Shown here: one piece after another, positions 1 to 64,000 of the stretch
Position numbering within the stretch: the stretch's first letter is position 1
Layout: every line of letters begins with the position of its first letter
Source: Candidatus Saccharimonadota bacterium
Lineage (GTDB): Bacteria > Patescibacteriota > Saccharimonadia > Saccharimonadales > UBA4665
Assembly: GCA_029288365.1 (NCBI GenBank)
Contig: JARIHI010000004.1
Coordinates: forward strand, 62,001 to 126,000
DNA: 64,000 nucleotides
Direction of reading: 5' to 3'
Program-made: the position numbers and the translations under genes
The notes under the pieces: generated by a model
What the model saw: the letters and a program-made list of their open reading frames with translations, nothing else
What the model was told of the DNA's origin: nothing
The model's database searches: none

Positions 1-242
1 TCCTGAAAAAAATACTTCGGCAACTCATCGTAGATACCAATACCACTCCAGGAATGAATAGTACTCCCTCCTAAGTGGGTAGCGGCCAAGCCAGTTGTAG
101 CTGTAACCGCAACAACCTTACCCTGCCCACGGGCGTATTTTATAAATTGATTCAACACGAAAGTCTTGCCTGAACCTGCCGGTCCGGTTAACAACGCGCT
201 CTTCCCCTCGAGCAAAATTTCTAAAGCTAAAGCTTGATCCAT
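1..242 (-). CDS. Pif1/RecD-like helicase, N-terminal part only
   Basis: The first 80 codons of a superfamily 1 DNA helicase; the rest lies beyond the left edge. The start ATG is at 240-242. A Walker A motif GPAGSGKT sits at residues 20-27, and about 25 residues later comes ATTGLAA followed by GGSTIHSW, the motif Ia block typical of Pif1-family 5'-3' helicases. Such proteins unwind DNA forks, R-loops or G-quadruplexes. Viral or phage homologues exist, but nothing else here is phage-like. The subfamily (Pif1 versus RecD2) cannot be decided from this fragment. Confidence 0.8.
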   Translation of the reverse strand, partial: MDQALALEILLEGKSALLTGPAGSGKTFVLNQFIKYARGQGKVVAVTATTGLAATHLGGSTIHSWSGIGIYDELPKYFFQ

Positions 243-272
243 TGCCCCATAAGTATAAATGATTACTGGTAA

Positions 273-980
273 TTATTTCTTCGTTTTGGTTTTAGCTTCT
301 GCGCGAACGAGTTCTTTGCGCTCTGACCGAGGCAGTGAGGCAAAGCCTGTTACTGCCGAAGTAGTATCTATCGTTCGTTTTAATACAGCCAAAGATGGCA
401 TATGAACCGCAGCAACCAGTAGACCCGCTCTCTTAACACTATTTTGGCCTAGCTTTTTAAACGGGCCGGAAGATGGTTCGCTGGATAGCCTCAGCACTTC
501 ACAACCGCCCTCAATTATCACTCTTGTCGGGATAGCCATAAGATTATGATATTCTAATGTATCTTTATCCGGCACAAAGACCATAAACGCAGCAACCGTG
601 CGAAGTCTCTGACTTCTAACATCTTCCAGCGCACCTCGAGCGATCTCTGATCCGGGACCATGTATACGTGAATCGCTTAAGGCTCTCGCTCTCAGCCTCT
701 CTACAATTTCCTGGTATCCGCGCATCAGAGCTGCTGTAGCTGCCAAAGGACGAACATGGTCAGGATTTAGGGCAAATCCAACCGCTACATTTTGTGCGTC
801 GTCAATGTATGCAGCACTTATGGCTGCTAAATCCTGTGGCCTTGCAACAAATCTGGACGGATCTTGTATAGGGTGCCCTAAAAAATCATCGGTTCTTAGG
901 AAAGGCTCACTGAAAGCTTCGGCTGCGGCTTCGTCTTCCAGCTTACTAAAAATCGGATGAACTTCTCTACTTCCACTCAT
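273..980 (-). CDS. Uncharacterised soluble protein, 235 aa
   Basis: I do not recognise a family. The protein has no signal peptide or membrane segment. It is rich in Ala, Arg and Ser and ends in a short Lys/Thr tail (KTKTKK). The middle (about residues 130-165) reads like a compact alpha/beta core. It sits 30 bp upstream of the Pif1-like helicase on the same strand, so the two may be co-transcribed. A TATAAA-like hexamer at 986-991 lies only 5 nt before the start codon, which would give a leaderless or near-leaderless transcript. Confidence 0.65.
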   Translation of the reverse strand: MSGSREVHPIFSKLEDEAAAEAFSEPFLRTDDFLGHPIQDPSRFVARPQDLAAISAAYIDDAQNVAVGFALNPDHVRPLAATAALMRGYQEIVERLRARALSDSRIHGPGSEIARGALEDVRSQRLRTVAAFMVFVPDKDTLEYHNLMAIPTRVIIEGGCEVLRLSSEPSSGPFKKLGQNSVKRAGLLVAAVHMPSLAVLKRTIDTTSAVTGFASLPRSERKELVRAEAKTKTKK

Positions 981-1122
981 ATCTTTTTATAATAAATAGG
1001 ATATGTAAGAAGTAAAGTGCTTACGATTTATTTTGTGCGAATATTCTCAAATAATAAGTACTAACCTTTTTAAAAGCCTTCCCTGGCGGTGTTATTATAA
1101 AAATAAGTAATTGGAGCACATT

Positions 1123-1443
1123 ATGGCAAATATCCCGCAAGGCCCATCAAAAAATAATGCCGAGGAAGCTAACACCCTAGCAGAACACAGTAAAGTAAAT
1201 ACTGTATGGATTTCTATAGCGTTCGTTGTAGTGCTACTGGCGCTTTTTGTCGCGTTTGTGGCGCAAAATGCCCAAAATGTCACGGTTCATTTCTTGTGGC
1301 TTAATGGCACGATATCTCTGGCATTGGCGCTTATTATCGCCACGCTCGTCGGCGCCGTAACTACTTTTATTATTGGCAGTATCCGTATCTGGCAACTGAA
1401 CCGCAAAAACACCCAAACTACAAATCAACAAGGCTCAAAGTAA
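1123..1443 (+). CDS. LapA-domain (DUF1049) membrane protein, 106 aa
   Basis: Small integral membrane protein of the LapA/DUF1049 type. After a hydrophilic N-terminus (about 30 residues) there are two membrane helices separated by the characteristic segment AQNAQNVTVHFLWL, followed by a basic, polar tail. In proteobacteria LapA helps assemble lipopolysaccharide; in a monoderm lineage that role is unlikely and the actual job is unknown. I chose the ATG at 1123, not the TTG at 1111, because GGAG at 1113-1116 is a well-placed ribosome binding site for it. It converges on the DUF4868 gene with a 6-nt gap. Confidence 0.8.
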   Translation: MANIPQGPSKNNAEEANTLAEHSKVNTVWISIAFVVVLLALFVAFVAQNAQNVTVHFLWLNGTISLALALIIATLVGAVTTFIIGSIRIWQLNRKNTQTTNQQGSK

Positions 1444-1449
1444 GTACAA

Positions 1450-2490
1450 CTATGAAGCTCCTTGTGAGAGCGCTGTTTCTTCGTCTTCAGGTTTTAAGAG
1501 ACGTTTTTTGAGGATTTCGTAGCGCTGGCCAGTCATTGGTGATTCTATGTAGTCGTCATTGAGCAAGTTTACAAATTTTGTAATATCTTTATCGTCCATA
1601 ATGATAATTGCACCTTCTTCATCAGTCATCAGGTCTATACCCATCTCGTCGGCATGGTTTATTAAATCGTCCTGTTTGACTGAGCTAGGCTCGATTTTTT
1701 GCAACTTCTTTATGGCTGCCGGCTTACCTTTGATTAGCGATTGCATGCTCGCACCTTCTGCAAAACTTAATTTAAAATTCGCTTCAATTTCCGCAACTTT
1801 TCTGGCGGCTATACTGGCTGCTTTAGCATCGTAACCAAATAGACTTTTCAACTTGGCTTGGTTAAACACGAATACGTCCTGATTTACCACAAGCAAGTGG
1901 TTTTCACCAGGAACTTTCAAGGCTGATAGTTTATCAAATGGCCGAAACACGCCGTCCTTCAGCATCCATGCTGTGTGGCCTTTCATTATTTGGTTTGTTG
2001 GTAAATGCTTAATCAGGTAAAAAGATTTGTCTAACTCAGGGTGCGAACACTGGGCAATTACACCTTTCATGCGCTTCAAGTCATGCTCTTCTTCTTTAAA
2101 GTCTTCAATTTCATGCGCCTGGGTTTTGAGCCAGTTTAAAACTTCTACTAATTTATCAACGTTTTTTACCTGGGTACGCTGTAATACATTATCTTCTTTT
2201 TCAGCTTCTTCAAATCCACGTACAACCAGACCTTTGTCTGCCCCGCCCAAAATAAATTCTAAAATTTCGTCGATAAACAATGGCCTCAATTGACGCGACG
2301 CTTCCCCGCCTAACTTTGTACGGTACACCACGTAATTTTTATTGAAAAAATACAGCGTTATTTTGAGATCATCAACATATTGCACTAGATTATTCGCCCA
2401 TGCGAACACATCGGTTTCCTGATAATTCTCTTTGTGAGCATCCTCTTCTTGAGCTACCCGATTCTTTTCTGCGGTTTTTATTTCATCCAT
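1450..2490 (-). CDS. DUF4868 (KwaB-like) protein, 346 aa
   Basis: Soluble protein resembling the DUF4868 family, which includes KwaB of the Kiwa antiphage system. What is visible: a beta-rich N-terminal part (LKITLYFF, NYVVYRTKL), a middle with ENHLLVVNQDVFVFNQAKLKSLFGY, a helical stretch ending in KGKPAAIKKLQKI, and a C-terminal LNDDYIESPMTGQRYEI segment. These match my memory of the family layout. KwaB partners a membrane protein, KwaA. The next gene upstream on this strand (2641-3603) encodes a membrane protein, but I cannot show that it is KwaA-related. Family assignment is moderate; a defence role is inference. Confidence 0.6.
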   Translation of the reverse strand: MDEIKTAEKNRVAQEEDAHKENYQETDVFAWANNLVQYVDDLKITLYFFNKNYVVYRTKLGGEASRQLRPLFIDEILEFILGGADKGLVVRGFEEAEKEDNVLQRTQVKNVDKLVEVLNWLKTQAHEIEDFKEEEHDLKRMKGVIAQCSHPELDKSFYLIKHLPTNQIMKGHTAWMLKDGVFRPFDKLSALKVPGENHLLVVNQDVFVFNQAKLKSLFGYDAKAASIAARKVAEIEANFKLSFAEGASMQSLIKGKPAAIKKLQKIEPSSVKQDDLINHADEMGIDLMTDEEGAIIIMDDKDITKFVNLLNDDYIESPMTGQRYEILKKRLLKPEDEETALSQGAS

Positions 2491-2640
2491 ACGATATAAG
2501 TCACTCCAAATAAATTACGGCTAGCTGCGTAGCGCTGTTGTATCTTTCCGATCTATTCTACGATAAGTTAGCCGTCAATACTGCTGTAAAATTTTCGCCT
2601 AAACTTACCAGTAAAATCTGTGAGCTGTAAACAAACCGAC

Positions 2641-3603
2641 TTATTGTAAGTCAACTACAACTCGAACAATGGAATAGATAATTATAATAACTACTCCAAT
2701 CCACCATTTCTTTTTTGCGGCTGCCAGCCTCGCGCCTTCAACGGTAACTGCTTGTCTGCCTTGATCGTATGGCAAGCGTTCATCACGATAGGTAAGTATA
2801 TTATCAAGTAATTCTTTCTTGATCTTAGCCAACTTTTGACTCATTTCTGGAAGTTGAGTACGAGGATTTTGAACCGTGCCAAATATAAAAAGATTATTGT
2901 CAATAATTTCAATATCATAATTTCGTGCCTCTATCAGTGTCTCCATGACATCTGGAGTTATAAAGCTTAAACTGTCCACTGTGTAATATTTTGGGAAGTA
3001 CGTTGCAAAGTGTTGATCAAAGTTACCTTCAAGAGTATGGAGCTGGGATTTATCATACAGTACCTTAAATTGACGCCTACGGGACGTAAGCGAGTCAAAC
3101 ATGACATTTGGCAGCTTACGTGGCAACGTAGTACCCATAAGAGCGTAGACTGCTTCTGACTCCTTATAATCACCATACTTTGTGTGCCTGTATATATCAT
3201 ACGTACAATCACAATAAGCCCAATCTCGGGTATATATACAGTTAGTTTGACGAGTCAGGCGCCTTTCACTCAGTCTAGTAAGTGATACTAGGCTAAAATC
3301 GGGAACGTGCTCATGACCAATAGAGCCTGAAGTTTGAGCCCACTCCCCCTCTGCTGCCATAGATTTAATAATTTTTTTACGATTTTTAAATTGAACCCTT
3401 CGATACCAATACAGTACACACACTAAGGCAAAAGCACCTAACGTAACCAACGACAATATCCAAGCGTATGCATTGCCATTAGATTGATAATCTCCCGGCA
3501 AACCTATAAATAAAGTTATAAACCAAAGCAGCAAAACAATATAACAAGTACTAAGAAAATATCCTAAGAATGTGTATCGCTTTTGCATGGTTACGAATTT
3601 CAT
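2641..3603 (-). CDS. Uncharacterised membrane protein with N- and C-terminal membrane helices, 320 aa
   Basis: Two hydrophobic helices lie near the N-terminus (about residues 13-35 and 46-66) and one at the extreme C-terminus (about 300-318). Between them is a soluble domain of about 230 residues, with a Cys pair in YCDCTYD and aromatic-rich strands. The topology places the large middle domain on one side of the membrane, probably the cytoplasm. It lies 16 bp downstream of the 161-residue gene and 150 bp upstream of the DUF4868 gene. An alternative start exists five codons in (at 3588). No family recognised. Confidence 0.6.
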   Translation of the reverse strand: MKFVTMQKRYTFLGYFLSTCYIVLLLWFITLFIGLPGDYQSNGNAYAWILSLVTLGAFALVCVLYWYRRVQFKNRKKIIKSMAAEGEWAQTSGSIGHEHVPDFSLVSLTRLSERRLTRQTNCIYTRDWAYCDCTYDIYRHTKYGDYKESEAVYALMGTTLPRKLPNVMFDSLTSRRRQFKVLYDKSQLHTLEGNFDQHFATYFPKYYTVDSLSFITPDVMETLIEARNYDIEIIDNNLFIFGTVQNPRTQLPEMSQKLAKIKKELLDNILTYRDERLPYDQGRQAVTVEGARLAAAKKKWWIGVVIIIIYSIVRVVVDLQ

Positions 3604-3619
3604 ACTGTTCGATAAGGGT

Positions 3620-4105
3620 TTATTGAATATCTTTTATGGACCCTGTTAGATTTATGCGAGCAATACTATATGTGTTGTCGGATTCCTGACGAAATTCTAC
3701 GACATAACGTGCCTGAAAATAATCGCCAGACATATCTTTATAATTAAGTTCAGCCGTGGTGTAGCTGCGGTTATTTGGCCGATTACCAGAGTACACCACT
3801 AACTCCCTAGATTCATGAGGGCGTAAACGAGTATCCAGTTCTCGAACCATACCAATCAATCGAATTTTATCAAGTTCAATTTCTTGATCTGAATCATTGC
3901 GAATTGTACACCTGACCGTCATTTGCGCGCCGCTATCGTGACATTCTGTCCGCTCAATTCTTACAACCGGCAATATTTTTGAGCTATTAGACGTAGTTGT
4001 GGCTTGTGCAGTTTCTACTGAATGCGATGCAAGCTTAGATTGATCCACGGCATCAAATACAGGCTTGCCTTCTATAATCTTCTTGAGTGTCCCAAAAAAT
4101 CCCAT
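3620..4105 (-). CDS. Uncharacterised protein, probable beta-sandwich, 161 aa
   Basis: A short N-terminal segment (MGFFGTLKKIIEGK) precedes a low-complexity Ser/Thr linker and then about 110 residues of alternating strands (VVRIERTE, MTVRCTIRN, IRLIGMVREL, ARYVVEFR). This resembles an immunoglobulin-like or arrestin-like sandwich. No signal peptide or membrane span. A TATTAT hexamer at 4112-4117 sits 6 nt before the ATG, so transcription from it would be leaderless. It probably heads the unit containing the 320-residue membrane protein. Function unknown. Confidence 0.6.
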   Translation of the reverse strand: MGFFGTLKKIIEGKPVFDAVDQSKLASHSVETAQATTTSNSSKILPVVRIERTECHDSGAQMTVRCTIRNDSDQEIELDKIRLIGMVRELDTRLRPHESRELVVYSGNRPNNRSYTTAELNYKDMSGDYFQARYVVEFRQESDNTYSIARINLTGSIKDIQ

Positions 4106-4141
4106 GCGTTAATAATAACACTCCCGTAGTACAAAATCGCA

Positions 4142-4774
4142 CTATAATGTAGCAGGTAAATCAACTCTTTCCAGAGGCTGAGCCAGAGCCACTTCGGCAA
4201 TTGCTAAAGTTAGGAGTAGGTCACCTATAGCTACATCTTCTCTGCCTTCTTCTAGGATAAGTGTGGCACCTTCATCGCTGGGCTCATATCTATAAAGAGC
4301 CTCTGGGGTTCCCATGCCTTCCCTGTAAAAAGCAAGTTCTTTTTCTATAAGACGGTCAGTTTCAGGGAGATATGGCGGCTTAATCTGCGGAAAGCGGCCA
4401 ACAATCACAACTCTATCATACTCAGCCCTACCCATCATGGTATGGATACTTGTGACGCCTTCTATATCTAGTCTTTTGTGCACCATTGTATCTTGCTTGG
4501 CCTCTGCCTGGCATAATGTTTCCGCATATAACACTCCTGCACCTGAAGAGGTAGCGTACCTAACTCCTTGCTCAATCCGAGGGGTACCATCTGGTAAAAC
4601 CAACTGTGCACGTTCCAACATGCTACCTGCATTACGATACATATCTGACGCGAGGGTCTCCAAGCTTCTCTGTGCACCCATACCCAAGTACACATGTATT
4701 TTCATGAACTCATGCACGAGCGCCCGACTTGGTTCGTTCAGCGGCGGCCTGTGTGATGGCAACTCAATTGACAT
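4142..4774 (-). CDS. Uncharacterised protein, 210 aa
   Basis: Soluble, acidic protein with no recognised motif. The N-terminal half is helical (EPSRALVHEFMKIHVYLG; LETLASDMYRNAG) and the C-terminal half contains an acidic run (PSDEGATLILEEGREDVAIG) followed by a hydrophobic helix (LLLTLAIAEVALA). GAAGG-like bases just before the ATG may act as a ribosome binding site. It lies between peptide deformylase and the beta-sandwich gene, with gaps of 47 and 36 bp. Confidence 0.55.
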   Translation of the reverse strand: MSIELPSHRPPLNEPSRALVHEFMKIHVYLGMGAQRSLETLASDMYRNAGSMLERAQLVLPDGTPRIEQGVRYATSSGAGVLYAETLCQAEAKQDTMVHKRLDIEGVTSIHTMMGRAEYDRVVIVGRFPQIKPPYLPETDRLIEKELAFYREGMGTPEALYRYEPSDEGATLILEEGREDVAIGDLLLTLAIAEVALAQPLERVDLPATL

Positions 4775-4821
4775 GCCTTCAAGTTACATTTATGTCTCTG
4801 TCTTTGCAAGCATAAGAGAGT

Positions 4822-5373
4822 TTAAATGACATTTTTGATGTGTTTCACGTATTCTTTATGCGTCATGTAACTCCTCGTGTCTTTGACCCGATCTACAAAA
4901 AGAATTCCATGCAAGTGATCGACTTCGTGCTGTAGTGCGTGAGCTGGCAACCCTTCGTAATATTTATGATGTTGGCGGCCATGTTCATCATAGTATTTGA
5001 TACGAATTTTCTTGAAGCGCGGTACTTTGGCAAATAAATCTGCTTTGCCATAACTACCAGCACTAATGCAACCTTCCCAAAGTTGCGCACGTTTACCCAC
5101 AGCTTCAGTGATTACAGGATTAATAAGCACTAGATCAAATGCTTCAGCCTGGGGTCGGGTTTGACTTTTACGTATAGCTACCACGGCAAGCGCTAAGCTT
5201 TGTCCTATTTGCGGTGCAGCCAAGCCAATACCTAATTCTTTTTTAAGGAGTGTATACTTCATATTAGCTATAAGTTGCTGGATTTGCGTAGAAGAAATTT
5301 TGCTTACAGGAACGTGCGCTGCAACTTCTCGTAATATAGGATCTCCAAATTGTGTCCGCTTTAATATTTTCAT
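4822..5373 (-). CDS. def: Peptide deformylase
   Basis: Removes the N-formyl group from nascent proteins, working at the ribosome exit. All three metal/catalytic motifs are present: GIGLAAPQ at residues 48-55, EGCIS at 100-104 (Cys metal ligand) and HEVDH at 149-153 (two His ligands and the catalytic Glu). The length of 183 residues is normal. EGCIS instead of EGCLS is a common variant. A TATTAT hexamer at 5380-5385 is 6 nt from the start codon, suggesting a leaderless transcript. No methionyl-tRNA formyltransferase gene is adjacent. Confidence 0.96.
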   Translation of the reverse strand: MKILKRTQFGDPILREVAAHVPVSKISSTQIQQLIANMKYTLLKKELGIGLAAPQIGQSLALAVVAIRKSQTRPQAEAFDLVLINPVITEAVGKRAQLWEGCISAGSYGKADLFAKVPRFKKIRIKYYDEHGRQHHKYYEGLPAHALQHEVDHLHGILFVDRVKDTRSYMTHKEYVKHIKNVI

Positions 5374-5428
5374 TGAAATATAATACCACTACTAAAGTAA
5401 CTGTGGCTTAACTCACCCTATGAAATAG

Positions 5429-5842
5429 TTAATAGTTTCTTTTATCCTCAACGATTTCAACCCATATTCCATCGGGGTCTTGGATGAAAAAATAGGTTAT
5501 TTGAGTTTTGCCCTGCTTAATTTCTGTAGTTTCGTCTGCGAGATCTTTTATCTTTAAATCTTCCAGGGCTACTACAATATCATCTACCCGTAATGCAATG
5601 TGTTTTACCCCAATTTCTTCAAGATTATTTGCGTAATTAAAATTAGCTACTCCGCTGGCTTGATTTTGCGTGTAAGCAAATATCTCTAAAAATGATTCGC
5701 CTAATTTAAGATGCACAATACTCATAGCACCACCTTCATCGTCATATTGATGAACTTGTTTGAAGCCGAGCTTTTCATAAAATTCTACCGATTTTTCTAA
5801 GTTGCGAACAGATATTGCAGTATGATGCGGCTTATAATTCAT
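5429..5842 (-). CDS. VOC (glyoxalase/dioxygenase) superfamily protein
   Basis: Two beta-alpha-beta-beta-beta modules over 137 residues. The first begins HHTAISVRNLEKSVEFYEKLGF, with the usual metal-ligand His; the second begins KHIALRVDDI and ends DPDGIWVEIVE with the ligand Glu. A glyoxalase I-like role in methylglyoxal detoxification is plausible, but the superfamily also contains dioxygenases and resistance proteins, so the substrate is open. Its ATG overlaps the TAA of the serine hydrolase gene upstream (TAATG), so the two are translationally coupled. Confidence 0.85.
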   Translation of the reverse strand: MNYKPHHTAISVRNLEKSVEFYEKLGFKQVHQYDDEGGAMSIVHLKLGESFLEIFAYTQNQASGVANFNYANNLEEIGVKHIALRVDDIVVALEDLKIKDLADETTEIKQGKTQITYFFIQDPDGIWVEIVEDKRNY

Positions 5843-7239
5843 TATTTAAGCGCTTCGCCAATTTTTTTAAATTTAGAAGTTTTAGCGAGATAGTCTCTTT
5901 CCAATAAGCACGTTGCTCCAGCAAGATTCACTTCTTTGACGTTGCCATTACTGTCTAATGTGAAGCTTATTGGTTCGCCTTCCGAGCCAAAGCTGCTAGT
6001 CTTGGTAATTCTAAATGTACCGTCCTTTTGTCTCTCTGCTTCATCAGGATATTCAAATATTTCCCAACCCGAAAAACCCATAATTAATTTGTTGCCGGAG
6101 GCTACAATGTTTATGATGCTCCAAAGATCCATAAATCTGCCTTCAAACTTCTCTATGCCGCCTTGTGGCGTTTTCCATGAATACTGAAAGAAGTCAATCA
6201 ATTTTACAATGCTTTTATTCATATGCCCTACGTGGCTATCAGCTGCATTCGTTAGCACCGTTACTACTAGTTCATCTTTTGGATCGCACAAGGTGTAGGT
6301 GATATGACCCGGAAAGCCGCCACCGTGTCCGATCATCTTACGATTTTTCACATGTGCTATTTCTATACCAAGCCCATACTCTTCTTTTTCCGCTACATGC
6401 TCTGCCTGCCATTGCACGCGCTGCATTTCTTTCTTGGATTCGTCGCTGAGAAGTTTACCAGAACCTACTATATGTGCAGTAAAGTATTTACATATATCTT
6501 CGCTTGTCGCATAAAAACCGGTAGCTGGAGACATCGCATGCGTATCAATGTTGGTTATGGGCAAGCGTTTTTTATTTTTATAATCGGGACGAGTATATCC
6601 TGTGACAACCTGCTCTGCTATTTTTGAAGTGTACTCTGGTCCGGTATTTTTAAGTCCTAAAGGTTTTACAATATACTCCAAAACATAGTCGTTATAGGCC
6701 TGCCCACTTGCTTTTTCAATCACCCAGCCCAGCAAGCTATGACCGTAATTCGAATACTTTAGCTTTACATTATTATCAATCACTAAATTAGTTTCTAGAA
6801 TTTCTTTTTTCAACTGTTTGGCATCTGGAAATGGCTTGTTCATATTCCAGTAATTTGAATTTATTCCATCGCGAACTATACCTGCGCCATGCGATAAAAC
6901 TTGGCGAATGGTAACTTTTAAGAATCGTTTGTCTTTATGCTGCTTTAGCCATGGTATGTAATCTACGACGGGATCGTCGATTTTTAATTTTCCCTGCTCT
7001 TGTAGCTGCATTATTGCCGTCGCAGTGAAGGTCTTGGAGTGCGAGGCAATTCGAAAAATATGCTTTGGTGTAAGCTTTTCTTTCTTTTCAAGATCAGCAT
7101 AGCCGTACGCTTCGTTAAACAAAACCTTGCCTTTATGTGAAACTGCGACTACAAAACCAGGCAAAGTGCTTCGCTCGTGTAAAAAGCGCAGCCAGTCTTT
7201 CATAAAATCTAGTGATTTATCAAGAGCCTTCTTTTTCAT
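5842..7239 (-). CDS. Beta-lactamase-related serine hydrolase (class C / D-Ala-D-Ala carboxypeptidase fold)
   Basis: Serine beta-lactamase-like protein of 465 residues. The catalytic tetrad SHSK is at 66-69, YSN at 162-164 and HGG at 305-307, all in the right order. A C-terminal domain of about 120 residues follows, as in many family members. I see no signal peptide, so it may be cytoplasmic; substrates could be peptides or esters rather than peptidoglycan. A strong ribosome binding site (GAGGAGGT) lies 11 nt before the ATG, and a TATACT hexamer lies about 70 nt upstream. It is the first gene of a two-gene unit with the VOC protein. Confidence 0.88.
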   Translation of the reverse strand: MKKKALDKSLDFMKDWLRFLHERSTLPGFVVAVSHKGKVLFNEAYGYADLEKKEKLTPKHIFRIASHSKTFTATAIMQLQEQGKLKIDDPVVDYIPWLKQHKDKRFLKVTIRQVLSHGAGIVRDGINSNYWNMNKPFPDAKQLKKEILETNLVIDNNVKLKYSNYGHSLLGWVIEKASGQAYNDYVLEYIVKPLGLKNTGPEYTSKIAEQVVTGYTRPDYKNKKRLPITNIDTHAMSPATGFYATSEDICKYFTAHIVGSGKLLSDESKKEMQRVQWQAEHVAEKEEYGLGIEIAHVKNRKMIGHGGGFPGHITYTLCDPKDELVVTVLTNAADSHVGHMNKSIVKLIDFFQYSWKTPQGGIEKFEGRFMDLWSIINIVASGNKLIMGFSGWEIFEYPDEAERQKDGTFRITKTSSFGSEGEPISFTLDSNGNVKEVNLAGATCLLERDYLAKTSKFKKIGEALK

Positions 7240-7324
7240 ATTCTAGTCTTACCTCCTCTAAAATCTAAACAACTACAGACTACCCGTTATTCGCTGATTT
7301 GTGCTTAGTATAACATCACAACTG

Positions 7325-7804
7325 CTATGAGAGATCGACTACTTTGTAGTGGTGTTGTGTGCTTTGTAAAATTTTCTTGATGGCGCTGCCTGGGATAAAT
7401 ATAGTTTCCGTATTGTCGTTTGGGTGAAACCCAAGCTCATTGGCCTGGAGCAAGCTTTTTTCTACGGCTACTTCTACATTTTTAGAGCCTGGGTGGAGCA
7501 AGCCAAAAATCGACACCGCGCCCGGTGCTACACCAAAGGATTGCTGGAGCACCTCTGGTTTTGCAAACTGAAATTTTTTGTAACCAAGTTTTGTGGCTAA
7601 AATCTTCATATCAAGTTTTTGCTCACCTGGCATAATCACCAATATTTTTTGCCGCGTCTTTGTATCTTCCAATAGCAAATTCTTAACCGGAACTTTATCC
7701 TGTAAATATTTATTAGACTCCTCAACCGTAAACACTGCCGGATGTGCAACTTCCCTATATTCAATGCCTAGTTCTTCAAGCAGCTGTAGAATATTCTCTT
7801 TCAT
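7325..7804 (-). CDS. YbaK/ProX-type aminoacyl-tRNA deacylase
   Basis: Free-standing editing protein of the YbaK/ProX/INS superfamily, which hydrolyses mischarged Ala-tRNA(Pro) or Cys-tRNA(Pro). Seen here: LLEELGIEYREVAHPAVFT at the start, the KNLLLEDTK strand, KLDMKILATKLG and the GVAPGAVSIFGLLH segment that surrounds the substrate pocket. I start at the ATG at 7802-7804 because AAGGAA lies 10 nt upstream; a longer reading from 7855 would run far into the preceding gene. With this start the gene still overlaps the preceding membrane protein by 29 bp. The window's ProRS lacks the internal editing domain, which makes a trans-editing role likely. Confidence 0.85.
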   Translation of the reverse strand: MKENILQLLEELGIEYREVAHPAVFTVEESNKYLQDKVPVKNLLLEDTKTRQKILVIMPGEQKLDMKILATKLGYKKFQFAKPEVLQQSFGVAPGAVSIFGLLHPGSKNVEVAVEKSLLQANELGFHPNDNTETIFIPGSAIKKILQSTQHHYKVVDLS

Positions 7805-8537
7805 ATATTTTTTGTTCCTTTTGCTTTCTGGGTAAATATTTATGAATAAGTACAAGACTGATTACGCAGACAACCCATGCGCACACAAAAGCAATTCCAT
7901 TCGGTACAAAGGTTTGTAAAAAGTAAATAGTTGCAAAAAAATTCATAATCGCTAAGAAGTTTCTAGCTACCTCGTTAACCAAAAATAGAAGCTGGTCTTT
8001 CATTATATAGACTGTAAAAATCCCATTGAACGGAAATGTCACAGCCGCCCCCAAAATAAGCCCTCTGAAGCCCACTAAAATATATGTCAGACTAAATACA
8101 ACTGCACCGCGTATTATGTAATCTTTGAATTGTAACTTATAAGCCACAGCCGGACTCGATGCCGCTTTATAGAACGTAAGAGGCTGAATTGTCACCCATA
8201 GTAACCAAAGGCTAAACATTGCTACATATGTATGGGCAAAAGGAATTTTAACAATATATTGATTCAATAGGCCCATGAATGCATACAGGACAGTTGCTAT
8301 AGCAATAGCCACGATGATTGGCAGCTTTTTGTACAAAAGCCAGGTATTGAACATGAAAAGTATAACTAAAATAAGACTAAATAGATGAGTTGAATTTGCT
8401 GTAATCCCCGTGCCAAGCAAAATAACGCTGATCGGTATAGGCAAACTATAAATAGCTGCCCGCAGTTTTGGCGATTTTACCGATGATATAACCAGAATTG
8501 AAGCAGTAACCGCCAACCCCAACAACACTTCTTGCAT
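7776..8537 (-). CDS. Polytopic membrane protein of unknown function, 253 aa
   Basis: About eight hydrophobic helices cover nearly the whole protein, with short polar loops and a basic/charged C-terminal tail (RKQKEQKIYEREYS). No transporter motif recognised. Its 3' end overlaps the editing-protein gene by 29 bp, so the two are probably translated from one message. A TTATAATAA stretch at about 8550-8558 lies between this gene and the divergent kinase remnant and could serve as a -10 element in both directions. Confidence 0.7.
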   Translation of the reverse strand: MQEVLLGLAVTASILVISSVKSPKLRAAIYSLPIPISVILLGTGITANSTHLFSLILVILFMFNTWLLYKKLPIIVAIAIATVLYAFMGLLNQYIVKIPFAHTYVAMFSLWLLWVTIQPLTFYKAASSPAVAYKLQFKDYIIRGAVVFSLTYILVGFRGLILGAAVTFPFNGIFTVYIMKDQLLFLVNEVARNFLAIMNFFATIYFLQTFVPNGIAFVCAWVVCVISLVLIHKYLPRKQKEQKIYEREYSTAA

Positions 8538-8575
8538 AATATCCTTATAATAACACTTTGTAGTAAACTTGAGGC

Positions 8576-8630
8576 ATGAAGATAATTGGTATTGCAGGTG
8601 GCTCAGGAGCTGGCAAATCTAGTGTAAGCT
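8576..8630 (+). pseudogene. Truncated start of a uridine-kinase-like P-loop kinase
   Basis: The first 18 codons read MKIIGIAGGSGAGKSSVS, a complete nucleotide-kinase N-terminus with Walker A GGSGAGKS, as in uridine kinases. After about position 8630 the similarity ends abruptly: the frame runs on to 8815 through sequence that is antisense to the small ORF and the end of the zeta-like gene and has no kinase features. This looks like the 5' remnant of a kinase gene cut by a rearrangement that brought in, or deleted up to, the neighbouring toxin-like gene. The start keeps an upstream TATAAT (around 8551). Confidence 0.7.
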
Positions 8631-8646
8631 ATTTGAATTTTCTATT

Positions 8647-8808
8647 TTATTTAGAGTCCATGAGACGCTTCTGGTCTTCGTTTGCCTTTTTTGCGGCATA
8701 TTCAAGAACCTTTACGACATCTTTGCGATCTTGCTGTGCCATAAATGTAGAGAAGTCACCTTGTGAAGTTTTCTTAATACTGCGACGGAGTAATACTTTT
8801 TCAATCAT
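8647..8808 (-). CDS. Small 53-aa ORF coupled to the zeta-like gene
   Basis: Starts with ATG at 8806-8808, inside the last codons of the zeta-like gene (8-nt overlap, different frame), and ends with TAA at 8647-8649. The product begins MIEKVLLRRSIKKTSQG, is basic at the N-terminus and strongly helical at the C-terminus (DVVKVLEYAAKKANEDQ). No ribosome binding site of its own is obvious, which fits coupled translation. It may be an antitoxin or accessory peptide of the kinase, but no family is recognised and the position is downstream, unlike classical epsilon-zeta. Confidence 0.6.
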   Translation of the reverse strand: MIEKVLLRRSIKKTSQGDFSTFMAQQDRKDVVKVLEYAAKKANEDQKRLMDSK

Positions 8809-9502
8809 TAATTAAACCTTCTAATTCATCTCTATTATAAGTTTTTGGAATATATTTTTCAATGTCATCTACATTATCTAGGATTTTCCGCTCACCAGTA
8901 CTGTAGTTTTTGATAATGAGTGTCAGCAATATGTCGCTACCCAGTTCTTGCTTAACTGACTTGACATTCTGTCGTGATGCAAAATATGCGTTAACAAAAG
9001 CTTCTTTAGGCACCCTCCTACCTTCTTTCTTTTCTCGGATTTTTGTAAACCGCCATGCGTCAAGTGGATCTTGATATACGAAATACACCTGTGCTGAATA
9101 TCCCTTACGAATTGCTCGCTTCAGATTAACAAGTGCCTTACCTACCGCAAATGTCCCATCAAGAATAAAGGGATATTTGTTTTTATATACTTGGTCAAGC
9201 ACCTTGTCTACCGCTACCGAAGCAGCAGGCTGAATAATATCAGAATTTGCTCCATTGTATCCTGGTATTTTTGTCCGGAATTCATCAGCATCTATACGCA
9301 ACGGAGGAGTTGCGAATAAAGGCCCTAGGCTTTGCGCCACTTCTGTCTTTCCTGCACCCGGCGTGCCGGCCATAAAAATTGCAACCTGTTGCGATGAGCC
9401 ATCAAAAATCCTGCCCGCTACCAAATCCTCAAATAATTGCTTCTTGTTTTTCTTTACAAACTCAAGCGCATCTTTTTGCAGCTGTTTATCGTCATCATTC
9501 AT
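8801..9502 (-). CDS. Zeta-toxin-like P-loop kinase
   Basis: Resembles zeta/PezT toxins, which phosphorylate UDP-N-acetylglucosamine and block cell-wall synthesis. Walker A GTPGAGKT is at residues 46-53, and IDADEFR at about 70-76 matches the catalytic Asp/Arg segment. Further conserved-looking parts are FILDGTFA and the ARG-type lid region (IREKKEGRRVPKEAF). Its ATG overlaps the TGA of glyS (ATGA), so it is translated with a housekeeping synthetase, which is unusual for a plasmid-type toxin. It could instead be a domesticated kinase. No epsilon antitoxin is seen. Confidence 0.78.
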   Translation of the reverse strand: MNDDDKQLQKDALEFVKKNKKQLFEDLVAGRIFDGSSQQVAIFMAGTPGAGKTEVAQSLGPLFATPPLRIDADEFRTKIPGYNGANSDIIQPAASVAVDKVLDQVYKNKYPFILDGTFAVGKALVNLKRAIRKGYSAQVYFVYQDPLDAWRFTKIREKKEGRRVPKEAFVNAYFASRQNVKSVKQELGSDILLTLIIKNYSTGERKILDNVDDIEKYIPKTYNRDELEGLIND

Positions 9503-10911
9503 AGGCTTGAGATCTCTACGCGAGTTTGTTCGGTAGTGTCGCGATTGCGGAGCGTTATAGTACTATCTTCGAGAGTTTGGAAATCAATGGTAATGCAGTA
9601 TGGGGTGCCGATTTCGTCTTGGCGACGGTAGCGTTTACCAATATTGCCGTTGTCGTCCCACATGACGTTGCCATACTTTTTCTTGAGCGCAGCGTAAACT
9701 TCGCGCGCCTTCTCCACTAATTCTGGCTTATTCTTAAGCAGAGGCGATACGGCGTATTTCACAGGCGCCAAGTGCTCTGGCAGCCTCAAATATGTGCGCT
9801 TTTCGCCATTTACTTCGTCCTCACAATAAGCCGCGGTTAGTACAGCCATAACCGTACGCTCTAAACCAAACGACGGCTCAATCACATGTGGAACAAATGG
9901 CTCGCCACCATCTTTTGGCCGGTATTCCATATTTCTACCGCTGGCGCGCTGGATATTACCTAAATCAAAATCAGTGCGGTATGCGAGACCAAGTAACTCT
10001 TCACGACCAATCGGGAAATCAAACTCAAAATCAATGGTGCGCTTGCTGTAATGTGCGCGGTCTTCTTCTGGCACCTCCAGCTCGTGTACGGAAGTTTCTG
10101 GCAGACCAAGCGCCTTACACCACTCCCATACGGCTTTTCGCCATACTTCAAATGCTTCTTCCCACTTATCTGGGTGCACAAAATATTCGATTTCCATTTG
10201 TTCGAATTCACGACTGCGGAATACGAAATCGCGCGGGCTGATTTCGTTGCGAAACGCCTTGCCTTGCTGCGCCAAACCAAATGGCAGATCCGGGTAAAAA
10301 CTATCGACTACATTTTTGAAATTCGTAAAGATTCCCTGGGCAGTCTCTGGCCGCAAATAGCTCACCGCATTTGAGTCATAAACCATCATTCCGCCCAGTT
10401 CATTATCAGCATCCTCAATTTTCCAAACTGTTTCACGTTCGCCGTACTGATTCTTGAAATAAACCTCACCCTCTAAACCACCTGGAACTTTCCTTGTCCA
10501 GCTTTGAAACTTAGGTCCTACAATTGTCTTAAACATCATATTAAACTGACTAGGATTGTCGAAAGTATCCTCTTTACCACAGGTTGGGCATTTATTGGCG
10601 TCAATCTTGTCAGCGCGGAAACGGCCCTTACAATTACTGCATTCTACGAGAGGATCGGTGAACGTTTCGGTGTGGCCGCTGGCCTGCCAGACCTTTTGGT
10701 TCATCAAAATTGCCGCGTCAATACCATACATATCATCGCGATCTTCGACAAACATCTTCCACCACAAATTCACGATATTTCGCTTGAGTTGCACACCCAG
10801 CGGCCCATAATCCCATGTACCGGCAAGGCCTCCATAAACTTCACTGCCCTGGTACATAAAACCACGACGCTTACACAGACTAACAATATCTTCTAGTTTA
10901 GGAGTGTTCAT
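9499..10911 (-). CDS. glyS: Glycyl-tRNA synthetase, homodimeric class II type
   Basis: Charges tRNA(Gly). The protein starts with EDIVSLCKRRGFMYQGSE and YGPLG, the hallmark of the alpha2 eukaryote/archaeal-like GlyRS found in many bacteria. A CxxC...CxxC zinc-ribbon-like insert lies at about residues 92-115. Motif 2 is FRNEISPRDFVFRSREFEQME, and motif 3 is PSFGLERTVMAVL. The C-terminal anticodon-binding domain is present. Length 470 is typical. The standard genetic code is consistent with the lack of in-frame TGA. It is the first gene of a coupled glyS/zeta-like/small-ORF unit. Confidence 0.96.
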   Translation of the reverse strand: MNTPKLEDIVSLCKRRGFMYQGSEVYGGLAGTWDYGPLGVQLKRNIVNLWWKMFVEDRDDMYGIDAAILMNQKVWQASGHTETFTDPLVECSNCKGRFRADKIDANKCPTCGKEDTFDNPSQFNMMFKTIVGPKFQSWTRKVPGGLEGEVYFKNQYGERETVWKIEDADNELGGMMVYDSNAVSYLRPETAQGIFTNFKNVVDSFYPDLPFGLAQQGKAFRNEISPRDFVFRSREFEQMEIEYFVHPDKWEEAFEVWRKAVWEWCKALGLPETSVHELEVPEEDRAHYSKRTIDFEFDFPIGREELLGLAYRTDFDLGNIQRASGRNMEYRPKDGGEPFVPHVIEPSFGLERTVMAVLTAAYCEDEVNGEKRTYLRLPEHLAPVKYAVSPLLKNKPELVEKAREVYAALKKKYGNVMWDDNGNIGKRYRRQDEIGTPYCITIDFQTLEDSTITLRNRDTTEQTRVEISSL

Positions 10912-10970
10912 TGACTTGGATTATACAGGGTCTTGAAGGGTTATACCAAACGAAGATCGTTTGTGCCGAA

Positions 10971-11666
10971 CTACGTTCTTATAAAAGTATTGTGCATGGT
11001 TTGTATTACCGGAACAAGTCCCGTGCTATGTCCTTCAATCCCCTCTATTTGCTGAAGGGCATTCAGAGAATTTCGACTAAATAGTAGTCGCAAAACTTTA
11101 ATACGCCCAGCGTTAAAGCGGCCATTGCCGGTGGCTGGCACAAATGCCATATCTTCAAAACTAAAGTTATAGGTATGCCCTGTTGCTAACTTATTACCAG
11201 TTGTATCGGTCTGTAAATTAGGAGCATGGCCACTAAGCTCGAGTAGCTGTGCGCCAAACCACGCCCGAATAAGATCACTATATATGTGTTCAGTATTAAG
11301 CGCTTGCAAGGCCTTTTCTAACAGATAGAAATAAGCTGGCTCAGGCTCATCTTCGGTAGCTTTATTGAGCTGTTTTATCAAGTCGTAGCCAAGCATTGTC
11401 CGATCTATATCTTTGATAATATTACCAAAATGGGTATGTAACCTTGCAGAAATTAACGTACCTATATCGCCCTTTCCACGTATAAATGTAATGTCGCTAA
11501 TACTAAAAAGTTCTATCCCGCCTGCAAGCTTGCTCTTAGGCTTCCGTACGCCTTTTGCCATAAGCCGCAACTTGCCTTGGTCAGGGGTAAGTACTGTAAT
11601 AATACGGTCTGCTTCGCTGTAGTTAGTACGAGCTAAAATAATACCTTTGGTAACTAGTTGCTTCAT
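10971..11666 (-). CDS. recO: DNA repair protein RecO
   Basis: RecO works with RecF and RecR to load RecA on gapped DNA. The N-terminal OB fold shows KGIILARTNYSEADRIITVLTPDQGKL, then AKGVRKPKSKLAGGIELF, both diagnostic. The helical C-terminal part lacks the CxxC zinc motif of many RecO proteins: the expected region reads SGHAPNLQTDTTGN with no Cys. Length 231 is normal. Its ATG overlaps the stop of the degenerate receiver gene upstream by 4 nt, so it is translated with that pair. Confidence 0.9.
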   Translation of the reverse strand: MKQLVTKGIILARTNYSEADRIITVLTPDQGKLRLMAKGVRKPKSKLAGGIELFSISDITFIRGKGDIGTLISARLHTHFGNIIKDIDRTMLGYDLIKQLNKATEDEPEPAYFYLLEKALQALNTEHIYSDLIRAWFGAQLLELSGHAPNLQTDTTGNKLATGHTYNFSFEDMAFVPATGNGRFNAGRIKVLRLLFSRNSLNALQQIEGIEGHSTGLVPVIQTMHNTFIRT

Positions 11667-12046
11667 GCGGATACACGAGCATAATTATCGATCACAGTAA
11701 TAAGCTGATGAAGCGTCGTCTGAGGTTTATACAGATGGGCAGCTACTCCCATTTCTTTTAAAGCTTCTTCAAACTCCTGCAAATGTGTGGGTGACGCCCA
11801 CGTATGCATAATAACTGGAATATCGAGCCAATCTGCATAGGAGCGAAATTCCTGCAAAAAAGCCACACCATTGTGACCGACGAGTTGCATTTCAAGCACT
11901 ACAACATCTGGCCTTTTACGATCCGCCGTATGAATCGCAGCTTCGGCGCTCATAATGTAGCTTACTGTGTGCTGCCCCACGCCCTCTAAAGCCTGAATAT
12001 ACAGTTGGGCAAGTACGGTGTCTGGTTCAATCAATAGAATATGCAT
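11663..12046 (-). CDS. Degenerate receiver domain, phospho-acceptor Asp replaced by Glu
   Basis: A stand-alone response-regulator fold of 127 residues. Strand 1 and the acid pocket are MHILLIEPD; the phosphorylation site segment, normally LLDxMMP, is VLEMQLVG, placing Glu at the acceptor position. The switch Thr (MHTWAS) and the conserved Lys (LYKP) remain. Glu often mimics phospho-Asp, so this protein may be locked in an active-like state. No output domain. It lies 5 bp after the degenerate kinase gene and overlaps recO. Confidence 0.82.
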   Translation of the reverse strand: MHILLIEPDTVLAQLYIQALEGVGQHTVSYIMSAEAAIHTADRKRPDVVVLEMQLVGHNGVAFLQEFRSYADWLDIPVIMHTWASPTHLQEFEEALKEMGVAAHLYKPQTTLHQLITVIDNYARVSA

Positions 12047-12051
12047 GCCGT

Positions 12052-12789
12052 TTATACTAACTGTAATTGTTTGCTTGGCTGTAAAGTAGCCGCTAACCCT
12101 TGTTGATTCCTAAAACTCCCAAAGCGTAACTTGGTTTGCATAGCATCAAAAATAGTGTCTGCCACAAATACTCCCGCTCCCGTACCAGCTGTAAGTTGCG
12201 CAAAGGGCTGACGCATACCTAAATTTTGAGAAATATTGCCTGCTCGTAAAGTAGTTTGGGCATCCGCAGAGCCATCAATATAAAGCCCTGTTACTATGCC
12301 ATTCCGCGTACGGTGAGCAGCAATTTTTAAAGTGTTTCGGATTTTTTCTGGATGTACAACTTCAGACAACACAAAACCCAAACCATATAATGCTGCTCGA
12401 AGGCCTGCCGGATGAGCCATTACTTGACCATACTTGCCTGCTAAAACGAGTTCTATATCGGTATTACGCTGTTTAGCTAGCGGAGTTAAGTCGTGAGCCA
12501 CATCATACAAAGCTGCTGCTATGGGCACCGGCTCAAGTTCCAGAGTAGTTTGCTGGCCACTTAAATCAAGTCCTAATAGATAGCTATCAACCAGTCGAAG
12601 TGCCATGTCGGCATGAGTCTGCATTGTCTTGAAGCTAGCCGCTTGAGCATTTTCTTGTTGCTGATTCAATTCGGCTTGTCGAGCTAAATACATAAGAGGT
12701 ACTTTTAGCTGCTCGGCAATTGAGCGCAACGTCTGCACTTGTTTATTGCCACCTACATCATACAACTTAGCACTGGGCGCCTGAGTCAC
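12052..12789 (-). CDS. Degenerate histidine-kinase-like protein (no H-box His, no N-box Asn)
   Basis: Has the outline of a HisKA-HATPase_c kinase core without sensor or membrane parts. The H-box equivalent reads AEQLKVPLMYL where SHELKTPL is expected, so His is Glu. The N-box equivalent HPAGLRAALYGLGFVLSE lacks the Asn, and the G1 region DGSADA is eroded; only a GTGAGVFVADTI G2-like glycine box survives. Catalysis and ATP binding are doubtful. The GTG start has GAGGGT six nt upstream. It precedes the equally degenerate receiver, suggesting co-evolution as a non-phosphorylating pair. Confidence 0.75.
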   Translation of the reverse strand: MTQAPSAKLYDVGGNKQVQTLRSIAEQLKVPLMYLARQAELNQQQENAQAASFKTMQTHADMALRLVDSYLLGLDLSGQQTTLELEPVPIAAALYDVAHDLTPLAKQRNTDIELVLAGKYGQVMAHPAGLRAALYGLGFVLSEVVHPEKIRNTLKIAAHRTRNGIVTGLYIDGSADAQTTLRAGNISQNLGMRQPFAQLTAGTGAGVFVADTIFDAMQTKLRFGSFRNQQGLAATLQPSKQLQLV

Positions 12790-12843
12790 GTGTTACCCTC
12801 ACTGACTTACATCCTTAGTATAGTCAGTATACACCTCTATGGT

Positions 12844-13620
12844 CTACGGCACAAAGCTCAAATTAGGCAAGATATATCTATTGAAGTCTGCCAAATATTG
12901 ATCCGTGTTCGTGGTAATAGCCAGAGTTTTGTCTCGAAGCGGTATCATAATTTCTGTACCAGTTAACTGTTGCGCCAGTTGGCCGTGAAACATTGTTCCT
13001 ACCTGGCCTGAAGCCTTCGGCAATACGTAAGGAACCGCTTTTAAGGTACCTGTGTCCACATAAGCTTTTAGAGCCCCTACTGCTTGATCGTACGACTGAT
13101 TAAGTACTTGGACTCTCAGCGCAATAGCTGCAGGTGCACCATCGCTGCTGGATGTAATTGCTGGCACAATATCAGGATGAAAGTACGCGTCCAGAACCGC
13201 TCCACTACTTGTCCCGCCGGTTAAAATATATGCACTCCACGTTTTAGGATAATGCACGGTTACGCTGCCGTATGATTCTGGTCCTACATAGGTTTTTAAT
13301 GGATTTTTCAGTTCTTCAGCAAATTTTTTATTATTTTCTTCGGTAGTCTGTTTCTCAGCGACTTTTATTGCAGCAGCTACCTTTTTATCTGAATTGTTTT
13401 TATAGTCTTGGCGCTCGCCAAATGCCCAAAAGGCAAATATTACAGCTCCGAGTAGCAACGCCACAAGTAATATACTCGTGATGATCCAGCCCCATGACGT
13501 TCCCCCACTAGGCAAGCCGCTAAAATTTGGCGCTGCTCCACCACCAACTGACGGTGTCCCAGCAGAAGGTGCAGTGGGTTGCCGTGGCGGATAATAGGGA
13601 TTAGGGTTATTAGGTTGCAT
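12844..13620 (-). CDS. Single-pass membrane protein with proline-rich N-terminus, 258 aa
   Basis: A cytoplasmic Pro/Asn/Gly-rich head (about 45 residues, beginning MQPNNPNPYYPP), one membrane helix (SWGWIITSILLVALLLGAV...), a charged stretch, and an extracellular domain of about 150 residues. The latter resembles lineage-specific surface domains in which YGSVTVHYPKTW is followed by a beta-rich core. I start at the ATG at 13618-13620; the longer reading adds 12 residues without a better signal. It is the last gene of the flippase/exonuclease VII/methyltransferase unit. Function unknown. Confidence 0.65.
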   Translation of the reverse strand: MQPNNPNPYYPPRQPTAPSAGTPSVGGGAAPNFSGLPSGGTSWGWIITSILLVALLLGAVIFAFWAFGERQDYKNNSDKKVAAAIKVAEKQTTEENNKKFAEELKNPLKTYVGPESYGSVTVHYPKTWSAYILTGGTSSGAVLDAYFHPDIVPAITSSSDGAPAAIALRVQVLNQSYDQAVGALKAYVDTGTLKAVPYVLPKASGQVGTMFHGQLAQQLTGTEIMIPLRDKTLAITTNTDQYLADFNRYILPNLSFVP

Positions 13621-13665
13621 TACGTTTATGGTAATAAACCTCGCCCCTGTTTGCAAGTGCTTAAA

Positions 13666-14160
13666 TTATCTTGGCTTGATCTTATAGAGATAGATTCCGT
13701 TTTTTGTTTGGAGAGCCTTTTGCCCAGGTAACTCAAAACCAAAACTTGCAAGTTTTACTGGTTCTTGAATGGATTGAACAATTTTTGTATGCAATTTTGA
13801 CATAATTCTCTGTACGCCAAATACATATATACCATCTGTTAGCGGCCATTCTTTGGTTAGTGCATTCCCCCATATTACCCGTACTTGACGGCGATATTTA
13901 CGTGTACGCCACCACGACCATATTACAAGCACCGGGTTAAGTTCATAGCCTACCGCCTGCCAACCTCGTTCTGCGGCAGCCAATAATACCCTGCCGTCCC
14001 CCGAACCAACTTCTATCAATGTCTGGCCAGGCTGTAGGTCTAATAAATCAAGGGCTACCCCTATTTGTGGCTTAAGAGTTGGTACATAAGGTGCTCCGAA
14101 TACTACCACAAATCCAAATACAAAAATAATACCAATCAAAACAGCACTGAGGATTTCCAT
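13666..14160 (-). CDS. Membrane-tethered class I SAM-dependent methyltransferase
   Basis: An N-terminal membrane helix (residues 4-24) is followed by a Rossmann methyltransferase. Motif I reads LIEVGSGDGRVLLAAAERG, with a following acidic strand VGYELNP. The catalytic region after NALTKEWPLTD shows no DPPY-type motif. At 164 residues it is short. Homologues of this type occur in many bacteria, but the substrate is not known to me; a membrane lipid or membrane-near protein is plausible. It starts one base before the stop of xseB. Confidence 0.75.
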   Translation of the reverse strand: MEILSAVLIGIIFVFGFVVVFGAPYVPTLKPQIGVALDLLDLQPGQTLIEVGSGDGRVLLAAAERGWQAVGYELNPVLVIWSWWRTRKYRRQVRVIWGNALTKEWPLTDGIYVFGVQRIMSKLHTKIVQSIQEPVKLASFGFELPGQKALQTKNGIYLYKIKPR

Positions 14161-14161
14161 A

Positions 14162-14362
14162 CTATGTATCCCGAGTGTTCAGTTTCGTAACACGAATTTC
14201 GGCATCTTGGAGATATTTTTGTAAAGCCTCAACCAGTGATGATCCCTCTTTGTACAATGCTATCGCTTCGTCTACACTTACATCAGGTGACTGCATAGCA
14301 GCCAAGACTTCATCAAGTCGTTTGTTGAGCGTGTGGTAATCTTGTACTGGCTTCTTGTTCAT
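14162..14362 (-). CDS. xseB: Exonuclease VII small subunit
   Basis: A 66-residue helical protein. LDEVLAAMQSPDVSVDEAIALYKEG is the XseB signature, followed by a second helix (EALQKYLQDAEIRV). It binds several copies along XseA to form exonuclease VII, which degrades single-stranded DNA from both ends in repair. Its ATG overlaps the xseA stop (ATGA), giving the usual coupled pair. Confidence 0.93.
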   Translation of the reverse strand: MNKKPVQDYHTLNKRLDEVLAAMQSPDVSVDEAIALYKEGSSLVEALQKYLQDAEIRVTKLNTRDT

Positions 14363-15489
14363 GCTCTCCTCTTTCGTATTTTCTGTATAGCTGCTGAAAT
14401 CTCTGCGTCATACATACTAATATCTACTATATCACCTGGTTTGAGCGATGCAGCGCCACGAAGAGCTACTGCATCTTTGCGAATAATTGCGTATCCTCGA
14501 GCTAACGCTTGGCTTGGACTAAAAGCCTCTAATAGTTCTTTTCGGTGTTCCAGAGCACCTTGAGTTCGCTCCAAAACAGTTTCTATAAGCCGACGCAGCT
14601 CTTGTGTTTTTTGAGCAACGTCCTGCGTTTGCTTACTAAGAATTCCTGTTACGCCCTGGATGAGTGTTTGTTGGTACTGGCGTAGTGTGGCTTGAGTGTG
14701 GACTTTATCCGGTACAAGCAGCTCTGCGGCATTACTTGGCGTACTGGCCCGTTGATCAGCTGCAAGTTCGGCCAGACTCACATCAATTTCATGCCCAATA
14801 GCTACCAAAATAGGAATTCGGCTACCCGCCACAGCACGCACCACATACTCATCGCTAAATGCTTGCAAATCCTCCGGACTACCCCCACCACGGATCATCA
14901 CAAGCACTTCCGGAGGCGACGGATGTTGATTAAAGTCGTTAACCGCTTGAATAAGCTGAGACGGAGCATCCATTCCTTGCACTTGCACATCCGCCACTCG
15001 TATATCCAACCCGCTCCAGCGAGCACGAATAATTTTTATAAAATCCGCATAAGCTGCTGATTCGGTAGAGGTGACCAGGCCGATAGAGGTTGGCGGATAC
15101 GGTAAGGTTCGTTTACGCTCCAGGTCAAATAACCCTTCTTTGGTAAGTTTTTCCTGAAGCAACTTTGAGGCTTGTTTTATGGTACCCTCACCTACCAATT
15201 CTATCTGTTGGATAGTAACACTAAAGCCGTACTGAGGGTGTAAGCGCGGTACGCCCCGCACTTTAAGCATCATACCTTCTTCCAGTGGACCACGCAGCAT
15301 ATAGACCGTACCAAAAAACCGTAGGCTTGCTTCTTGGTCTTTAAGGTCGAAGTATACCCATTTATTTTTACTTATCCGAAAATTGGCTAGTTCGCCGGTG
15401 ATAACTACACTCGGATAAGCATATTCAAGTGTCTGGTTGGCATAAGCAACAAATTCACTAACACCCAAAACCAGTGGTTCGTTAGCCAT
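14359..15489 (-). CDS. xseA: Exonuclease VII large subunit
   Basis: Catalytic subunit of exonuclease VII. The N-terminal OB fold (residues about 1-100: VVITGELANFRISKNKWVYFDLKD) binds DNA. The catalytic domain contains IGLVTSTESAAYADF, VMIRGGGSPEDLQAFSD and VAIGHEIDVSLAELAADQRASTPS, all diagnostic. A coiled-coil for XseB follows, then a C-terminal segment with LARGYAII. Length 376 is a little short, mainly in the coiled coil. It overlaps the flippase-like gene by 8 bp. Confidence 0.95.
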   Translation of the reverse strand: MANEPLVLGVSEFVAYANQTLEYAYPSVVITGELANFRISKNKWVYFDLKDQEASLRFFGTVYMLRGPLEEGMMLKVRGVPRLHPQYGFSVTIQQIELVGEGTIKQASKLLQEKLTKEGLFDLERKRTLPYPPTSIGLVTSTESAAYADFIKIIRARWSGLDIRVADVQVQGMDAPSQLIQAVNDFNQHPSPPEVLVMIRGGGSPEDLQAFSDEYVVRAVAGSRIPILVAIGHEIDVSLAELAADQRASTPSNAAELLVPDKVHTQATLRQYQQTLIQGVTGILSKQTQDVAQKTQELRRLIETVLERTQGALEHRKELLEAFSPSQALARGYAIIRKDAVALRGAASLKPGDIVDISMYDAEISAAIQKIRKRRA

Positions 15490-16543
15490 TGCGAGGCACC
15501 AGCTTCCTACCTTTATTATTGATCGCTTTATGATAGAAGAAATACCCCGGCGGCAGTTGAATAGCTGCAGTTAGTATCCGATAAGTGATCGTGACAGGTA
15601 GACTTAACGCCACTGGTATACCCGTGGCCACTAATACTGTGGTCATAAGTGCTTCGTATATGCCCACGCCACCAGGAAGTACCGAAATCAGACCGGCAAA
15701 GTTTGCTACCGAGTAAGCAATAATGATAGCGCCCAGGTTCACCCAATCACCAAAAGCAACGTAAACAATATAAATACATAAAATTTCCGACAGGTTAGCA
15801 AATAGCGCGTGCACCAACGTCCACTTTAAATCCTTATAACGCGCCTTGATGGTTTTGAAGTTGTTATGAAGCTCGGTGATAAGAAATTCAACTCGCTCCA
15901 GCTCAATTGTAGGACGATTAGGTTTACGTGTTATCTTGCGTACTACACTATTCACTGTACGTTTAATGAGTCTAAAAAATTGGTCTACCCGCCGGTAATT
16001 CCCCACAATATATACGAATAATGCCGTACCGAGGATAAGTGCCGTAGAAATCGAAACCGCAACTGCAAGGACTAGGTCGTTGATATGACCTTCTGCCGCC
16101 AACAAAAATAGTCCTAGCACGAGCAACACTTCAAACGATATATACAGCATCAACAGCTTCATCATTTGTACTAACGTAGCCTTACCGGCTGTCACTGTAT
16201 CAGAACGCAAACGCGCACCGAAGTACGAAATGCCCGATACACCACCGCTTGGAAATACATTATTGATGAAGTTGAGTTCAAGTGCCGCAATAAACATATT
16301 TTTATAATCAAACTTATTGCCGACAATATGGAATAGCGACAAATACATACGGGTTTGCGCATCATAATTCCATAATTGTAGAAAAACGATCAATATAAGT
16401 ACTGCCCAGTGGATCCTGCCAATATTGTGAAATGTTTCAGCAATTTGGTCGCGTATCAAAAATAGGAAGAGCACTAAAGCTACAATAGTGACAATATTCA
16501 AAATCAGCTTCCAGCGTCGTGCCAGAAAGGAATTTTTACTCAT
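15482..16543 (-). CDS. YbhN/LPG-synthase-type transmembrane protein (flippase-like domain)
   Basis: A polytopic membrane protein of the UPF0104 family, the integral domain of lysyl-phosphatidylglycerol synthases that translocates lipids. Family marks are NNVFPSGGVSGISYFG and SVLPGGVGIYEA, with about eight helices. The catalytic aminoacyltransferase domain is absent. The reading frame opens at 16564, but the stretch 16553-16558 is a TATAAT box, so the ATG at 16541-16543 (MSKNSFLARR) nine nt downstream is the better start. First gene of a five-gene unit ending at 12844. Confidence 0.85.
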   Translation of the reverse strand: MSKNSFLARRWKLILNIVTIVALVLFLFLIRDQIAETFHNIGRIHWAVLILIVFLQLWNYDAQTRMYLSLFHIVGNKFDYKNMFIAALELNFINNVFPSGGVSGISYFGARLRSDTVTAGKATLVQMMKLLMLYISFEVLLVLGLFLLAAEGHINDLVLAVAVSISTALILGTALFVYIVGNYRRVDQFFRLIKRTVNSVVRKITRKPNRPTIELERVEFLITELHNNFKTIKARYKDLKWTLVHALFANLSEILCIYIVYVAFGDWVNLGAIIIAYSVANFAGLISVLPGGVGIYEALMTTVLVATGIPVALSLPVTITYRILTAAIQLPPGYFFYHKAINNKGRKLVPRNG

Positions 16544-16552
16544 ACTTGCATC

Positions 16553-16577
16553 ATTATACGCCATAAGCCGCTATACT
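16553..16577. promoter_or_regulatory. Back-to-back -10 elements of a divergent promoter
   Basis: TATAAT on the minus strand (16553-16558) ends 9 nt before the flippase-like gene's ATG, and TATACT on the plus strand (16572-16577) ends 7 nt before the Trm11-like gene's ATG. With start sites 5-8 nt after a -10 element, both transcripts would have almost no leader. Inferred from position and consensus only. Confidence 0.6.
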
Positions 16578-16584
16578 GAAGGTA

Positions 16585-17826
16585 ATGGAAGTTGTAAAAA
16601 GTATCTTATTACTTGGGCGGCAGCCTGGGCTTGGATTGGCCGAACTAGAAAGCCTTTATGGCGCAGATACAATCGTGCCTTTAGGCAAAGGAGTAGCCGG
16701 ATGCTGCTTGCCAGCAAAAGAGATTGATTTTACTCGTTTGGGCGGCAGCATAAAGCTAACTGATGTCATTGGCACCATAGAAAACACCGAGTGGCGTGCC
16801 ATCGAAAAAGTACTGCTCAAACTAGTGCCTATTACCGCTACTAGTTTAGAGGAAGGCAAAATTCAGCTTGGGTTAAGCCTGTATGGTATTGAGGCGGGAT
16901 TGAAAGACATCCAAGCTACTGCCCTGCGGCTCAAAAAAGTTATTCGTACAAAGACCGATCAATCGGTGCGAGTAACACCCAACAAAACACCTGCACTTTC
17001 CTCAGCCCAAGTGATACATAATCATTTAACAGGACCTCGTGGCTTGGAAATTGTATTGATAAAAGTTGGTAGCATAACCTATGTGGCTCGTACAGTTGCC
17101 GAACAAGATATTGAATCCTATGCCCAACGCGACCAAAACCGTCCTAAGCGCGATGCCCGCGTAGGTATGTTGCCCCCAAAACTTGCTCAGATTATCGTAA
17201 ATCTTTCAGTAGCTAATACAGATCCTACACTTGGTGGAATTGTGCTCGATCCATTCTGCGGAACTGGCGTTGTGCTGCAGGAAGCAACTTTAATGGGTTT
17301 TGATATCTACGGAACAGATATTGAGCCAAGGATGGTTGAATACACTGATAAAAACCTTATGTGGCTTCTTGATCAACCCAACAATCTCATTAGCCGTCCG
17401 TCTGAGTACCGTGACAATACTAGTTGGCGATATTTCAGTCTAGAAGTCGGTGACGCAACGTCACACACATGGAAGTACTCTCCCGAAACATATGCCGGCA
17501 TTGCTTGCGAAGGATACCTAGGACAGCCATTCAATGCTTTCCCAAGCGAAGAGAAATTGCGCGAAGTTACGAATACTTGTAATCAGATTATGAAAGGCTT
17601 TTTGAAGAATATTTATCCGCAAATACAAAGCGGTACGCGTCTTTGTGTTGCCTTACCTGCCTGGCATCGCCCGAATGGCCGTTTTGAGCATCTAAAACTC
17701 CTTGACTCTCTCGAGGAACTAGGCTATAATCGAGTGGATCTTGAGCACGTTCGCGCCAAGGACTTACTCTACTACAGACCCGATCAGGTCGTAGCTCGCG
17801 AACTGCTAGTAATTACAAGGAAGTAA
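16585..17826 (+). CDS. Trm11-like RNA (guanine-N2) methyltransferase
   Basis: 413 residues with a THUMP-like N-terminal half and a Rossmann methyltransferase. The Trm11 hallmark RDQNRPKRDARVGMLPPKLAQIIVNLS precedes motif I DPFCGTGVVLQEA and the acidic strand GTDIEPRMVEY. Eukaryotic and archaeal relatives make N2-methylguanosine at tRNA position 10 with a DPPYG active site; here the equivalent reads ACEGYLGQP, so either the target or the mechanism differs. It is followed 6 bp later by rpmA. Confidence 0.8.
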   Translation: MEVVKSILLLGRQPGLGLAELESLYGADTIVPLGKGVAGCCLPAKEIDFTRLGGSIKLTDVIGTIENTEWRAIEKVLLKLVPITATSLEEGKIQLGLSLYGIEAGLKDIQATALRLKKVIRTKTDQSVRVTPNKTPALSSAQVIHNHLTGPRGLEIVLIKVGSITYVARTVAEQDIESYAQRDQNRPKRDARVGMLPPKLAQIIVNLSVANTDPTLGGIVLDPFCGTGVVLQEATLMGFDIYGTDIEPRMVEYTDKNLMWLLDQPNNLISRPSEYRDNTSWRYFSLEVGDATSHTWKYSPETYAGIACEGYLGQPFNAFPSEEKLREVTNTCNQIMKGFLKNIYPQIQSGTRLCVALPAWHRPNGRFEHLKLLDSLEELGYNRVDLEHVRAKDLLYYRPDQVVARELLVITRK

Positions 17827-17832
17827 AGGTTT

Positions 17833-18105
17833 ATGTCACACGTAAAAGCAGGCGGCACCGCCAAAAATATCCATGACAGCCCTGGCCAACGGCTTGGTGT
17901 TAAGCTGTTTGGTGGCCAAAAAGTTAAAACCGGCCAAGTAATCGTACGGCAAGTCGGCATGACAAAGCGTGCCGGCAAAGGCACTATGCTGAGCCGCAAC
18001 TTCACTATACATGCAACGCGTGACGGTGTAGTGAAATTCACTCGCCGCAAGGTAAAAACTTTCTCTGGACGCTCAGTCCCTCGCACCGAAGTCACAGTAG
18101 AGTAA
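17833..18105 (+). CDS. rpmA: Ribosomal protein L27
   Basis: The 90-residue protein starts MSHVKAGGTAKNIHDSPGQRLGVK, matching L27, whose N-terminal tail reaches the peptidyl-transferase centre. GQVIVRQVG and the basic core follow. There is no extra cleavable N-terminal extension of the Firmicutes type. A purine-rich AAAGG lies upstream. Unusually, rpmA follows a tRNA methyltransferase gene and is about 43 kb from rplU, with which it is normally paired. Confidence 0.97.
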   Translation: MSHVKAGGTAKNIHDSPGQRLGVKLFGGQKVKTGQVIVRQVGMTKRAGKGTMLSRNFTIHATRDGVVKFTRRKVKTFSGRSVPRTEVTVE

Positions 18106-18219
18106 GAACTCACTGATCCTCAAATACAGGGTCTTGATATTGTTGCATCTTGGCAAGAAGTCGATTAGGAAATAACCGTACCGGGTTAGCTAATAACTGT
18201 ATCTGTGGTAAAGGCTAGA

Positions 18220-18235
18220 ACATTATTAATAATGT
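18220..18235. other. 16-bp perfect palindrome between rpmA and a receiver gene
   Basis: ACATTATTAATAATGT is a perfect 16-bp palindrome in the 135-bp gap between the converging rpmA and receiver genes. It could be a weak terminator or an operator. The rest of the gap shows nothing I can name. Confidence 0.35.
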
Positions 18236-18240
18236 GGGAT

Positions 18241-18627
18241 TTAGATGTTGAGGTGTTGCTTGATATGGTCTACCACGTCAGCAATCACCACTTGTGATTT
18301 TACAAGATAATCATCGGCACCTAGAGCTTCCGCACGCTGGCGATCGCTATCCTGACTAAGTGCGGTTAACATAATAACTTTCACATTAGCTGTCTGTGGC
18401 GTATTACGCAAAATATCTAATACGTCGAATCCACTGACTTTTGGCATCATTACATCAAGCAATATAAGGTCTGGATGATATTCCTGCGCCACTGCAAGCG
18501 CATCTTCACCGTTGGCCACTCGACGGATTTCAAACCCTTCGGCCTCCAGACGTATCATATATACGTTTGCTAACGCGTCATCATCTTCTACTAACAGAAT
18601 TCTTTTTTTGGATTTGTCGCTATCCAT
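18241..18627 (-). CDS. Stand-alone response regulator receiver, canonical
   Basis: A CheY-like single domain of 128 residues with all key residues: acid pocket in LLVEDDDAL, acceptor Asp in LILLDVMMP, Thr in MLTALS and Lys in LVKSQ. No DNA-binding or other output domain, so it probably acts by protein contact. No cognate histidine kinase is adjacent. It lies 27 bp downstream of pyrG on the same strand. It contrasts with the degenerate receiver at 11663. Confidence 0.92.
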   Translation of the reverse strand: MDSDKSKKRILLVEDDDALANVYMIRLEAEGFEIRRVANGEDALAVAQEYHPDLILLDVMMPKVSGFDVLDILRNTPQTANVKVIMLTALSQDSDRQRAEALGADDYLVKSQVVIADVVDHIKQHLNI

Positions 18628-18654
18628 ACTGCTTATACTTTGCCTGATTTTACG

Positions 18655-20256
18655 TTACTTTGCAACTAAAGCGCCGATAAACCCGTTAAACATAGGATGG
18701 GGACGGTTTGGGCGGGATTTGAATTCAGGATGAAATTGGCTAGCCACCAAAAATGGATGATCTATACCTTCAATTATTTCTACTAACTCACCATCAGGAG
18801 AAACGCCTACCGCCTTGATGCCCCACGATTCATATTGCTCGCGGTAAGCATTATTAGCCTCGTAGCGATGCCTATGACGCTCTACGATATCAGAATCGCC
18901 GTAGAGGGCTTCTGATTTACTCCCTGTTGTAATTTTACAGGGGTAGTCACCCAAGCGCATGGTACCACCGGTGTTTTCTTTGCCTTTTTGATCTTCCATA
19001 GTGTGGATAACCGGATTTTTAGTATCTGCACTAAATTCAGTTGAGTTAGCATCATCTATACCGGCGTTGCGAGCTGCGCCAATAACCATCACCTGCATAC
19101 CCAAGCACAAGCCCAAGTACGGCTTTTTATTCTTTAGCGCGTATATCGCAGCCTTGATCTTACCTTCAACACCTCTGTTACCAAACCCACCGGGCACGAC
19201 AATACCGTCCACTGACTCTAGCTCTGCGGTATTGCCGGTTTTACCTAATTCTTCAGCGTCAATCCACTTGATTTCTACGTCACTATCCTGATGCCACGCT
19301 GCATGACGCAATGCTTCAAATACTGACATATAGGTGTCGGCGTTATCCATATACTTTGCCACTACACCTACTGTTACCTTGGTGTTATGCTGTTTTTTGG
19401 CAAGCGATACTAATGATTCCCAGTCACCCATTTGAGCAACGTCAGCAGTAATACCCAGTTTCTTGCAAATAGCATCATCAATGCCGGCCTGCAATAATGT
19501 TAGCGGCACTTCGTAAATTGTCTGAGCATTCGGCAGTAATGCTACCGCTGACTCGTCAACACCGCAAAAAAGGCTTAATTTTTTCTTAGCGCTTTCGGGA
19601 GCAGGCCGCTCACTACGCGCAACCAATATATCGGGAGTGATTCCTAGTCCACGCAGATCACGAACAGCACTTTGAGCCGGCTTAGTTTTAGTTTCGTGAC
19701 TTACGCTAAGATACGGCAAGTACACCACATGGACATAGGCGCAATTTTCACGACCTACACGCAATCCAAACTCACGAATCGCTTCTACGAACGCCAGCGA
19801 CTCATAATCCCCGACTGTACCGCCAATTTCTACAATATGAACGTCGTAGCCTTTGCCAGCTTCCTGGACGGCATCTTGGATAGCATTGGTAACATGGGGA
19901 ATAATTTGAATGGTATCACCTTGGTGCATACCGTTTCGCTCATCTTCTATGACTTTAGTGAAGATGCGTCCGCTCATAATTGAGCTGGATTGGGTAAGTT
20001 CTTGGTCAAGAAATCGTTCGTAGTGGCCAAGGTCCAAGTCAGTCTCAGCGCCATCTTTGGTAACAAAACATTCGCCGTGTTCGCGCGGGTTAAGTGTACC
20101 AGCATCTACATTAAGATATGGGTCACATTTCTGAAGATTTACCTTGAAGCCCCGTGCCTTGAGCACCTTCCCGATTGAAGCGGCCGTGATACCCTTTCCC
20201 AGTCCGGAAAGCACTCCACCAGTTACAAAGATGTACTTTGTCGCTTTTTCAGCCAC
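18655..20256 (-). CDS. pyrG: CTP synthase
   Basis: Makes CTP from UTP, ATP and glutamine. The N-terminal synthase domain begins KYIFVTGGVLSGLGKGITAASIG, with Mg/ATP residues intact. The C-terminal glutamine amidotransferase has GGFGNRGVEGK, the nucleophile Cys in LGLCLGMQ, and the His/Glu pair in QFHPEFKSRP. Length 533 is standard. The start is GTG with GGGGAG 7 nt upstream; a TATAAG lies a little further up. Confidence 0.97.
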   Translation of the reverse strand: MAEKATKYIFVTGGVLSGLGKGITAASIGKVLKARGFKVNLQKCDPYLNVDAGTLNPREHGECFVTKDGAETDLDLGHYERFLDQELTQSSSIMSGRIFTKVIEDERNGMHQGDTIQIIPHVTNAIQDAVQEAGKGYDVHIVEIGGTVGDYESLAFVEAIREFGLRVGRENCAYVHVVYLPYLSVSHETKTKPAQSAVRDLRGLGITPDILVARSERPAPESAKKKLSLFCGVDESAVALLPNAQTIYEVPLTLLQAGIDDAICKKLGITADVAQMGDWESLVSLAKKQHNTKVTVGVVAKYMDNADTYMSVFEALRHAAWHQDSDVEIKWIDAEELGKTGNTAELESVDGIVVPGGFGNRGVEGKIKAAIYALKNKKPYLGLCLGMQVMVIGAARNAGIDDANSTEFSADTKNPVIHTMEDQKGKENTGGTMRLGDYPCKITTGSKSEALYGDSDIVERHRHRYEANNAYREQYESWGIKAVGVSPDGELVEIIEGIDHPFLVASQFHPEFKSRPNRPHPMFNGFIGALVAK

Positions 20257-20317
20257 TTTGTTTTCTCCCCAAATATGTACCTTATACTACCCTAGTCCTC
20301 ACCTTGAGGCAAGGTAA

Positions 20318-21574
20318 TTATGGGTTTTGCTTCTGCAAAAATTGCAATGCTGCATCTTTTTGCGGATCAACGCCCTTTTTATAGTCCTCTTCAGTCATTT
20401 TGACCTGTTGATCAGGATTAATACCTTTTTTATCAATATTTTCACCATTAGGTCGATACCATCTGGCAACCGTTATTTTCAGTTCTGCGCCGTCTTTGAG
20501 ATTAATGATTTCTTGTACGCTGCCCTTGCCATAACTCTTTGTACCAATAAGTGTAGCTGCTCCGTTATCTTTTAGCGCACCGGCCACAATCTCACTTGCA
20601 CTAGCGCTTCCTTCGTCGATTAATACAGCCGTGGGCACATGCGCAAGCATAGCTTGGCCAAAAGCAGTGTATGTTTGCTCCACTTTGCCGTCTCGCTTCT
20701 CTTGCAATACTGTTTTACCTTCTGGCAGCCATACACTTGCTACATCCACTGCAGACGGCAGTAGCCCCCCAGGGTTACTGCGCATATCAAGTATGACCCC
20801 CTTTACCTGGTGCTGCTTGAAGTCTTTGGCAGCCTTGTTGACCAAACGGGAAGTATCTTCGCCGAATTGCGTGATTTGGATATAGCCGATGTTGCCCGCA
20901 ATAATTTCGGACTTAACACTTGGCACCTTAATATCTTCACGAGTTATTTTGAATTCTTTTCGTTCGGTACCTCGTAAAATCTCAAGTGTTACTACCGTAC
21001 CTTTCTTGCCACGAATACGGTTCACTGCCTCGTCAATTGACAAATCAGCAGTGCTTTTGCCATTGATACTTACTATCACGTCTTTTGCCCGAAGTCCGGC
21101 TTTGTCCGCAGGATATCCAGTGAGTGGCGACATAATGATCACATTATCTTTATCATCCTTACCAAGTTGGGCACCAATGCCGCTAAACGTACCCGAAAGC
21201 TGATCATTGAAATCTTTGGCTTCTTTGGCGTTGAAGTAATCAGTATACGGATCACCAGCAGCTTTTACTAAGCCTGCATTTAAGCCGTCTTGGAGTTCTG
21301 TAGTGCTCAGTTTACCGTCGTAATTTGCCCGTAATAAATCATATATTCGCTCTGTGTCTTCGTAGCTTAAATTATCCGGAAGATTTTTGTTTGCTGTAAC
21401 GCTACCCCTAACGCTGATGGTACCGTTGCCTATGTTGAGGCCTGTCCAAAACACGAGCAGTAAAATAATCACGTTAACGCCCGAGCGCAGGATTTTTTTG
21501 GACCATATTTTTGAATGTATGGTTTTAGTATTGTTTTGCGTACTTTTAGATTGTATGTGCTGTTTTTGAGCCAC
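20318..21574 (-). CDS. S41 C-terminal processing peptidase (CtpA-like), membrane anchored
   Basis: A periplasm-facing/extracytoplasmic serine protease. One N-terminal membrane helix (about 31-49) is followed by a PDZ domain (about 130-210) and the S41 catalytic domain. The catalytic dyad is Ser325 in GSASAS and Lys350 in YGKGSVQ; the oxyanion segment DMRSNPGG is present. A short C-terminal tail follows. The GTG start has AGGGGAG 5 nt upstream, and a TATAAT lies about 31 nt before it. It sits downstream of the CHAP hydrolase and ftsEX, where it could process wall hydrolases or their regulators. Confidence 0.93.
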   Translation of the reverse strand: MAQKQHIQSKSTQNNTKTIHSKIWSKKILRSGVNVIILLLVFWTGLNIGNGTISVRGSVTANKNLPDNLSYEDTERIYDLLRANYDGKLSTTELQDGLNAGLVKAAGDPYTDYFNAKEAKDFNDQLSGTFSGIGAQLGKDDKDNVIIMSPLTGYPADKAGLRAKDVIVSINGKSTADLSIDEAVNRIRGKKGTVVTLEILRGTERKEFKITREDIKVPSVKSEIIAGNIGYIQITQFGEDTSRLVNKAAKDFKQHQVKGVILDMRSNPGGLLPSAVDVASVWLPEGKTVLQEKRDGKVEQTYTAFGQAMLAHVPTAVLIDEGSASASEIVAGALKDNGAATLIGTKSYGKGSVQEIINLKDGAELKITVARWYRPNGENIDKKGINPDQQVKMTEEDYKKGVDPQKDAALQFLQKQNP

Positions 21575-21656
21575 AAAGCTCCCCTCTCACTTATTACAAT
21601 CCTATATTATAGCCTGCTCACGTATACGTTACCATAAGTAATATAGTCTACAGTTA

Positions 21657-22829
21657 TTAGCGCCAAACGCGCCACTGGTATGAGAATTGTCCAGTCAACT
21701 GCTGGTTGTATTGCGATACATAGATTCGATTGCCATCAACAGCTTCCACGTACATAGCGTGTCCCCAGGTGCCAGCAGTACTAATAGCGATATCGCCTGG
21801 CTGTGGCGTTCTAAATACGTAACTGGCTGGCGCCCGGCCTACCCAATCTTTGGCATTTCCATAATTTATTGGAATACTACGGCCCGATGCTCCAACCGCC
21901 CATGCCGCATATGATACGCACTGTCTAGTACAATAACCCCATCCATCAGGGGAGTCCGGATAACTATCATAAAACGAACATGGTGCAAGCTGCATACTAA
22001 ATCCAGCATTTTTGTAAGGGTAATTGCCTGGGTTAAACGCATGCACAGCTCCTGGGAAGCGAATAAAATACATACCGCCGTCCGGTACTATGCCGCTACT
22101 GTTAGCGGCACGTTGTGCAGCAATCTGTCGATTCAATTCTTCAATCTTCGCCTGATTATTTTTAGTACGATCATTAAATTCTGCTTGCTGCTGTTGATTC
22201 ATCGACAATAAACGAGCTTGCTCTGCCCGGCTTGCATCTACCACTGACCGCTGGGATTGTAGTGAAGCCAGGAGTACTTCGATTTGTTTCTTCTTTGCAT
22301 TTAGTTCGTTTTGAAGCTTGGCAATTTTGGCCATAGTTTCTTGAATTTTATGCTGTACAGCATTTCGGTATGTTTCTTTATCAACGAATTCACTAAGATC
22401 TTTACTGGTAGCAAGCATCTCTATGGTGGTCATATCACCATTTACGTACATGGCCTTGATATTTTCGCCTAAAACTTTACGTTGCCTGTCGAGTTCTGCT
22501 TGTTGCTGTTGAATCTGCTGTTCAAGCAAAGATTTTTGGGCTTCTTGTTGATTAATTTGGCCTTGAAGCTGGTCAATTTGAGCCTGTAATTGTGAGATAG
22601 CGTTTTGATAACTTGTCGCAGTGGCAACCAAGTTTTTTACAGCAGCTTTATTAGATCTATTTTCTTGCTGTAAAGCTTGTACCTGATCTTCGAGGCTTTG
22701 AGCTTGAACTATGCGGGTAACACTTATCGAGCTTACTAGGAATAAAAAAGCTACAACTACCAAAAGGATCCGGTAGCTGCCACGGGCAATAGAAGATGTA
22801 TATCGGTGTAATGTATTTTTTTTGAGCAT
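21657..22829 (-). CDS. Secreted coiled-coil CHAP hydrolase (PcsB-like)
   Basis: 390 residues: signal peptide or anchor (1-44), a long coiled coil (about 45-240, Gln-rich), a linker, and a C-terminal CHAP domain with catalytic Cys304 (YCTRQCVSYAAW) and His357 (WGHAMYVE). This arrangement matches PcsB-type peptidoglycan hydrolases that are activated by FtsEX during division. FtsX and FtsE lie directly upstream on the same strand. It has its own sigma70-like promoter, about 30 nt before the ATG, and no clear Shine-Dalgarno sequence. Confidence 0.9.
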   Translation of the reverse strand: MLKKNTLHRYTSSIARGSYRILLVVVAFLFLVSSISVTRIVQAQSLEDQVQALQQENRSNKAAVKNLVATATSYQNAISQLQAQIDQLQGQINQQEAQKSLLEQQIQQQQAELDRQRKVLGENIKAMYVNGDMTTIEMLATSKDLSEFVDKETYRNAVQHKIQETMAKIAKLQNELNAKKKQIEVLLASLQSQRSVVDASRAEQARLLSMNQQQQAEFNDRTKNNQAKIEELNRQIAAQRAANSSGIVPDGGMYFIRFPGAVHAFNPGNYPYKNAGFSMQLAPCSFYDSYPDSPDGWGYCTRQCVSYAAWAVGASGRSIPINYGNAKDWVGRAPASYVFRTPQPGDIAISTAGTWGHAMYVEAVDGNRIYVSQYNQQLTGQFSYQWRVWR

Positions 22830-22859
22830 AGTTTTTGTTTTAGATTATGCTTACTTAGC

Positions 22860-22888
22860 ATTATACACCGCTTGTGCTTGATTGTAAA
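22860..22888 (-). promoter_or_regulatory. Sigma70-type promoter for the CHAP hydrolase
   Basis: On the minus strand TTTACA (22883-22888), a 17-nt spacer and TATAAT (22860-22865) form a near-consensus promoter. The predicted leader to the CHAP gene is about 25 nt. It lets the hydrolase be expressed independently of ftsEX. Confidence 0.7.
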
Positions 22889-22907
22889 CCCCTGTTAGGG
22901 CTTGTTT

Positions 22908-23855
22908 TTATTTTTTTGTTGTCTTGAACTTAAGGTAGCGACGAGTTGCCACAATTGAAGAAGTTGCTCCAATAACTACGCCAATACCGACCTGAATAAG
23001 TAGGAGTATCCAGAAATGATTATTGAAATATCGTTCCGCATACCCGATATCCAAAAGACCTAAGCTACTTGCCTCTAAGGTGCTCGATGAAGCAATAAAG
23101 AGTGCTTTTATGAGTCCTATAGAAATAAGTCCTGACACTACACCATAAATAACAGCTTCCACGACAAATGGGCCACGGATATACCAAGTATTTGCGCCCA
23201 AGAGTCGCATGATAGATATCTCATCACGCCGATTAAATATGGCCATCTGGATGGTATTAAAGATAATAAGCACCGAAATAATCGCGAATAACGCGATGCC
23301 AGCAATACCAACACGCTGTAATACATTGGCAGCATGGCTGATTTTATCAATCGCTTCTTTGCGATCTCCCGAATATGAAGGTTCTTCTGATTGTAATTTT
23401 TTATTTTCAGTCTTATTTAGAAACATTTGAATTTCTTTTACCCTATCGAGGTCTTTTGGCTTGACCCGGATAGTAGCCGGTAGTGGGTTGTCAGTTTGGT
23501 TAATTGCCTGCAGCAACTCTTGATTGCCTATGTTTTCTTGGCGATAAGCTTCAAGGGCTTCGTCTTTTGAAAGGTAACGTGTACTCGATACATTCGGCAA
23601 AGCCTCAAGGCGCTGAGTGAAATCACGTTGCTGCTTTGTAGTTACTTCGTCTTTCAAGTAAACCGAGACGTCTATTTTGTCGGTAATCTGCTTAATAGTG
23701 CCCGAAAGCGTGGTGTTCACAACGAGTGACAGTAAAATAATAGTCAATGTCACGACCATCACGGCCATGGCAGCAACTGCCAAAGAGGCATTCCGGAAGA
23801 AATTAATAACCCCGGTACGAACAATCCGCAAAAATGTAATCCAATTCCTGTGCAT
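22908..23855 (-). CDS. ftsX: Cell division protein FtsX
   Basis: Permease-like subunit of the FtsEX complex. It has an N-terminal cytoplasmic segment, one membrane helix (about 25-47), an extracellular domain (about 50-170, with DKIDVSVYLKDEVTT, the standard FtsX extracellular strand) and three C-terminal helices. MAIFNRRDEISIMRLLGA is the conserved coupling loop that contacts FtsE. Length 315 is normal. It follows ftsE by 9 bp and precedes the PcsB-like hydrolase. Confidence 0.95.
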   Translation of the reverse strand: MHRNWITFLRIVRTGVINFFRNASLAVAAMAVMVVTLTIILLSLVVNTTLSGTIKQITDKIDVSVYLKDEVTTKQQRDFTQRLEALPNVSSTRYLSKDEALEAYRQENIGNQELLQAINQTDNPLPATIRVKPKDLDRVKEIQMFLNKTENKKLQSEEPSYSGDRKEAIDKISHAANVLQRVGIAGIALFAIISVLIIFNTIQMAIFNRRDEISIMRLLGANTWYIRGPFVVEAVIYGVVSGLISIGLIKALFIASSSTLEASSLGLLDIGYAERYFNNHFWILLLIQVGIGVVIGATSSIVATRRYLKFKTTKK

Positions 23856-23864
23856 AATGTAGTG

Positions 23865-24548
23865 TTACAGCTTATAGCTGGCGTGTGCCCTGTCGCTTGC
23901 AATTTTACCGTGTTGGATGGTTACCACCCGTCGCTTTAGTTTATTGACAATTTCTTGGTTATGAGTTGTCAGAAGTACTGTCGTGCCAAACCGGTTAATT
24001 TTTTCCAAGACTGCTATGACATCCCAAGCATGCTTTGGATCGAGATTGCCGGTAGGCTCATCAGCGATCAAAATTTTCGGCTGGCGCACAATCGCACGAG
24101 CAATAGCTACACGCTGACGCTCACCACCAGATAATTCACGCGGCATGCTGTTTTCTTTGCCTTTTAAGTTTACGATGTCTAGTACTTTAGGTACGGTGTG
24201 TTTGATTTCGTGATTGCTCATACCAACAATCTCTAGTGCAAAGGCTACATTTTCAAACACAGTACGGTTTGGTAGTAGCTTAAAATCCTGGAATACCACA
24301 CCGATTTTACGCCGCAGTAGCGGAATATTCTTGTCTTTAAGCTTGTCGTAATCAATGCCACCGATAATAATTTTGCCACTAGTTTGGCGCTCTTCACGGG
24401 TTAGAAGCTTAAGTAGCGTTGACTTACCGGCACCGCTCTGCCCAACTACGATTACAAATTCTTTCGGTTCTACATGAAGACTAATTCGGTCTAGCGCCGG
24501 TGTGGGACTTTTGCCATAAACTTTTGTTACCCGATCCAATAAAATCAT
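23865..24548 (-). CDS. ftsE: Cell division ATP-binding protein FtsE
   Basis: ABC ATPase that powers FtsX to control peptidoglycan hydrolases. Walker A GQSGAGKST at residues 36-44, Q-loop in VVFQDFKLL, signature LSGGERQR, Walker B ILIADEPTGNLDP and the switch His in LLTTHN are all present. 227 residues is normal. A TATAGT hexamer at 24557-24562 ends 8 nt before the ATG. Confidence 0.97.
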   Translation of the reverse strand: MILLDRVTKVYGKSPTPALDRISLHVEPKEFVIVVGQSGAGKSTLLKLLTREERQTSGKIIIGGIDYDKLKDKNIPLLRRKIGVVFQDFKLLPNRTVFENVAFALEIVGMSNHEIKHTVPKVLDIVNLKGKENSMPRELSGGERQRVAIARAIVRQPKILIADEPTGNLDPKHAWDVIAVLEKINRFGTTVLLTTHNQEIVNKLKRRVVTIQHGKIASDRAHASYKL

Positions 24549-24556
24549 TACTATCT

Positions 24557-24562
24557 ACTATA
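24557..24562 (-). promoter_or_regulatory. -10 hexamer 8 nt before ftsE
   Basis: TATAGT on the minus strand, with 8 nt to the ATG of ftsE. It would give a leader of 0-3 nt. One of about ten such arrangements in this window. Confidence 0.5.
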
Positions 24563-24593
24563 CCATAAGAGCAATAGTGACGTAAGGTCCGGC

Positions 24594-25676
24594 CTAACCC
24601 AAATTACTGTTCAGATAGGCTTCTATAAACGAGTCTATGTTACCGTTTAGCACGCTGTCGGGATCGGAGGTTTCGTATTTGGTACGAAGATCTTTAACCA
24701 TCTTGTAAGGGTGCAATACGTAAGAACGAATTTGGTTACCCCATTCGGCAGATTGATTGGGGCCTTTCAACTGACTGATTTTATCCTGGTGCTGTTCAAG
24801 CTGTAATTGTGCTAATCGGGACCGCAAAATAGTCAGAGCAGTTTCTTTGTTTTGTAATTGGCTACGCTCGTTTTGGATTGCCACAGTGATACCAGTAGGA
24901 GTATGGGTTATACGTACTGCTGAGTCAGTGGTGTTGACGCTTTGTCCACCATGTCCGCCAGCACGGTACACGTCTATTTTAAGGTCTTTTTCATCGATTT
25001 CTACTTCCGCAGCCCGTTCAATTTTCGGTAATATCTCAACTTTGGCAAAGCTGGTTTGGCGCAAATTATCTGCATTGAATGGACTCAATCGTACCAAGCG
25101 ATGTACACCATTTTCAGAGCGCAACTTACCAAAGAGCAGTTCGCCGGAAATTTCAAGCGTAGTGCTTTTTATGCCTGCTTCTTCGCCAGCCGATTCATCC
25201 ACTACTTTTACAAGATAGCTATGTTTTTCTGCCCACCGAATATACATGCGCTGAAGCATCTGGGCCCAATCTTGGGCATCGGTACCACCCGCCCCAGCAT
25301 GAATTGACAAAATAACATCGTGATCATCATACGGCCCAGTAAATTTTAGAGCTTCTTTAAGTTGATTGAATGTAACTATTGCTTCGGTTGTTTGTTGACC
25401 GATATCTGTCTGCAAACTAGCGTCATTTGCCTCAGCCAATTCAAGTAAATCTTGGAGGTCTTTGCGGAGATTTACCCAAGGTTCAGTACGATTGGTCAGG
25501 CTGGCTTGTTTTTTACTGACAGTTTGAGCTGCATGGCTATCGTTCCAAAAATCCGGCTGCGCCATTTGGTTAGTAAGCGCCTGCTGTTCAGCTAAAAGTT
25601 TATCTATGCCCAGTTTTTGCCAGGCTTCGGCTACCTGCTTTTGTAAATCTTGCAGTTTACTTACAATCTCATTCAT
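24594..25676 (-). CDS. prfB: Peptide chain release factor 2
   Basis: Terminates translation at UGA and UAA. The GGQ loop is in [21 protein letters not shown] and the codon-recognition tripeptide region lies before FAKVEILP. The gene is one uninterrupted frame: the programmed +1 frameshift site found in most bacterial prfB genes is absent, so the usual RF2 autoregulation is missing. I use the ATG at 25674-25676; a GTG immediately precedes it. It lies 6 bp after the M16 peptidase gene. Confidence 0.95.
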   Translation of the reverse strand: MNEIVSKLQDLQKQVAEAWQKLGIDKLLAEQQALTNQMAQPDFWNDSHAAQTVSKKQASLTNRTEPWVNLRKDLQDLLELAEANDASLQTDIGQQTTEAIVTFNQLKEALKFTGPYDDHDVILSIHAGAGGTDAQDWAQMLQRMYIRWAEKHSYLVKVVDESAGEEAGIKSTTLEISGELLFGKLRSENGVHRLVRLSPFNADNLRQTSFAKVEILPKIERAAEVEIDEKDLKIDVYRAGGHGGQSVNTTDSAVRITHTPTGITVAIQNERSQLQNKETALTILRSRLAQLQLEQHQDKISQLKGPNQSAEWGNQIRSYVLHPYKMVKDLRTKYETSDPDSVLNGNIDSFIEAYLNSNLG

Positions 25677-25682
25677 CACAAC

Positions 25683-26984
25683 CTACCGCTTTGTGCCGTG
25701 CGGCCACAGTACCGCCACTTGATTTTGCATTTGGTCGGCAAACTCTTCGCTACACGAACCAAGTACACCCAAACCCCAGATATTTTCGGCAAACATATTG
25801 CGCATAATTTCTACAATAGCTTCTTTGGTAATGCGCTTAATCCGCTGTGGCACCTGGTAATAATCTTCTATGCCGTCATCAAAGAAATATCGTCCGCTGT
25901 AGCCGCTAGCAGTACCTCCCACCGTCTGAGCGCTGCGCTGAAAACGACCCAAAGAATATTGTTGAGCGGCCACAATATCGGCCTGGTCAAGCTTGCCCTG
26001 AAAAACATCATTAAGTTCACGAGTCATGATTTCAAACAACTTGGAGACATTTTTAGGCATCACCTGTGCTCCGACCCACCAGTTACTATTCAGAAGTGCC
26101 TGACCAAAGCCCGAACTCATACCATACACAAGTCCGTGTTCGCGCGCTGTCCCCAAAATCTTTGAATACAATGTTTCTACCATCAGTGTGTTGGCTAAGC
26201 TTAAAGCATCGACTTCAATATCATTTAATTGTCTGCTCATAAAGGTATCGAGATAAAAATAGACATTTTTTACACTATCGTTATGGATATATAGTGGATG
26301 AGTCAGGTGCTTGGGCTTTTCCTTGGGCAGCACAAAGCGGCTACGACCTTTTGGCAATATAATATTTTCAAGCAGGTATTCTATTTGCTTTTGTCGACCT
26401 GGAGTAATATTTCCGGCAATAATAAAACGCATATTAGTAGTGACATGTGTGCGTTTATAGTGTGCCTGGATATCAGTTAGTTTTACGTTGTCCATAATTT
26501 CAAGTCGCTCTTGGTCGGTCTTAGCGGCGTAGCCGTACCTCTCTCGTAATGCCAAACTAAGATGACGAAAATGATTATTTGAACGCGATGCTAACTCTTC
26601 GCGAACATTCCCAACTTCCGCTTCAAACTCATCTTGCAAAAAAAGTGGCTGCGTAATAGCGGCCAATGTCAGGTCCAGTATGCGCTCCCATTCGAAGTCA
26701 GCACACTCGGCTTCGTAGGTTATATCATAGGCACTCGTAGAAGCATTGTTATAGGCTCCATTCTTTTCAAATTCTGCCTGAAAAACACGAGCCTTGGGGT
26801 AGCGCTTGTTTGCTCCTAAGAGTACATGCTCCATCAGGTGTGGTGCTTCCCAAATTTTGTGATCAACTAGATATTCCCCAGCACGAAAATTTATTTCAAA
26901 GGTCATAACAGATGCGTCTGGTATATGTACTAATAAACCTCTGGCGCCGTTCTTTAATTGTAATTCACTGACGGTATGTTTCAC
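25683..26984 (-). CDS. M16-family zinc metallopeptidase
   Basis: Insulinase/processing-peptidase fold of 433 residues. The inverted zinc motif HLMEH at residues 49-53 and a Glu ligand about 76 residues later (NVREEL) are intact, so it should be active. M16B proteins usually work as dimers or as pairs of active and inactive subunits; only one gene is present here. It has no signal peptide. It lies between secA and prfB on the same strand, with a 40-bp gap to secA. Confidence 0.9.
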   Translation of the reverse strand: MKHTVSELQLKNGARGLLVHIPDASVMTFEINFRAGEYLVDHKIWEAPHLMEHVLLGANKRYPKARVFQAEFEKNGAYNNASTSAYDITYEAECADFEWERILDLTLAAITQPLFLQDEFEAEVGNVREELASRSNNHFRHLSLALRERYGYAAKTDQERLEIMDNVKLTDIQAHYKRTHVTTNMRFIIAGNITPGRQKQIEYLLENIILPKGRSRFVLPKEKPKHLTHPLYIHNDSVKNVYFYLDTFMSRQLNDIEVDALSLANTLMVETLYSKILGTAREHGLVYGMSSGFGQALLNSNWWVGAQVMPKNVSKLFEIMTRELNDVFQGKLDQADIVAAQQYSLGRFQRSAQTVGGTASGYSGRYFFDDGIEDYYQVPQRIKRITKEAIVEIMRNMFAENIWGLGVLGSCSEEFADQMQNQVAVLWPHGTKR

Positions 26985-27024
26985 GGGATTATGTCACTCC
27001 TGAAGTGCATTATACGCTTTCGAT

Positions 27025-29625
27025 CTAGCGACGCTTACGTGCCTTTGTTTTGCGCTGACGTTCGGCTTTACGGGTTTTCTTTTTATTTACTGGTTTTTTT
27101 GCCGTACCTTGTATGGATGTCTTCGACTTGAAGTCATCTTCTGAAATTTCTTCGGCTTCGGTAACTTGATTGGCATTAGCCACAGATTGGCGAGCTGCTC
27201 GAGTTAAATCAGTTTCTATCGGTTTGTCAAGCTGCTCTTCAGTTATTGGCTCGGCATGGAAAAGCACTCGCAAAACTTCATGACGTAAATTAGCCTGCAT
27301 TTCATCAAACAAAAGTTGTCCTTGACGCCGATATTCAACCAGCGGATCACGCTGCCCCACGCTCATCCAGTGAATACCTTCACGCAAATGCTCCATGTTT
27401 TCCAGGTGCTGCATCCAGAGATTGTCGAGTACCTGCAAATAAATATCACGTTCAATTTTGCGCATAATTTCTGCAGTAAAGGCAGCTTCGCGAGCGGCAT
27501 ACAGCTCTTTGGCTTCAGTGACAAGCACATTTTGCACCTTATCAGCATCTGAATCAAACAACCGATCTAGCGTAGGGTCGTCAAACGGAAAGACACTTTT
27601 TATCACATCTTCAAATTGATCAGTGGTGGCTAGCGAAGAACCAAGCATAGCTTTGGCTTCTTCCTCGATAAATATATGTATGCGTTTTGCCACATCGGTC
27701 TTATGCAAAATATCGCGGCGAATAGCATAAGTTGCTTTGCGGTGACGGTTCATAACGTCATCGTACTTCACAACATTTTTACGCTGGTCAAAATGGAAAC
27801 CTTCAACCTTCTTTTGTGCGCCTTCAAGGCTACGCGAAATCATACGGTTTTCAATCGGCATATCTTCCGCCACCTTGAGCCTGCCCATTAGGCCAGCAAT
27901 GCGTTCGCCACCAAAGATACGCATAAGATCGTCTTCGGTACTCACAAAGAACTGGGTAGTACCAGGATCGCCCTGGCGTCCGGCACGACCACGAAGTTGG
28001 TTGTCGATACGACGAGATTCATGACGTTCACTACCAAGTACAAATAAACCACCGAGCTCTTTAACTCCTTCACCCAATACGATATCTGTACCACGACCAG
28101 CAATATTAGTAGCCAAAGTAACCCCGCCCTTTTCACCTGCTCTAGCGACAATGTTGGCTTCACGTTCATTATTCTTAGCATTTAACACTTGGTGCGGTAC
28201 GCCTTCTTTATCAAGCAAGTTTCCAAGTAATTCGTTCTTCTCAATGGAAACTGTACCAATCAACACCGGTTGGCCTTTGGTGTGGAGCATTTTTACTTCT
28301 TTGGCTATAGCTTTGAATTTACCAGCTTCAGTTTTATAGATACGGTCACTACGATCTTCGCGCGCGATTTGGCGATTTGGCGGAATCTCTACAACATCAA
28401 GTTTATAAATCTGATGAAATTCTTCGGCTTCGGTCATAGCCGTACCGGTCATACCAGCCAATTTTTCATACAAGCGGAAGTAATTTTGAAATGAAATAGT
28501 CGCCAGCGTCATAGACTCTTGCTGTACCTCTACGCCTTCTTTGGCTTCAATTGCCTGGTGTAAGCCCTCGTTATAACGACGCCCTGGCAATAAACGACCC
28601 GTAAATTCATCGACAATGACAATTTCGCCATCTTTAGTAACGACGTAATCTTTATCTTTTTTAAATAACGCTTGGGCACGCAGAGCTTGTTCAAGGTGGT
28701 AAATAGTGCGAATATTTTGAGTAGCGTACAGGCTTTCAAGCCCAAGAACTTTTTGCGTTTTTTCTACGCCTTCATCTGTTAGAATAACCGTTTTGCGTTT
28801 TTCATCTACTTCATAATCATCCTCGCGCTTGAGCTGACGCACAACTTTGGAAAATTGTGCATAGGCGCTGCCACTCGTTACACTTGGAGCCGAAATAATG
28901 AGTGGTGTTCGAGCTTCGTCAACTAAGATCGAGTCAACTTCATCAACAATGGCATAATGCAGCGGGCGCTGGCGTAACTGATCAACTTCACGCACCATAT
29001 TGTCACGCAAATAATCAAAGCCAAACTCGTTGTTAGTGCCGTACGTTACGTCGGCTGCATAAGCTTCTTGTCGAGTAGCTGGGCGCAAATGACGGAATCG
29101 CTCATCTTCGTGATCTTTATTGGTATATTTTAGATCATACACATATGACTCGTCAGCTATAATTACGCTGACACTAAGTCCCAAAAAGCTATAGACCTGC
29201 CCCATCCATCCAGCATCACGTTGCGCCAAGTAGTCGTTCACTGTTACAACGTGCACACCTTTGCCTGTTAAAGCATTTAAATAAACTGGTGCGGTGGCTA
29301 CCAGGGTTTTACCTTCACCAGTTTTCATTTCGGCTACGTTGCCTTCGTGCAGTACCATGCCACCAATAAGCTGCACGTCGAAGTGACGCATGCCAAGCAC
29401 TCTGTCAGCTGCTTCACGAACTACTGCGAAAGTGTCTGGCAAAATCGCATCTAACGATTCTTTTTTTAGTCGTTTCTTCAGCGTTTCAGTCTGTTTTTTA
29501 AGCTGGCTGTCAGACATTTTTTTATACTTGTCTTCAAGCGCGTTAATAGCCTTTACTCGCTTGCGCAAACGTTTGACAGTCTTTGCCTGCGGATCACCAA
29601 GAATTTTCTTAAAAACAATATGCAC
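27025..29625 (-). CDS. secA: Preprotein translocase ATPase SecA
   Basis: Drives export through SecYEG. Walker A GEGKT at 103-107, DEVDSILVDEARTPLIISAP, the preprotein cross-linking domain, and the helicase motif AGRGTDIVLG are all present, along with the scaffold and wing domains. The C-terminal tail is Lys/Arg-rich and lacks the zinc-binding Cys cluster that binds SecB in proteobacteria, as expected in a lineage without SecB. The start is GTG with GGGAG 8 nt upstream. Confidence 0.97.
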   Translation of the reverse strand: MHIVFKKILGDPQAKTVKRLRKRVKAINALEDKYKKMSDSQLKKQTETLKKRLKKESLDAILPDTFAVVREAADRVLGMRHFDVQLIGGMVLHEGNVAEMKTGEGKTLVATAPVYLNALTGKGVHVVTVNDYLAQRDAGWMGQVYSFLGLSVSVIIADESYVYDLKYTNKDHEDERFRHLRPATRQEAYAADVTYGTNNEFGFDYLRDNMVREVDQLRQRPLHYAIVDEVDSILVDEARTPLIISAPSVTSGSAYAQFSKVVRQLKREDDYEVDEKRKTVILTDEGVEKTQKVLGLESLYATQNIRTIYHLEQALRAQALFKKDKDYVVTKDGEIVIVDEFTGRLLPGRRYNEGLHQAIEAKEGVEVQQESMTLATISFQNYFRLYEKLAGMTGTAMTEAEEFHQIYKLDVVEIPPNRQIAREDRSDRIYKTEAGKFKAIAKEVKMLHTKGQPVLIGTVSIEKNELLGNLLDKEGVPHQVLNAKNNEREANIVARAGEKGGVTLATNIAGRGTDIVLGEGVKELGGLFVLGSERHESRRIDNQLRGRAGRQGDPGTTQFFVSTEDDLMRIFGGERIAGLMGRLKVAEDMPIENRMISRSLEGAQKKVEGFHFDQRKNVVKYDDVMNRHRKATYAIRRDILHKTDVAKRIHIFIEEEAKAMLGSSLATTDQFEDVIKSVFPFDDPTLDRLFDSDADKVQNVLVTEAKELYAAREAAFTAEIMRKIERDIYLQVLDNLWMQHLENMEHLREGIHWMSVGQRDPLVEYRRQGQLLFDEMQANLRHEVLRVLFHAEPITEEQLDKPIETDLTRAARQSVANANQVTEAEEISEDDFKSKTSIQGTAKKPVNKKKTRKAERQRKTKARKRR

Positions 29626-29815
29626 CTACAAAACTCCCTCTATTTGAATGTTTGTCTACACTTCGTTCTATTGTACTCTTTCTACCCTGGAAATACGAAT
29701 AAAAAATAGCTTTTACAACACGTTATTCAATTTGATGCTATAGTTCTCTCATTTTTATTTCTATTTGACCGCAGAACGTCTAAATATGTCACATATACAT
29801 GCTCTAGAACATAAT

Positions 29816-30172
29816 CTAATATCTGATTCGTCGCATCAATCGGCGATGTATTTTACCACTATTCGTGTGGGTGTCTTTATATTTTTTGAGTTGTTGCCTT
29901 AGTTTAGTTTCGACAATATCAACTGCCGCGAACATATTGACTGTCGCTTCACTCGCATCCAAGGTTCCGTGAGGCAAATGTAATACTACACCGCACGTAA
30001 ACTGTTCTTTATTTTTGGATTTACTTCCCTTTAATTTTACTTCGGCATGGATACTTTCGCGGGCATGACGTGAGGCATAGCGATCAAGTTTACCGATTTT
30101 TTTTGTAATGTATTTTTTTAAATCTGGCGTAAGTTCAGTATGCTGAGCATTAATTTCAAGCTTCTTAATCAT
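29816..30172 (-). CDS. hpf: Ribosome hibernation promoting factor, short form
   Basis: A 118-residue S30AE/HPF protein that binds the decoding site of idle ribosomes. Visible are MIKKLEINAQHTELTPDLKKYITKKIGKLDRY and the basic C-terminal end. The dimerisation domain of long HPF is absent, so either 100S dimers are not formed or another factor is needed. It lies 3 bp after serS. The 190-bp gap to secA is AT-rich, with a TTGAAT-16-TATTTT promoter candidate for secA. Confidence 0.9.
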   Translation of the reverse strand: MIKKLEINAQHTELTPDLKKYITKKIGKLDRYASRHARESIHAEVKLKGSKSKNKEQFTCGVVLHLPHGTLDASEATVNMFAAVDIVETKLRQQLKKYKDTHTNSGKIHRRLMRRIRY

Positions 30173-30175
30173 TGA

Positions 30176-31474
30176 CTATATCCTCTCCTTTCCACCCATA
30201 TATGGCCTTAGTACCTCTGGTATTACGACATCGCCTTCGGTAGTCTGGTAGTTTTCGATAACTGCTATCGGCCCACGACTGAGCGGTAACGCTGTCGCGT
30301 CATTAGTGTGGATCAGCTCAATAGATCCGTCCTCGCGGCGCACTCGAGTTTTCAGACGACGCGCTTGATAATCTGTCATAAAATCAGCGGTATGGGTTTC
30401 GCGGTATGTATGCTGCCCTGGCAGCCACGCTTCAATATCAATACCACGCGCATTTGGTTTACCAATATCCGCAGTACACTTCGTGAGCACTTGATACGGT
30501 ATACCGAGGAGTTGCATAATTTTTTCTTGGATTGCAATCATGAACAAATGCTCGTCGAAACCCGCCTCTGCCACGCTCAAACTTTCCATTTCAAGCTTGT
30601 CGAACTGGTGCATACGGAACATGCCTTCCATATCTTTGCCATATGTACCAGCTTCTCGGCGAAAACTCGTTGCATAACCAATATATCGCAGCGGTAAATC
30701 CTGTTCGGCAAAAACTTCATCAGCATGCATGCTACCGAGTACATGCTCTGCACTACCCTGTAACCACAAGTTCTCATCCTCAATTTTATAACGATCATCG
30801 CGAGGCTCAAGTCGATCCATGGCGTCATATAGTTCAGTGCGAATCATATACGGTGGTAGTATGGGCAGAAATGGTTTATTGCTAATGGTAAGGCTATTTT
30901 CGTGAATGATCTCATCAATAAATTCTTGGCTACTGAGTTTATCCATGATAAATTGTATGATCGCAAACTGTAGCCTAACTAAATCACCTTTCAAATAAGC
31001 AAATCGCGAACCGCTTACTTTAGCTGCCCGCTCTTTATCAAGCCAACCTTTCGCTTCGGCAATTTGTGCATGTGTTTTTGCCTCAAAGTCAAACGTAGTT
31101 GGTTCGCCAACTTTTTTGCTCACCACATTTTCGTCTTCGGTCTCGCCAACCGGAACGTCGTCTAATGGTATATTCGGTATTTGCTTTAGTAGCACTAACC
31201 ACTCAGCTTCAGTTTCTTTTAATAACGTTTCGTGTTCGGCTAGCTCCACTTTTATTTGTTTGCCCTCATCAATCAGTGATTGCTCCGGTTTACCATTCTT
31301 CATTTTGGCAGCGTTTTCATTACGTTTTTGACGCAAATCTTCTGCATGCGCGAGTAGCTCGCGGCGATTTTTATCGACTCCTAACAGTTTTGCAACGTCT
31401 ACGTCATAGCCCTTTTGTTTTGCTTTTTCCTGAACGACTTCCGGATTATCACGTATAAACTGAATATCTAACAT
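30176..31474 (-). CDS. serS: Seryl-tRNA synthetase
   Basis: The N-terminal coiled-coil arm that holds the long variable arm of tRNA(Ser) spans about residues 25-105. The catalytic class II core includes motif 2 (FRREAGTYGKDMEGMFRMHQFDKLE), TADIGKPNARGIDIEAWLPGQ, and motif 3 (IAVIENYQ). Length 432 is standard. A TATAAT at 31482-31487 ends exactly 7 nt before the ATG, within the 14-bp gap after the nuclease gene. Confidence 0.97.
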   Translation of the reverse strand: MLDIQFIRDNPEVVQEKAKQKGYDVDVAKLLGVDKNRRELLAHAEDLRQKRNENAAKMKNGKPEQSLIDEGKQIKVELAEHETLLKETEAEWLVLLKQIPNIPLDDVPVGETEDENVVSKKVGEPTTFDFEAKTHAQIAEAKGWLDKERAAKVSGSRFAYLKGDLVRLQFAIIQFIMDKLSSQEFIDEIIHENSLTISNKPFLPILPPYMIRTELYDAMDRLEPRDDRYKIEDENLWLQGSAEHVLGSMHADEVFAEQDLPLRYIGYATSFRREAGTYGKDMEGMFRMHQFDKLEMESLSVAEAGFDEHLFMIAIQEKIMQLLGIPYQVLTKCTADIGKPNARGIDIEAWLPGQHTYRETHTADFMTDYQARRLKTRVRREDGSIELIHTNDATALPLSRGPIAVIENYQTTEGDVVIPEVLRPYMGGKERI

Positions 31475-31481
31475 GGCATCT

Positions 31482-31487
31482 ATTATA
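31482..31487 (-). promoter_or_regulatory. -10 hexamer 7 nt before serS
   Basis: Perfect TATAAT on the minus strand followed by 7 nt and ATG. It is inside a 14-bp gap between two genes, with no ribosome binding site, which favours a leaderless transcript. Confidence 0.55.
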
Positions 31488-31488
31488 G

Positions 31489-32274
31489 CTATTTCTTCTT
31501 ATTTTGCAGGTGTTTTAAGGTAAGTTCGGTACGGTCACGGGCATAGGTACAGAATTGACAGGGTCCACCCATGATATTGTCACCGACTGGTGGTACAGAT
31601 TCACTTTCCATGTGCTTTTTCATTTTTTTAATAGTTGGCTCAATCCATGCATCAGTGCCAGTATAAGGAATTACTTTTGTATAGAATTCCAGCTTGTCGT
31701 TAAACCCGTCTGAGTCAAAGCGGCCATTTGTGTAGACAAAATAGCCGGTATCACTAACCTTGAAACCATTTTGCCGCAGCAGCCACTGGTACACCTCCAT
31801 TTGTCGTTTATAGCTGACTTGCCAACCAGAATCTATGTTGACCTCTCTGGCTTTAGCGGTAGCTTTGTAGTCAACAACTATCAGTTCATCATTGTCGCTG
31901 ACCCACACATCGTCTACTGCACCAAAAATGTGTAAATTAGTGGGCTGATGCAAATAACCTACGCCTGTAAAGTTGTGGCGCCATGTATCTAAATCATCAT
32001 GGGCGTACGGAATAGCTTTAATCTGATTATCAAGCATCATGGGGTGAGGTTTTGCTTTGGCACGATAACTGTCGAATTCTTTTTTCAGCAACTCGTCGAT
32101 AGCCTTGTTGATATTAAATGGCGGACTGTCAGGTCGTTTAATTTTCAGTCGTACATCAAGCCAAAAACAACGCGGACATTGCATAAATAGCTCGATTTTC
32201 GAACGTGAAATTTTATAGGCGGCTTCCTGCCCTGGCTTATACGGCAGATTCCGTTCCCTCCAATAGTTACTCAT
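31489..32274 (-). CDS. PD-(D/E)XK nuclease with probable four-Cys iron-sulfur site
   Basis: 261 residues of the RecB/Cas4-like nuclease superfamily. The catalytic core shows GAVDDVWV, then LIVVDYKATAK (the D...DYK signature) and a Gln-containing helix YKRQMEVYQWLL. A CPRC pair at about 33-36 and a CQFC pair near the C-terminus match the layout of iron-sulfur Cas4/AddB-type nucleases. No cas genes are nearby, so this is likely a repair nuclease. A TATAAT ends 7 nt before the ATG. Confidence 0.85.
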   Translation of the reverse strand: MSNYWRERNLPYKPGQEAAYKISRSKIELFMQCPRCFWLDVRLKIKRPDSPPFNINKAIDELLKKEFDSYRAKAKPHPMMLDNQIKAIPYAHDDLDTWRHNFTGVGYLHQPTNLHIFGAVDDVWVSDNDELIVVDYKATAKAREVNIDSGWQVSYKRQMEVYQWLLRQNGFKVSDTGYFVYTNGRFDSDGFNDKLEFYTKVIPYTGTDAWIEPTIKKMKKHMESESVPPVGDNIMGGPCQFCTYARDRTELTLKHLQNKKK

Positions 32275-32281
32275 TGACTCT

Positions 32282-32287
32282 ATTATA
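32282..32287 (-). promoter_or_regulatory. -10 hexamer 7 nt before the PD-(D/E)XK nuclease
   Basis: Perfect TATAAT on the minus strand, 7 nt from the ATG, the same spacing as at serS. Another leaderless candidate. Confidence 0.55.
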
Positions 32288-32291
32288 GCGA

Positions 32292-33542
32292 TTATTTTCT
32301 ATGTAATACAGCCAGGGTTTCAATGTGGGGTGTACGCGGAAAGAAATTAAAAATTTCAAAATGCTTAATGGTGTATTTTTCTTGCAACTTAATAAGATCC
32401 CTGGCTTGGGTGGCTGGATTGCAGCTAAGATAAACGACCTTGTGCGGCAATACTTCCAGCACTCTGTCGACCACCTTGGCATGTAAACCAGCCCGCGGTG
32501 GATCAAAAACAATTGTTGTTTCGCTCGTTATGTATTCTAGAACCTTTTCAGTTGAAGCCTCAATCACCTTAACGTCCAAGCCACTGCCACGGGCATTCTC
32601 GTTTGCCATCTTCGCCGAAGTCGGATCTAGTTCAATAAGATCGACGCTTTTTTCTGCCACACTCAATCCAATACTCCCTGTACCTGCATACATATCGGTT
32701 ATTGCGACGTCTGCACCGTGTATTCTGATACTCGAAAGTGCCTTTTCAAATACTGGAATATTCACCTGGAAGAATGAGTCAACATCGTATACAAATTTTT
32801 TATCCAAGAGTATATCTTGCAGTAACACTTCACCAAGTTCGTATAAAAGTTTTGTGGGCACTGATGCTGGGCTTTTTGGGTTTGAATGATATACGCGTAG
32901 ACCTTTTAACGCTTTTGGCAATCTAATTCGTGGGAATTTCTCTGGTTTTACAAACAAGCTTGCCACGGCTTCGCCATTTTGGTTACAACGAACAATGATT
33001 GCCTTTAAATCACCTGCACGGATTTGTAAGTTTTGCAGCTCAGAAAGTACTGCGTTTGCCGCAGCATCAATTGCTGGTAAAGCCAATTTGCTGCCAGTTA
33101 CAATTTGCTTGCCATGCGTACCACGGCGGTGTAGCGCCAAGTGCAATCCATTATCGTCACCCCAAAACGAATATTCCATTTTGTTCCGGTATTGCCATTG
33201 TCTACCGTCATGTACCACATTATTATATTCGGCGATGTTAATTTTCTCGTGCGCAAAAAGCTCGGTCACAATCTCTTTTTTATACTTATTTTCAGCTTCA
33301 AATGTCATTATTTGCCAGGGGCTGGTAGCTAGGTAATTTTCTTCTTGTGGCTCTATGCGTTCACTTGACGATACAATAATTTCTTCTGCAATTGCCTCTA
33401 TGTAACTGTGCTTCTTTTTGATAATCCTTAGCTTTACCGTTTCACTTGGCAACGCATTCCATACAAACACTTTTTGGCCACTTGCAAGTGTTCCCAAGCC
33501 TTGTCCGCCATGAACAAGTTTTTCTATTTTTACTTCTTCCAT
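32292..33542 (-). CDS. RlmD/TrmA-family RNA m5U methyltransferase without Fe-S cysteines
   Basis: Residues 1-60 form a TRAM-like domain. The methyltransferase part has MYAGTGSIGLSVAE (motif I), FDPPRAGLHAK, and the nucleophile Cys in VYLSCNPATQARDL. It methylates uridine C5 in rRNA or tRNA. The iron-sulfur motif expected before the central domain (CxxxxxCGGC) is absent: the region reads RIEPQEENYLATSPWQIM. Length 416. Whether it targets 23S rRNA or tRNA cannot be told. A TATAAT at 33553-33558 lies 10 nt upstream of the ATG. Confidence 0.88.
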   Translation of the reverse strand: MEEVKIEKLVHGGQGLGTLASGQKVFVWNALPSETVKLRIIKKKHSYIEAIAEEIIVSSSERIEPQEENYLATSPWQIMTFEAENKYKKEIVTELFAHEKINIAEYNNVVHDGRQWQYRNKMEYSFWGDDNGLHLALHRRGTHGKQIVTGSKLALPAIDAAANAVLSELQNLQIRAGDLKAIIVRCNQNGEAVASLFVKPEKFPRIRLPKALKGLRVYHSNPKSPASVPTKLLYELGEVLLQDILLDKKFVYDVDSFFQVNIPVFEKALSSIRIHGADVAITDMYAGTGSIGLSVAEKSVDLIELDPTSAKMANENARGSGLDVKVIEASTEKVLEYITSETTIVFDPPRAGLHAKVVDRVLEVLPHKVVYLSCNPATQARDLIKLQEKYTIKHFEIFNFFPRTPHIETLAVLHRK

Positions 33543-33552
33543 TAGTTACTGT

Positions 33553-33558
33553 ATTATA
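33553..33558 (-). promoter_or_regulatory. -10 hexamer upstream of the RlmD-like gene
   Basis: Perfect TATAAT on the minus strand, 10 nt from the ATG and just outside the large inverted repeat at 33564-33669, so the promoter's -35 region would lie inside the repeat arm. Confidence 0.5.
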
Positions 33559-33563
33559 GCTGA

Positions 33564-33669
33564 TTTCAACATAAAGCATCCTCTTAATGCGCCTCGGAAG
33601 TGCTTTTTATGTTACCAAAAACATAAAAAGTGACCCGAACGCGCATTAAGAGGATGCTTTATGTTGAAA
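33564..33669. repeat. Large perfect inverted repeat (29-bp arms) with inner hairpin
   Basis: The left arm 33564-33592 and right arm 33641-33669 are perfect reverse complements. Inside lies a second stem: CTTTTTATGTT (33603-33613) pairs with AACATAAAAAG (33620-33630) around a 6-nt loop. The whole could fold into one long cruciform or RNA hairpin. The right arm contains the last codons and TAA stop of the HAD gene. There is no run of T on the minus-strand side, so it is not a typical intrinsic terminator. No target-site duplication is visible. It may be a MITE-like element or a processed RNA structure. Confidence 0.9.
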
Positions 33670-34288
33670 ATTCAGGGAAAATCTTTAGTAAATCGCTGGG
33701 CTTTTCAGCAAGCGCGTAAGGCTCTAGGTCTTGAAGTAGCGTCGTATGATTATATCCCCACCCTACTGCCACAATCGGCAATTTGGCTTTTTTTGAGGCT
33801 GTAATATCGCGCGCCTCATCGCCAACGTAATAGGTTTGGGCGAGGTCAAGTTTTTCAGACGTAACAATCCGTCGCAGTACCCGGGCTTTGCCAAAAAGCC
33901 CAGCGTTACCAACAATATCTGTAAAGTAGCTGTTAAGTGCGTGCTTGTCCAAAAAAAACTCTACGTTCTTTGCGCTATTCGATGTAACGATACGCATAGT
34001 ATAACCCCGCTCTTGTAAAGTTCGTAAAACATCGGGTAGTCCTTCGAATACTGCTACTTCGTCTAAGCGGCTATGCATAATTTTACGGCCTTTACGTACC
34101 AAAAATGGCAAGCGCCACACGGATACGCCAAGCGTTTTCATAACTCTTTGAGCTGGTAATTTACGTAATGCTTCGCGCTCAGATACTGTAAGTTTGCGGT
34201 TATCACCAGTAAGTTGTCGGTAAATTTCAATCACTAGCTCCAAACTATCGGCTATAGTACCGTCAAAATCAAAAATGATTGTCTTCAT
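33659..34288 (-). CDS. HAD-family phosphatase (phosphoglycolate phosphatase-like)
   Basis: Haloacid dehalogenase hydrolase of 209 residues. Motif I is FDFDGTIADS with both catalytic Asp residues, motif II is the Thr/Ser in VTSNSAK, the Lys in GKARVLRRIV follows, and motif IV is YVGDEARDITASKKA. The helical cap resembles Gph or PpaX phosphatases; the substrate is uncertain. The stop codon lies in the right arm of the inverted repeat. A TATACT box at 34297-34302 ends 8 nt before the ATG. Confidence 0.9.
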   Translation of the reverse strand: MKTIIFDFDGTIADSLELVIEIYRQLTGDNRKLTVSEREALRKLPAQRVMKTLGVSVWRLPFLVRKGRKIMHSRLDEVAVFEGLPDVLRTLQERGYTMRIVTSNSAKNVEFFLDKHALNSYFTDIVGNAGLFGKARVLRRIVTSEKLDLAQTYYVGDEARDITASKKAKLPIVAVGWGYNHTTLLQDLEPYALAEKPSDLLKIFPEFST

Positions 34289-34310
34289 AGCTTATAAGTA
34301 TAACTTACGG

Positions 34311-35420
34311 CTAGTTTGTTGTACTGTCATAGCTAGTGTCGGGGTAAAGTCTATATGGATCGGGGATTAAGCTGGTAGCTTTAATGGTAAAGCATTGTTG
34401 GCCGTTATTTTCTGCCTCAAAGTCGTAAGTAGAAATGTATGTATCGTCAATATCATAGTTTCCTCTATCATATCCCGAATCTATACCTTTATTGAAATCG
34501 GCACAGAGCTGGTACTTAGTGTTTGTTTGTTTTGCATATGATACGCCTACGGTATTAGCGTCTACGTCCTGTAGTGTTGCTGGTAATGATTTGCTTGATT
34601 TTGCCTCTTCGCGAATTGCTTTGACTATACTAACCAACTGCTTGCGAGTCTGATCATCTGCACGCAGTGGGCCTACTCGTACTAATGCCAAAATGCCAAA
34701 AATCGAAATGAGGACAAGAAGCAATATCGGAAACAATGGCAGTACTTTCTTGCGCCAAGCATATGTTGGCTTAACGAAGTTAGCTATAACGTATGCGCTA
34801 ACTACTAGTGCATTCATGGTTGCAATAGCTGCGCTCGATACCAATAGTGCGGTTGTGTCGTCTCCCCCGTCAACCAATACTAAAACGAGCACGAACGTAG
34901 CTAGGGCACCGATCAAGCCAAGGCTATGGAGCACAATAGTAATAATTGACCAAACTTTGCCAGTTTTTAAATCGCTTTGCTTACGAAACTTTTTTAGGTA
35001 GTTAGAAAAAAGGATTGCAAACGGAATAAAAGTAAAAACTTCCAATACTAAATAAGTCAGAAGTGTCTCTGAAGATCCGCTACGAGCGCCGAACAATTCG
35101 TACGACACAACCCCGATCATTATGCTTGTCGTAATCGTAAACACCCAAAGTAACACGTGCTGAAGAGCCGCCTCCAATGCGCTGATCGATTTGTCGTTTA
35201 CTTTTGTGTGAGGATTTACATTAGCGTGAGGTTGTGACTGTGACGGTTCTACACTAGAAGTGTCCTGAGCAGTATGCGGCGCCGAAGGGATTGATAAGTC
35301 CAACACAGCTACTTGAGCTTCAGTTTCGGCCCAACCAGCATTTATAAGCAATTGCTTGATCTGCTCGTCATGCAAGCCTTTACTACGTGCTTCTGCTACA
35401 AACTGCTTTACGTTATTCAT
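34311..35420 (-). CDS. Multipass membrane protein downstream of the opsin homologue, 369 aa
   Basis: The N-terminal segment VAEARSKGLHDEQIKQLLINAGWAETE is a short helical domain common at the front of CPR membrane proteins. A polar linker and about six membrane helices (residues 85-265, similar in feel to DUF5671 proteins) follow, then an outer domain of about 100 residues with two Cys (QLCADF, QQCFTI) that could form a disulfide. The gene begins 12 bp after the opsin homologue and is probably co-transcribed with it. Function unknown; a signalling or partner role to the opsin is a guess. Confidence 0.7.
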   Translation of the reverse strand: MNNVKQFVAEARSKGLHDEQIKQLLINAGWAETEAQVAVLDLSIPSAPHTAQDTSSVEPSQSQPHANVNPHTKVNDKSISALEAALQHVLLWVFTITTSIMIGVVSYELFGARSGSSETLLTYLVLEVFTFIPFAILFSNYLKKFRKQSDLKTGKVWSIITIVLHSLGLIGALATFVLVLVLVDGGDDTTALLVSSAAIATMNALVVSAYVIANFVKPTYAWRKKVLPLFPILLLVLISIFGILALVRVGPLRADDQTRKQLVSIVKAIREEAKSSKSLPATLQDVDANTVGVSYAKQTNTKYQLCADFNKGIDSGYDRGNYDIDDTYISTYDFEAENNGQQCFTIKATSLIPDPYRLYPDTSYDSTTN

Positions 35421-35432
35421 GAAGGCATCTTT

Positions 35433-36341
35433 CTATGGCTGAAGTGCTCCTGCAAAAACTTGCCACGCTAATGCGCTCGCTGCAATAAACATCAATACGT
35501 TATAAGCTCGCTCGCCATACAGGTAGTTTGTCCATTTGCCCTGCCTTTTGTGCTGAAGATACATATTGCGTGCAAATAGCAAAAACAAAATAAACAAGCT
35601 GGCAGCAATACCATACACATAGCCCGGGAGATCGCCGCTACCATAGATATTTGCTCCAAGTAGATATATTGCGACAACAAGCCATGGCAACATACTAGCC
35701 GTCCACGCAAGCACGCACATCAGTCGTCGACGAGTTGCAGCTTGACCATATACTTCAATACCAAGTCCCGACAGATTGGCGATAAGGGTTAACCCAATAA
35801 ACGCAAGTAGCAAGGAAATGTCTTGCACGCCACTGATAAGACCTATTGTCACCAGCATGAGCGCTCCAGCTACACCAAAACCTGCCCACCGTAATCGATT
35901 AACGCCAGCTGCCAACTCTTGCTCGTAGCGCTTGCGGTATACGGTTGTGAAAAGTATATGCGTAACTGCAGCTACAAATAAAAATGCCGCCACAAGATAC
36001 ACAAGGTTTATATCAAAAAGATGTTCTACAGCTGGTGCGAGCATAGGCGGTTCGCCAACTTTACTCGTAAATGTATCTTTGGTAAGAAAACTTGTAGTTA
36101 CCGGCAAGGCGTGCGCCGCACCTATAATAATAATTGCCACACCCTGAACCAGATAAAGAAGAGCCAGCCATTTATTCCATACGTATAGCGAGCTGTTTGT
36201 GATTTTCTTGACGGTCTTTTTTGACGTAACCTTCTCAGTTGCTACTTTTTTAGATTTAGTAGTAGTTTTTTTTGCCTTCGCTGCAACAGTTTTGGCTGGT
36301 TTTTTGGTTTTAGTCGTCTTCTGAACCTTGTTTTTTACCAT
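35433..36341 (-). CDS. Heliorhodopsin homologue lacking the retinal-binding lysine
   Basis: A seven-helix membrane protein of 302 residues with a Lys/Thr/Ala-rich N-terminal tail (about 50 residues). Family marks seen: GYVYGI at the start of helix 6, GKWTNYLYGERAY before helix 7, and SALAWQVFAGAL within it, all closely matching heliorhodopsin. In heliorhodopsin the segment VAKSALAW carries the Schiff-base lysine; here it is IAASALAW, so residue 288 is Ala (codon GCG at 35478-35480). The counterion Glu of helix 3 is Gly154 in RWAGFG. His128 of helix 2 is kept. The protein should not bind retinal covalently. I start at ATG 36339-36341, six nt after TATAGT. Confidence 0.88.
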   Translation of the reverse strand: MVKNKVQKTTKTKKPAKTVAAKAKKTTTKSKKVATEKVTSKKTVKKITNSSLYVWNKWLALLYLVQGVAIIIIGAAHALPVTTSFLTKDTFTSKVGEPPMLAPAVEHLFDINLVYLVAAFLFVAAVTHILFTTVYRKRYEQELAAGVNRLRWAGFGVAGALMLVTIGLISGVQDISLLLAFIGLTLIANLSGLGIEVYGQAATRRRLMCVLAWTASMLPWLVVAIYLLGANIYGSGDLPGYVYGIAASLFILFLLFARNMYLQHKRQGKWTNYLYGERAYNVLMFIAASALAWQVFAGALQP

Positions 36342-36347
36342 ACCGCC

Positions 36348-36353
36348 ACTATA
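36348..36353 (-). promoter_or_regulatory. -10 hexamer 6 nt before the opsin homologue
   Basis: TATAGT on the minus strand, 6 nt from the chosen ATG. It supports the short form of the protein over a reading that begins 76 codons earlier. Confidence 0.5.
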
Positions 36354-36451
36354 GCACACCCCGAAAGGTTTGTGATTAAAATATACTTGCAAACGCACCC
36401 TAAACAGACTACGCTTATGCTTATAGACTAAGTAAGTGGAGACAATGAGGT

Positions 36452-37003
36452 ATGGCGAACCAAACCGACCAGCTCGAAACAAAATTAAACGAACTATTTG
36501 TAAAAAATGCACCAGAACTGCCAAAGGGAGGAAAACAATTTCTTGTACAGTATATCCCCTACCTTTCACTACTTGGTGGCTTACTAAGCTTATGGGCCGG
36601 ATTTCAAATCTGGGATTGGGCGCATAAAGCCAATAAAGCTATCGATGTACTTAACCAACTAAGCACTACATACGGTGTGGAACCCGTTTCTACAGATCGG
36701 TGGACTGTCGCGCTTTGGTTTTCATTGGTTATCTTAGTGATCACCGGTGCTATCTACATTCTAGCCTACGCACCTTTGAAGGCCCGCAAGAAAGCCGGGT
36801 GGAATCTGCTTTTTTATGGCCTACTCCTTGGCATACTTAATGGCATAGTTGGCATCTTCATCGATAACTACGGCAGCGGATTTGGCGGATTCATCGGCTC
36901 GCTTATCGGCTTTTTGATTGGTGGCTGGCTATTATTCCAAATTCGTGAGTCTTACCTCGGCAAAAAAGCAACCAACACAAAGTCTGTTGGCAAAAAGTCC
37001 TAA
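36452..37003 (+). CDS. Four-helix membrane protein of unknown function, 183 aa
   Basis: An amphipathic N-terminus (LETKLNELFVKNAPELPKG) precedes four membrane helices (about 37-53, 85-106, 120-138, 142-162) and a basic tail (GKKATNTKSVGKK). The last two helices are Gly-rich (GSGFGGFIGSLIGFLIGGW), like helix-packing motifs. It is transcribed away from the opsin homologue across a 110-bp gap. A GGAG lies 10 nt before the ATG. No family recognised. Confidence 0.7.
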   Translation: MANQTDQLETKLNELFVKNAPELPKGGKQFLVQYIPYLSLLGGLLSLWAGFQIWDWAHKANKAIDVLNQLSTTYGVEPVSTDRWTVALWFSLVILVITGAIYILAYAPLKARKKAGWNLLFYGLLLGILNGIVGIFIDNYGSGFGGFIGSLIGFLIGGWLLFQIRESYLGKKATNTKSVGKKS

Positions 37004-37004
37004 T

Positions 37005-37036
37005 AGCTTACTACTCAGATAAGCTTTTAACTTTTA
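37005..37036 (+). terminator. Candidate terminator after the four-helix protein gene
   Basis: AGCTTA (37005-37010) pairs with TAAGCT (37020-37025) around a 9-nt loop, followed by TTTAACTTTT. It overlaps the last bases of the converging lysS gene. Confidence 0.5.
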
Positions 37037-38584
37037 ATATAGCTCTGGATAAATTGTTTTGGTAACTTCATCTATTTCGCTGCGGAGTTGCGGGAATGGT
37101 ACTCCTTCGCGAGCCGTTACACCTTCGAACACCCAAAATAGCCGTTCGCTATAACCCCAGCCACAGGTTGGCGGCATGCCATATTCCAACATTTCTACAT
37201 AATCAATATCGAGCATCATCGCTTCTTTATCGCCAGCATCACGCATGTGTTGCTGCTCCATAAAGCGGCCAAGCTGTTCAAGAGGATCATTCAGCTCGCT
37301 AAAGCCATTGCCAAGTTCCGACCCAGCAATTATCGGCTGGAAACGCTGAACGGTGTCCGGCCTTTCTGTATCTATCTTAGCCAACGGGCTAATAAATAAC
37401 GGAGTATTTACAAGCCACACCGGGCCAGCCACGTCTTTACGGATATGTTTCCATAGTTTATCGATACCGCGGGCTTTGTTTTCGGTCTGCTCTACTTCGA
37501 GGTTGTTTTCTGCCAACGCTTTCTTAACTTCATCAAGCGTACAATCAAGGGGATCAATATTATAGCGATTCTTAATAACCTGCGCATAATCCCACTCTTC
37601 CCATTCTTTACTTACATCAATATCGAAATTACCAAGCTTAAACTGCAAGGTACCAAAAGTATTTTGCAAGACATACCGATACATGTCTGTCATAAATTTC
37701 ATACCCTGCCGCCAGTCAGCATACGCCCAATACCACTCCATAGCTACATGTTCGGGCAAGTGCTCATCCGAGTAATTTTCGTTTCGAAAACGCGGTCCGA
37801 TGTCATACACTTTTTCATACCCACCACCAATAAGGCGCTTCAATGGTAATTCGTGGCTGATCCGTAAGTAAAAATCCTGGTCTAGCGCATCCATATGTGT
37901 CACAAACGGATTTGCATCTGCCCCGCCCGTTGTATGTTCAAGTACCGGGGTGTTAATTTCTACAAATCCATGCTGATTGAGATAATCACGCGTCGCCTGC
38001 CAAAACTTGCTGCGACGGATAAAGCGCTCCCTGACATCTTTATTAACATTCATATCAACATAACGCCTACGTAAACGCTCTTCTTTATTAGTAAAACCAT
38101 CGTGATCCGTAGGTAGCGGGCGCAGGCTTTTGGCTAGCAAACGTAAATTTTGGACTTCAAGGGATATTTCGTTAGTTTGGGTTTTGATAATTTTTCCACT
38201 GGCTTCAATAAAATCACCACTATCAAGCAGCGGTAAATCGGAAAATTTGAGCTCGCTTTTAGCTCTATCCACCTCTTTTTCTACATAATGCTTATTATCG
38301 CCCACTTCGTGCTCTTCGGCACCCATGCTCTGTAGCGATAAGAAAAGCTGTAACTGGCTATTTTGGTCGCGTACAACTACAAAAGCAATTTTGCCGAATT
38401 TTCGAATGTTCACAACCCGGCCCACCACTGTAGCGGTTTGCCCTTGCAGTTCGTCAAATTTATCTGTAATTTCCGTAAGCGTGTGTGTACGCTTCGCTTC
38501 CGCTGGATAAGGATTAATCCCTAGCTTCTGTAACTCGTCCAACTTACGTAAGCGTTCATCACGCAGTTCTTTAAGTGTCGCCAT
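37034..38584 (-). CDS. lysS: Lysyl-tRNA synthetase, class II
   Basis: An N-terminal OB-fold anticodon-binding domain (ATVVGRVVNIRKFGKIAFVVVRD) leads to the class II core: motif 1 around RRSKFWQATRDYLNQHGFVEINTPVL, motif 2 in FRNENYSDEHLPEHVAMEWYWAY, and GCxGxGxDR-type motif 3 is replaced by a GMPPTCGWGYSERLF-like segment. That last variant, with about 516 residues, is typical for lineage-specific LysRS. The start ATG lacks a strong ribosome binding site; TATACT lies about 25 nt upstream. Confidence 0.93.
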   Translation of the reverse strand: MATLKELRDERLRKLDELQKLGINPYPAEAKRTHTLTEITDKFDELQGQTATVVGRVVNIRKFGKIAFVVVRDQNSQLQLFLSLQSMGAEEHEVGDNKHYVEKEVDRAKSELKFSDLPLLDSGDFIEASGKIIKTQTNEISLEVQNLRLLAKSLRPLPTDHDGFTNKEERLRRRYVDMNVNKDVRERFIRRSKFWQATRDYLNQHGFVEINTPVLEHTTGGADANPFVTHMDALDQDFYLRISHELPLKRLIGGGYEKVYDIGPRFRNENYSDEHLPEHVAMEWYWAYADWRQGMKFMTDMYRYVLQNTFGTLQFKLGNFDIDVSKEWEEWDYAQVIKNRYNIDPLDCTLDEVKKALAENNLEVEQTENKARGIDKLWKHIRKDVAGPVWLVNTPLFISPLAKIDTERPDTVQRFQPIIAGSELGNGFSELNDPLEQLGRFMEQQHMRDAGDKEAMMLDIDYVEMLEYGMPPTCGWGYSERLFWVFEGVTAREGVPFPQLRSEIDEVTKTIYPELY

Positions 38585-38667
38585 GTAGCTTTGCTTTACT
38601 CTTTTTAGTATATGGACTTAGTATACCGTAAACCGCAATCAATAGTAACAGATACCGTATGTTGCCT

Positions 38668-39435
38668 TTACCTGTAAGGCACCTTTTTGGCTGCGCTCCA
38701 CAAAGACTCGAACTGGGATTGAAAAATAGCAATAGTATTCTTATCAGTAGTCAGCATACTGACACGCCGTTCAGTATCCTGCGGGTCACTAAAGGTAACG
38801 ATGGCGTGACTATTGTCAATAATAGTCACGTGATAGCCGCGAGGGCGTTTCAGTGTCCTGAGCGCTATGCCAAGCTTGAGCCAGCGACTCACCACGTAAT
38901 AATTGCCTGCTTTTACTTCTTGGACTATGTGGCGGATGCGCACTCCTCGTTTTACGGCATCCGCTTGGGTTTTTGCCAGCTCCTTAGAATATGCCACCCC
39001 TATGGCGTATATACAGATATCTTTCTGAGCCTTTTTAGCATAGGTAATATACGCTTCATAAACTTTTTGCCGGCCAATAATAATACTGGCTAGCTCATCA
39101 GCTCCACCTAAAGTATTAGTAAGTAAGGCTTGCAGCTCTTTTTCTTGCTGCACATACGAAGTCTGTAATCCATCAATTGTTGGCAATGCCTCAAACCGCC
39201 TCGGCCTGCCTGGCAAGCGTCGCACTAACCCCTTTTCTTCAAGATCGTAGAACAATCTGTACTCTGCAGATGGAAAATCCAAAGTATGTGTCGCCGCATC
39301 CTGAGCTGACAATGGCCCCAGCACCAGAAGCATATTATATAGCCGTACTGCCTCCTTACTCATCCCGATCCTTTTCAAATAAGCTTTCTGCTCATCATCT
39401 AGTACATCCTGCTGGCATTTACAATTTTTATGCAT
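38668..39435 (-). CDS. TrmB-like transcriptional regulator
   Basis: 255 residues: an N-terminal winged-helix domain (KEAVRLYNMLLVLGPLSAQDAA ... YDLEEKGLVRRLPGRPRRFEA) and a C-terminal effector domain (about 125-250) resembling the PLD-like TrmB sensor. Three Cys lie at the very N-terminus (NCKCQQD). TrmB proteins respond to sugars in archaea. It is divergent from the PpnP-like/aldolase pair, which makes those genes its likely targets. A TAAAAT hexamer at 39442-39447 ends 6 nt before its ATG. Confidence 0.75.
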   Translation of the reverse strand: MHKNCKCQQDVLDDEQKAYLKRIGMSKEAVRLYNMLLVLGPLSAQDAATHTLDFPSAEYRLFYDLEEKGLVRRLPGRPRRFEALPTIDGLQTSYVQQEKELQALLTNTLGGADELASIIIGRQKVYEAYITYAKKAQKDICIYAIGVAYSKELAKTQADAVKRGVRIRHIVQEVKAGNYYVVSRWLKLGIALRTLKRPRGYHVTIIDNSHAIVTFSDPQDTERRVSMLTTDKNTIAIFQSQFESLWSAAKKVPYR

Positions 39436-39479
39436 ATTTCTATTTTAACAAAAAAATATTAAAACATACAATAAAATTA

Positions 39480-39508
39480 TTTACCTTTTTATGCAAATAT
39501 CTTATAGT
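39480..39508 (+). promoter_or_regulatory. Promoter for the PpnP-like/aldolase operon
   Basis: TTTACC (39480-39485), a 17-nt spacer and TATAGT (39503-39508) on the plus strand. The leader is about 36 nt and includes an imperfect dyad TGCT-N7-AGCA (about 39522-39536), which could bind the divergent TrmB-like regulator, and an AAAGG ribosome binding site. Confidence 0.55.
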
Positions 39509-39550
39509 TGTACCTGCTCAAGTGCTTACGCTTAGCAAGAAAGGCAGACT

Positions 39551-40060
39551 ATGACAGAAAGAATTGACCTTCCCCACCCCGATAACCGCTTCTTTTTTGA
39601 TGAAGCACAATCTAGACACCAAGGCGAAAGTATTCGAGGTCAACACGAAGGAGTGTCGGTAACTCTTGGCTACATCAACCCTGGAACGCACGAAGTGTAT
39701 TCGGTTGAGACCCCAGAGATTGTAGTTGTCCTCGAAGGTACTGTTTCGATAGGAATCGAAGATGAGCCAGAAAGCGAATTTGTATCTGGTGATGTGTTTG
39801 TGCTACCGAACGATAAAAGTATTTCTTTAGCTACCGGCTCAGAACAACCTTTCACGTACGTATGTTTTTATCCGCAAAACCGTGAAGACCTAGCCAAGAT
39901 CAGACCATTTATCCAGGAAGAGTTGCGAGGAACTGTCACAAATTTTGCTGACTTTTACGAAAACTTAGGTGACCTTAGTCCGCTACCAGCCCTTACGGCT
40001 GCTCATCGTTTAAATATTCTGCGGGATGATTGCGACCCCTTGAAAGAGAGCGAAATATAA
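39551..40060 (+). CDS. Cupin protein resembling pyrimidine/purine nucleoside phosphorylase PpnP
   Basis: 169 residues. The region 33-115 follows the PpnP (DUF1255) layout: SVTLGYINPGTHEVYSVETPE, then IVVVLEGTVSIGIEDE, SGDVFVLPNDKSISLATG and YVCFY. PpnP splits nucleosides to free base and ribose-1-phosphate. A C-terminal extension of about 50 residues is not part of PpnP. Similarity is from memory and not decisive; a general sugar-binding cupin is the alternative. Its TAA overlaps the next ATG (TAATG). Confidence 0.6.
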   Translation: MTERIDLPHPDNRFFFDEAQSRHQGESIRGQHEGVSVTLGYINPGTHEVYSVETPEIVVVLEGTVSIGIEDEPESEFVSGDVFVLPNDKSISLATGSEQPFTYVCFYPQNREDLAKIRPFIQEELRGTVTNFADFYENLGDLSPLPALTAAHRLNILRDDCDPLKESEI

Positions 40061-41160
40061 TGAGCGTCACCCCAGCCGAAAAGGATACACAAGAACGCTT
40101 GGATTTTATCCAACAACCTACCCTAGAAGACTTCCGCTTTCAGGTTATACGGCTTGATACATGCAAAGAAGCTGGTCGCCTGGTGCTTGATACTATGGAT
40201 ATGGCCATAGAGGGAGCTTCTCAAAAGTTTGGTGTACGGTTTGAAGATACGGTCCTCCCAGCCGCTGAAGACCCCAGGATACCCTACAACTTGGTTGGGC
40301 CTGTCGATTTATCTGACCCGCAGTCACTATCTACTGCCGGCCTGGTTTCCCAATTAGTTAGAGGCAGTCATGTAAACGTGAGAACCAATTTGGCCAACTT
40401 TTACGATCCTGAAAGTGGTCAACTACCTCAAGATGTTCAAAAATACGATATGGATAACCATTGTAATACTATATTTGCTGACGAAAAAGCAGGCGATTTC
40501 ATGGTAGTCACTGCTGCAGACATCTTGGATAATATTGTATGTGAGACTATCCGGCTTAAGTATAAGGCTACGCGCGATATGACCCATGGAGCAGCTGATC
40601 GCTTGGAGCGTGCCAAGACCGATACCGAATCTCTTATAAGAGAAATAGCCAGTATATTTCATAGCTTTAATCTATACCATCGTGATGCTCGAGATGGAGC
40701 TATACTTATCCGACATAGCAAAGATATATTAGTGAGCCAGACACTTAGTATCAAACCTATACTACATCCAAAAGATTTTAGCTTGATCACCTATGCCGAT
40801 CCTGAGCGAAATGAAGTACGCTTTGCTGGTCAAAGGCTGCCTTCATCAGATGCGCCAGAACTACTAGAGCTTATGCGCCTCATGGAAAACGCTGGTCAAC
40901 CGCTGCCAAAACTAGTAATCCATTTCCATCACCCTACTTATACGCGTTCTGGTCAATTTACAGAACATGAAACCAATGAGGAGATTGAATACGGTGTATT
41001 TACAAGTGGACACGCGATACTCGAAGAGCTGCAAGTCAAAGATAGCAATTGGTTGCTACTTAAAAATCATGGCTTTTTATGGATGGGGAATACCGTAAAG
41101 GAATTTAGAGACTTTATTGAATACCTCCACAAAGATGAACCTCGAAGGATGTATCTGTAA
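40060..41160 (+). CDS. Class II aldolase/adducin-domain protein
   Basis: 366 residues. The C-terminal 170 residues carry the class II aldolase pattern: a strand-rich ILIRHSKD ... LITYAD, the metal-site-like HFHHPTYT, and LLLKNHGFLWMG near the end. The N-terminal 190 residues are not recognised. Class II aldolases cleave fuculose- or ribulose-1-phosphate type sugars with zinc. The start is the ATG at 40060, overlapping the stop of the PpnP-like gene; a TTG ten codons earlier is less likely. Together with that gene it suggests nucleoside sugar breakdown, which is inference. Confidence 0.7.
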   Translation: MSVTPAEKDTQERLDFIQQPTLEDFRFQVIRLDTCKEAGRLVLDTMDMAIEGASQKFGVRFEDTVLPAAEDPRIPYNLVGPVDLSDPQSLSTAGLVSQLVRGSHVNVRTNLANFYDPESGQLPQDVQKYDMDNHCNTIFADEKAGDFMVVTAADILDNIVCETIRLKYKATRDMTHGAADRLERAKTDTESLIREIASIFHSFNLYHRDARDGAILIRHSKDILVSQTLSIKPILHPKDFSLITYADPERNEVRFAGQRLPSSDAPELLELMRLMENAGQPLPKLVIHFHHPTYTRSGQFTEHETNEEIEYGVFTSGHAILEELQVKDSNWLLLKNHGFLWMGNTVKEFRDFIEYLHKDEPRRMYL

Positions 41161-41163
41161 GGC

Positions 41164-41625
41164 CTAAGAAATATCGGCGATTTTGTAGGTAGTAGTTTCT
41201 GCTGGAGTTTTTATTTCTACCTGCTCACCGAGACCTTTGCCAAGTAATGCTTGTCCTATAGGTGACTCGTCAGATATCTTGCCGTTCAGTGGATCGGCTT
41301 CTACGGTACCCACTACTTGGAACTCCTTGGTTTTGGCGCTACCTTTAAGCTTCACGATGGAGCCAAGCTGGACTTTGCTGTCACCTTTTGGGGCTTTAAT
41401 AACCTCCACGTTAGCGAGGATGTGTTCAAGCTCAGTAATCCGTGTTTCATTTTTCTCTTGCTCTTGACGCGCAAGTTGATATTCGGCGTTTTCACTCAAA
41501 TCACCAAACTCCCGGGCTGTCTTAATCCTATCAGCCACCATACTACGCTCGGTTATAAGTTTATTTAGCTCTTCTTGTAGCTCGGCTATGCCAGATTCTG
41601 TTAGTCGAAATGGTTTGCTTATCAT
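41164..41625 (-). CDS. greA: Transcript cleavage factor GreA
   Basis: Rescues backtracked RNA polymerase. The coiled coil is LQEELNKLITERSMVADRIKTAREFGDLSENAEYQLARQEQ with the acidic tip DLSENAEY, and the C-terminal FKBP-like domain ends in DESPIGQALLGKGLGEQVEI. 153 residues is standard. AGGAG lies 7 nt before the ATG. It converges with the aldolase gene with only 3 bp between stops and no terminator. Confidence 0.96.
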   Translation of the reverse strand: MISKPFRLTESGIAELQEELNKLITERSMVADRIKTAREFGDLSENAEYQLARQEQEKNETRITELEHILANVEVIKAPKGDSKVQLGSIVKLKGSAKTKEFQVVGTVEADPLNGKISDESPIGQALLGKGLGEQVEIKTPAETTTYKIADIS

Positions 41626-41690
41626 AGCTTTCTCCTATTATTCTCTGTTGTAGGTCTATTGGTTTCGGTCTATTGTAACAAGTTATTTGT

Positions 41691-42944
41691 CTAAAGACAT
41701 AATAATTTTTCAATAAAGGCTTGTGGCTCCATCATGACAGTTTCTGTCTCCCTACGTTGTTTGATTTCTAATTGTTTTGCGGCCACAGTTTTGCTACTTA
41801 TGACCACCCTGTAAGGTATACCGTGTAAATCAGCATCCGCAAATTTTTCGCCTGGACGCATATCACGGTCATCATATAATACCGCAATGCCCCCCTGAGT
41901 CAATTGTTCGTATAGTTCATCTGCCGCCTTTACCACTTCTTCTTCGTCTCCGATACGAGCTATATATACTTTGGCAGGAGCCACAGCCATAGGCCACACC
42001 AGGCCTTTGTCGTCAGCAAAACGCTCTACAATTACCCCCATAAGTCGCGTTATGCCTATGCCATAGGAACCAAGTATGACTGGTTTGCGATTGCCATCTT
42101 CGTCTATAAAGTACAGATCAAGTTGCTCGCTCTTGGTGCCTCCAAAACTAAAGATATTACCTACTTCTGCAGCCTTTGCTTTTTCTAATTCGTCACGCTG
42201 TAGACCAAGCTGAGCGATAACTTCATCTGTAAATACTTCTTCGTTGATAGCAAGTTTTTTACCGCGATGGAGATAGATTGTATCTTCCCCAGTATCAGCA
42301 ACTGTCTGGAATTCATGACTAAACTGTGTAAATGCCCCTCCTGAGGCAAAAGTAAGAAACGTATCATTTCCTAACCCTACCCTTTCAAACACCTTCAGAT
42401 AGGCTTCGGTAGCTATATCGTAAAATTTTTGATGAGCTTCCTCGCTCAGACTATACGAGTACATATCTTTCATAACAAACTCACGGCCCCGCATAATGCC
42501 GCTCTTGGCCCGAAGTTCGTTGCGTAATTTAGTTTGGAATTGATACACATAAGCTGGTAGGTCACGATAACTATTCAAATAATTACGCATCATGTTGGTA
42601 ATTTGCTCTTCGTGGGACCAGCCAAATCCTACTTCTGTGCTATTTTTGAGCTTGGACTTAAACCATACGTCTACTTTTTCGTCATCCCATCGATCCGTTT
42701 TTTCCCATAACTCCTTTTGCTGGAGTGAAGTCATGATTAACTCTTGCCCTTCAATGGCATTCATTTCTTCACGAACGATTTGTTTAATATTTTCAAGCAC
42801 CTGAAGCCCAAGTGGCAAATAAGCGTATACGCCAGCCATTTCTTTATATACATAGCCAGCCTGGATAAGCAAACGTGCGTTTTTGGCAGTCTCGTCGGCA
42901 GGTATGGTTTTACTGGTTTTGGTAAAAAGTTGTGATAGTCTCAT
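41691..42944 (-). CDS. proS: Prolyl-tRNA synthetase, bacterial type without editing insertion
   Basis: 417 residues instead of about 570. Motif 1 region AGVYAYLPLGLQVLENI, motif 2 FRNELRAKSGIMRGREFVMKDMYSY-like segment, and motif 3 GSYGIGITRLMG are present, followed by the anticodon-binding domain. The stretch between motif 2 and motif 3 is only about 70-80 residues long, so the INS editing domain that hydrolyses Ala-tRNA(Pro) is missing. GAGGAAAAATC precedes the ATG. The 120-bp upstream gap holds a small CCGG hairpin (42992-43003) and no T-box motif. Confidence 0.94.
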   Translation of the reverse strand: MRLSQLFTKTSKTIPADETAKNARLLIQAGYVYKEMAGVYAYLPLGLQVLENIKQIVREEMNAIEGQELIMTSLQQKELWEKTDRWDDEKVDVWFKSKLKNSTEVGFGWSHEEQITNMMRNYLNSYRDLPAYVYQFQTKLRNELRAKSGIMRGREFVMKDMYSYSLSEEAHQKFYDIATEAYLKVFERVGLGNDTFLTFASGGAFTQFSHEFQTVADTGEDTIYLHRGKKLAINEEVFTDEVIAQLGLQRDELEKAKAAEVGNIFSFGGTKSEQLDLYFIDEDGNRKPVILGSYGIGITRLMGVIVERFADDKGLVWPMAVAPAKVYIARIGDEEEVVKAADELYEQLTQGGIAVLYDDRDMRPGEKFADADLHGIPYRVVISSKTVAAKQLEIKQRRETETVMMEPQAFIEKLLCL

Positions 42945-43064
42945 GATTTTTCCTCGTATATCTTTAATGTGACAGGTATAGAACTAGATAGAATACCGGC
43001 GAGCCGGAATAGTGAGGATCATAGGCATGTCGACTATATGTTTCATCGCTACTATTGTACTACA

Positions 43065-43847
43065 TCACAGCGTTATAACTTTAAATAAAATCAGGAATGC
43101 CAATAAGTTTTTGAGCGCATGTACTCCTACCCCCGCCCATATGGTCCCAGTTTTTTCTCGAAGATACACCAAAACTAGTGAGAGAATAAAGGTATCAAGT
43201 GCAGCAACCCATAACAAAGCATTACCGGTGCCGAATTGCAGGTGGGCTGCAGAAAACAACAAACTCACTACTATAGCAGCAGTTCGCACAGATAAAACTT
43301 TTTTAAAATGAGTATATAAAAATCCTCGGAACAGTATTTCTTCAACTATCGGCGGCAAAACTACAAGCGCTGCAAAAGCAAACAATACACTACTGCCAGC
43401 CGTGTCTGTGCTAAAACCTATTTCTTGACGCTGGTCAAAATTCAACGCTATAAACTGTGAAAGTATAGCAGCAATAACAATATAAATAGCATAGTACGAA
43501 AAGAAACCGCCAATGGTGTATATAAAGTGTTGCCATTGTGGACGCCGTACACCTATACTGTGCCATGATTCACCAAAAAATTTCATAAAGCCAATAAGGG
43601 AAGCAACTACTAGGGATTCGGTTATCAAAACATAGATAAACTGCGCAGCAGCAGAATGATTTAGCCAATCTTTTGTTTGGGCCGCTGAAGCACCGCCCGC
43701 GCTGCTGCCCATTATCAAAAGCACGCTTGCAATCACCGCTGGGACGATATACAACAGCACACCTATGAGAATTGTCTGAATAACGATAGCTATTTTATAC
43801 ATCGTCGTCTTTGAGTGCATTGCCGGATTAGAAGAATCTTTTGACAT
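43065..43847 (-). CDS. CPBP-family intramembrane metalloprotease
   Basis: About eight membrane helices. The abortive-infection/CAAX protease motifs are EEILFRGF with Glu169, Glu170 and Arg174, and a later His202 in SAAHLQFG. Family members process prenylated proteins or bacteriocins, or have structural roles. It overlaps the RseP gene by 20 bp, so two intramembrane proteases are made together. Confidence 0.9.
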   Translation of the reverse strand: MSKDSSNPAMHSKTTMYKIAIVIQTILIGVLLYIVPAVIASVLLIMGSSAGGASAAQTKDWLNHSAAAQFIYVLITESLVVASLIGFMKFFGESWHSIGVRRPQWQHFIYTIGGFFSYYAIYIVIAAILSQFIALNFDQRQEIGFSTDTAGSSVLFAFAALVVLPPIVEEILFRGFLYTHFKKVLSVRTAAIVVSLLFSAAHLQFGTGNALLWVAALDTFILSLVLVYLREKTGTIWAGVGVHALKNLLAFLILFKVITL

Positions 43848-44964
43848 CTACTATAGAAATTAAAATTATAAGCCCGATAAGGAATAAAAAGCCCGCCCCG
43901 TGTATAGCCTCTTCTACTTCTTTGGTTAATGGTTTTTTGGTAGCCCGGGAGACTAACAGCACAAACAATCGCCCACCATCAAGTGCTGGAATTGGTAAAG
44001 CATTCATAATGGCTAAGCTTAGCGAAATAATAGCAATGATCATCAAAATAAACTGGTAACCGAGTAACGTCCCCTCTTTTAAGATCGCAAATACACCGAT
44101 TGGGCCAGAAACTTGTTCGCTTGCCTTATGGGTATCACCGTGAAATAGACTGTTTATGGCCGTACCTAGTCCCTGAAACGTTAGAACAGTAAATTGCTTG
44201 ATTAATCCCGCAGCGACAATTGGGGCCGACCACGTAGAACGTTGTAAGGCATATTCCGTGGGTACAACGCCTAGAAAGCCTTTCGGACTACCAGTACCCT
44301 TGCTCTTAGCGGCTGTTTGATCCCGTAGAGTTGTTACACCAACCTTTTCCTTGCCATTTGCAACATATACTACTTCAACCTTTTTACCTGCATATTTTCG
44401 CGTCAAACTTGAAAGATCAGCTGCTTCAGTAATATATGAAGGCGCTACATCTGGCCCAGCACCAACAACGACAGGCGTAATGGACATAATGGTATTGCCA
44501 GGAGTCAGACCTATTTTATCTGCAGGCGAATTTGATTCAACTTGTGCTGCAATTACCCGTTGTTTTACATTTGTTGTATCACTTGCCACTGTAAATTGGT
44601 TATCAATTAGCTTTGGCATACCGACAAGCGCCAAAATAGTCAGCATTACAAATGCAGCCAGCAAATTCATGGCAACTCCTGCCATCATAATTTTGGTCTT
44701 TATCCATGTTGTAGCCGAGCCAAAAGTACCCGGACGCCTGTCGGCATCATTCTCGCCTTTGAGCTTCACAAACCCGCCAAGCGGCAGCCAATTAAGCGTA
44801 TATTCTGTACCGTTTTTCTTCGTTAACACCTTGGCGCGAGGTGGGAAAAATAGACCAAACTCTTCAACTTCGACACCGTTGCGACGAGCCACGATAAAGT
44901 GTCCCCACTCGTGCACTAGCACGAGGCCAATAAATAAAATCAGTCCCAAAATGAGTAACCACAT
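43828..44964 (-). CDS. rseP: RseP-type site-2 intramembrane zinc protease (M50)
   Basis: 378 residues. Zinc motif HEWGH at 18-22 in the first membrane helix, the PDZ-like domain in the middle (about 120-200, NSPADKIGLTPGNTI), and ALPIPALDGGRLF with the third zinc ligand Asp. It releases anti-sigma factors or clears signal peptides. Only one PDZ domain is evident. TATACT ends 8 nt before the ATG. No sigma/anti-sigma pair is seen nearby. Confidence 0.92.
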   Translation of the reverse strand: MWLLILGLILFIGLVLVHEWGHFIVARRNGVEVEEFGLFFPPRAKVLTKKNGTEYTLNWLPLGGFVKLKGENDADRRPGTFGSATTWIKTKIMMAGVAMNLLAAFVMLTILALVGMPKLIDNQFTVASDTTNVKQRVIAAQVESNSPADKIGLTPGNTIMSITPVVVGAGPDVAPSYITEAADLSSLTRKYAGKKVEVVYVANGKEKVGVTTLRDQTAAKSKGTGSPKGFLGVVPTEYALQRSTWSAPIVAAGLIKQFTVLTFQGLGTAINSLFHGDTHKASEQVSGPIGVFAILKEGTLLGYQFILMIIAIISLSLAIMNALPIPALDGGRLFVLLVSRATKKPLTKEVEEAIHGAGFLFLIGLIILISIVDVKRFF

Positions 44965-45002
44965 ACCTTTTCAGTATACCGAAAAAGCCTCTGTAACCCT
45001 AC

Positions 45003-45689
45003 TTATTTACCAAATCGACGACCACGTTCGGCGTAATTTTTTAGTGCTTGCCGTAAGTCATCAGCAGTGAAGTCGGGCCAATGCTTGGCTACAAAATACA
45101 GTTCACTGTAGGCTGCTCGCCACAACATAAAGTTACTGAGCCGTTGTTCGCCAGATGTCCGGATTACTAAATCGACAGGCGGAATTGTTGGGTCGTACAA
45201 ATGATCAGCCAAAGCTTCTGGGGTAATGTCAGTCGACGAGACACCTTTAGCAAGGAGTTTTTTTACAGCATCAACGATTTCTTGCTGTCCCCCGTAATTA
45301 AAACAAACTACTAAAGTGCCTTTTGTATTATTTTCGGTATTTTTTTCTGCTTTCTCGATAGCTCTCAAGACTTTGCCATCCAGAGTCTGTCTTTGACCTA
45401 TAAATATAATTTTTACGCCAGCGTCATTGAATTCTTGCAAATACTTATCTACGCCCCTCACAAGGAGTAGCATTAAATGCCCTACCTCTTCCTCTTTACG
45501 GCGCCAATTTTCTGTGGAAAATGCGTAAACACTGACATATCGAACCCCTTGAGTAAACGCTGCTTCGGCAATATTTCGCAATACTTCTTGGCCTTTGGTA
45601 TGACCTTGTTTTGCTGATAGCCCATGCTCTTCAGCCCAGCGGCGATTGCCATCCATAATAATACCGATATGCTTGGGTGTTTCTTGCAT
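45003..45689 (-). CDS. uppS: Undecaprenyl diphosphate synthase (cis-prenyltransferase)
   Basis: Makes the C55 lipid carrier for cell-wall synthesis. GIIMDGNRRWAEEHG holds catalytic Asp13; SVYAFSTENW, FNYGGQQEIVDAV and LVIRTSGEQRLSNFMLWRAAYSELYF follow. Length 228 is normal. Its ATG and the preceding gene's stop share a base, so it is coupled to the trans-prenyltransferase that supplies its allylic substrate. A cdsA or dxr gene, common neighbours, is absent. Confidence 0.96.
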   Translation of the reverse strand: MQETPKHIGIIMDGNRRWAEEHGLSAKQGHTKGQEVLRNIAEAAFTQGVRYVSVYAFSTENWRRKEEEVGHLMLLLVRGVDKYLQEFNDAGVKIIFIGQRQTLDGKVLRAIEKAEKNTENNTKGTLVVCFNYGGQQEIVDAVKKLLAKGVSSTDITPEALADHLYDPTIPPVDLVIRTSGEQRLSNFMLWRAAYSELYFVAKHWPDFTADDLRQALKNYAERGRRFGK

Positions 45690-46789
45690 TATTTCTTTCT
45701 ACTTGTCGAGTACTCTACGAGGCCGGTTAACAAATCTTTGGCGCCCTCATCCCAAAAACGGCTCTGTAGGACACAACTTTTAGCTTCTTGCGCGTACATA
45801 TCAGTCTTCTTCTGTACGTATTGTTTAGCACCACTTGCTTCAAAAATGTGCCGGACTCGAGCAAAATCTTCCTCTGTTATGTTTGGCTTCCCCAAAACTC
45901 GAGTCAAAAATTGTTTCTCTTCTCTGCTTGCATGCGTAAGGGCATACTGTACTAGAAGTGTGATTTTACCTTCTTCAATATCGTCAGTATTTGGTTTTCC
46001 AGTAGCGTCGGATGAGCCAAACACACCTAATAAATCATCCTGTAGCTGGAATGCTATACCTGCAGGCAGCCCAAAATCAGTGACTTCTTGCAGCACTTTG
46101 GGGCCATTTTGCCCTCCTAGTACGAGTCCGATTTGTAAAGGGCTCACAAAAGTATAGTAACTACTCTTCAGGGTATATTTTCGCAACACGTCTTCTTCAG
46201 AGAATTGCTTGCCCACCTGCTGGCAGGCATCGTCGATTTGCCCAAAACCGGTAGCAGTAATATTTCTATGCAAAAGCAGTGTCGCTTCCTGAAGGCGTGC
46301 TGGATCTTCTGTGGCTTGCATAAGAGCGATATTAACCAAATGTTGCGCAATTAAGCCAACATTTATGGCGAGCATATTGGCCAAGTGTGTGTCTTTTTCG
46401 GCTCCAGATTGTTCGGCAAGATAGAGCTCGTGAATTGTTGGCTTCCCCCGGCGCAGCGCCGAACGGTCCATAACGTCATCAACAATAAGCAAATAATTCT
46501 GTACTAGTTCTAGTGCTATCGCCGCTTGCAAGCCGGTTTTACCGTATTTTTGACCAGTAATATAATCATATGCAAAGCATGCCAGCGCACCCCGAATGCG
46601 TTTGCCAGGCCTTAGACTGTATTCCTCTATTTTATTGAGTACATCAGTTGCTTCTTTTGAGACATCAAGCTCTAACAAGCCGGGTAAATCAACAAAAAAT
46701 TGTTCGAGGGCGTCGTTTATGACTTGTCTGTAATCTTCAAGCTGCTTACGCGCAATGTCCACAGTAGTATCTATAGTGTTTGTTGCCAT
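45689..46789 (-). CDS. Trans-polyprenyl diphosphate synthase
   Basis: An isoprenyl diphosphate synthase of 366 residues. The first Asp-rich motif is VDDVMDRS (Asp104, 105 and 108) followed by RRGKPT, and the second is QLQDDLLGVFG. Chain length cannot be read safely, but it likely makes FPP or GGPP for UppS. Position directly before uppS supports that. The C-terminal end is basic and Ser/Lys-rich. Confidence 0.92.
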   Translation of the reverse strand: MATNTIDTTVDIARKQLEDYRQVINDALEQFFVDLPGLLELDVSKEATDVLNKIEEYSLRPGKRIRGALACFAYDYITGQKYGKTGLQAAIALELVQNYLLIVDDVMDRSALRRGKPTIHELYLAEQSGAEKDTHLANMLAINVGLIAQHLVNIALMQATEDPARLQEATLLLHRNITATGFGQIDDACQQVGKQFSEEDVLRKYTLKSSYYTFVSPLQIGLVLGGQNGPKVLQEVTDFGLPAGIAFQLQDDLLGVFGSSDATGKPNTDDIEEGKITLLVQYALTHASREEKQFLTRVLGKPNITEEDFARVRHIFEASGAKQYVQKKTDMYAQEAKSCVLQSRFWDEGAKDLLTGLVEYSTSRKK

Positions 46790-46810
46790 AAAAATTAAAT
46801 CGGTTTCGTC

Positions 46811-47374
46811 TTAGACCGTCATTATTTCAGTTTCTTTAGCTTTGGCAATTGTGTCAATCTCTGTTCGTAGGCTTGCCATAGCATCATCCACCTGTTTTTC
46901 TAGCCTTTTTGCATCGTCTTCACCAAGTTGCTTATCTTTCTTGGCCATAGCAACTGCGTCAAACGCCTCACGGCGGATAGTGCGAAGGCTAATATTCGCA
47001 TCTTCTACTTTGCCACCAAGCTGTTTTGCGATTTCACGGCGACGTTCTTCAGTAAGTGGTGGAATTGGTATCCGTACTATCCGGCCATCATCAGCTGGGT
47101 TAAGCCCCAGACTTGGGTTATTACGAATCGCTGCGCTAATGGCTTGGAGGTTATTTGGGTCAAATGGCGTAATTTGGATAAGTTGAGCTTCAGGCGCACT
47201 AACGGTAGCCGTTTGGTTGAGCGGCATTTCAGTGCCATAGGCCTCTACCATCACACTATCGAGCATACCCGGATGTGCCCGACCTGTTCGGATTTTTTTC
47301 AATTCTTCCTTAAAATGCTCTACAGCGCTATTAAATTTTTTCTTAGCATCATCAACGATCTGATTTGGATTCAT
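46811..47374 (-). CDS. frr: Ribosome recycling factor
   Basis: Splits post-termination ribosomes with EF-G. LKKIRTGRAHPGMLDSVMVEAYG and the long helices DDGRIVRIPIPPLTEERRREI are typical. I start at ATG 47372-47374 (MNPNQIVDDAKKKF), which has AGGAG 5 nt upstream; a longer reading to 47446 has no support. Length 187. Its own -10 TATAAT (47402-47407) overlaps the T-run of the tsf terminator. Confidence 0.96.
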   Translation of the reverse strand: MNPNQIVDDAKKKFNSAVEHFKEELKKIRTGRAHPGMLDSVMVEAYGTEMPLNQTATVSAPEAQLIQITPFDPNNLQAISAAIRNNPSLGLNPADDGRIVRIPIPPLTEERRREIAKQLGGKVEDANISLRTIRREAFDAVAMAKKDKQLGEDDAKRLEKQVDDAMASLRTEIDTIAKAKETEIMTV

Positions 47375-47401
47375 GAATTCTCCTATTGGGTTTGTGACTC
47401 C

Positions 47402-47440
47402 ATTATAAATAAAAACAGCGGCATTTCCTACCGCTGTTTT
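47402..47440 (-). terminator. tsf terminator merged with the frr -10 element
   Basis: On the minus strand, AAAACAGCGG/CCGCTGTTTT (47412-47440) form a 10-bp stem with a 9-nt loop. It is followed by TTTTTATTTATAATGG, where the T-run leads straight into TATAAT (47402-47407), 27 nt before the frr ATG. Confidence 0.8.
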
Positions 47441-47457
47441 AAGCAATCAGTAGACTA

Positions 47458-48057
47458 TTAGCTCACTTCGCCAAGCGCAATGCGATGGAAGCGACGGACT
47501 ACGAGATTTTCGCCGACTTTCGCGATGTTTTCCTTAACGTAATCGCCGACTTTTTGGTCTGGATTTTTGATATATTGCTGCTCAAGCAGACATTTTTCTG
47601 CAAAATGTTTCTTGAGCATCCCATCTACGATTTGTTCAAGCATATTTTCTGGCTTGCCTTCGTTTTTGGCTTTTTCCATGAACTCAGCCTTAGCTGCTTC
47701 ACGAGCATCTTCGGGCACGTCGTCAACGCTCACATACTCTGGTGCTGCAGCTGCAATATGCATAGCAATGTCATGGGCGAATTCTTTGAAGCCGTCGGTG
47801 CGGGTTACAAAGTCAGTTTCGCAATTTACCTCTACGATCACACCTATGCGGCCACTGTGTACGTAAGCTTCTACTAAGCCTTCTCGGGCTTCGCGTTCAC
47901 CCTTTTTCTCGGCTTTAGTCAGGCCTTTTTTGCGCATTTCGCTGAGTGCTTTATCAAAGTCACCTTCAGCTTCTACTAAAGCTTTCTTGGCATCAGTCAT
48001 GCCTACACCGGTAAGTTCACGAAGTCGCTTGATATCTTCGATTGTTACATCGGCCAT
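47458..48057 (-). CDS. tsf: Elongation factor Ts, short form
   Basis: Recycles EF-Tu-GDP. The N-terminal UBA-like domain is IKRLRELTGVGMTDAKKALVEAEGDFDKAL, followed by GRIGVIVEVNCETDFVTRT, the conserved TDF contact. Length 199 resembles the short EF-Ts of Thermus rather than the 280-residue E. coli form. It lies 2 bp after rpsB, in the classic rpsB-tsf order. Confidence 0.96.
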   Translation of the reverse strand: MADVTIEDIKRLRELTGVGMTDAKKALVEAEGDFDKALSEMRKKGLTKAEKKGEREAREGLVEAYVHSGRIGVIVEVNCETDFVTRTDGFKEFAHDIAMHIAAAAPEYVSVDDVPEDAREAAKAEFMEKAKNEGKPENMLEQIVDGMLKKHFAEKCLLEQQYIKNPDQKVGDYVKENIAKVGENLVVRRFHRIALGEVS

Positions 48058-48059
48058 AT

Positions 48060-48797
48060 TTATTTATCCCCCTCTTTTTTCACTTCGTCTTTGTCGGCAG
48101 TCTTTACCTTTGCTTGGCCTTGCTGAACGGCCTGCTTTATATAATCTGTGATCAGCTGGATGCCCTTGATTGCATCGTCGTTTGCAGGAATTGGATATGT
48201 GATATTGCTTGGATCGGTGTTGGTATCGACAACTGCCACAATTGGCACATGCAGCTTGTTAGCTTCGCGCACGGCATTTGCGTCATGGTTTACATCAACT
48301 ACGAAAACTGCGCCGGGGCGGGCAGCCATATTTTTAATACCACCATAAATCTCATTCATCTGGTCGATTTCTTCTTGGTAGCGTTGTACTTCAAGCTTGC
48401 TGTATTTATTAGCCAGCTCACCTGACTCCATCTTGGCTTCGAGATCTTTAAGCACCTTTATCTGTGCACCAATGGTATTCCAGTTAGTAAGCATGCCGCC
48501 CAGCCAACGCTCAGTGACGTAGGGCATCTTTACGCTTTCGGCAGCTTCTTTTACGATATTTTGCGCCTGGCGCTTGGTTGCTACAAACAATACTTGCTTG
48601 CCTTGGCTTGCCGTATCAGCAATAAAATCCAAAGCCTTGTCCAGACCCTCTACGGTCTTGGTAAGATCAATGATGTGACTGCCATTGCGTTTGCTATGAA
48701 TATAGGGAGCCATTTTTGGGTGCCAGCGACTGGTTTTGTGCCCAAAATGCACACCCGCCTCAAGCAGTTTTTTAATATCTACATCAACTGTAGCCAT
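48060..48797 (-). CDS. rpsB: Ribosomal protein S2
   Basis: 245 residues. KKLLEAGVHFGHKTSRWHPKM, LFVATKRQAQNIVKEAA and RWLGGMLTNWNTI are S2 hallmarks. The chosen ATG at 48795-48797 is preceded by a GAAAGGA; the longer frame to 48986 covers a structured leader and is not coding. A Lys/Asp-rich C-terminal tail is present. Confidence 0.97.
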   Translation of the reverse strand: MATVDVDIKKLLEAGVHFGHKTSRWHPKMAPYIHSKRNGSHIIDLTKTVEGLDKALDFIADTASQGKQVLFVATKRQAQNIVKEAAESVKMPYVTERWLGGMLTNWNTIGAQIKVLKDLEAKMESGELANKYSKLEVQRYQEEIDQMNEIYGGIKNMAARPGAVFVVDVNHDANAVREANKLHVPIVAVVDTNTDPSNITYPIPANDDAIKGIQLITDYIKQAVQQGQAKVKTADKDEVKKEGDK

Positions 48798-48905
48798 AAG
48801 TAATGATGTCCTTTCTTTGGTTCTTGATCTTCGACTGGGTGCTTTATAAGTCCTGCACGGATACTTACAAAGAGAACCGCTCCCAACCTGCTTAATTAAA
48901 ATACT
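48798..48905 (-). promoter_or_regulatory. Structured leader of rpsB
   Basis: The predicted transcript has a leader of about 105 nt. It can form an outer stem GGTTCT/AGAACC and an inner stem GTGC/GCAC. Many bacteria control rpsB through S2 binding to the leader; here that is inference from the fold and position. Confidence 0.45.
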
Positions 48906-48910
48906 GCCAT

Positions 48911-48939
48911 AGTATAACAGATAGAGTCTCCTGTGGCAA
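48911..48939 (-). promoter_or_regulatory. rpsB promoter
   Basis: TTGCCA (48934-48939), a 17-nt spacer and TATACT (48911-48916) on the minus strand. Confidence 0.7.
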
Positions 48940-48952
48940 CCTCTCGTAGTTA

Positions 48953-48981
48953 TTGACTCTTTTGTAACAGATGTGTATAAT
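48953..48981 (+). promoter_or_regulatory. rpmE promoter
   Basis: TTGACT (48953-48958), a 17-nt spacer and TATAAT (48976-48981), the best sigma70-type match in the window. The extended TGTG before TATAAT may help. The ATG follows 12 nt later, leaving a leader of about 5 nt. It is divergent from the rpsB promoter. Confidence 0.8.
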
Positions 48982-48993
48982 TGCACTTTGATT

Positions 48994-49335
48994 ATGAAGA
49001 AAGATTTACATCCACAAAATTATCGTCCAGTTGTATTTCAGGACCTAAACAACAACCAGACTTACCTTACCCGCTCAACGGTAGCCACTGATGAGACTAT
49101 CAAAGTTGATGGTATTGAATATCCGTTGGTAAAGGTGCACATTTCTAGCAGCTCACATCCATTCTTTACGGGTGAAGAACGTATTGTTGACATTGAAGGC
49201 CGCGTTGATAAATTCAAAGCTCGCGCCAAAGCTGCCGAAGAAGCCAAAGAAAAGCGTGCTGCCGCTGCTAAAAAGCAAGTTGCTCGCAAAGAAGCCAAAG
49301 CTGAAAAAGCCGCAGCCAAACAAGCTGAAAAATAG
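48994..49335 (+). CDS. rpmE: Ribosomal protein L31, type B, with long basic tail
   Basis: [17 protein letters not shown] is the type B (zinc-independent) L31 signature, and [11 protein letters not shown] is typical. There is no CxxC zinc site. After about residue 70 comes a 43-residue Ala/Lys/Glu helix ([16 protein letters not shown] ...) that is not part of ordinary L31. The start at 48994 is favoured over 48973, since the latter lies inside the -10 element. Confidence 0.93.
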
Positions 49336-49348
49336 CTGTCTATTTTAT

Positions 49349-49386
49349 AAACCGCTTACCCTATCTAAAAGTAAGCGGTTTTTGTT
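49349..49386 (+). terminator. Intrinsic terminator between rpmE and prfA
   Basis: AAACCGCTTAC (49349-49359) pairs with GTAAGCGGTTT (49371-49381) around an 11-nt loop, followed by TTTGTT. Confidence 0.88.
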
Positions 49387-49403
49387 ATTCTAGGATAAGA
49401 ATT

Positions 49404-50456
49404 ATGGAAGAAAAAATACAGGCATTGCGAAACGAACTACAAGAAATTCAGGATCGACTGAAAGACCCTGCTGTTTTCAGTAGTGCAGAATACCCGAAAA
49501 TTGCCAAACGCCAAAGCAAATTGGAGCAAATTATTCATTTGTACGATGAGCAACAGACATCATTCAAACAACTTGCTGATGCTCAAGAACTTATGAGTGA
49601 TGGTGGTGAGTTAGCCGAGCTAGCCAGCATGGAACACGAGGAGCTGAATAGTAAACTTGAAGTTATTTCCGCTGAACTTGAAGAAGCACTAACTCCCAAA
49701 GACCCGAATGACGAACGCGATGTTATTGTAGAGATACGTGCAGCTGCTGGTGGCGACGAAGCCAGTCTATTTGCTGGAGAGCTGTATCGTATGTATGCTC
49801 GCTGGGCTGAGAACCATGAGTTCAAAGTAGAAATTATCAATGAATCACCGAGTGAGGCTGGCGGATATAAAGAGGTTATTTTTGGAGTCCGCGGTGAAGA
49901 CGTGTATAAGCAAATGAAATTTGAAGCCGGTGTGCAACGCGTGCAACGCATACCCGTTACCGAATCGCAAGGACGGGTGCATACATCTACCGTAACTGTA
50001 GCTGTGCTACCTGAAGCCGAAGAAACAGATATTGAGATAAATCCTAACGACTTGCGTATCGATGTATTTCGCAGCGGCGGACATGGCGGCCAAAGTGTAA
50101 ATACTACTGATTCAGCAGTGCGTATTACCCACTTGCCAACTGGTATGGTTGTGACTAACCAAGATGAAAAATCCCAGCTAAAAAATAAAGACAAAGCTAT
50201 GGGGATTTTACGTTCGCGCCTGCTCCAAGCAAAAATTGAAGAAGAACAGAAACAGCTGTCTGACGCACGTAAAAAATTGATTGGTTCGGGTGACCGCAGT
50301 GAGAAAATCCGTACCTACAACTTCCCGCAAGATCGTATCACCGACCACCGCATAGGCTACTCCCGCAGCAATATCCCAGGTGCCTTAAACGGCGAAATCG
50401 ATGATATTATCGAAAAGCTTCAAGCTTTTGAGCGTGAACTAATTAACCAATCTTAA
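49404..50456 (+). CDS. prfA: Peptide chain release factor 1
   Basis: Terminates at UAA and UAG. Visible are the coiled coil N-terminus, the PAT-like codon-recognition region after [22 protein letters not shown], and the GGQ loop in [21 protein letters not shown], whose Gln is methylated by PrmC. Length 350 is typical. The stop overlaps the prmC start (TAATG). Confidence 0.97.
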
Positions 50457-51265
50457 TGACATCGATTGCTGAATGGCTTGTACCATCGATGGTAAAGCTC
50501 CGGGACGCGGGAGTGGATTCACCGCGGCGGGATTGCTTGGTATTACTTGAAGACACAATACAAAAAGACCGAGCATGGGTAGTTGCTCATCCAGAATATG
50601 TATTGGACCAAAAGATTATTGCAAAGCTGGATAAACTTATCCGAAGAAGGATTACCCGTGAGCCGCTTGCATATATTCGTGATAAGGCATGGTTTTATGG
50701 CAGGTTTTTTTCAGTAAATCCTCACGTATTAATACCTCGTCCCGAGTCAGAAAACTTTATTGAACTTTTAAAAAAATTAAATCCTCAAAAAATTATAGAC
50801 ATTGGTACGGGCAGCGGCGCTTTGGCGGTTACTACTAATCTAGAACTACCGGATAGTAGTGTTATTGCTACTGATATAAGCAAAAAAGCACTCGTCATCG
50901 CCAAAAAAAATGCCCGTACATACAACGCGAATGTGGAGTTTTTGGCTGGCAGCCTACTTGAACCGCTAGATGACAAACAGCTTGAAAATTCAGTTATAGT
51001 TGCTAATTTACCCTATGTACCTAATGGGCTGATTACAAGCCCTGAAATTATGCAAGAACCATCAGAAGCATTATTTTCTGGCAAAGACGGACTTGACCAT
51101 TACCGAAGTTTTTGGCACCAAATAAGCATGCAAACGACGAAACCAAGCTACATTCTTACCGAGTCATTAGAATCTCAACACGTGACACTTGAGCAAATCG
51201 CCAAGCAATCAGGTTACCTAACAGAAAAAGCTGACGTGCTAATTCAGCAATTCCGAAAAATCTAG
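50456..51265 (+). CDS. prmC: Release factor glutamine methyltransferase
   Basis: Methylates the GGQ glutamine of RF1 and RF2. REPLAYIRDKAWFYGRFFSVNPHVLIPRPESE is the PrmC hallmark; motif I is IIDIGTGSGALAVTTNLEL. The catalytic NPPY is NLPY here (VANLPYVPNGL), a known-type variation. Length 269. Coupled to prfA. Its TAG shares bases with the converging HtrA stop (CTAG at 51262-51265). Confidence 0.94.
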   Translation: MTSIAEWLVPSMVKLRDAGVDSPRRDCLVLLEDTIQKDRAWVVAHPEYVLDQKIIAKLDKLIRRRITREPLAYIRDKAWFYGRFFSVNPHVLIPRPESENFIELLKKLNPQKIIDIGTGSGALAVTTNLELPDSSVIATDISKKALVIAKKNARTYNANVEFLAGSLLEPLDDKQLENSVIVANLPYVPNGLITSPEIMQEPSEALFSGKDGLDHYRSFWHQISMQTTKPSYILTESLESQHVTLEQIAKQSGYLTEKADVLIQQFRKI

Positions 51266-52512
51266 CTATTTGTCGAACTTGGCATAGTACCAAGCGTAAC
51301 TTGAATAGTTTGGGTTTTGCCACCGCGATTAATTGTGAGTTTCACTTTGTCACCTGGCTGATGTTTGCCTAGAAGTGATCCCAGGCTATTTTGCTCATTC
51401 ACAGACGTACCGTCTACCGCAGTAATGATGTCTCCCTCCTTAATGCCAGCTTTATCAGCGGGACCGCCACTAATTACCGTTGTTCGGCCATAATTGGCTT
51501 CTTTAGGAATGTAAGCTCCGCGCTTTACCGAGACGCCTACCTCTTTAGCTATACTATCTGTCAAAGAAACATACACGACACCCAAATAAGGGCGTTGTAG
51601 CTTCCCTGTCTTGGATACGCTTTGAATAAGGCCGCTGATATTATCTATAGGAATTGCAAAGCCAATATTCTCTGCATTACCGGCAACTGCCGTATTTATA
51701 CCGATGACCTCACCGCTTACATTCACTAACGGTCCACCGGAATTACCCTGGTTTATGGCTGCATCAGTTTGAAACAGGTCATTCAAGTTTTCGGCACCAG
51801 ACCCTGATTCATCGCTTGCCTGCACACTACGACCATATCCGGAAATAATACCGGTAGTCACTGTATTTTGGAACTGACCCAGCGCATTACCAATTGCCAC
51901 CACAGAGTCACCGACACGCATATCGCTTGACTTACCTAATTTAGCCGGCACAAGCTTGTGACCTTCAGTATTATTGATACGCAAAAATGCTACATCTAAG
52001 GTATCATTTTCGTTCGTCCTGCCTACCACTTTTACGTCTTTGAGCTCTGTACCGTCCGAAAGCACTACGTTAACTTTGGTAGTGCCCTTTGGCACAACAT
52101 GACGATTCGTAATAATGAGACCATCGCTGGAAAGTATAATGCCCGTACCGGCGCTTTGTTGCTCTGTAGATTGAGGCATTCCGAAGAAACTAAAATCGTT
52201 AGTAGTTTGACTTGTGACATTGACTGAAACTACGCTTTGACCTACTTCCTGGGCGATATTGCTAATAAGGTTACTCTGCTTGTCTAGGACTACTCGTTGA
52301 GCAGCAGTTGAGTTAGATTGATCCGACTCATGCCCGGCAGCACCAAGCCAACCACCACCAAATCCCACGACAGCAGCTACTAATACTAGAAAAATTCCCT
52401 GAAGTAATTTGAGTCTCTTAGGTTGCGTATCGCTGTTCTCTCGCAAAGAAGTGTTTGATGTAATTGTAGCTTGTTGGTCAGTATCGTTAGCCCGTGTTTT
52501 ATTGTCATCCAT
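51262..52512 (-). CDS. HtrA/DegP-like membrane-anchored serine protease
   Basis: 416 residues: cytoplasmic N-terminus, one membrane helix (about 36-58), a trypsin-like domain with His138 (ITNRHVV), Asp173 (TLDVAFLRI) and Ser258 (QGNSGGP), and one PDZ domain (about 300-410). It degrades or refolds damaged envelope proteins, like DegP or HtrA of Gram-positives. No two-component partner is next to it. Confidence 0.95.
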   Translation of the reverse strand: MDDNKTRANDTDQQATITSNTSLRENSDTQPKRLKLLQGIFLVLVAAVVGFGGGWLGAAGHESDQSNSTAAQRVVLDKQSNLISNIAQEVGQSVVSVNVTSQTTNDFSFFGMPQSTEQQSAGTGIILSSDGLIITNRHVVPKGTTKVNVVLSDGTELKDVKVVGRTNENDTLDVAFLRINNTEGHKLVPAKLGKSSDMRVGDSVVAIGNALGQFQNTVTTGIISGYGRSVQASDESGSGAENLNDLFQTDAAINQGNSGGPLVNVSGEVIGINTAVAGNAENIGFAIPIDNISGLIQSVSKTGKLQRPYLGVVYVSLTDSIAKEVGVSVKRGAYIPKEANYGRTTVISGGPADKAGIKEGDIITAVDGTSVNEQNSLGSLLGKHQPGDKVKLTINRGGKTQTIQVTLGTMPSSTNS

Positions 52513-52547
52513 AGTGCCCTCCTCTCGATGTTTCGCCCTACGCTTGC

Positions 52548-53306
52548 TTATATAATTTTATCACCCCAATCGGAAAAGACCAGGATAATAGCGGTAATGG
52601 CAATCATAATAAATGCAAATTGGTTACGTACAGCTTTTGATAGACGCTCACTATGGTCCAGATAATATACTGCGGCCAACCCATAACCAATGGTTATGAG
52701 TATAAGCGCAGGTTGTGACACTACACCCGTAGAAGGATAGTATAGTAACCAATGAGATAATACCCATACTAAGCCTGCGCCAAAAAAGGCCCACATATAT
52801 GCAAGTAGTCGGGTATAAGCTTCTTCAAACGCATCAAAGAAGTGATGCGCAGTTAGGTAGCAGATCACACCACTGCCAAGCACAAGGTAAAACGCTGAAT
52901 TATCATCCCCAACAAGGAACAACGCGCCCAAACCCCAAAAAAACGCAACAAGTGCTTGCAAACCTATCATGTAAGTTTTTGACGAAGGCTTGATAACGGT
53001 AAGCCATAGGATATACAGCAACGTCCATATAAGCTGCCAGGCCTGACTTTGTGTTTCAACCATGAATACCAAAGTTGAAAGACCGACAAGAATATCCACT
53101 GAATTGGCTCGTATATTCGCCAGCCAAAAACGCGGCTTCACTGCAAACATGCGCCACTTACTTAACAACACCACTAAAACTGCAAGCACAATAAAATCAA
53201 TCCGCACCAAAATAAATAGAATTATGGGTAACAGACTCAAGAGTAAGATGTGGAACGCCCAGGAGAATCCGCTCGTAGGCCGTACTTTAGCGATTAAAGG
53301 TTTCAT
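52548..53306 (-). CDS. Polytopic membrane protein of unknown function, 252 aa
   Basis: Eight or nine membrane helices, with few polar loops. No motif recognised. It overlaps the LCP gene upstream by 20 bp, so the two are likely made together; a role in wall polymer or surface carbohydrate handling is possible but not shown. Confidence 0.7.
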   Translation of the reverse strand: MKPLIAKVRPTSGFSWAFHILLLSLLPIILFILVRIDFIVLAVLVVLLSKWRMFAVKPRFWLANIRANSVDILVGLSTLVFMVETQSQAWQLIWTLLYILWLTVIKPSSKTYMIGLQALVAFFWGLGALFLVGDDNSAFYLVLGSGVICYLTAHHFFDAFEEAYTRLLAYMWAFFGAGLVWVLSHWLLYYPSTGVVSQPALILITIGYGLAAVYYLDHSERLSKAVRNQFAFIMIAITAIILVFSDWGDKII

Positions 53307-54954
53307 TACTTCCGATAATTATAACAAACCCTTTTCGTTCTTGCGCAGGTATACTAATTCCTTGCGGCAGTCTGCGTGTAGCCTTAGTCTTGAATCGTTT
53401 TTCCAAATAGTTCTTGGTATATTTATTTTTTCCAGTGAGATCCACGAGCACTGTGCGCTGATAATTCTGACTTGGCGCATTGTCGACCCTACGTACGTTA
53501 TAGCTGTATGTCTTGAGCTCTTCCGCTTCATCAGCGGCTATTCCTTCGGTAGGCGTACCGTTTAGCACAATGATCGGCGCCTTTTCCTTAATAACATACC
53601 CATCAGGCAGCTCTTTACGTATATAAGTACGAACTTCGTCATACACAAATGGTCCCGCTTTTGGTCGTACCACGGACTGGCCCGCATACATGCCAGTAGT
53701 TAAATAGTCGTGAGGTGGGTCAGTCAAGCCTATGGATTCTATATTGGTATCTTTTATGCCTTTTGTTATGGAATAAAGGCGAAGCAAGTCAGTCATGCTG
53801 AAATCTGTCTTTGCATGATTACCAAAATTATCCATGAGCTTTGATACTTTCACCGGATTACTGTAAGTACCGCTGGATAAAATTTTGTCTTTAAGCGCCA
53901 TGATAAAGAGCCTTTGTCGTTCGGAGCGGTCAAAATCACCACGCGCACTTCCGTGCCGAGACCGAACATACATGAGCGCTTTTTTGCCATTCATTTTTTG
54001 TGTACCCTTCTTTGCAAGCACTGGGTTCCAATTGTTCTCCCACGCCATTGTTGGATCACGAAGTTCTTCAGGCACGTTGATAGTCACGCTCCCTACTGTA
54101 TTGACCGCCTGCTCAAAACCCCTGAAGTCTACCATGGCATAATAGTGCATGTTGATACCCAAAACTTCTTCTACAGAGCTTTCTATGGCGGTAATCCCGG
54201 CTTTTTCTGCATTATCTTGCGTAGCGCTTTTATTGAGAGCCTTGTTTTTAGCATTAGCAAATACTGCATTAATTTTTGAATCCCCGGCTTTAGATTCTAC
54301 CCATAAGTCACGCGGTATACTGACTAGCGAAGATTTCTTATTGACGGGGTCAATGCTGACTACCAAAATAGTGTCAGTGAGATCAGGACCGTCGTGGCCC
54401 TCGCCTCCCCGTCCTAAAAGCAATATATTAATACGCCCATCGCCCTCGCCCTTTAGTTTAGCCGGGTCAACTTGAGCATCAAGTGCAGCAGCGGCACCTC
54501 CACCCTTTAATATTTGATTCAACTTTAGATAGCCCTTTGCAGCAAGTAAGCCAGCCAGTCCGAGTGTAACTACAACTGTAGCGATAGTCCCTCGCATTGC
54601 CCACTTACGCCAAGTCGGACGTGTTTTTTTACGTCGCTTTACATTAAATCGCTTAGTACGACTCTTTGTTTCCGTGCCGAAACTTTTGGAGAGTGCTGCT
54701 TGCTGAGCTTGTGAACTCGTTATCGCTTCTTTATTCGGATCGGCCCGTCGTGACACCATAAAACCATCAGAGCCTGTGCGAGGGGGACGCAAATCAGCAC
54801 GCAGCCTGTCATTAAAGACCGGTTTCTTTGCAGGGTCAAGCCGAGTACTCGTTCGAATTGCGCCCTTACCGCGGTTGGTTGGTGCATTCAAAAACCCATC
54901 AATAGCTTGACGAGCATACCGTTTTTTGGCAGGATCGTTGCTAAAATTATTCAT
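53287..54954 (-). CDS. LytR-CpsA-Psr (LCP) family protein with LytR_C domain
   Basis: LCP enzymes attach wall polymers to peptidoglycan, a Gram-positive trait. A long cytoplasmic Arg/Lys-rich N-terminus (about 130 residues) precedes one membrane helix. The LCP domain has RINILLLGRGGEGHDGPDLTDTILVVSID, SIPRDLWVE and YVRSRHGSARGDFDRSERQR, with the acidic and Arg residues that bind the polyprenyl pyrophosphate. A C-terminal LytR_C domain (about 455-550) follows. The ATG at 54952-54954 is preferred; a TTG three codons earlier is possible. Confidence 0.93.
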   Translation of the reverse strand: MNNFSNDPAKKRYARQAIDGFLNAPTNRGKGAIRTSTRLDPAKKPVFNDRLRADLRPPRTGSDGFMVSRRADPNKEAITSSQAQQAALSKSFGTETKSRTKRFNVKRRKKTRPTWRKWAMRGTIATVVVTLGLAGLLAAKGYLKLNQILKGGGAAAALDAQVDPAKLKGEGDGRINILLLGRGGEGHDGPDLTDTILVVSIDPVNKKSSLVSIPRDLWVESKAGDSKINAVFANAKNKALNKSATQDNAEKAGITAIESSVEEVLGINMHYYAMVDFRGFEQAVNTVGSVTINVPEELRDPTMAWENNWNPVLAKKGTQKMNGKKALMYVRSRHGSARGDFDRSERQRLFIMALKDKILSSGTYSNPVKVSKLMDNFGNHAKTDFSMTDLLRLYSITKGIKDTNIESIGLTDPPHDYLTTGMYAGQSVVRPKAGPFVYDEVRTYIRKELPDGYVIKEKAPIIVLNGTPTEGIAADEAEELKTYSYNVRRVDNAPSQNYQRTVLVDLTGKNKYTKNYLEKRFKTKATRRLPQGISIPAQERKGFVIIIGSNETFNR

Positions 54955-55040
54955 AATACGCAAATCTTAGTATACCTCGTTAAAACGCTAGCGTAAATAT
55001 AGTACATATCAAAAAAATACTATATAGTAAAAGGCTGAGT

Positions 55041-55685
55041 ATGGATCCAGACACTATTATTACTGATACCGTCAATACAATGACCGGTAAAAGTCCAAAA
55101 AAACAGGACAATGCCTGGTCATTTTTTTCTACCATAGCTATTATTTTAGGCGCTATCCTCGTAGCAGGTCTCATGATGTGGTTTGTGTTTCGGTCTTATC
55201 AAGTAGACGGGCCAAGTATGCAGACTACCCTTCATAATAATGATCGCCTTATTATCTGGAAAGTACCAAGGACATGGGCGCGTATCACCGGACATACTTA
55301 TATACCTAACCGTGGTGATATTATTGTTTTTGCCGAACGCGGACTCACTACGCCGGACGGTAACTCAAAAGAGCTCATAAAACGTGTTATCGGCCTACCC
55401 GGAGATCGTGTAGTTGTAGAAAACGGCAAAACTAGAGTATACAATACAGAACATCCTGATGGATTTAATCCTGATACCGCACTTCCTTACGGGGAAAACC
55501 TAAATCTAGCTATGGACCCAGAAGAAAAAATTGACGAAAATGTCGGTGATAATCAGGTATTTGTGATGGGAGACAATCGAAATAATTCTCTTGATTCTCG
55601 TATATTTGGCCCTGTTGACGCAAAGGACATTGTAGGCAAACTTGTCCTGAGAGTATTCCCCTTGAGTGATGCAAAACGATTTTAA
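55041..55685 (+). CDS. lepB: Signal peptidase I
   Basis: Cuts signal peptides after export. One membrane helix (about 29-50), catalytic Ser59 in GPSMQTT and Lys114 in LIKRVIGLPGD, then MGDNRNNSLDSR. 214 residues is normal. The leader shows TATAGT about 12 nt before the ATG plus an AAAAGG. It converges with parB. Confidence 0.95.
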   Translation: MDPDTIITDTVNTMTGKSPKKQDNAWSFFSTIAIILGAILVAGLMMWFVFRSYQVDGPSMQTTLHNNDRLIIWKVPRTWARITGHTYIPNRGDIIVFAERGLTTPDGNSKELIKRVIGLPGDRVVVENGKTRVYNTEHPDGFNPDTALPYGENLNLAMDPEEKIDENVGDNQVFVMGDNRNNSLDSRIFGPVDAKDIVGKLVLRVFPLSDAKRF

Positions 55686-55699
55686 CTTCTAGAATAGCC

Positions 55700-56560
55700 T
55701 TATGTCTCTAGTGTCTCTATGATACGGGCAAGCTCATCATCGTTTTTAAATCCTATTTCAATTTTGCCACCTTTTGCCATACGGCGTATTTGGACATTAG
55801 TGTGCAGACGCTTGCCTAAGCGTTTTGTTTCTGGTGTTTCTGTTTCGACCCGAGCGTGTACCGCCTTGGTCTCTTGTATACCTGATTTTACTGAATTTAC
55901 AAACCGTTCTGCTTGGCGTACAGACCAGCCGTGAGTCATAACTGCATGTAATAGTTCTTGCTGTTTTTCAGGAGTTTGTTTCAAAGCTAAAACTGCTCGC
56001 GCATGACCTTCGCTAATTTTGCCGCTTGCCAGTGCATTGCGTGCTTCTTCAGGTAATTGCAAGAGTCGCACAATGTTATTAATTGTTGAAGGCGCCTTAC
56101 CCAATCTTTTAGCAATCGTCTCGTATGCTGTGTTGAATTGTTGATGCAACCGCTCAATAGAGCGTGCCTGCTCAAGCGGTGACAAATCGACACGCTGCAC
56201 ATTCTCTATTAAGGCTATTTCTAATTGCTCAAGTTCTTTATGAGAACGCACTAACGCTGGTATCTTTTTAAGCCCCGCCATCTGTGAAGCACGCCAACGC
56301 CGCTCACCCGCAACAATACTATAAGTATTATTACCGTTCGGAGATATAACTATCGGTTGCAAGACCCCATGTTGCTTGATAGACTGCGCCAGTTCCCTTA
56401 ACGCCTCTTTATCAAAATGCTGACGCGGTTGCTCGGTGTTTGGATTAATATCTGTAAGTGCTACTTGTAACACCTTTTCACCTTCATCAATGAGCAAATC
56501 CTTATCAAAGTTATCAGGCATTAATGCCGCAAACCCTTTACCTAAGCCTTTAGCTGACAC
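55700..56560 (-). CDS. parB: Chromosome partitioning protein ParB
   Basis: The N-terminal CTPase domain has VAGERRWRASQMAGL, the KorB/SpoOJ helix-turn-helix is around LGKAPSTINNIVRLLQLP, and a C-terminal dimerisation region follows. It spreads from parS sites and loads SMC. The GTG start has GGAG 10 nt upstream. parA overlaps it by 11 bp. No full parS site was found in the window. Confidence 0.94.
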   Translation of the reverse strand: MSAKGLGKGFAALMPDNFDKDLLIDEGEKVLQVALTDINPNTEQPRQHFDKEALRELAQSIKQHGVLQPIVISPNGNNTYSIVAGERRWRASQMAGLKKIPALVRSHKELEQLEIALIENVQRVDLSPLEQARSIERLHQQFNTAYETIAKRLGKAPSTINNIVRLLQLPEEARNALASGKISEGHARAVLALKQTPEKQQELLHAVMTHGWSVRQAERFVNSVKSGIQETKAVHARVETETPETKRLGKRLHTNVQIRRMAKGGKIEIGFKNDDELARIIETLET

Positions 56561-57305
56561 GCTTTGTGATCTCCTTACTCAAATTTTTATACGCCCTCGA
56601 ACCCTTCGACCATTTGTCGTGCTCAAATATTGTTCGGCTAAAGCTCGGTGCTTCTGCGAGACGCACGTTACGTGGGATAACAGTTTTGAACAATTTCTCT
56701 CCAAAATGATTTTTTAGCTCTGTGGCTACCTGTTCAGATAATGTAGTGCGTTTGTCGTACATAGTCAGCACTACTCCAAGTATTTCTAAGTTACGGTTAG
56801 CGCCTTGCCGGACAGCCTGCACTGTACCCAATAATTGACCTAAGCCCTCTAGAGCATAATATTCTGCTTGTACCGGTATAAGCACGTGGCTGGCTGCTAC
56901 CAAAGCATTGAGAGTTAACAGGCCTAACGCTGGTGGGCAGTCTATTAGTATGTAGTCAAACGTAGCCATAGAAAGCGCTTCTTTCAGTTTATTTTCTCTG
57001 TTAGCTACCTCAACTAATTCCACCTCCGCCCCAGCTAAGTTTTGATTGGCGGGCAAGATATATAAACCTTCTATCCGGGTATCATGTATACCGTTTTCAA
57101 GAGGCTGTGAGCCGAGCAAAACCTCATAACTTGTAATTTGCGTATCTTTACTGATACCTACGCCACTTGTGGCATTCGCTTGCGGGTCAAGGTCTATGAG
57201 TAACACTTTAGTATTTGACGATGCTAACGCTGCGGCCACATTAATGGTAGTAGTAGTTTTCCCTACCCCTCCTTTTTGATTACTCACAGCAATTACTTTA
57301 GACAT
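56550..57305 (-). CDS. parA: Chromosome partitioning ATPase ParA (Soj)
   Basis: Deviant Walker A KGGVGKTT at residues 11-18, then LLIDLDPQANATSGVG, YILIDCPPALGLLTLNAL and PVQAEYYALEGLGQLL are ParA hallmarks. It forms the ATP-dependent DNA-bound gradient that moves ParB-parS. 251 residues. The pair often lies near the replication origin; no DnaA gene or origin is visible here. The 174-bp upstream gap is AT-rich with a 12-bp palindrome AATACTAGTATT at 57398-57409. Confidence 0.96.
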   Translation of the reverse strand: MSKVIAVSNQKGGVGKTTTTINVAAALASSNTKVLLIDLDPQANATSGVGISKDTQITSYEVLLGSQPLENGIHDTRIEGLYILPANQNLAGAEVELVEVANRENKLKEALSMATFDYILIDCPPALGLLTLNALVAASHVLIPVQAEYYALEGLGQLLGTVQAVRQGANRNLEILGVVLTMYDKRTTLSEQVATELKNHFGEKLFKTVIPRNVRLAEAPSFSRTIFEHDKWSKGSRAYKNLSKEITKRVS

Positions 57306-57479
57306 TTTTGTTCCCGCACCTTATATTTACTTAATCATACCATCAAACAAGCCCTCTACAAATCACACTCGTAAGAGTACTATAAGGCTAGCTATTTAAT
57401 ACTAGTATTTTTATATCATGAAGCTATTAGTCCTCTACTTGATAAGTAAGCTTTTCCTTACAAAACTATCACCTCTTTA

Positions 57480-60293
57480 CTAGTAAGCACTTAGGTAGGT
57501 GAGCGTAATGTTGCCTAGTTCGAAGTTAGCGCTACTCTTGGCCGTCATACTTATCTTCATAGTCATGAGACCATCTGCCGTATATGTGCCGGCAAAAGTT
57601 GCTCCTGAAGTAGTAGTCCAAGTACTTGTAGAGCCTGGTGTAATACTAATCGCATTGAGATTAGAATCTACCGTTCCATTTGTACCGTACACGGTAGCAG
57701 TTGCGGTTGCGTTAGAGGTATTGCTTGTCCATGACTCTACAGCGATTGGATTAGATGTAGCCCATGCACTCCAATCAGATGGCACTGCCATAGTAATGAC
57801 AACGTCATAAGTTTGATTTGTACCTTGGGTAGTAGTCCATTTGTAGTAGTTCTTTTTCGCCGTACTATCATAGCCAGCTGTCATTGTGCCAGTACCACTT
57901 CCGTCTAGTACGGCACCAGCATATTCAGGGGTCAGTATAACCTTCTTAGTATTACGAGCCGTACCATAGAGGCGCAACTTACCACTTGCACCAGTAGCAG
58001 TGTCGTTAAAGCTAAAGCCATTTGTAGCATTGCCAACTCGGAGCGTTGTTTGTACTTCTGCAACAGTTACCACTAATTGAGCGGTAGAAAGTGAAGGTGT
58101 TGTGGCTGCACCTATCAACACCCTTGTATTTTGGGTATCAGCTGTTATAACGTTAGCACTACCAGCACCAGTACTTGTCTGTACCTTGAAAGCAGTTGTA
58201 GAATCCGTAGTGGTTCTAATCAAAACTGGCCCTGTCTTACTCACTGTTAAGACATTGTCCGTAGCATTTGCAAGTTCTAAGATATTTGCTTGACCACCTG
58301 TGCCAGTTTTCTTAGCCCGTATTGTTGTATCGTTATTTGACTCGACGTATAGCTGGACTGTACCAGGGTTTGCCCCCCCTGGAGCACCAATAATTGAAAC
58401 CTCATTAAGTGCAGTGTCAACACTAAGTACAGCGTTGCCAAGGTCATTTCGGACCTCAAATGCTGTACTTGAAGGTGTGGCACTTTGTACAATTAGATCG
58501 TCCTCTGTCATCAAAGTATCGGCTGCTGAACGATATAAGACTGTGTCACTGGCTAGCCCAAATAGTATAGCTGCCTCCCCTCCTGGCCCCAAGGCACCGA
58601 TTTCGACTTGTTCAGCAGTATCATCAGCGGCAGTCAATTTACCTTGAGAGTATATATTGCCTGTAGCTATGAAGATACCGCTAGTTTGTAGGGCGCCAGC
58701 GTCGACACGGTACAGATAAGTGTCTATATCCGTACCATCGCCCCATTGTAATTCTCCGTCGGTATCAATAATAAATCGATAATCACTATCGCCGGTTACA
58801 TCACTGGCTAGCAGCCAATCACCTGCACTACTGTTAGTTACTCTGAAATAGGTCGCATTTGAGTCATCACCGACAATGGAAATACTTTCTCCATTGGAGT
58901 TTTCTACTTCCAGATTACCTTGTATTAACTTCAAGTCATCGCCAGTGCCTAGAGCTAAGGTATTGGCAGCGGATCTGTACAGCAACGCGTCGGTGCCGAA
59001 TAGTATGCCCCCAGAACTGCCTTGTACATCAAGCTGCAATTGCCCAGCTGAACCGATTTGTAGTACATCGGTACCGTTGTTTTGGACCTTGAATTCACCG
59101 GTGGAGCCAGTGGCAATGTTGATATTAAAGTTAGCATCAGTAGAGGTATTAGCTAGCGTAATACCTATATTGTTCCCATCAGTGGTAAGAATAGTGTTAC
59201 CACCATCGTATGCGCCTTGAAGCGAAGAAGCACCACCGCTGACACATGAGCCGCCAGTAACTATACCTCCCGTAATTACCTGGTTTTGCAGCATCTGCCC
59301 ACCAGAACAAGTAGTAGATGCGCCTGAAACGCCGCCAGCACTAAAAGCAGCAGCATCAAAGGTATCATCTGTCTTTAAGACGTTAGTTGCTGAGCGATAC
59401 AAATTGGTATCACCACCGATGAGCAACCCTCCGCCTGAGCCTGTGGTATCAAGCTGCAATTGGCCGGCAGAGCCGATTTGTAGTACATCGGTACCGTTGT
59501 TTTGAACCTTGAATTCACCGGTGGAGCCAGTGGCAATGTTGACTAAAAAGTTCGGGTCAGTTGTGGTATTTGCGAGGGTAATACCCAAGTTGTTACCATC
59601 GGTAGTTAAAATGCTATTACCGCCGTTATAAGCGCCCTGAAGTGTCACGCTTGAAGATGCTGCAAAACCACAATTAGCACTATTCTGAATACAAAGTGTT
59701 CCGGATTCGTCTGGTAGCAAAATGCTTCTGGCTCCGGTTTGGGTAGCAAAATCTAACGTAGAGGTGTTAGCTCCGGTTCTTTTAGCAAGTTGCCCAGCCT
59801 TAAATGCATAAGGAACAGCGGTAAGTTTCAGCCGAGGCGACATCTCACCGTCCCAAGTAGGACTAGCTGTTTGAGTGATACCGCCAATATTCATGGTCAG
59901 CCACTGGTCTTGGTCCCAGTCAATATTGCTTGGGAAAGAAGTAAGTGAGCCCAAGTTAACCGTTAAATACCCATTTACTACCCTTACTCGATTATCATTG
60001 CCAGCCGTAACACCATTGCTGTCATAGTATGTCTCTGTCCAAGAGGCTGTTCCGCCGCTACTAGCACTGTAGAGCTTAAACTCAACATTGTAGTACCCAT
60101 CAGATACGAGTGCCCCTGAGCTTTGCAAAAGACGAGCTTGAAAATTAAGTGTGCTGCTAGTAGCTGCATCAGCTGTGCGAGGTTGTGCAAAAAACGTATT
60201 CAAAAGAGAAAATGCCACAAAGAATAGGCACAACCAAATGTATCTTTGGGTGCGTCCAAACAGTACTTGCCTGAGAAGTGTTTTTTGGGGCAT
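57480..60293 (-). CDS. Large secreted surface protein with internal repeats
   Basis: About 937 residues. After a signal peptide (to about residue 35, ending TADAA) comes a module with STLNFQARLLQSSGALVSDGYYNVEFKLY and LTAVPYAFKA, typical of tail-fibre-like domains in bacterial surface proteins. Two long repeats (about 140 residues apart) follow, each with LQGAYNGGN, LTTDGNN, GEFKVQNNGTDVLQIG and LYRSA; a shorter third unit appears later. The C-terminal part is Thr/Ser-rich beta. No sortase motif or anchor is seen. Likely an adhesin or cell-contact fibre. The ATG at 60291-60293 is my choice; a TTG 12 codons earlier is possible. Confidence 0.85.
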   Translation of the reverse strand: MPQKTLLRQVLFGRTQRYIWLCLFFVAFSLLNTFFAQPRTADAATSSTLNFQARLLQSSGALVSDGYYNVEFKLYSASSGGTASWTETYYDSNGVTAGNDNRVRVVNGYLTVNLGSLTSFPSNIDWDQDQWLTMNIGGITQTASPTWDGEMSPRLKLTAVPYAFKAGQLAKRTGANTSTLDFATQTGARSILLPDESGTLCIQNSANCGFAASSSVTLQGAYNGGNSILTTDGNNLGITLANTTTDPNFLVNIATGSTGEFKVQNNGTDVLQIGSAGQLQLDTTGSGGGLLIGGDTNLYRSATNVLKTDDTFDAAAFSAGGVSGASTTCSGGQMLQNQVITGGIVTGGSCVSGGASSLQGAYDGGNTILTTDGNNIGITLANTSTDANFNINIATGSTGEFKVQNNGTDVLQIGSAGQLQLDVQGSSGGILFGTDALLYRSAANTLALGTGDDLKLIQGNLEVENSNGESISIVGDDSNATYFRVTNSSAGDWLLASDVTGDSDYRFIIDTDGELQWGDGTDIDTYLYRVDAGALQTSGIFIATGNIYSQGKLTAADDTAEQVEIGALGPGGEAAILFGLASDTVLYRSAADTLMTEDDLIVQSATPSSTAFEVRNDLGNAVLSVDTALNEVSIIGAPGGANPGTVQLYVESNNDTTIRAKKTGTGGQANILELANATDNVLTVSKTGPVLIRTTTDSTTAFKVQTSTGAGSANVITADTQNTRVLIGAATTPSLSTAQLVVTVAEVQTTLRVGNATNGFSFNDTATGASGKLRLYGTARNTKKVILTPEYAGAVLDGSGTGTMTAGYDSTAKKNYYKWTTTQGTNQTYDVVITMAVPSDWSAWATSNPIAVESWTSNTSNATATATVYGTNGTVDSNLNAISITPGSTSTWTTTSGATFAGTYTADGLMTMKISMTAKSSANFELGNITLTYLSAY
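59028..59122. repeat. Direct repeat copy 1 inside the surface protein gene
   Basis: 95 bp that recurs at 59448-59542 with five mismatches, offset exactly 420 bp (140 codons). It encodes the conserved GEFKVQNNGTDVLQIGSAGQ block. Confidence 0.9.
59448..59542. repeat. Direct repeat copy 2 inside the surface protein gene
   Basis: Partner of the repeat at 59028-59122. The near identity at DNA level, higher than the surrounding protein-level repeat requires, suggests recent duplication or gene conversion. Confidence 0.9.
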
Positions 60294-60539
60294 GTGTTTG
60301 TATTGATTTTGGAATTTTGATGATCGCAAGCGATCAGTTTTTGTTTGTATTTTTACAAACTGTTTTAAGTATGACGCTTTGTAAGGTGTTTTTCAAGAGG
60401 TACAACAAGACACTTTTTGGACTTAAAATTAAAGATTTTTAAAGACTCAGGAAATATTAACTGTTGTAAATAATGCCATTTAGTCTAATTTATACCTGAA
60501 CACAAAAATATATACTGGATAAATTTTAATTTAAATGCC

Positions 60540-60556
60540 GTAGTGATATACACTAC
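60540..60556. other. 17-bp operator-like palindrome in a 328-bp gap
   Basis: GTAGTG-ATATA-CACTAC is a symmetrical inverted repeat. The gap 60294-60621 is very AT-rich and holds this palindrome, the rplU terminator and no coding sequence I can support. It lies upstream of the surface protein gene and may be a regulator site. Confidence 0.4.
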
Positions 60557-60563
60557 AATAAAA

Positions 60564-60600
60564 AATGAAGGCTGATTTTTCCACAGCCTTCATTTTTATA
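60564..60600. terminator. Terminator after rplU, bidirectional in form
   Basis: AATGAAGGCTG (60564-60574) pairs with CAGCCTTCATT (60584-60594), loop of 9 nt. On the minus strand (rplU direction) a run of six T follows; on the plus strand TTTATA follows. Confidence 0.85.
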
Positions 60601-60621
60601 TCGCTCCGTATTAAGCTCAAA

Positions 60622-60930
60622 CTAGGCGATTTTTGTAATCTTAATCTCAGCTTGATGCTGACGATGACCACGCACCTTGCGAACTCGTTTTTTCGCTTTG
60701 TAACGGATTGCCGTTACTTTGTCGGCCCGAGCCTCGGCATTTACAATTTCTGCAGTGACTTTTGCGTCCTTTATCAAAGGGGTACCTACCTGGATTTTTT
60801 CTCCGTCAATTAGAAGCAGAGCATCAAAATCTACCTTTTTTGCATCCGTTTTTAGAGATTCAACCATTAAGGTTTCACCTTCGGATACAAGGTACTGCTT
60901 ACCACCGGTATTAATTACTGCTTTTTTCAT
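60622..60930 (-). CDS. rplU: Ribosomal protein L21
   Basis: 102 residues: MKKAVINTGGKQYLVSEGETLMVE at the start, ALLLIDGEKIQVGTPLI and the basic C-terminal KAKKRVRKVRGHRQHQAEIKI. The ATG at 60928-60930 has a purine-rich AGAAAG upstream; an ATG-like start at 60963 only adds a poor extension. rpmA is not adjacent. Confidence 0.97.
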   Translation of the reverse strand: MKKAVINTGGKQYLVSEGETLMVESLKTDAKKVDFDALLLIDGEKIQVGTPLIKDAKVTAEIVNAEARADKVTAIRYKAKKRVRKVRGHRQHQAEIKITKIA

Positions 60931-61008
60931 GTATATCTTTCTTCCCAGAAAATTAGTTACCAAGAGATAATACCAAATTTTGTCTTATCTGTAAAGTGTT
61001 ATAGACCC

Positions 61009-63894
61009 CTATTTTGCTTTGCTTAAACTGATTTTTGCTTCTTTGCCTTCAACTGAAATTTCCGTTGTGTGGTCAAATTGTGCAGCTTTATTACCAGGTT
61101 TACCGAGTATTTCGCCGGCAATTGTGTTTATATGCTCATCAAGCGCCTTTTGCAGTTCTTTATCCTCAGTAGTAAAATTGAATACTATTCTGTCATCGAC
61201 ATTCAGTCCAGCTTTCTTGCGAGCGCTCTGAATATGCCGAATGATTTCGCGAGCCATACCTTCTCGTGCAAGTTCAGGCGTAATCTTCTTATCGAGAGTG
61301 ATGCCCAAGTGACCCTCTTTAACTTTTCCTACATTAATTTTTTTGACATTTAATTCTTCTTTAGCTATCTCAAGCAGCTCTTGACTAAACTGCTTAGACC
61401 ACTCTAATTTTGCAGCTGGCAGAGGTTGTCGTACCTTAATTCCATCTCGTGCCCGTAATTCCAGGCCTCCGGTAATTAACTTGCGCAACACTACCATTTC
61501 ATCAACTACAAGTTCATTGACGTGACCCACTTCTGGCCAATCAAGCAAATGAACGCTCTCGCCCCCCGTTAGTTTTTGATACAACTCCTCGGCCAAGAAT
61601 GGTGTAAATGGCGCCAGAGCTTGTGATAAACGTACCAAAACGTAATGAAGCGTTTTATATGCTTCATCCTTGTCATTGTAGTCACCTGTCTTCCAGAAAC
61701 GGCGACGTGAACGGCGAACGTACCAATTAGATGCATCCTCAATAAACGGAATGATCGGCTTTAAGGCATTTGGTAAGTCATACTGATCCATATGCCTTTC
61801 GACTTCATGGATTAACTGGTGCACTCGGCTAATGATCCACTGATCGAGTACGTTATTACATAGACTTGAAGGATCCTCCAGTTTGCCGTCCCACTCCCAG
61901 CCATCGACTTCGGCATACATAGTGAAGAAATCATACATATTCCATACCATGCTCAACTTTCGAGATACGTCTGCCACATCCTTGTCGTTAAGCGAGAAGT
62001 CTTCTGCATTGAGTACAGGGCTTGATAAGAGTAAGAACCTTAGTGCGTCGGCTGAATATCGATCCATAAGTTCATTCGGATCGGTATAATTACCGTAGCT
62101 TTTGCTCATCTTGCGACCATCGTTGCCTGCTAAAGTCCCCGTAACGATAACGTTTTTAAAGGCATTCTTATCAAACAATCCAACATTCACTGCGTGCATA
62201 TAATAGAACCAAGCACGCACCTGGCCAACATATTCTGAAATAAAATCGCCAGGAAAATTTTGTTCAAACTTTTCAACGTTTTCAAACGGATAATGAAATT
62301 GTGCAAACGGCATACTGCCGCTCTCGAACCAACAGTCCAAAACCTTATCAATACGCTTATACTTGACGTCATTAATTGTAAATGTTACATCATCTACCCA
62401 TGGTCTGTGATAATCATCTAGCTCTACGCCGCTTAACTCCTTGAGTTCGGCATAGCTACCAATAACCTTGACTTGCTCTTTGCCGTCCTTATCAATGCCC
62501 TTCCATACTGGCATGGCAGTCGCCCAGAAGCGATCTCGGCTCAAGTTCCAGTCCGGCGCACTCTGCATAGTTTTAGCAGAACGACCATTCTTGATATGTG
62601 CTGGAAACCAGTTTATATTACCGTTCTGCTCAAGCATTTCTTGCCGCTGACCACCAATATCCATAAACCAACTTGGATGTGCTCGGTAAATTAACTTTGT
62701 GCCGCAGCGGTGACAGTGTGGATAGCTATGACGTATATAGTCAATTTTCCAAACGATTCTGCGTTCATAAAGCATTTTTGCCATTGGCTTATTAGCGTCC
62801 CATAAGCTCATACCTTGCCAATCACTATCCTCGGTTATAATGCCGCTGTCGTCAATGATGGCACCTACAGGAAAGTCTTCTTTACGTGCAAGCGCATAGT
62901 CTTCCTCACCATAGGCTGGAGCCTGAGAAACAATACCGGTACCTTCCTCTGTACTCACAAAATCACCGTGGTGTACTTTATGTGCAGTTTTGCCCCAGTT
63001 ACGGAAAATGGGTTCATAAGCAAGACCTAATAGCTCTTCACCCTTAAATTCTCGTGTGACTTTGTATGGAATTGGCTGGTGACGTTCGTCAGTAAAAGTT
63101 TGTGCAAGCAAGTCCTTGGCCAATATATATTTCTCACCATCAACCGCAACTTCTACATAGGTAGCTTTCTTGTTAACAGCCAAGCCTGTAGTGGCAAGTA
63201 ACGTCCATGCCATAGTCGTCCAAACTAATAGATAGCCATCACTATCTGCAAGCTTAAACTTCACGTAAACTGAGGGGTCTGTTACGTCTTGATAGGAGTT
63301 GTCCATAGCCACTTCGGCTTTAGAAATCGGTGTAGCGTCACGTATACAATACATGAGTACTTTTTCGCCTTCGTAAATTTTGCCCTTATCGTAGAGCTGC
63401 TTAAAGGCCCACCAAACACTTTCCATAAACTCTTTGTCCATGGTTTTGTAAGCACCCTTGAAGTCTACCCAGCGACCTATACGGTCTATGGTGTCTTCCC
63501 ACAAATTGCCAGTTTGTACCATATTGTCACGACAAGTGGTGATGTACTCTGTAAGGCTGACTTTGGTGCCAATATCTCGTCGGTCGGTAATACCCAGCTT
63601 TTTCTCGGTAAATACTTCAGCTGGTAAGCCATGGCAGTCCCATCCCCATACTCGTTCTACACGTTTGCCTTTCATCGTCTGGTAGCGCGGGATAACGTCC
63701 TTCACAATAGAACTAAGGAGTGTACCATGATGCGGTACGCCTGTAATAAATGGTGGGCCATCATAAAATACATAAGAGTTCGCTTTGGGTCGCAACGCAA
63801 CGGACTTTTCAAAAGTCTTATTTTGCTTCCACTGTTTCACTAGATCTTTTTCATACTCGATAGCTTTACGCCTTGTTCCTGCTTTGTATTTCAT
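61009..63894 (-). CDS. ileS: Isoleucyl-tRNA synthetase, eukaryote-like type
   Basis: 961 residues. The HIGH motif is HHGT in GVPHHGTLL, and the KMSKS motif is in GRKMSKSYGN. The CP1 editing domain shows TTMAWTLLATTGLAVN and GTGIVSQAPAYGEEDY. WGWDCHGLPAE and the long C-terminal domain place it with the archaeal/eukaryotic-like IleRS, which is often mupirocin-insensitive. AAGGAG lies 5 nt before the ATG. The upstream T-box leader suggests control by uncharged tRNA(Ile). Confidence 0.95.
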   Translation of the reverse strand: MKYKAGTRRKAIEYEKDLVKQWKQNKTFEKSVALRPKANSYVFYDGPPFITGVPHHGTLLSSIVKDVIPRYQTMKGKRVERVWGWDCHGLPAEVFTEKKLGITDRRDIGTKVSLTEYITTCRDNMVQTGNLWEDTIDRIGRWVDFKGAYKTMDKEFMESVWWAFKQLYDKGKIYEGEKVLMYCIRDATPISKAEVAMDNSYQDVTDPSVYVKFKLADSDGYLLVWTTMAWTLLATTGLAVNKKATYVEVAVDGEKYILAKDLLAQTFTDERHQPIPYKVTREFKGEELLGLAYEPIFRNWGKTAHKVHHGDFVSTEEGTGIVSQAPAYGEEDYALARKEDFPVGAIIDDSGIITEDSDWQGMSLWDANKPMAKMLYERRIVWKIDYIRHSYPHCHRCGTKLIYRAHPSWFMDIGGQRQEMLEQNGNINWFPAHIKNGRSAKTMQSAPDWNLSRDRFWATAMPVWKGIDKDGKEQVKVIGSYAELKELSGVELDDYHRPWVDDVTFTINDVKYKRIDKVLDCWFESGSMPFAQFHYPFENVEKFEQNFPGDFISEYVGQVRAWFYYMHAVNVGLFDKNAFKNVIVTGTLAGNDGRKMSKSYGNYTDPNELMDRYSADALRFLLLSSPVLNAEDFSLNDKDVADVSRKLSMVWNMYDFFTMYAEVDGWEWDGKLEDPSSLCNNVLDQWIISRVHQLIHEVERHMDQYDLPNALKPIIPFIEDASNWYVRRSRRRFWKTGDYNDKDEAYKTLHYVLVRLSQALAPFTPFLAEELYQKLTGGESVHLLDWPEVGHVNELVVDEMVVLRKLITGGLELRARDGIKVRQPLPAAKLEWSKQFSQELLEIAKEELNVKKINVGKVKEGHLGITLDKKITPELAREGMAREIIRHIQSARKKAGLNVDDRIVFNFTTEDKELQKALDEHINTIAGEILGKPGNKAAQFDHTTEISVEGKEAKISLSKAK

Positions 63895-64000
63895 TTTGTC
63901 TCCTTATAACAAAATCACCTCTTTTGAATGTCAGAACCCCTGGGGGCGGTACCATCTGACTTCCAAAAGAAGTGATTCTCTCGGCGCTTGCTTATTCGCT
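63895..64000 (-). promoter_or_regulatory. T-box leader of ileS, 3' part only
   Basis: On the minus strand a hairpin GTCAGA/TCTGAC (63930-63960) carries the 7-nt bulge TGGTACC (63948-63954), topped by a GCCCC/GGGG stem. That is the T-box antiterminator signature. The TGGT bulge would pair with the ACCA end of tRNA(Ile). A larger stem (63913-63926 with 63964-63977, one G-T pair) followed by TTTTGTT may be the terminator or a sequestering helix. Stem I with the specifier codon lies beyond the window. Confidence 0.85.

Follow-up and report, generated by a model that had tools for sequence, protein, structure and literature searches.

A heliorhodopsin without its retinal lysine and counterion at a conserved locus of the Saccharimonadales

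The window (the whole stretch of 64,000 nt analysed here) carries an intact gene for a heliorhodopsin (HeR) homologue in which both the Schiff-base lysine and the glutamate counterion are replaced. Copies without the lysine recur at the same locus in relatives, and in the less diverged of these copies the residues around the Schiff base are mostly lost whereas the residues of a published hydrogen-bond relay are kept. We consider it moderately probable that this gene represents the ancestral, locus-anchored heliorhodopsin of the order, which has given up covalent retinal binding and is still selected as a seven-helix membrane relay or regulator.

A heliorhodopsin lacking the Schiff-base lysine and its counterion

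The gene and the sites on which its interpretation depends are the following.

35433-36341, minus strand: heliorhodopsin homologue, 302 aa, seven transmembrane helices, without the Schiff-base lysine, open reading frame intact
36195-36341, minus strand: Lys/Thr/Ala-rich tail ahead of helix 1, residues 1-49, predicted to be cytoplasmic
35880-35882, minus strand: codon 154, GGT (Gly), at the counterion position (E107 of HeR 48C12)
35478-35480, minus strand: codon 288, GCG (Ala), at the position of the Schiff-base lysine (K241 of HeR 48C12)

An earlier note, made from the sequence alone, had recognized a heliorhodopsin, and this identification is borne out. By descent, the protein belongs to the family: it exceeds the cut-offs of both PF18761 (205.7 bits, E 9e-61; cut-off 26.7) and the NCBIfam HeR model NF038020 (202.8 bits; cut-off 100), it matches the solved heliorhodopsins with an E-value of 1e-43 (HMMER), and the type-1 rhodopsin family is absent from its Pfam matches. 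The structure prediction and alignment that the note had proposed point the same way. The AlphaFold2 model, built with 59 homologues as input (pLDDT 91.1, pTM 0.83), presents the A-B loop strands (78-88 and 101-112) and the B-C loop helix (136-144) of the heliorhodopsin fold; its top Foldseek match is TaHeR (TM 0.93-0.95 by target length), and type-1 rhodopsin structures reach about 0.4-0.6 by query length. Because the input was itself an alignment of heliorhodopsins, the model indicates compatibility with this fold and is no independent proof of it. The gene is the single heliorhodopsin of a 908-kb genome (97% complete), with host-like codon usage and zero internal stops.

Eighteen lysines are found in the first 46 residues and one acidic residue in the first 50, and helix 1 starts at residue 49 in the model. 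The composition of this strongly basic tail would fit a cytoplasmic N-terminus and hence the inverted topology typical of heliorhodopsins. The lysine-rich tail is present in several orthologues with the Schiff-base lysine and in several without it. Long Lys/Thr/Ser/Ala-rich tails precede helix 1 in heliorhodopsins of this locus such as L131, L145, L156, and L221, and their composition resembles that of histone H1.

Ala288 aligns with the Schiff-base lysine of 7clj, 6is6, and 6su3, and Gly154 falls in the Glu107/Glu108 counterion column, with HMMER and MAFFT in agreement. The protein therefore has neither the helix-7 lysine nor the helix-3 carboxylate expected of a heliorhodopsin photoreceptor, and both substitutions are as the earlier note had read them from the codons. 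A sequencing or assembly error at codons 288 and 154 can be excluded for practical purposes: each codon is at least two base changes away from a Lys or Glu codon, so that a single base error is no explanation, other cavity sites present correlated changes, and the same loss occurs at the same locus in many independently assembled genomes. A substitute lysine in the pocket was also considered and ruled out on the sequence and the secondary structure of the model. Beyond residue 46 the remaining lysines are K57, near the start of helix 1 within a cytoplasmic Trp-Asn-Lys motif, and K88, K94, K137, K265, and K269, in loops or at helix ends; none lies inside a transmembrane helix. Judging from its sequence, the window protein cannot form a covalent retinal pigment by the usual bond.

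The gene occupies an old and conserved locus

The neighbours of the gene, apart from the 369-aa membrane protein listed below, belong to a block that is shared across the order. Except for the HAD hydrolase, the members of the block listed here are named from sequence.

27025-29625, minus strand: secA
29816-30172, minus strand: hpf, ribosome hibernation factor-like
30176-31474, minus strand: serS
31489-32274, minus strand: PD-(D/E)XK nuclease-like protein
32292-33542, minus strand: RlmD/TrmA-like RNA methyltransferase
33659-34288, minus strand: HAD hydrolase, the sole family-tested member of the block
34311-35420, minus strand: 369-aa membrane protein, starting 12 bp past the HeR stop codon
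37034-38584, minus strand: lysS, on the other side of HeR
41164-42944, minus strand: greA and proS, on the other side of HeR

The order secA-hpf-serS-nuclease-[rlmD]-[HAD]-HeR-[lysS]-greA-proS is found across the order, and this block flanks HeR copies with and without the lysine. Heliorhodopsins of the candidate phyla radiation were found concentrated in Saccharimonadia (PMC9166423), and we detected heliorhodopsin in 114 of the order's 393 genomes and in 24 of the family's 93. Where HeR is missing from a family genome that has the block, the gap contains no HeR-like open reading frame, the block being otherwise intact where present; the neighbourhood differs in G049 (L194), which is uninformative for this comparison. 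The shared block and these gaps suggest that the gene is old at this locus and has frequently been lost entire, and hence that it can be dropped whole when not needed. In G053 (L196, L042), the locus holds a seven-helix membrane protein too diverged to reach the Pfam cut-off, which indicates that surveys relying on Pfam thresholds undercount the family.

The 369-aa membrane protein matched no Pfam or NCBIfam family above cut-off and is possibly an operon partner of HeR. Proteins encoded near HeR in L137 and L208 are weakly similar to it. On the other side, HeR adjoins a divergent 183-aa membrane protein (36452-37003), which is also HeR-adjacent in G028; since it occurs in several HeR-negative genomes as well, it has no tie to HeR.

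The lysine has been lost repeatedly among relatives

The earlier note had proposed a search of related genomes for the same substitution, and such losses proved to be common. The lysine is absent from 24 of the 60 syntenic HeR orthologues (the loci of the neighbour-gene tree), where its position is occupied by Ala, Val, Glu, Trp, Leu, Ser, Gln, Arg, Ile, or Thr. By parsimony, the tree of concatenated neighbour proteins requires a minimum of 17 changes (17-19 when only losses are counted, also after collapsing weak branches) and the HeR gene tree a minimum of nine. A single lysine-less clade was rejected by the AU test (p 0.005, with the caveat of long branches), and again when fewer long branches were included and cavity columns were excluded (p 0.0008). 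The 27 best-scoring loci that were read outside the order are all K/E (lysine and glutamate at the lysine and counterion positions, respectively) and none lacks the lysine, in a sample that is biased by having been chosen for score.

The history of the window gene itself can be read in two ways. Its genus is represented by one genome, and a scan of contigs for close relatives returned only a distant match. Neighbour genes group the window genome with G021, G060, and G023 (99% SH-aLRT). G060 and G023, the nearest lysine-bearing kin by these genes, are K/E; in G021, which belongs to this supported clade too, both positions are Gln. The HeR gene tree instead places the window protein among other diverged copies (support 95/90), and monophyly with its neighbour-gene kin is rejected at the borderline (AU p 0.049), which is why we quote the number of losses as a range. 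In one reading, the lysine was lost in place and the gene tree draws the window protein towards other fast-evolving copies; in the other, a lysine-less form is the older state and has persisted, with G060 and G023 as the exceptions. Long-branch attraction and replacement at the locus are both compatible with the conflict, and both histories imply persistence of the gene without the lysine.

The earlier note had stressed that lysine and counterion were lost together. This is true of the window protein and often of its relatives, but it is not universal: the lysine and counterion positions are E/E in L129, K/T in L130, and R/D or K/F in several distant members. Arginine occupies the lysine position in L205, L208, L212, L215, and L216, three of which have Asp at the counterion position. 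L213, L217, L219, and L220 have kept the lysine with Phe or Tyr at the counterion position, a combination expected to disfavour protonation of the Schiff base.

Residues of the input are erased and residues of the relay are kept

We compared two sets of residues defined by a published partition of the hydrogen-bond network (PMC9726877), which is independent of the present data. In the numbering of 48C12, the input set comprises His23, Ser76, His80, Glu107, Tyr108, Ser111, and Ser237 around the Schiff base; Lys241, by which the groups are defined, was not counted. The relay set comprises Asn16, Tyr92, Arg104, Glu149, and Glu230 on the cytoplasmic side and Gln26 and Trp246 on the extracellular side. 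All seven relay codons are kept in the window gene.

36174-36176, minus strand: Asn56 (Asn16 of 48C12)
36144-36146, minus strand: Gln66 (Gln26 of 48C12)
35925-35927, minus strand: Tyr139 (Tyr92 of 48C12)
35889-35891, minus strand: Arg151 (Arg104 of 48C12), invariant in the 59-sequence alignment
35754-35756, minus strand: Glu196 (Glu149 of 48C12)
35511-35513, minus strand: Glu277 (Glu230 of 48C12)
35463-35465, minus strand: Trp293 (Trp246 of 48C12)

The window protein thus retains the complete relay and one of the seven input residues (His80). Taken alone, its loss of input residues is significant (P 0.001) and its retention of the relay is not (P 0.10). Across ten moderately diverged lysine-less orthologues, 62 of 66 relay residues (94%) were kept versus 371 of 703 (53%) at other columns invariant among K/E proteins and 16 of 64 (25%) at input positions. 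These ten sequences were picked by their helix-7 sequence; since Trp246 lies within it, the choice partly favours this one relay site. Among 20,000 random sets of seven invariant columns, none reached the relay value, with the window protein in or out, and input retention was also lower than expected from random column sets (P 0.002). Lysine-bearing K/E orthologues kept 99% of both sets. The more diverged lysine-less copies still kept 58% of the relay versus a background of 31%, mostly Tyr92, Arg104, Glu149, and Glu230.

Rate of evolution and selection

Lysine-less copies evolve fast relative to their neighbours. The ratio of terminal branches to those of neighbour genes has a median of 4.1 in lysine-less copies and 0.9 in K/E copies (Mann-Whitney p 2.5e-5) and is 3.5 for the window gene. 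As the fit of the branches used the neighbour-gene topology, any gene-tree conflict inflates these ratios. The view of the earlier note that the rest of the fold is strongly conserved holds in part, given this ratio of 3.5 versus 0.9 and the change of six of the seven residues of the Schiff-base environment.

Fast evolution would also follow from relaxed selection, and the gene could be a relic that decays after the loss of retinal or light and is heading for loss, in which case the conserved positions would reflect folding inertia. The roughly fourfold faster evolution of lysine-less copies is in line with this explanation, as is the distribution of the gene, since HeR is missing from 69 of 93 family genomes and the locus is empty where readable. 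Yet the open reading frames of lysine-less copies are intact wherever contigs cover them fully, the window gene has normal codon usage, the change is selective, with the relay kept above and the input kept below the background, and the pattern is repeated in many lineages. In addition, dN/dS is well below 1 in two same-genus pairs of lysine-less copies (about 0.10-0.16 and 0.12-0.27), values that are rough because synonymous distances are near saturation. Both pairs belong to the more diverged lysine-less subgroup and the window gene has no close relative, so that selection on the window gene is inferred from its kin. We therefore regard decay as unlikely, while acknowledging that relay residues may be kept for folding instead of signalling.

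Light context

We found no match to the type-1 rhodopsin family (PF01036) in the window genome; the same search gave a match above cut-off in nine of 393 genomes of the order, and those of the nine whose heliorhodopsins were read are K/E. This fits the idea that loss of the lysine accompanies loss of a light-using life and does not prove it. The retinal-forming enzyme (PF15461) had no match in 30 genomes, a result without weight since the positive control was equally without a match. Among genomes with K/E copies, those closest to the window genome by neighbour genes (G023, G060, and G061) each possess a type-1 rhodopsin and two heliorhodopsins, one at the locus and a 48C12-like one elsewhere. 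The type-1 rhodopsin of G060 has the Asp-Thr-Ser motif described for Saccharibacteria, which, with the concentration of such heliorhodopsins in Saccharimonadia, suggests that the window comes from Saccharimonadales-like Patescibacteria.

It is conceivable that light is still sensed through retinal or another polyene that sits in the old pocket with no covalent bond. The fold is kept, as is a large part of the hydrophobic core, and kin without retinal synthesis are thought to obtain retinal from hosts (PMC9296517). The lysine, the counterion, and most residues of the Schiff-base cavity were, however, lost jointly, and the window genome gave no match to a type-1 rhodopsin; we consider this explanation quite improbable.

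A possible role without covalent retinal

The earlier note had deduced selection for a non-photochemical role such as a scaffold, ligand binder, or signalling part. Selection for a role without covalent retinal is supported by the lysine-less relatives at the same locus, the retention of the relay, and dN/dS of about 0.10-0.27 in two lysine-less pairs, but the three roles are inseparable by sequence.

Under our preferred explanation of a retained relay, the part serving photochemical input (Lys, Glu, Ser, His, and Tyr near the Schiff base) is erased, while two elements are kept: the hydrogen-bond gate on the cytoplasmic side (Asn56-Tyr139-Glu277-Arg151-Glu196) and, on the extracellular side, the Gln66-Trp293 switch. 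Light would then most probably be replaced as the signal that sets the state of the relay, for instance by protonation or by an anion or small ligand occupying the emptied cavity. Structures of heliorhodopsins show uptake of an anion by the cavity once the counterion is neutralised (PMC9385722), which makes a proton or anion input conceivable. This state may be read by a cytosolic partner via the inner loops and perhaps also via the lysine-rich cytoplasmic tail, which would then form part of the output. A published heliorhodopsin regulates glutamine synthetase through direct binding (PMC9529153).

The same partner binding could take place with no switching at all, the apo-heliorhodopsin serving as a constitutive scaffold that tethers or regulates a cytosolic protein. 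Such a scaffold would agree with a lysine-rich tail common to members with and without the lysine. A buried relay that includes the extracellular Gln-Trp pair exceeds what a tether needs, although this is a weak argument, and we judge a scaffold rather unlikely.

More tentatively, and with less confidence than in the retained relay itself, the primary job of the heliorhodopsin fixed at this locus may be independent of light throughout the order, the lysine having been dropped many times and the relay kept. The lysine-less copies would then form a class of retinal-free receptors or regulators, and lysine-bearing members may share the light-independent function, with light only modulating it. 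What heliorhodopsins do is a long-standing question, and orthologues at the same locus with and without the lysine make it possible to separate what photochemistry needs from what selection keeps. They point to the network Arg104-Glu230-Glu149-Tyr92-Asn16 plus Gln26-Trp246 as the functionally important part. Comparing lysine-bearing and lysine-less orthologues for a shared partner or output offers a direct experimental handle.

Comparison with known systems

In the literature searched, we came across no account of heliorhodopsins without the lysine. PMC7714340 cites a survey (Yamauchi 2019) in which about 600 of 5,558 rhodopsin genes, "including HeRs", lack the lysine, and some of these may be heliorhodopsins; for this reason we do not call the window protein categorically new. 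Several lysine-less proteins pass the NCBIfam equivalog model NF038020 and are automatically annotated as heliorhodopsins, so that this annotation is no proof of light sensing. One survey of this group screened candidates by the SxxxK motif (PMC9166423), a screen that the lysine-less orthologues would fail.

As the earlier note had mentioned, type-1 opsins without the lysine have been reported, in haloarchaea, fungi, proteobacteria, a cryptomonad, and the freshwater FArhodopsins; some were shown to be expressed, and non-light sensing or regulation was proposed for them (PMC4915679, PMC10308929, PMC7714340). These proteins (Rh-noK, opsin-related proteins, and FArhodopsins) resemble the window protein in retaining an opsin fold without the retinal lysine. 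All of them are, however, type-1 proteins of opposite membrane orientation, whereas here a heliorhodopsin is encoded at a conserved locus, and some Rh-noKs accompany a working rhodopsin, whereas the window genome gave no match to a further rhodopsin.

The window protein shares with HeR 48C12 and TaHeR the family, the fold, the A-B loop strands, the B-C loop helix, the helix 6-7 sequence, the relay network, and the predicted orientation with the N-terminus inside; it differs from them by the missing Schiff-base lysine and counterion glutamate and by the replaced cavity residues. A further comparison is with heliorhodopsins of this locus that carry the lysine (e.g., L142, L144, L162, and L031), which occupy the orthologous place with 38-51% identity and in several cases carry the basic tail, but which, unlike the window protein, have K/E intact and 99% of both input and relay residues kept.
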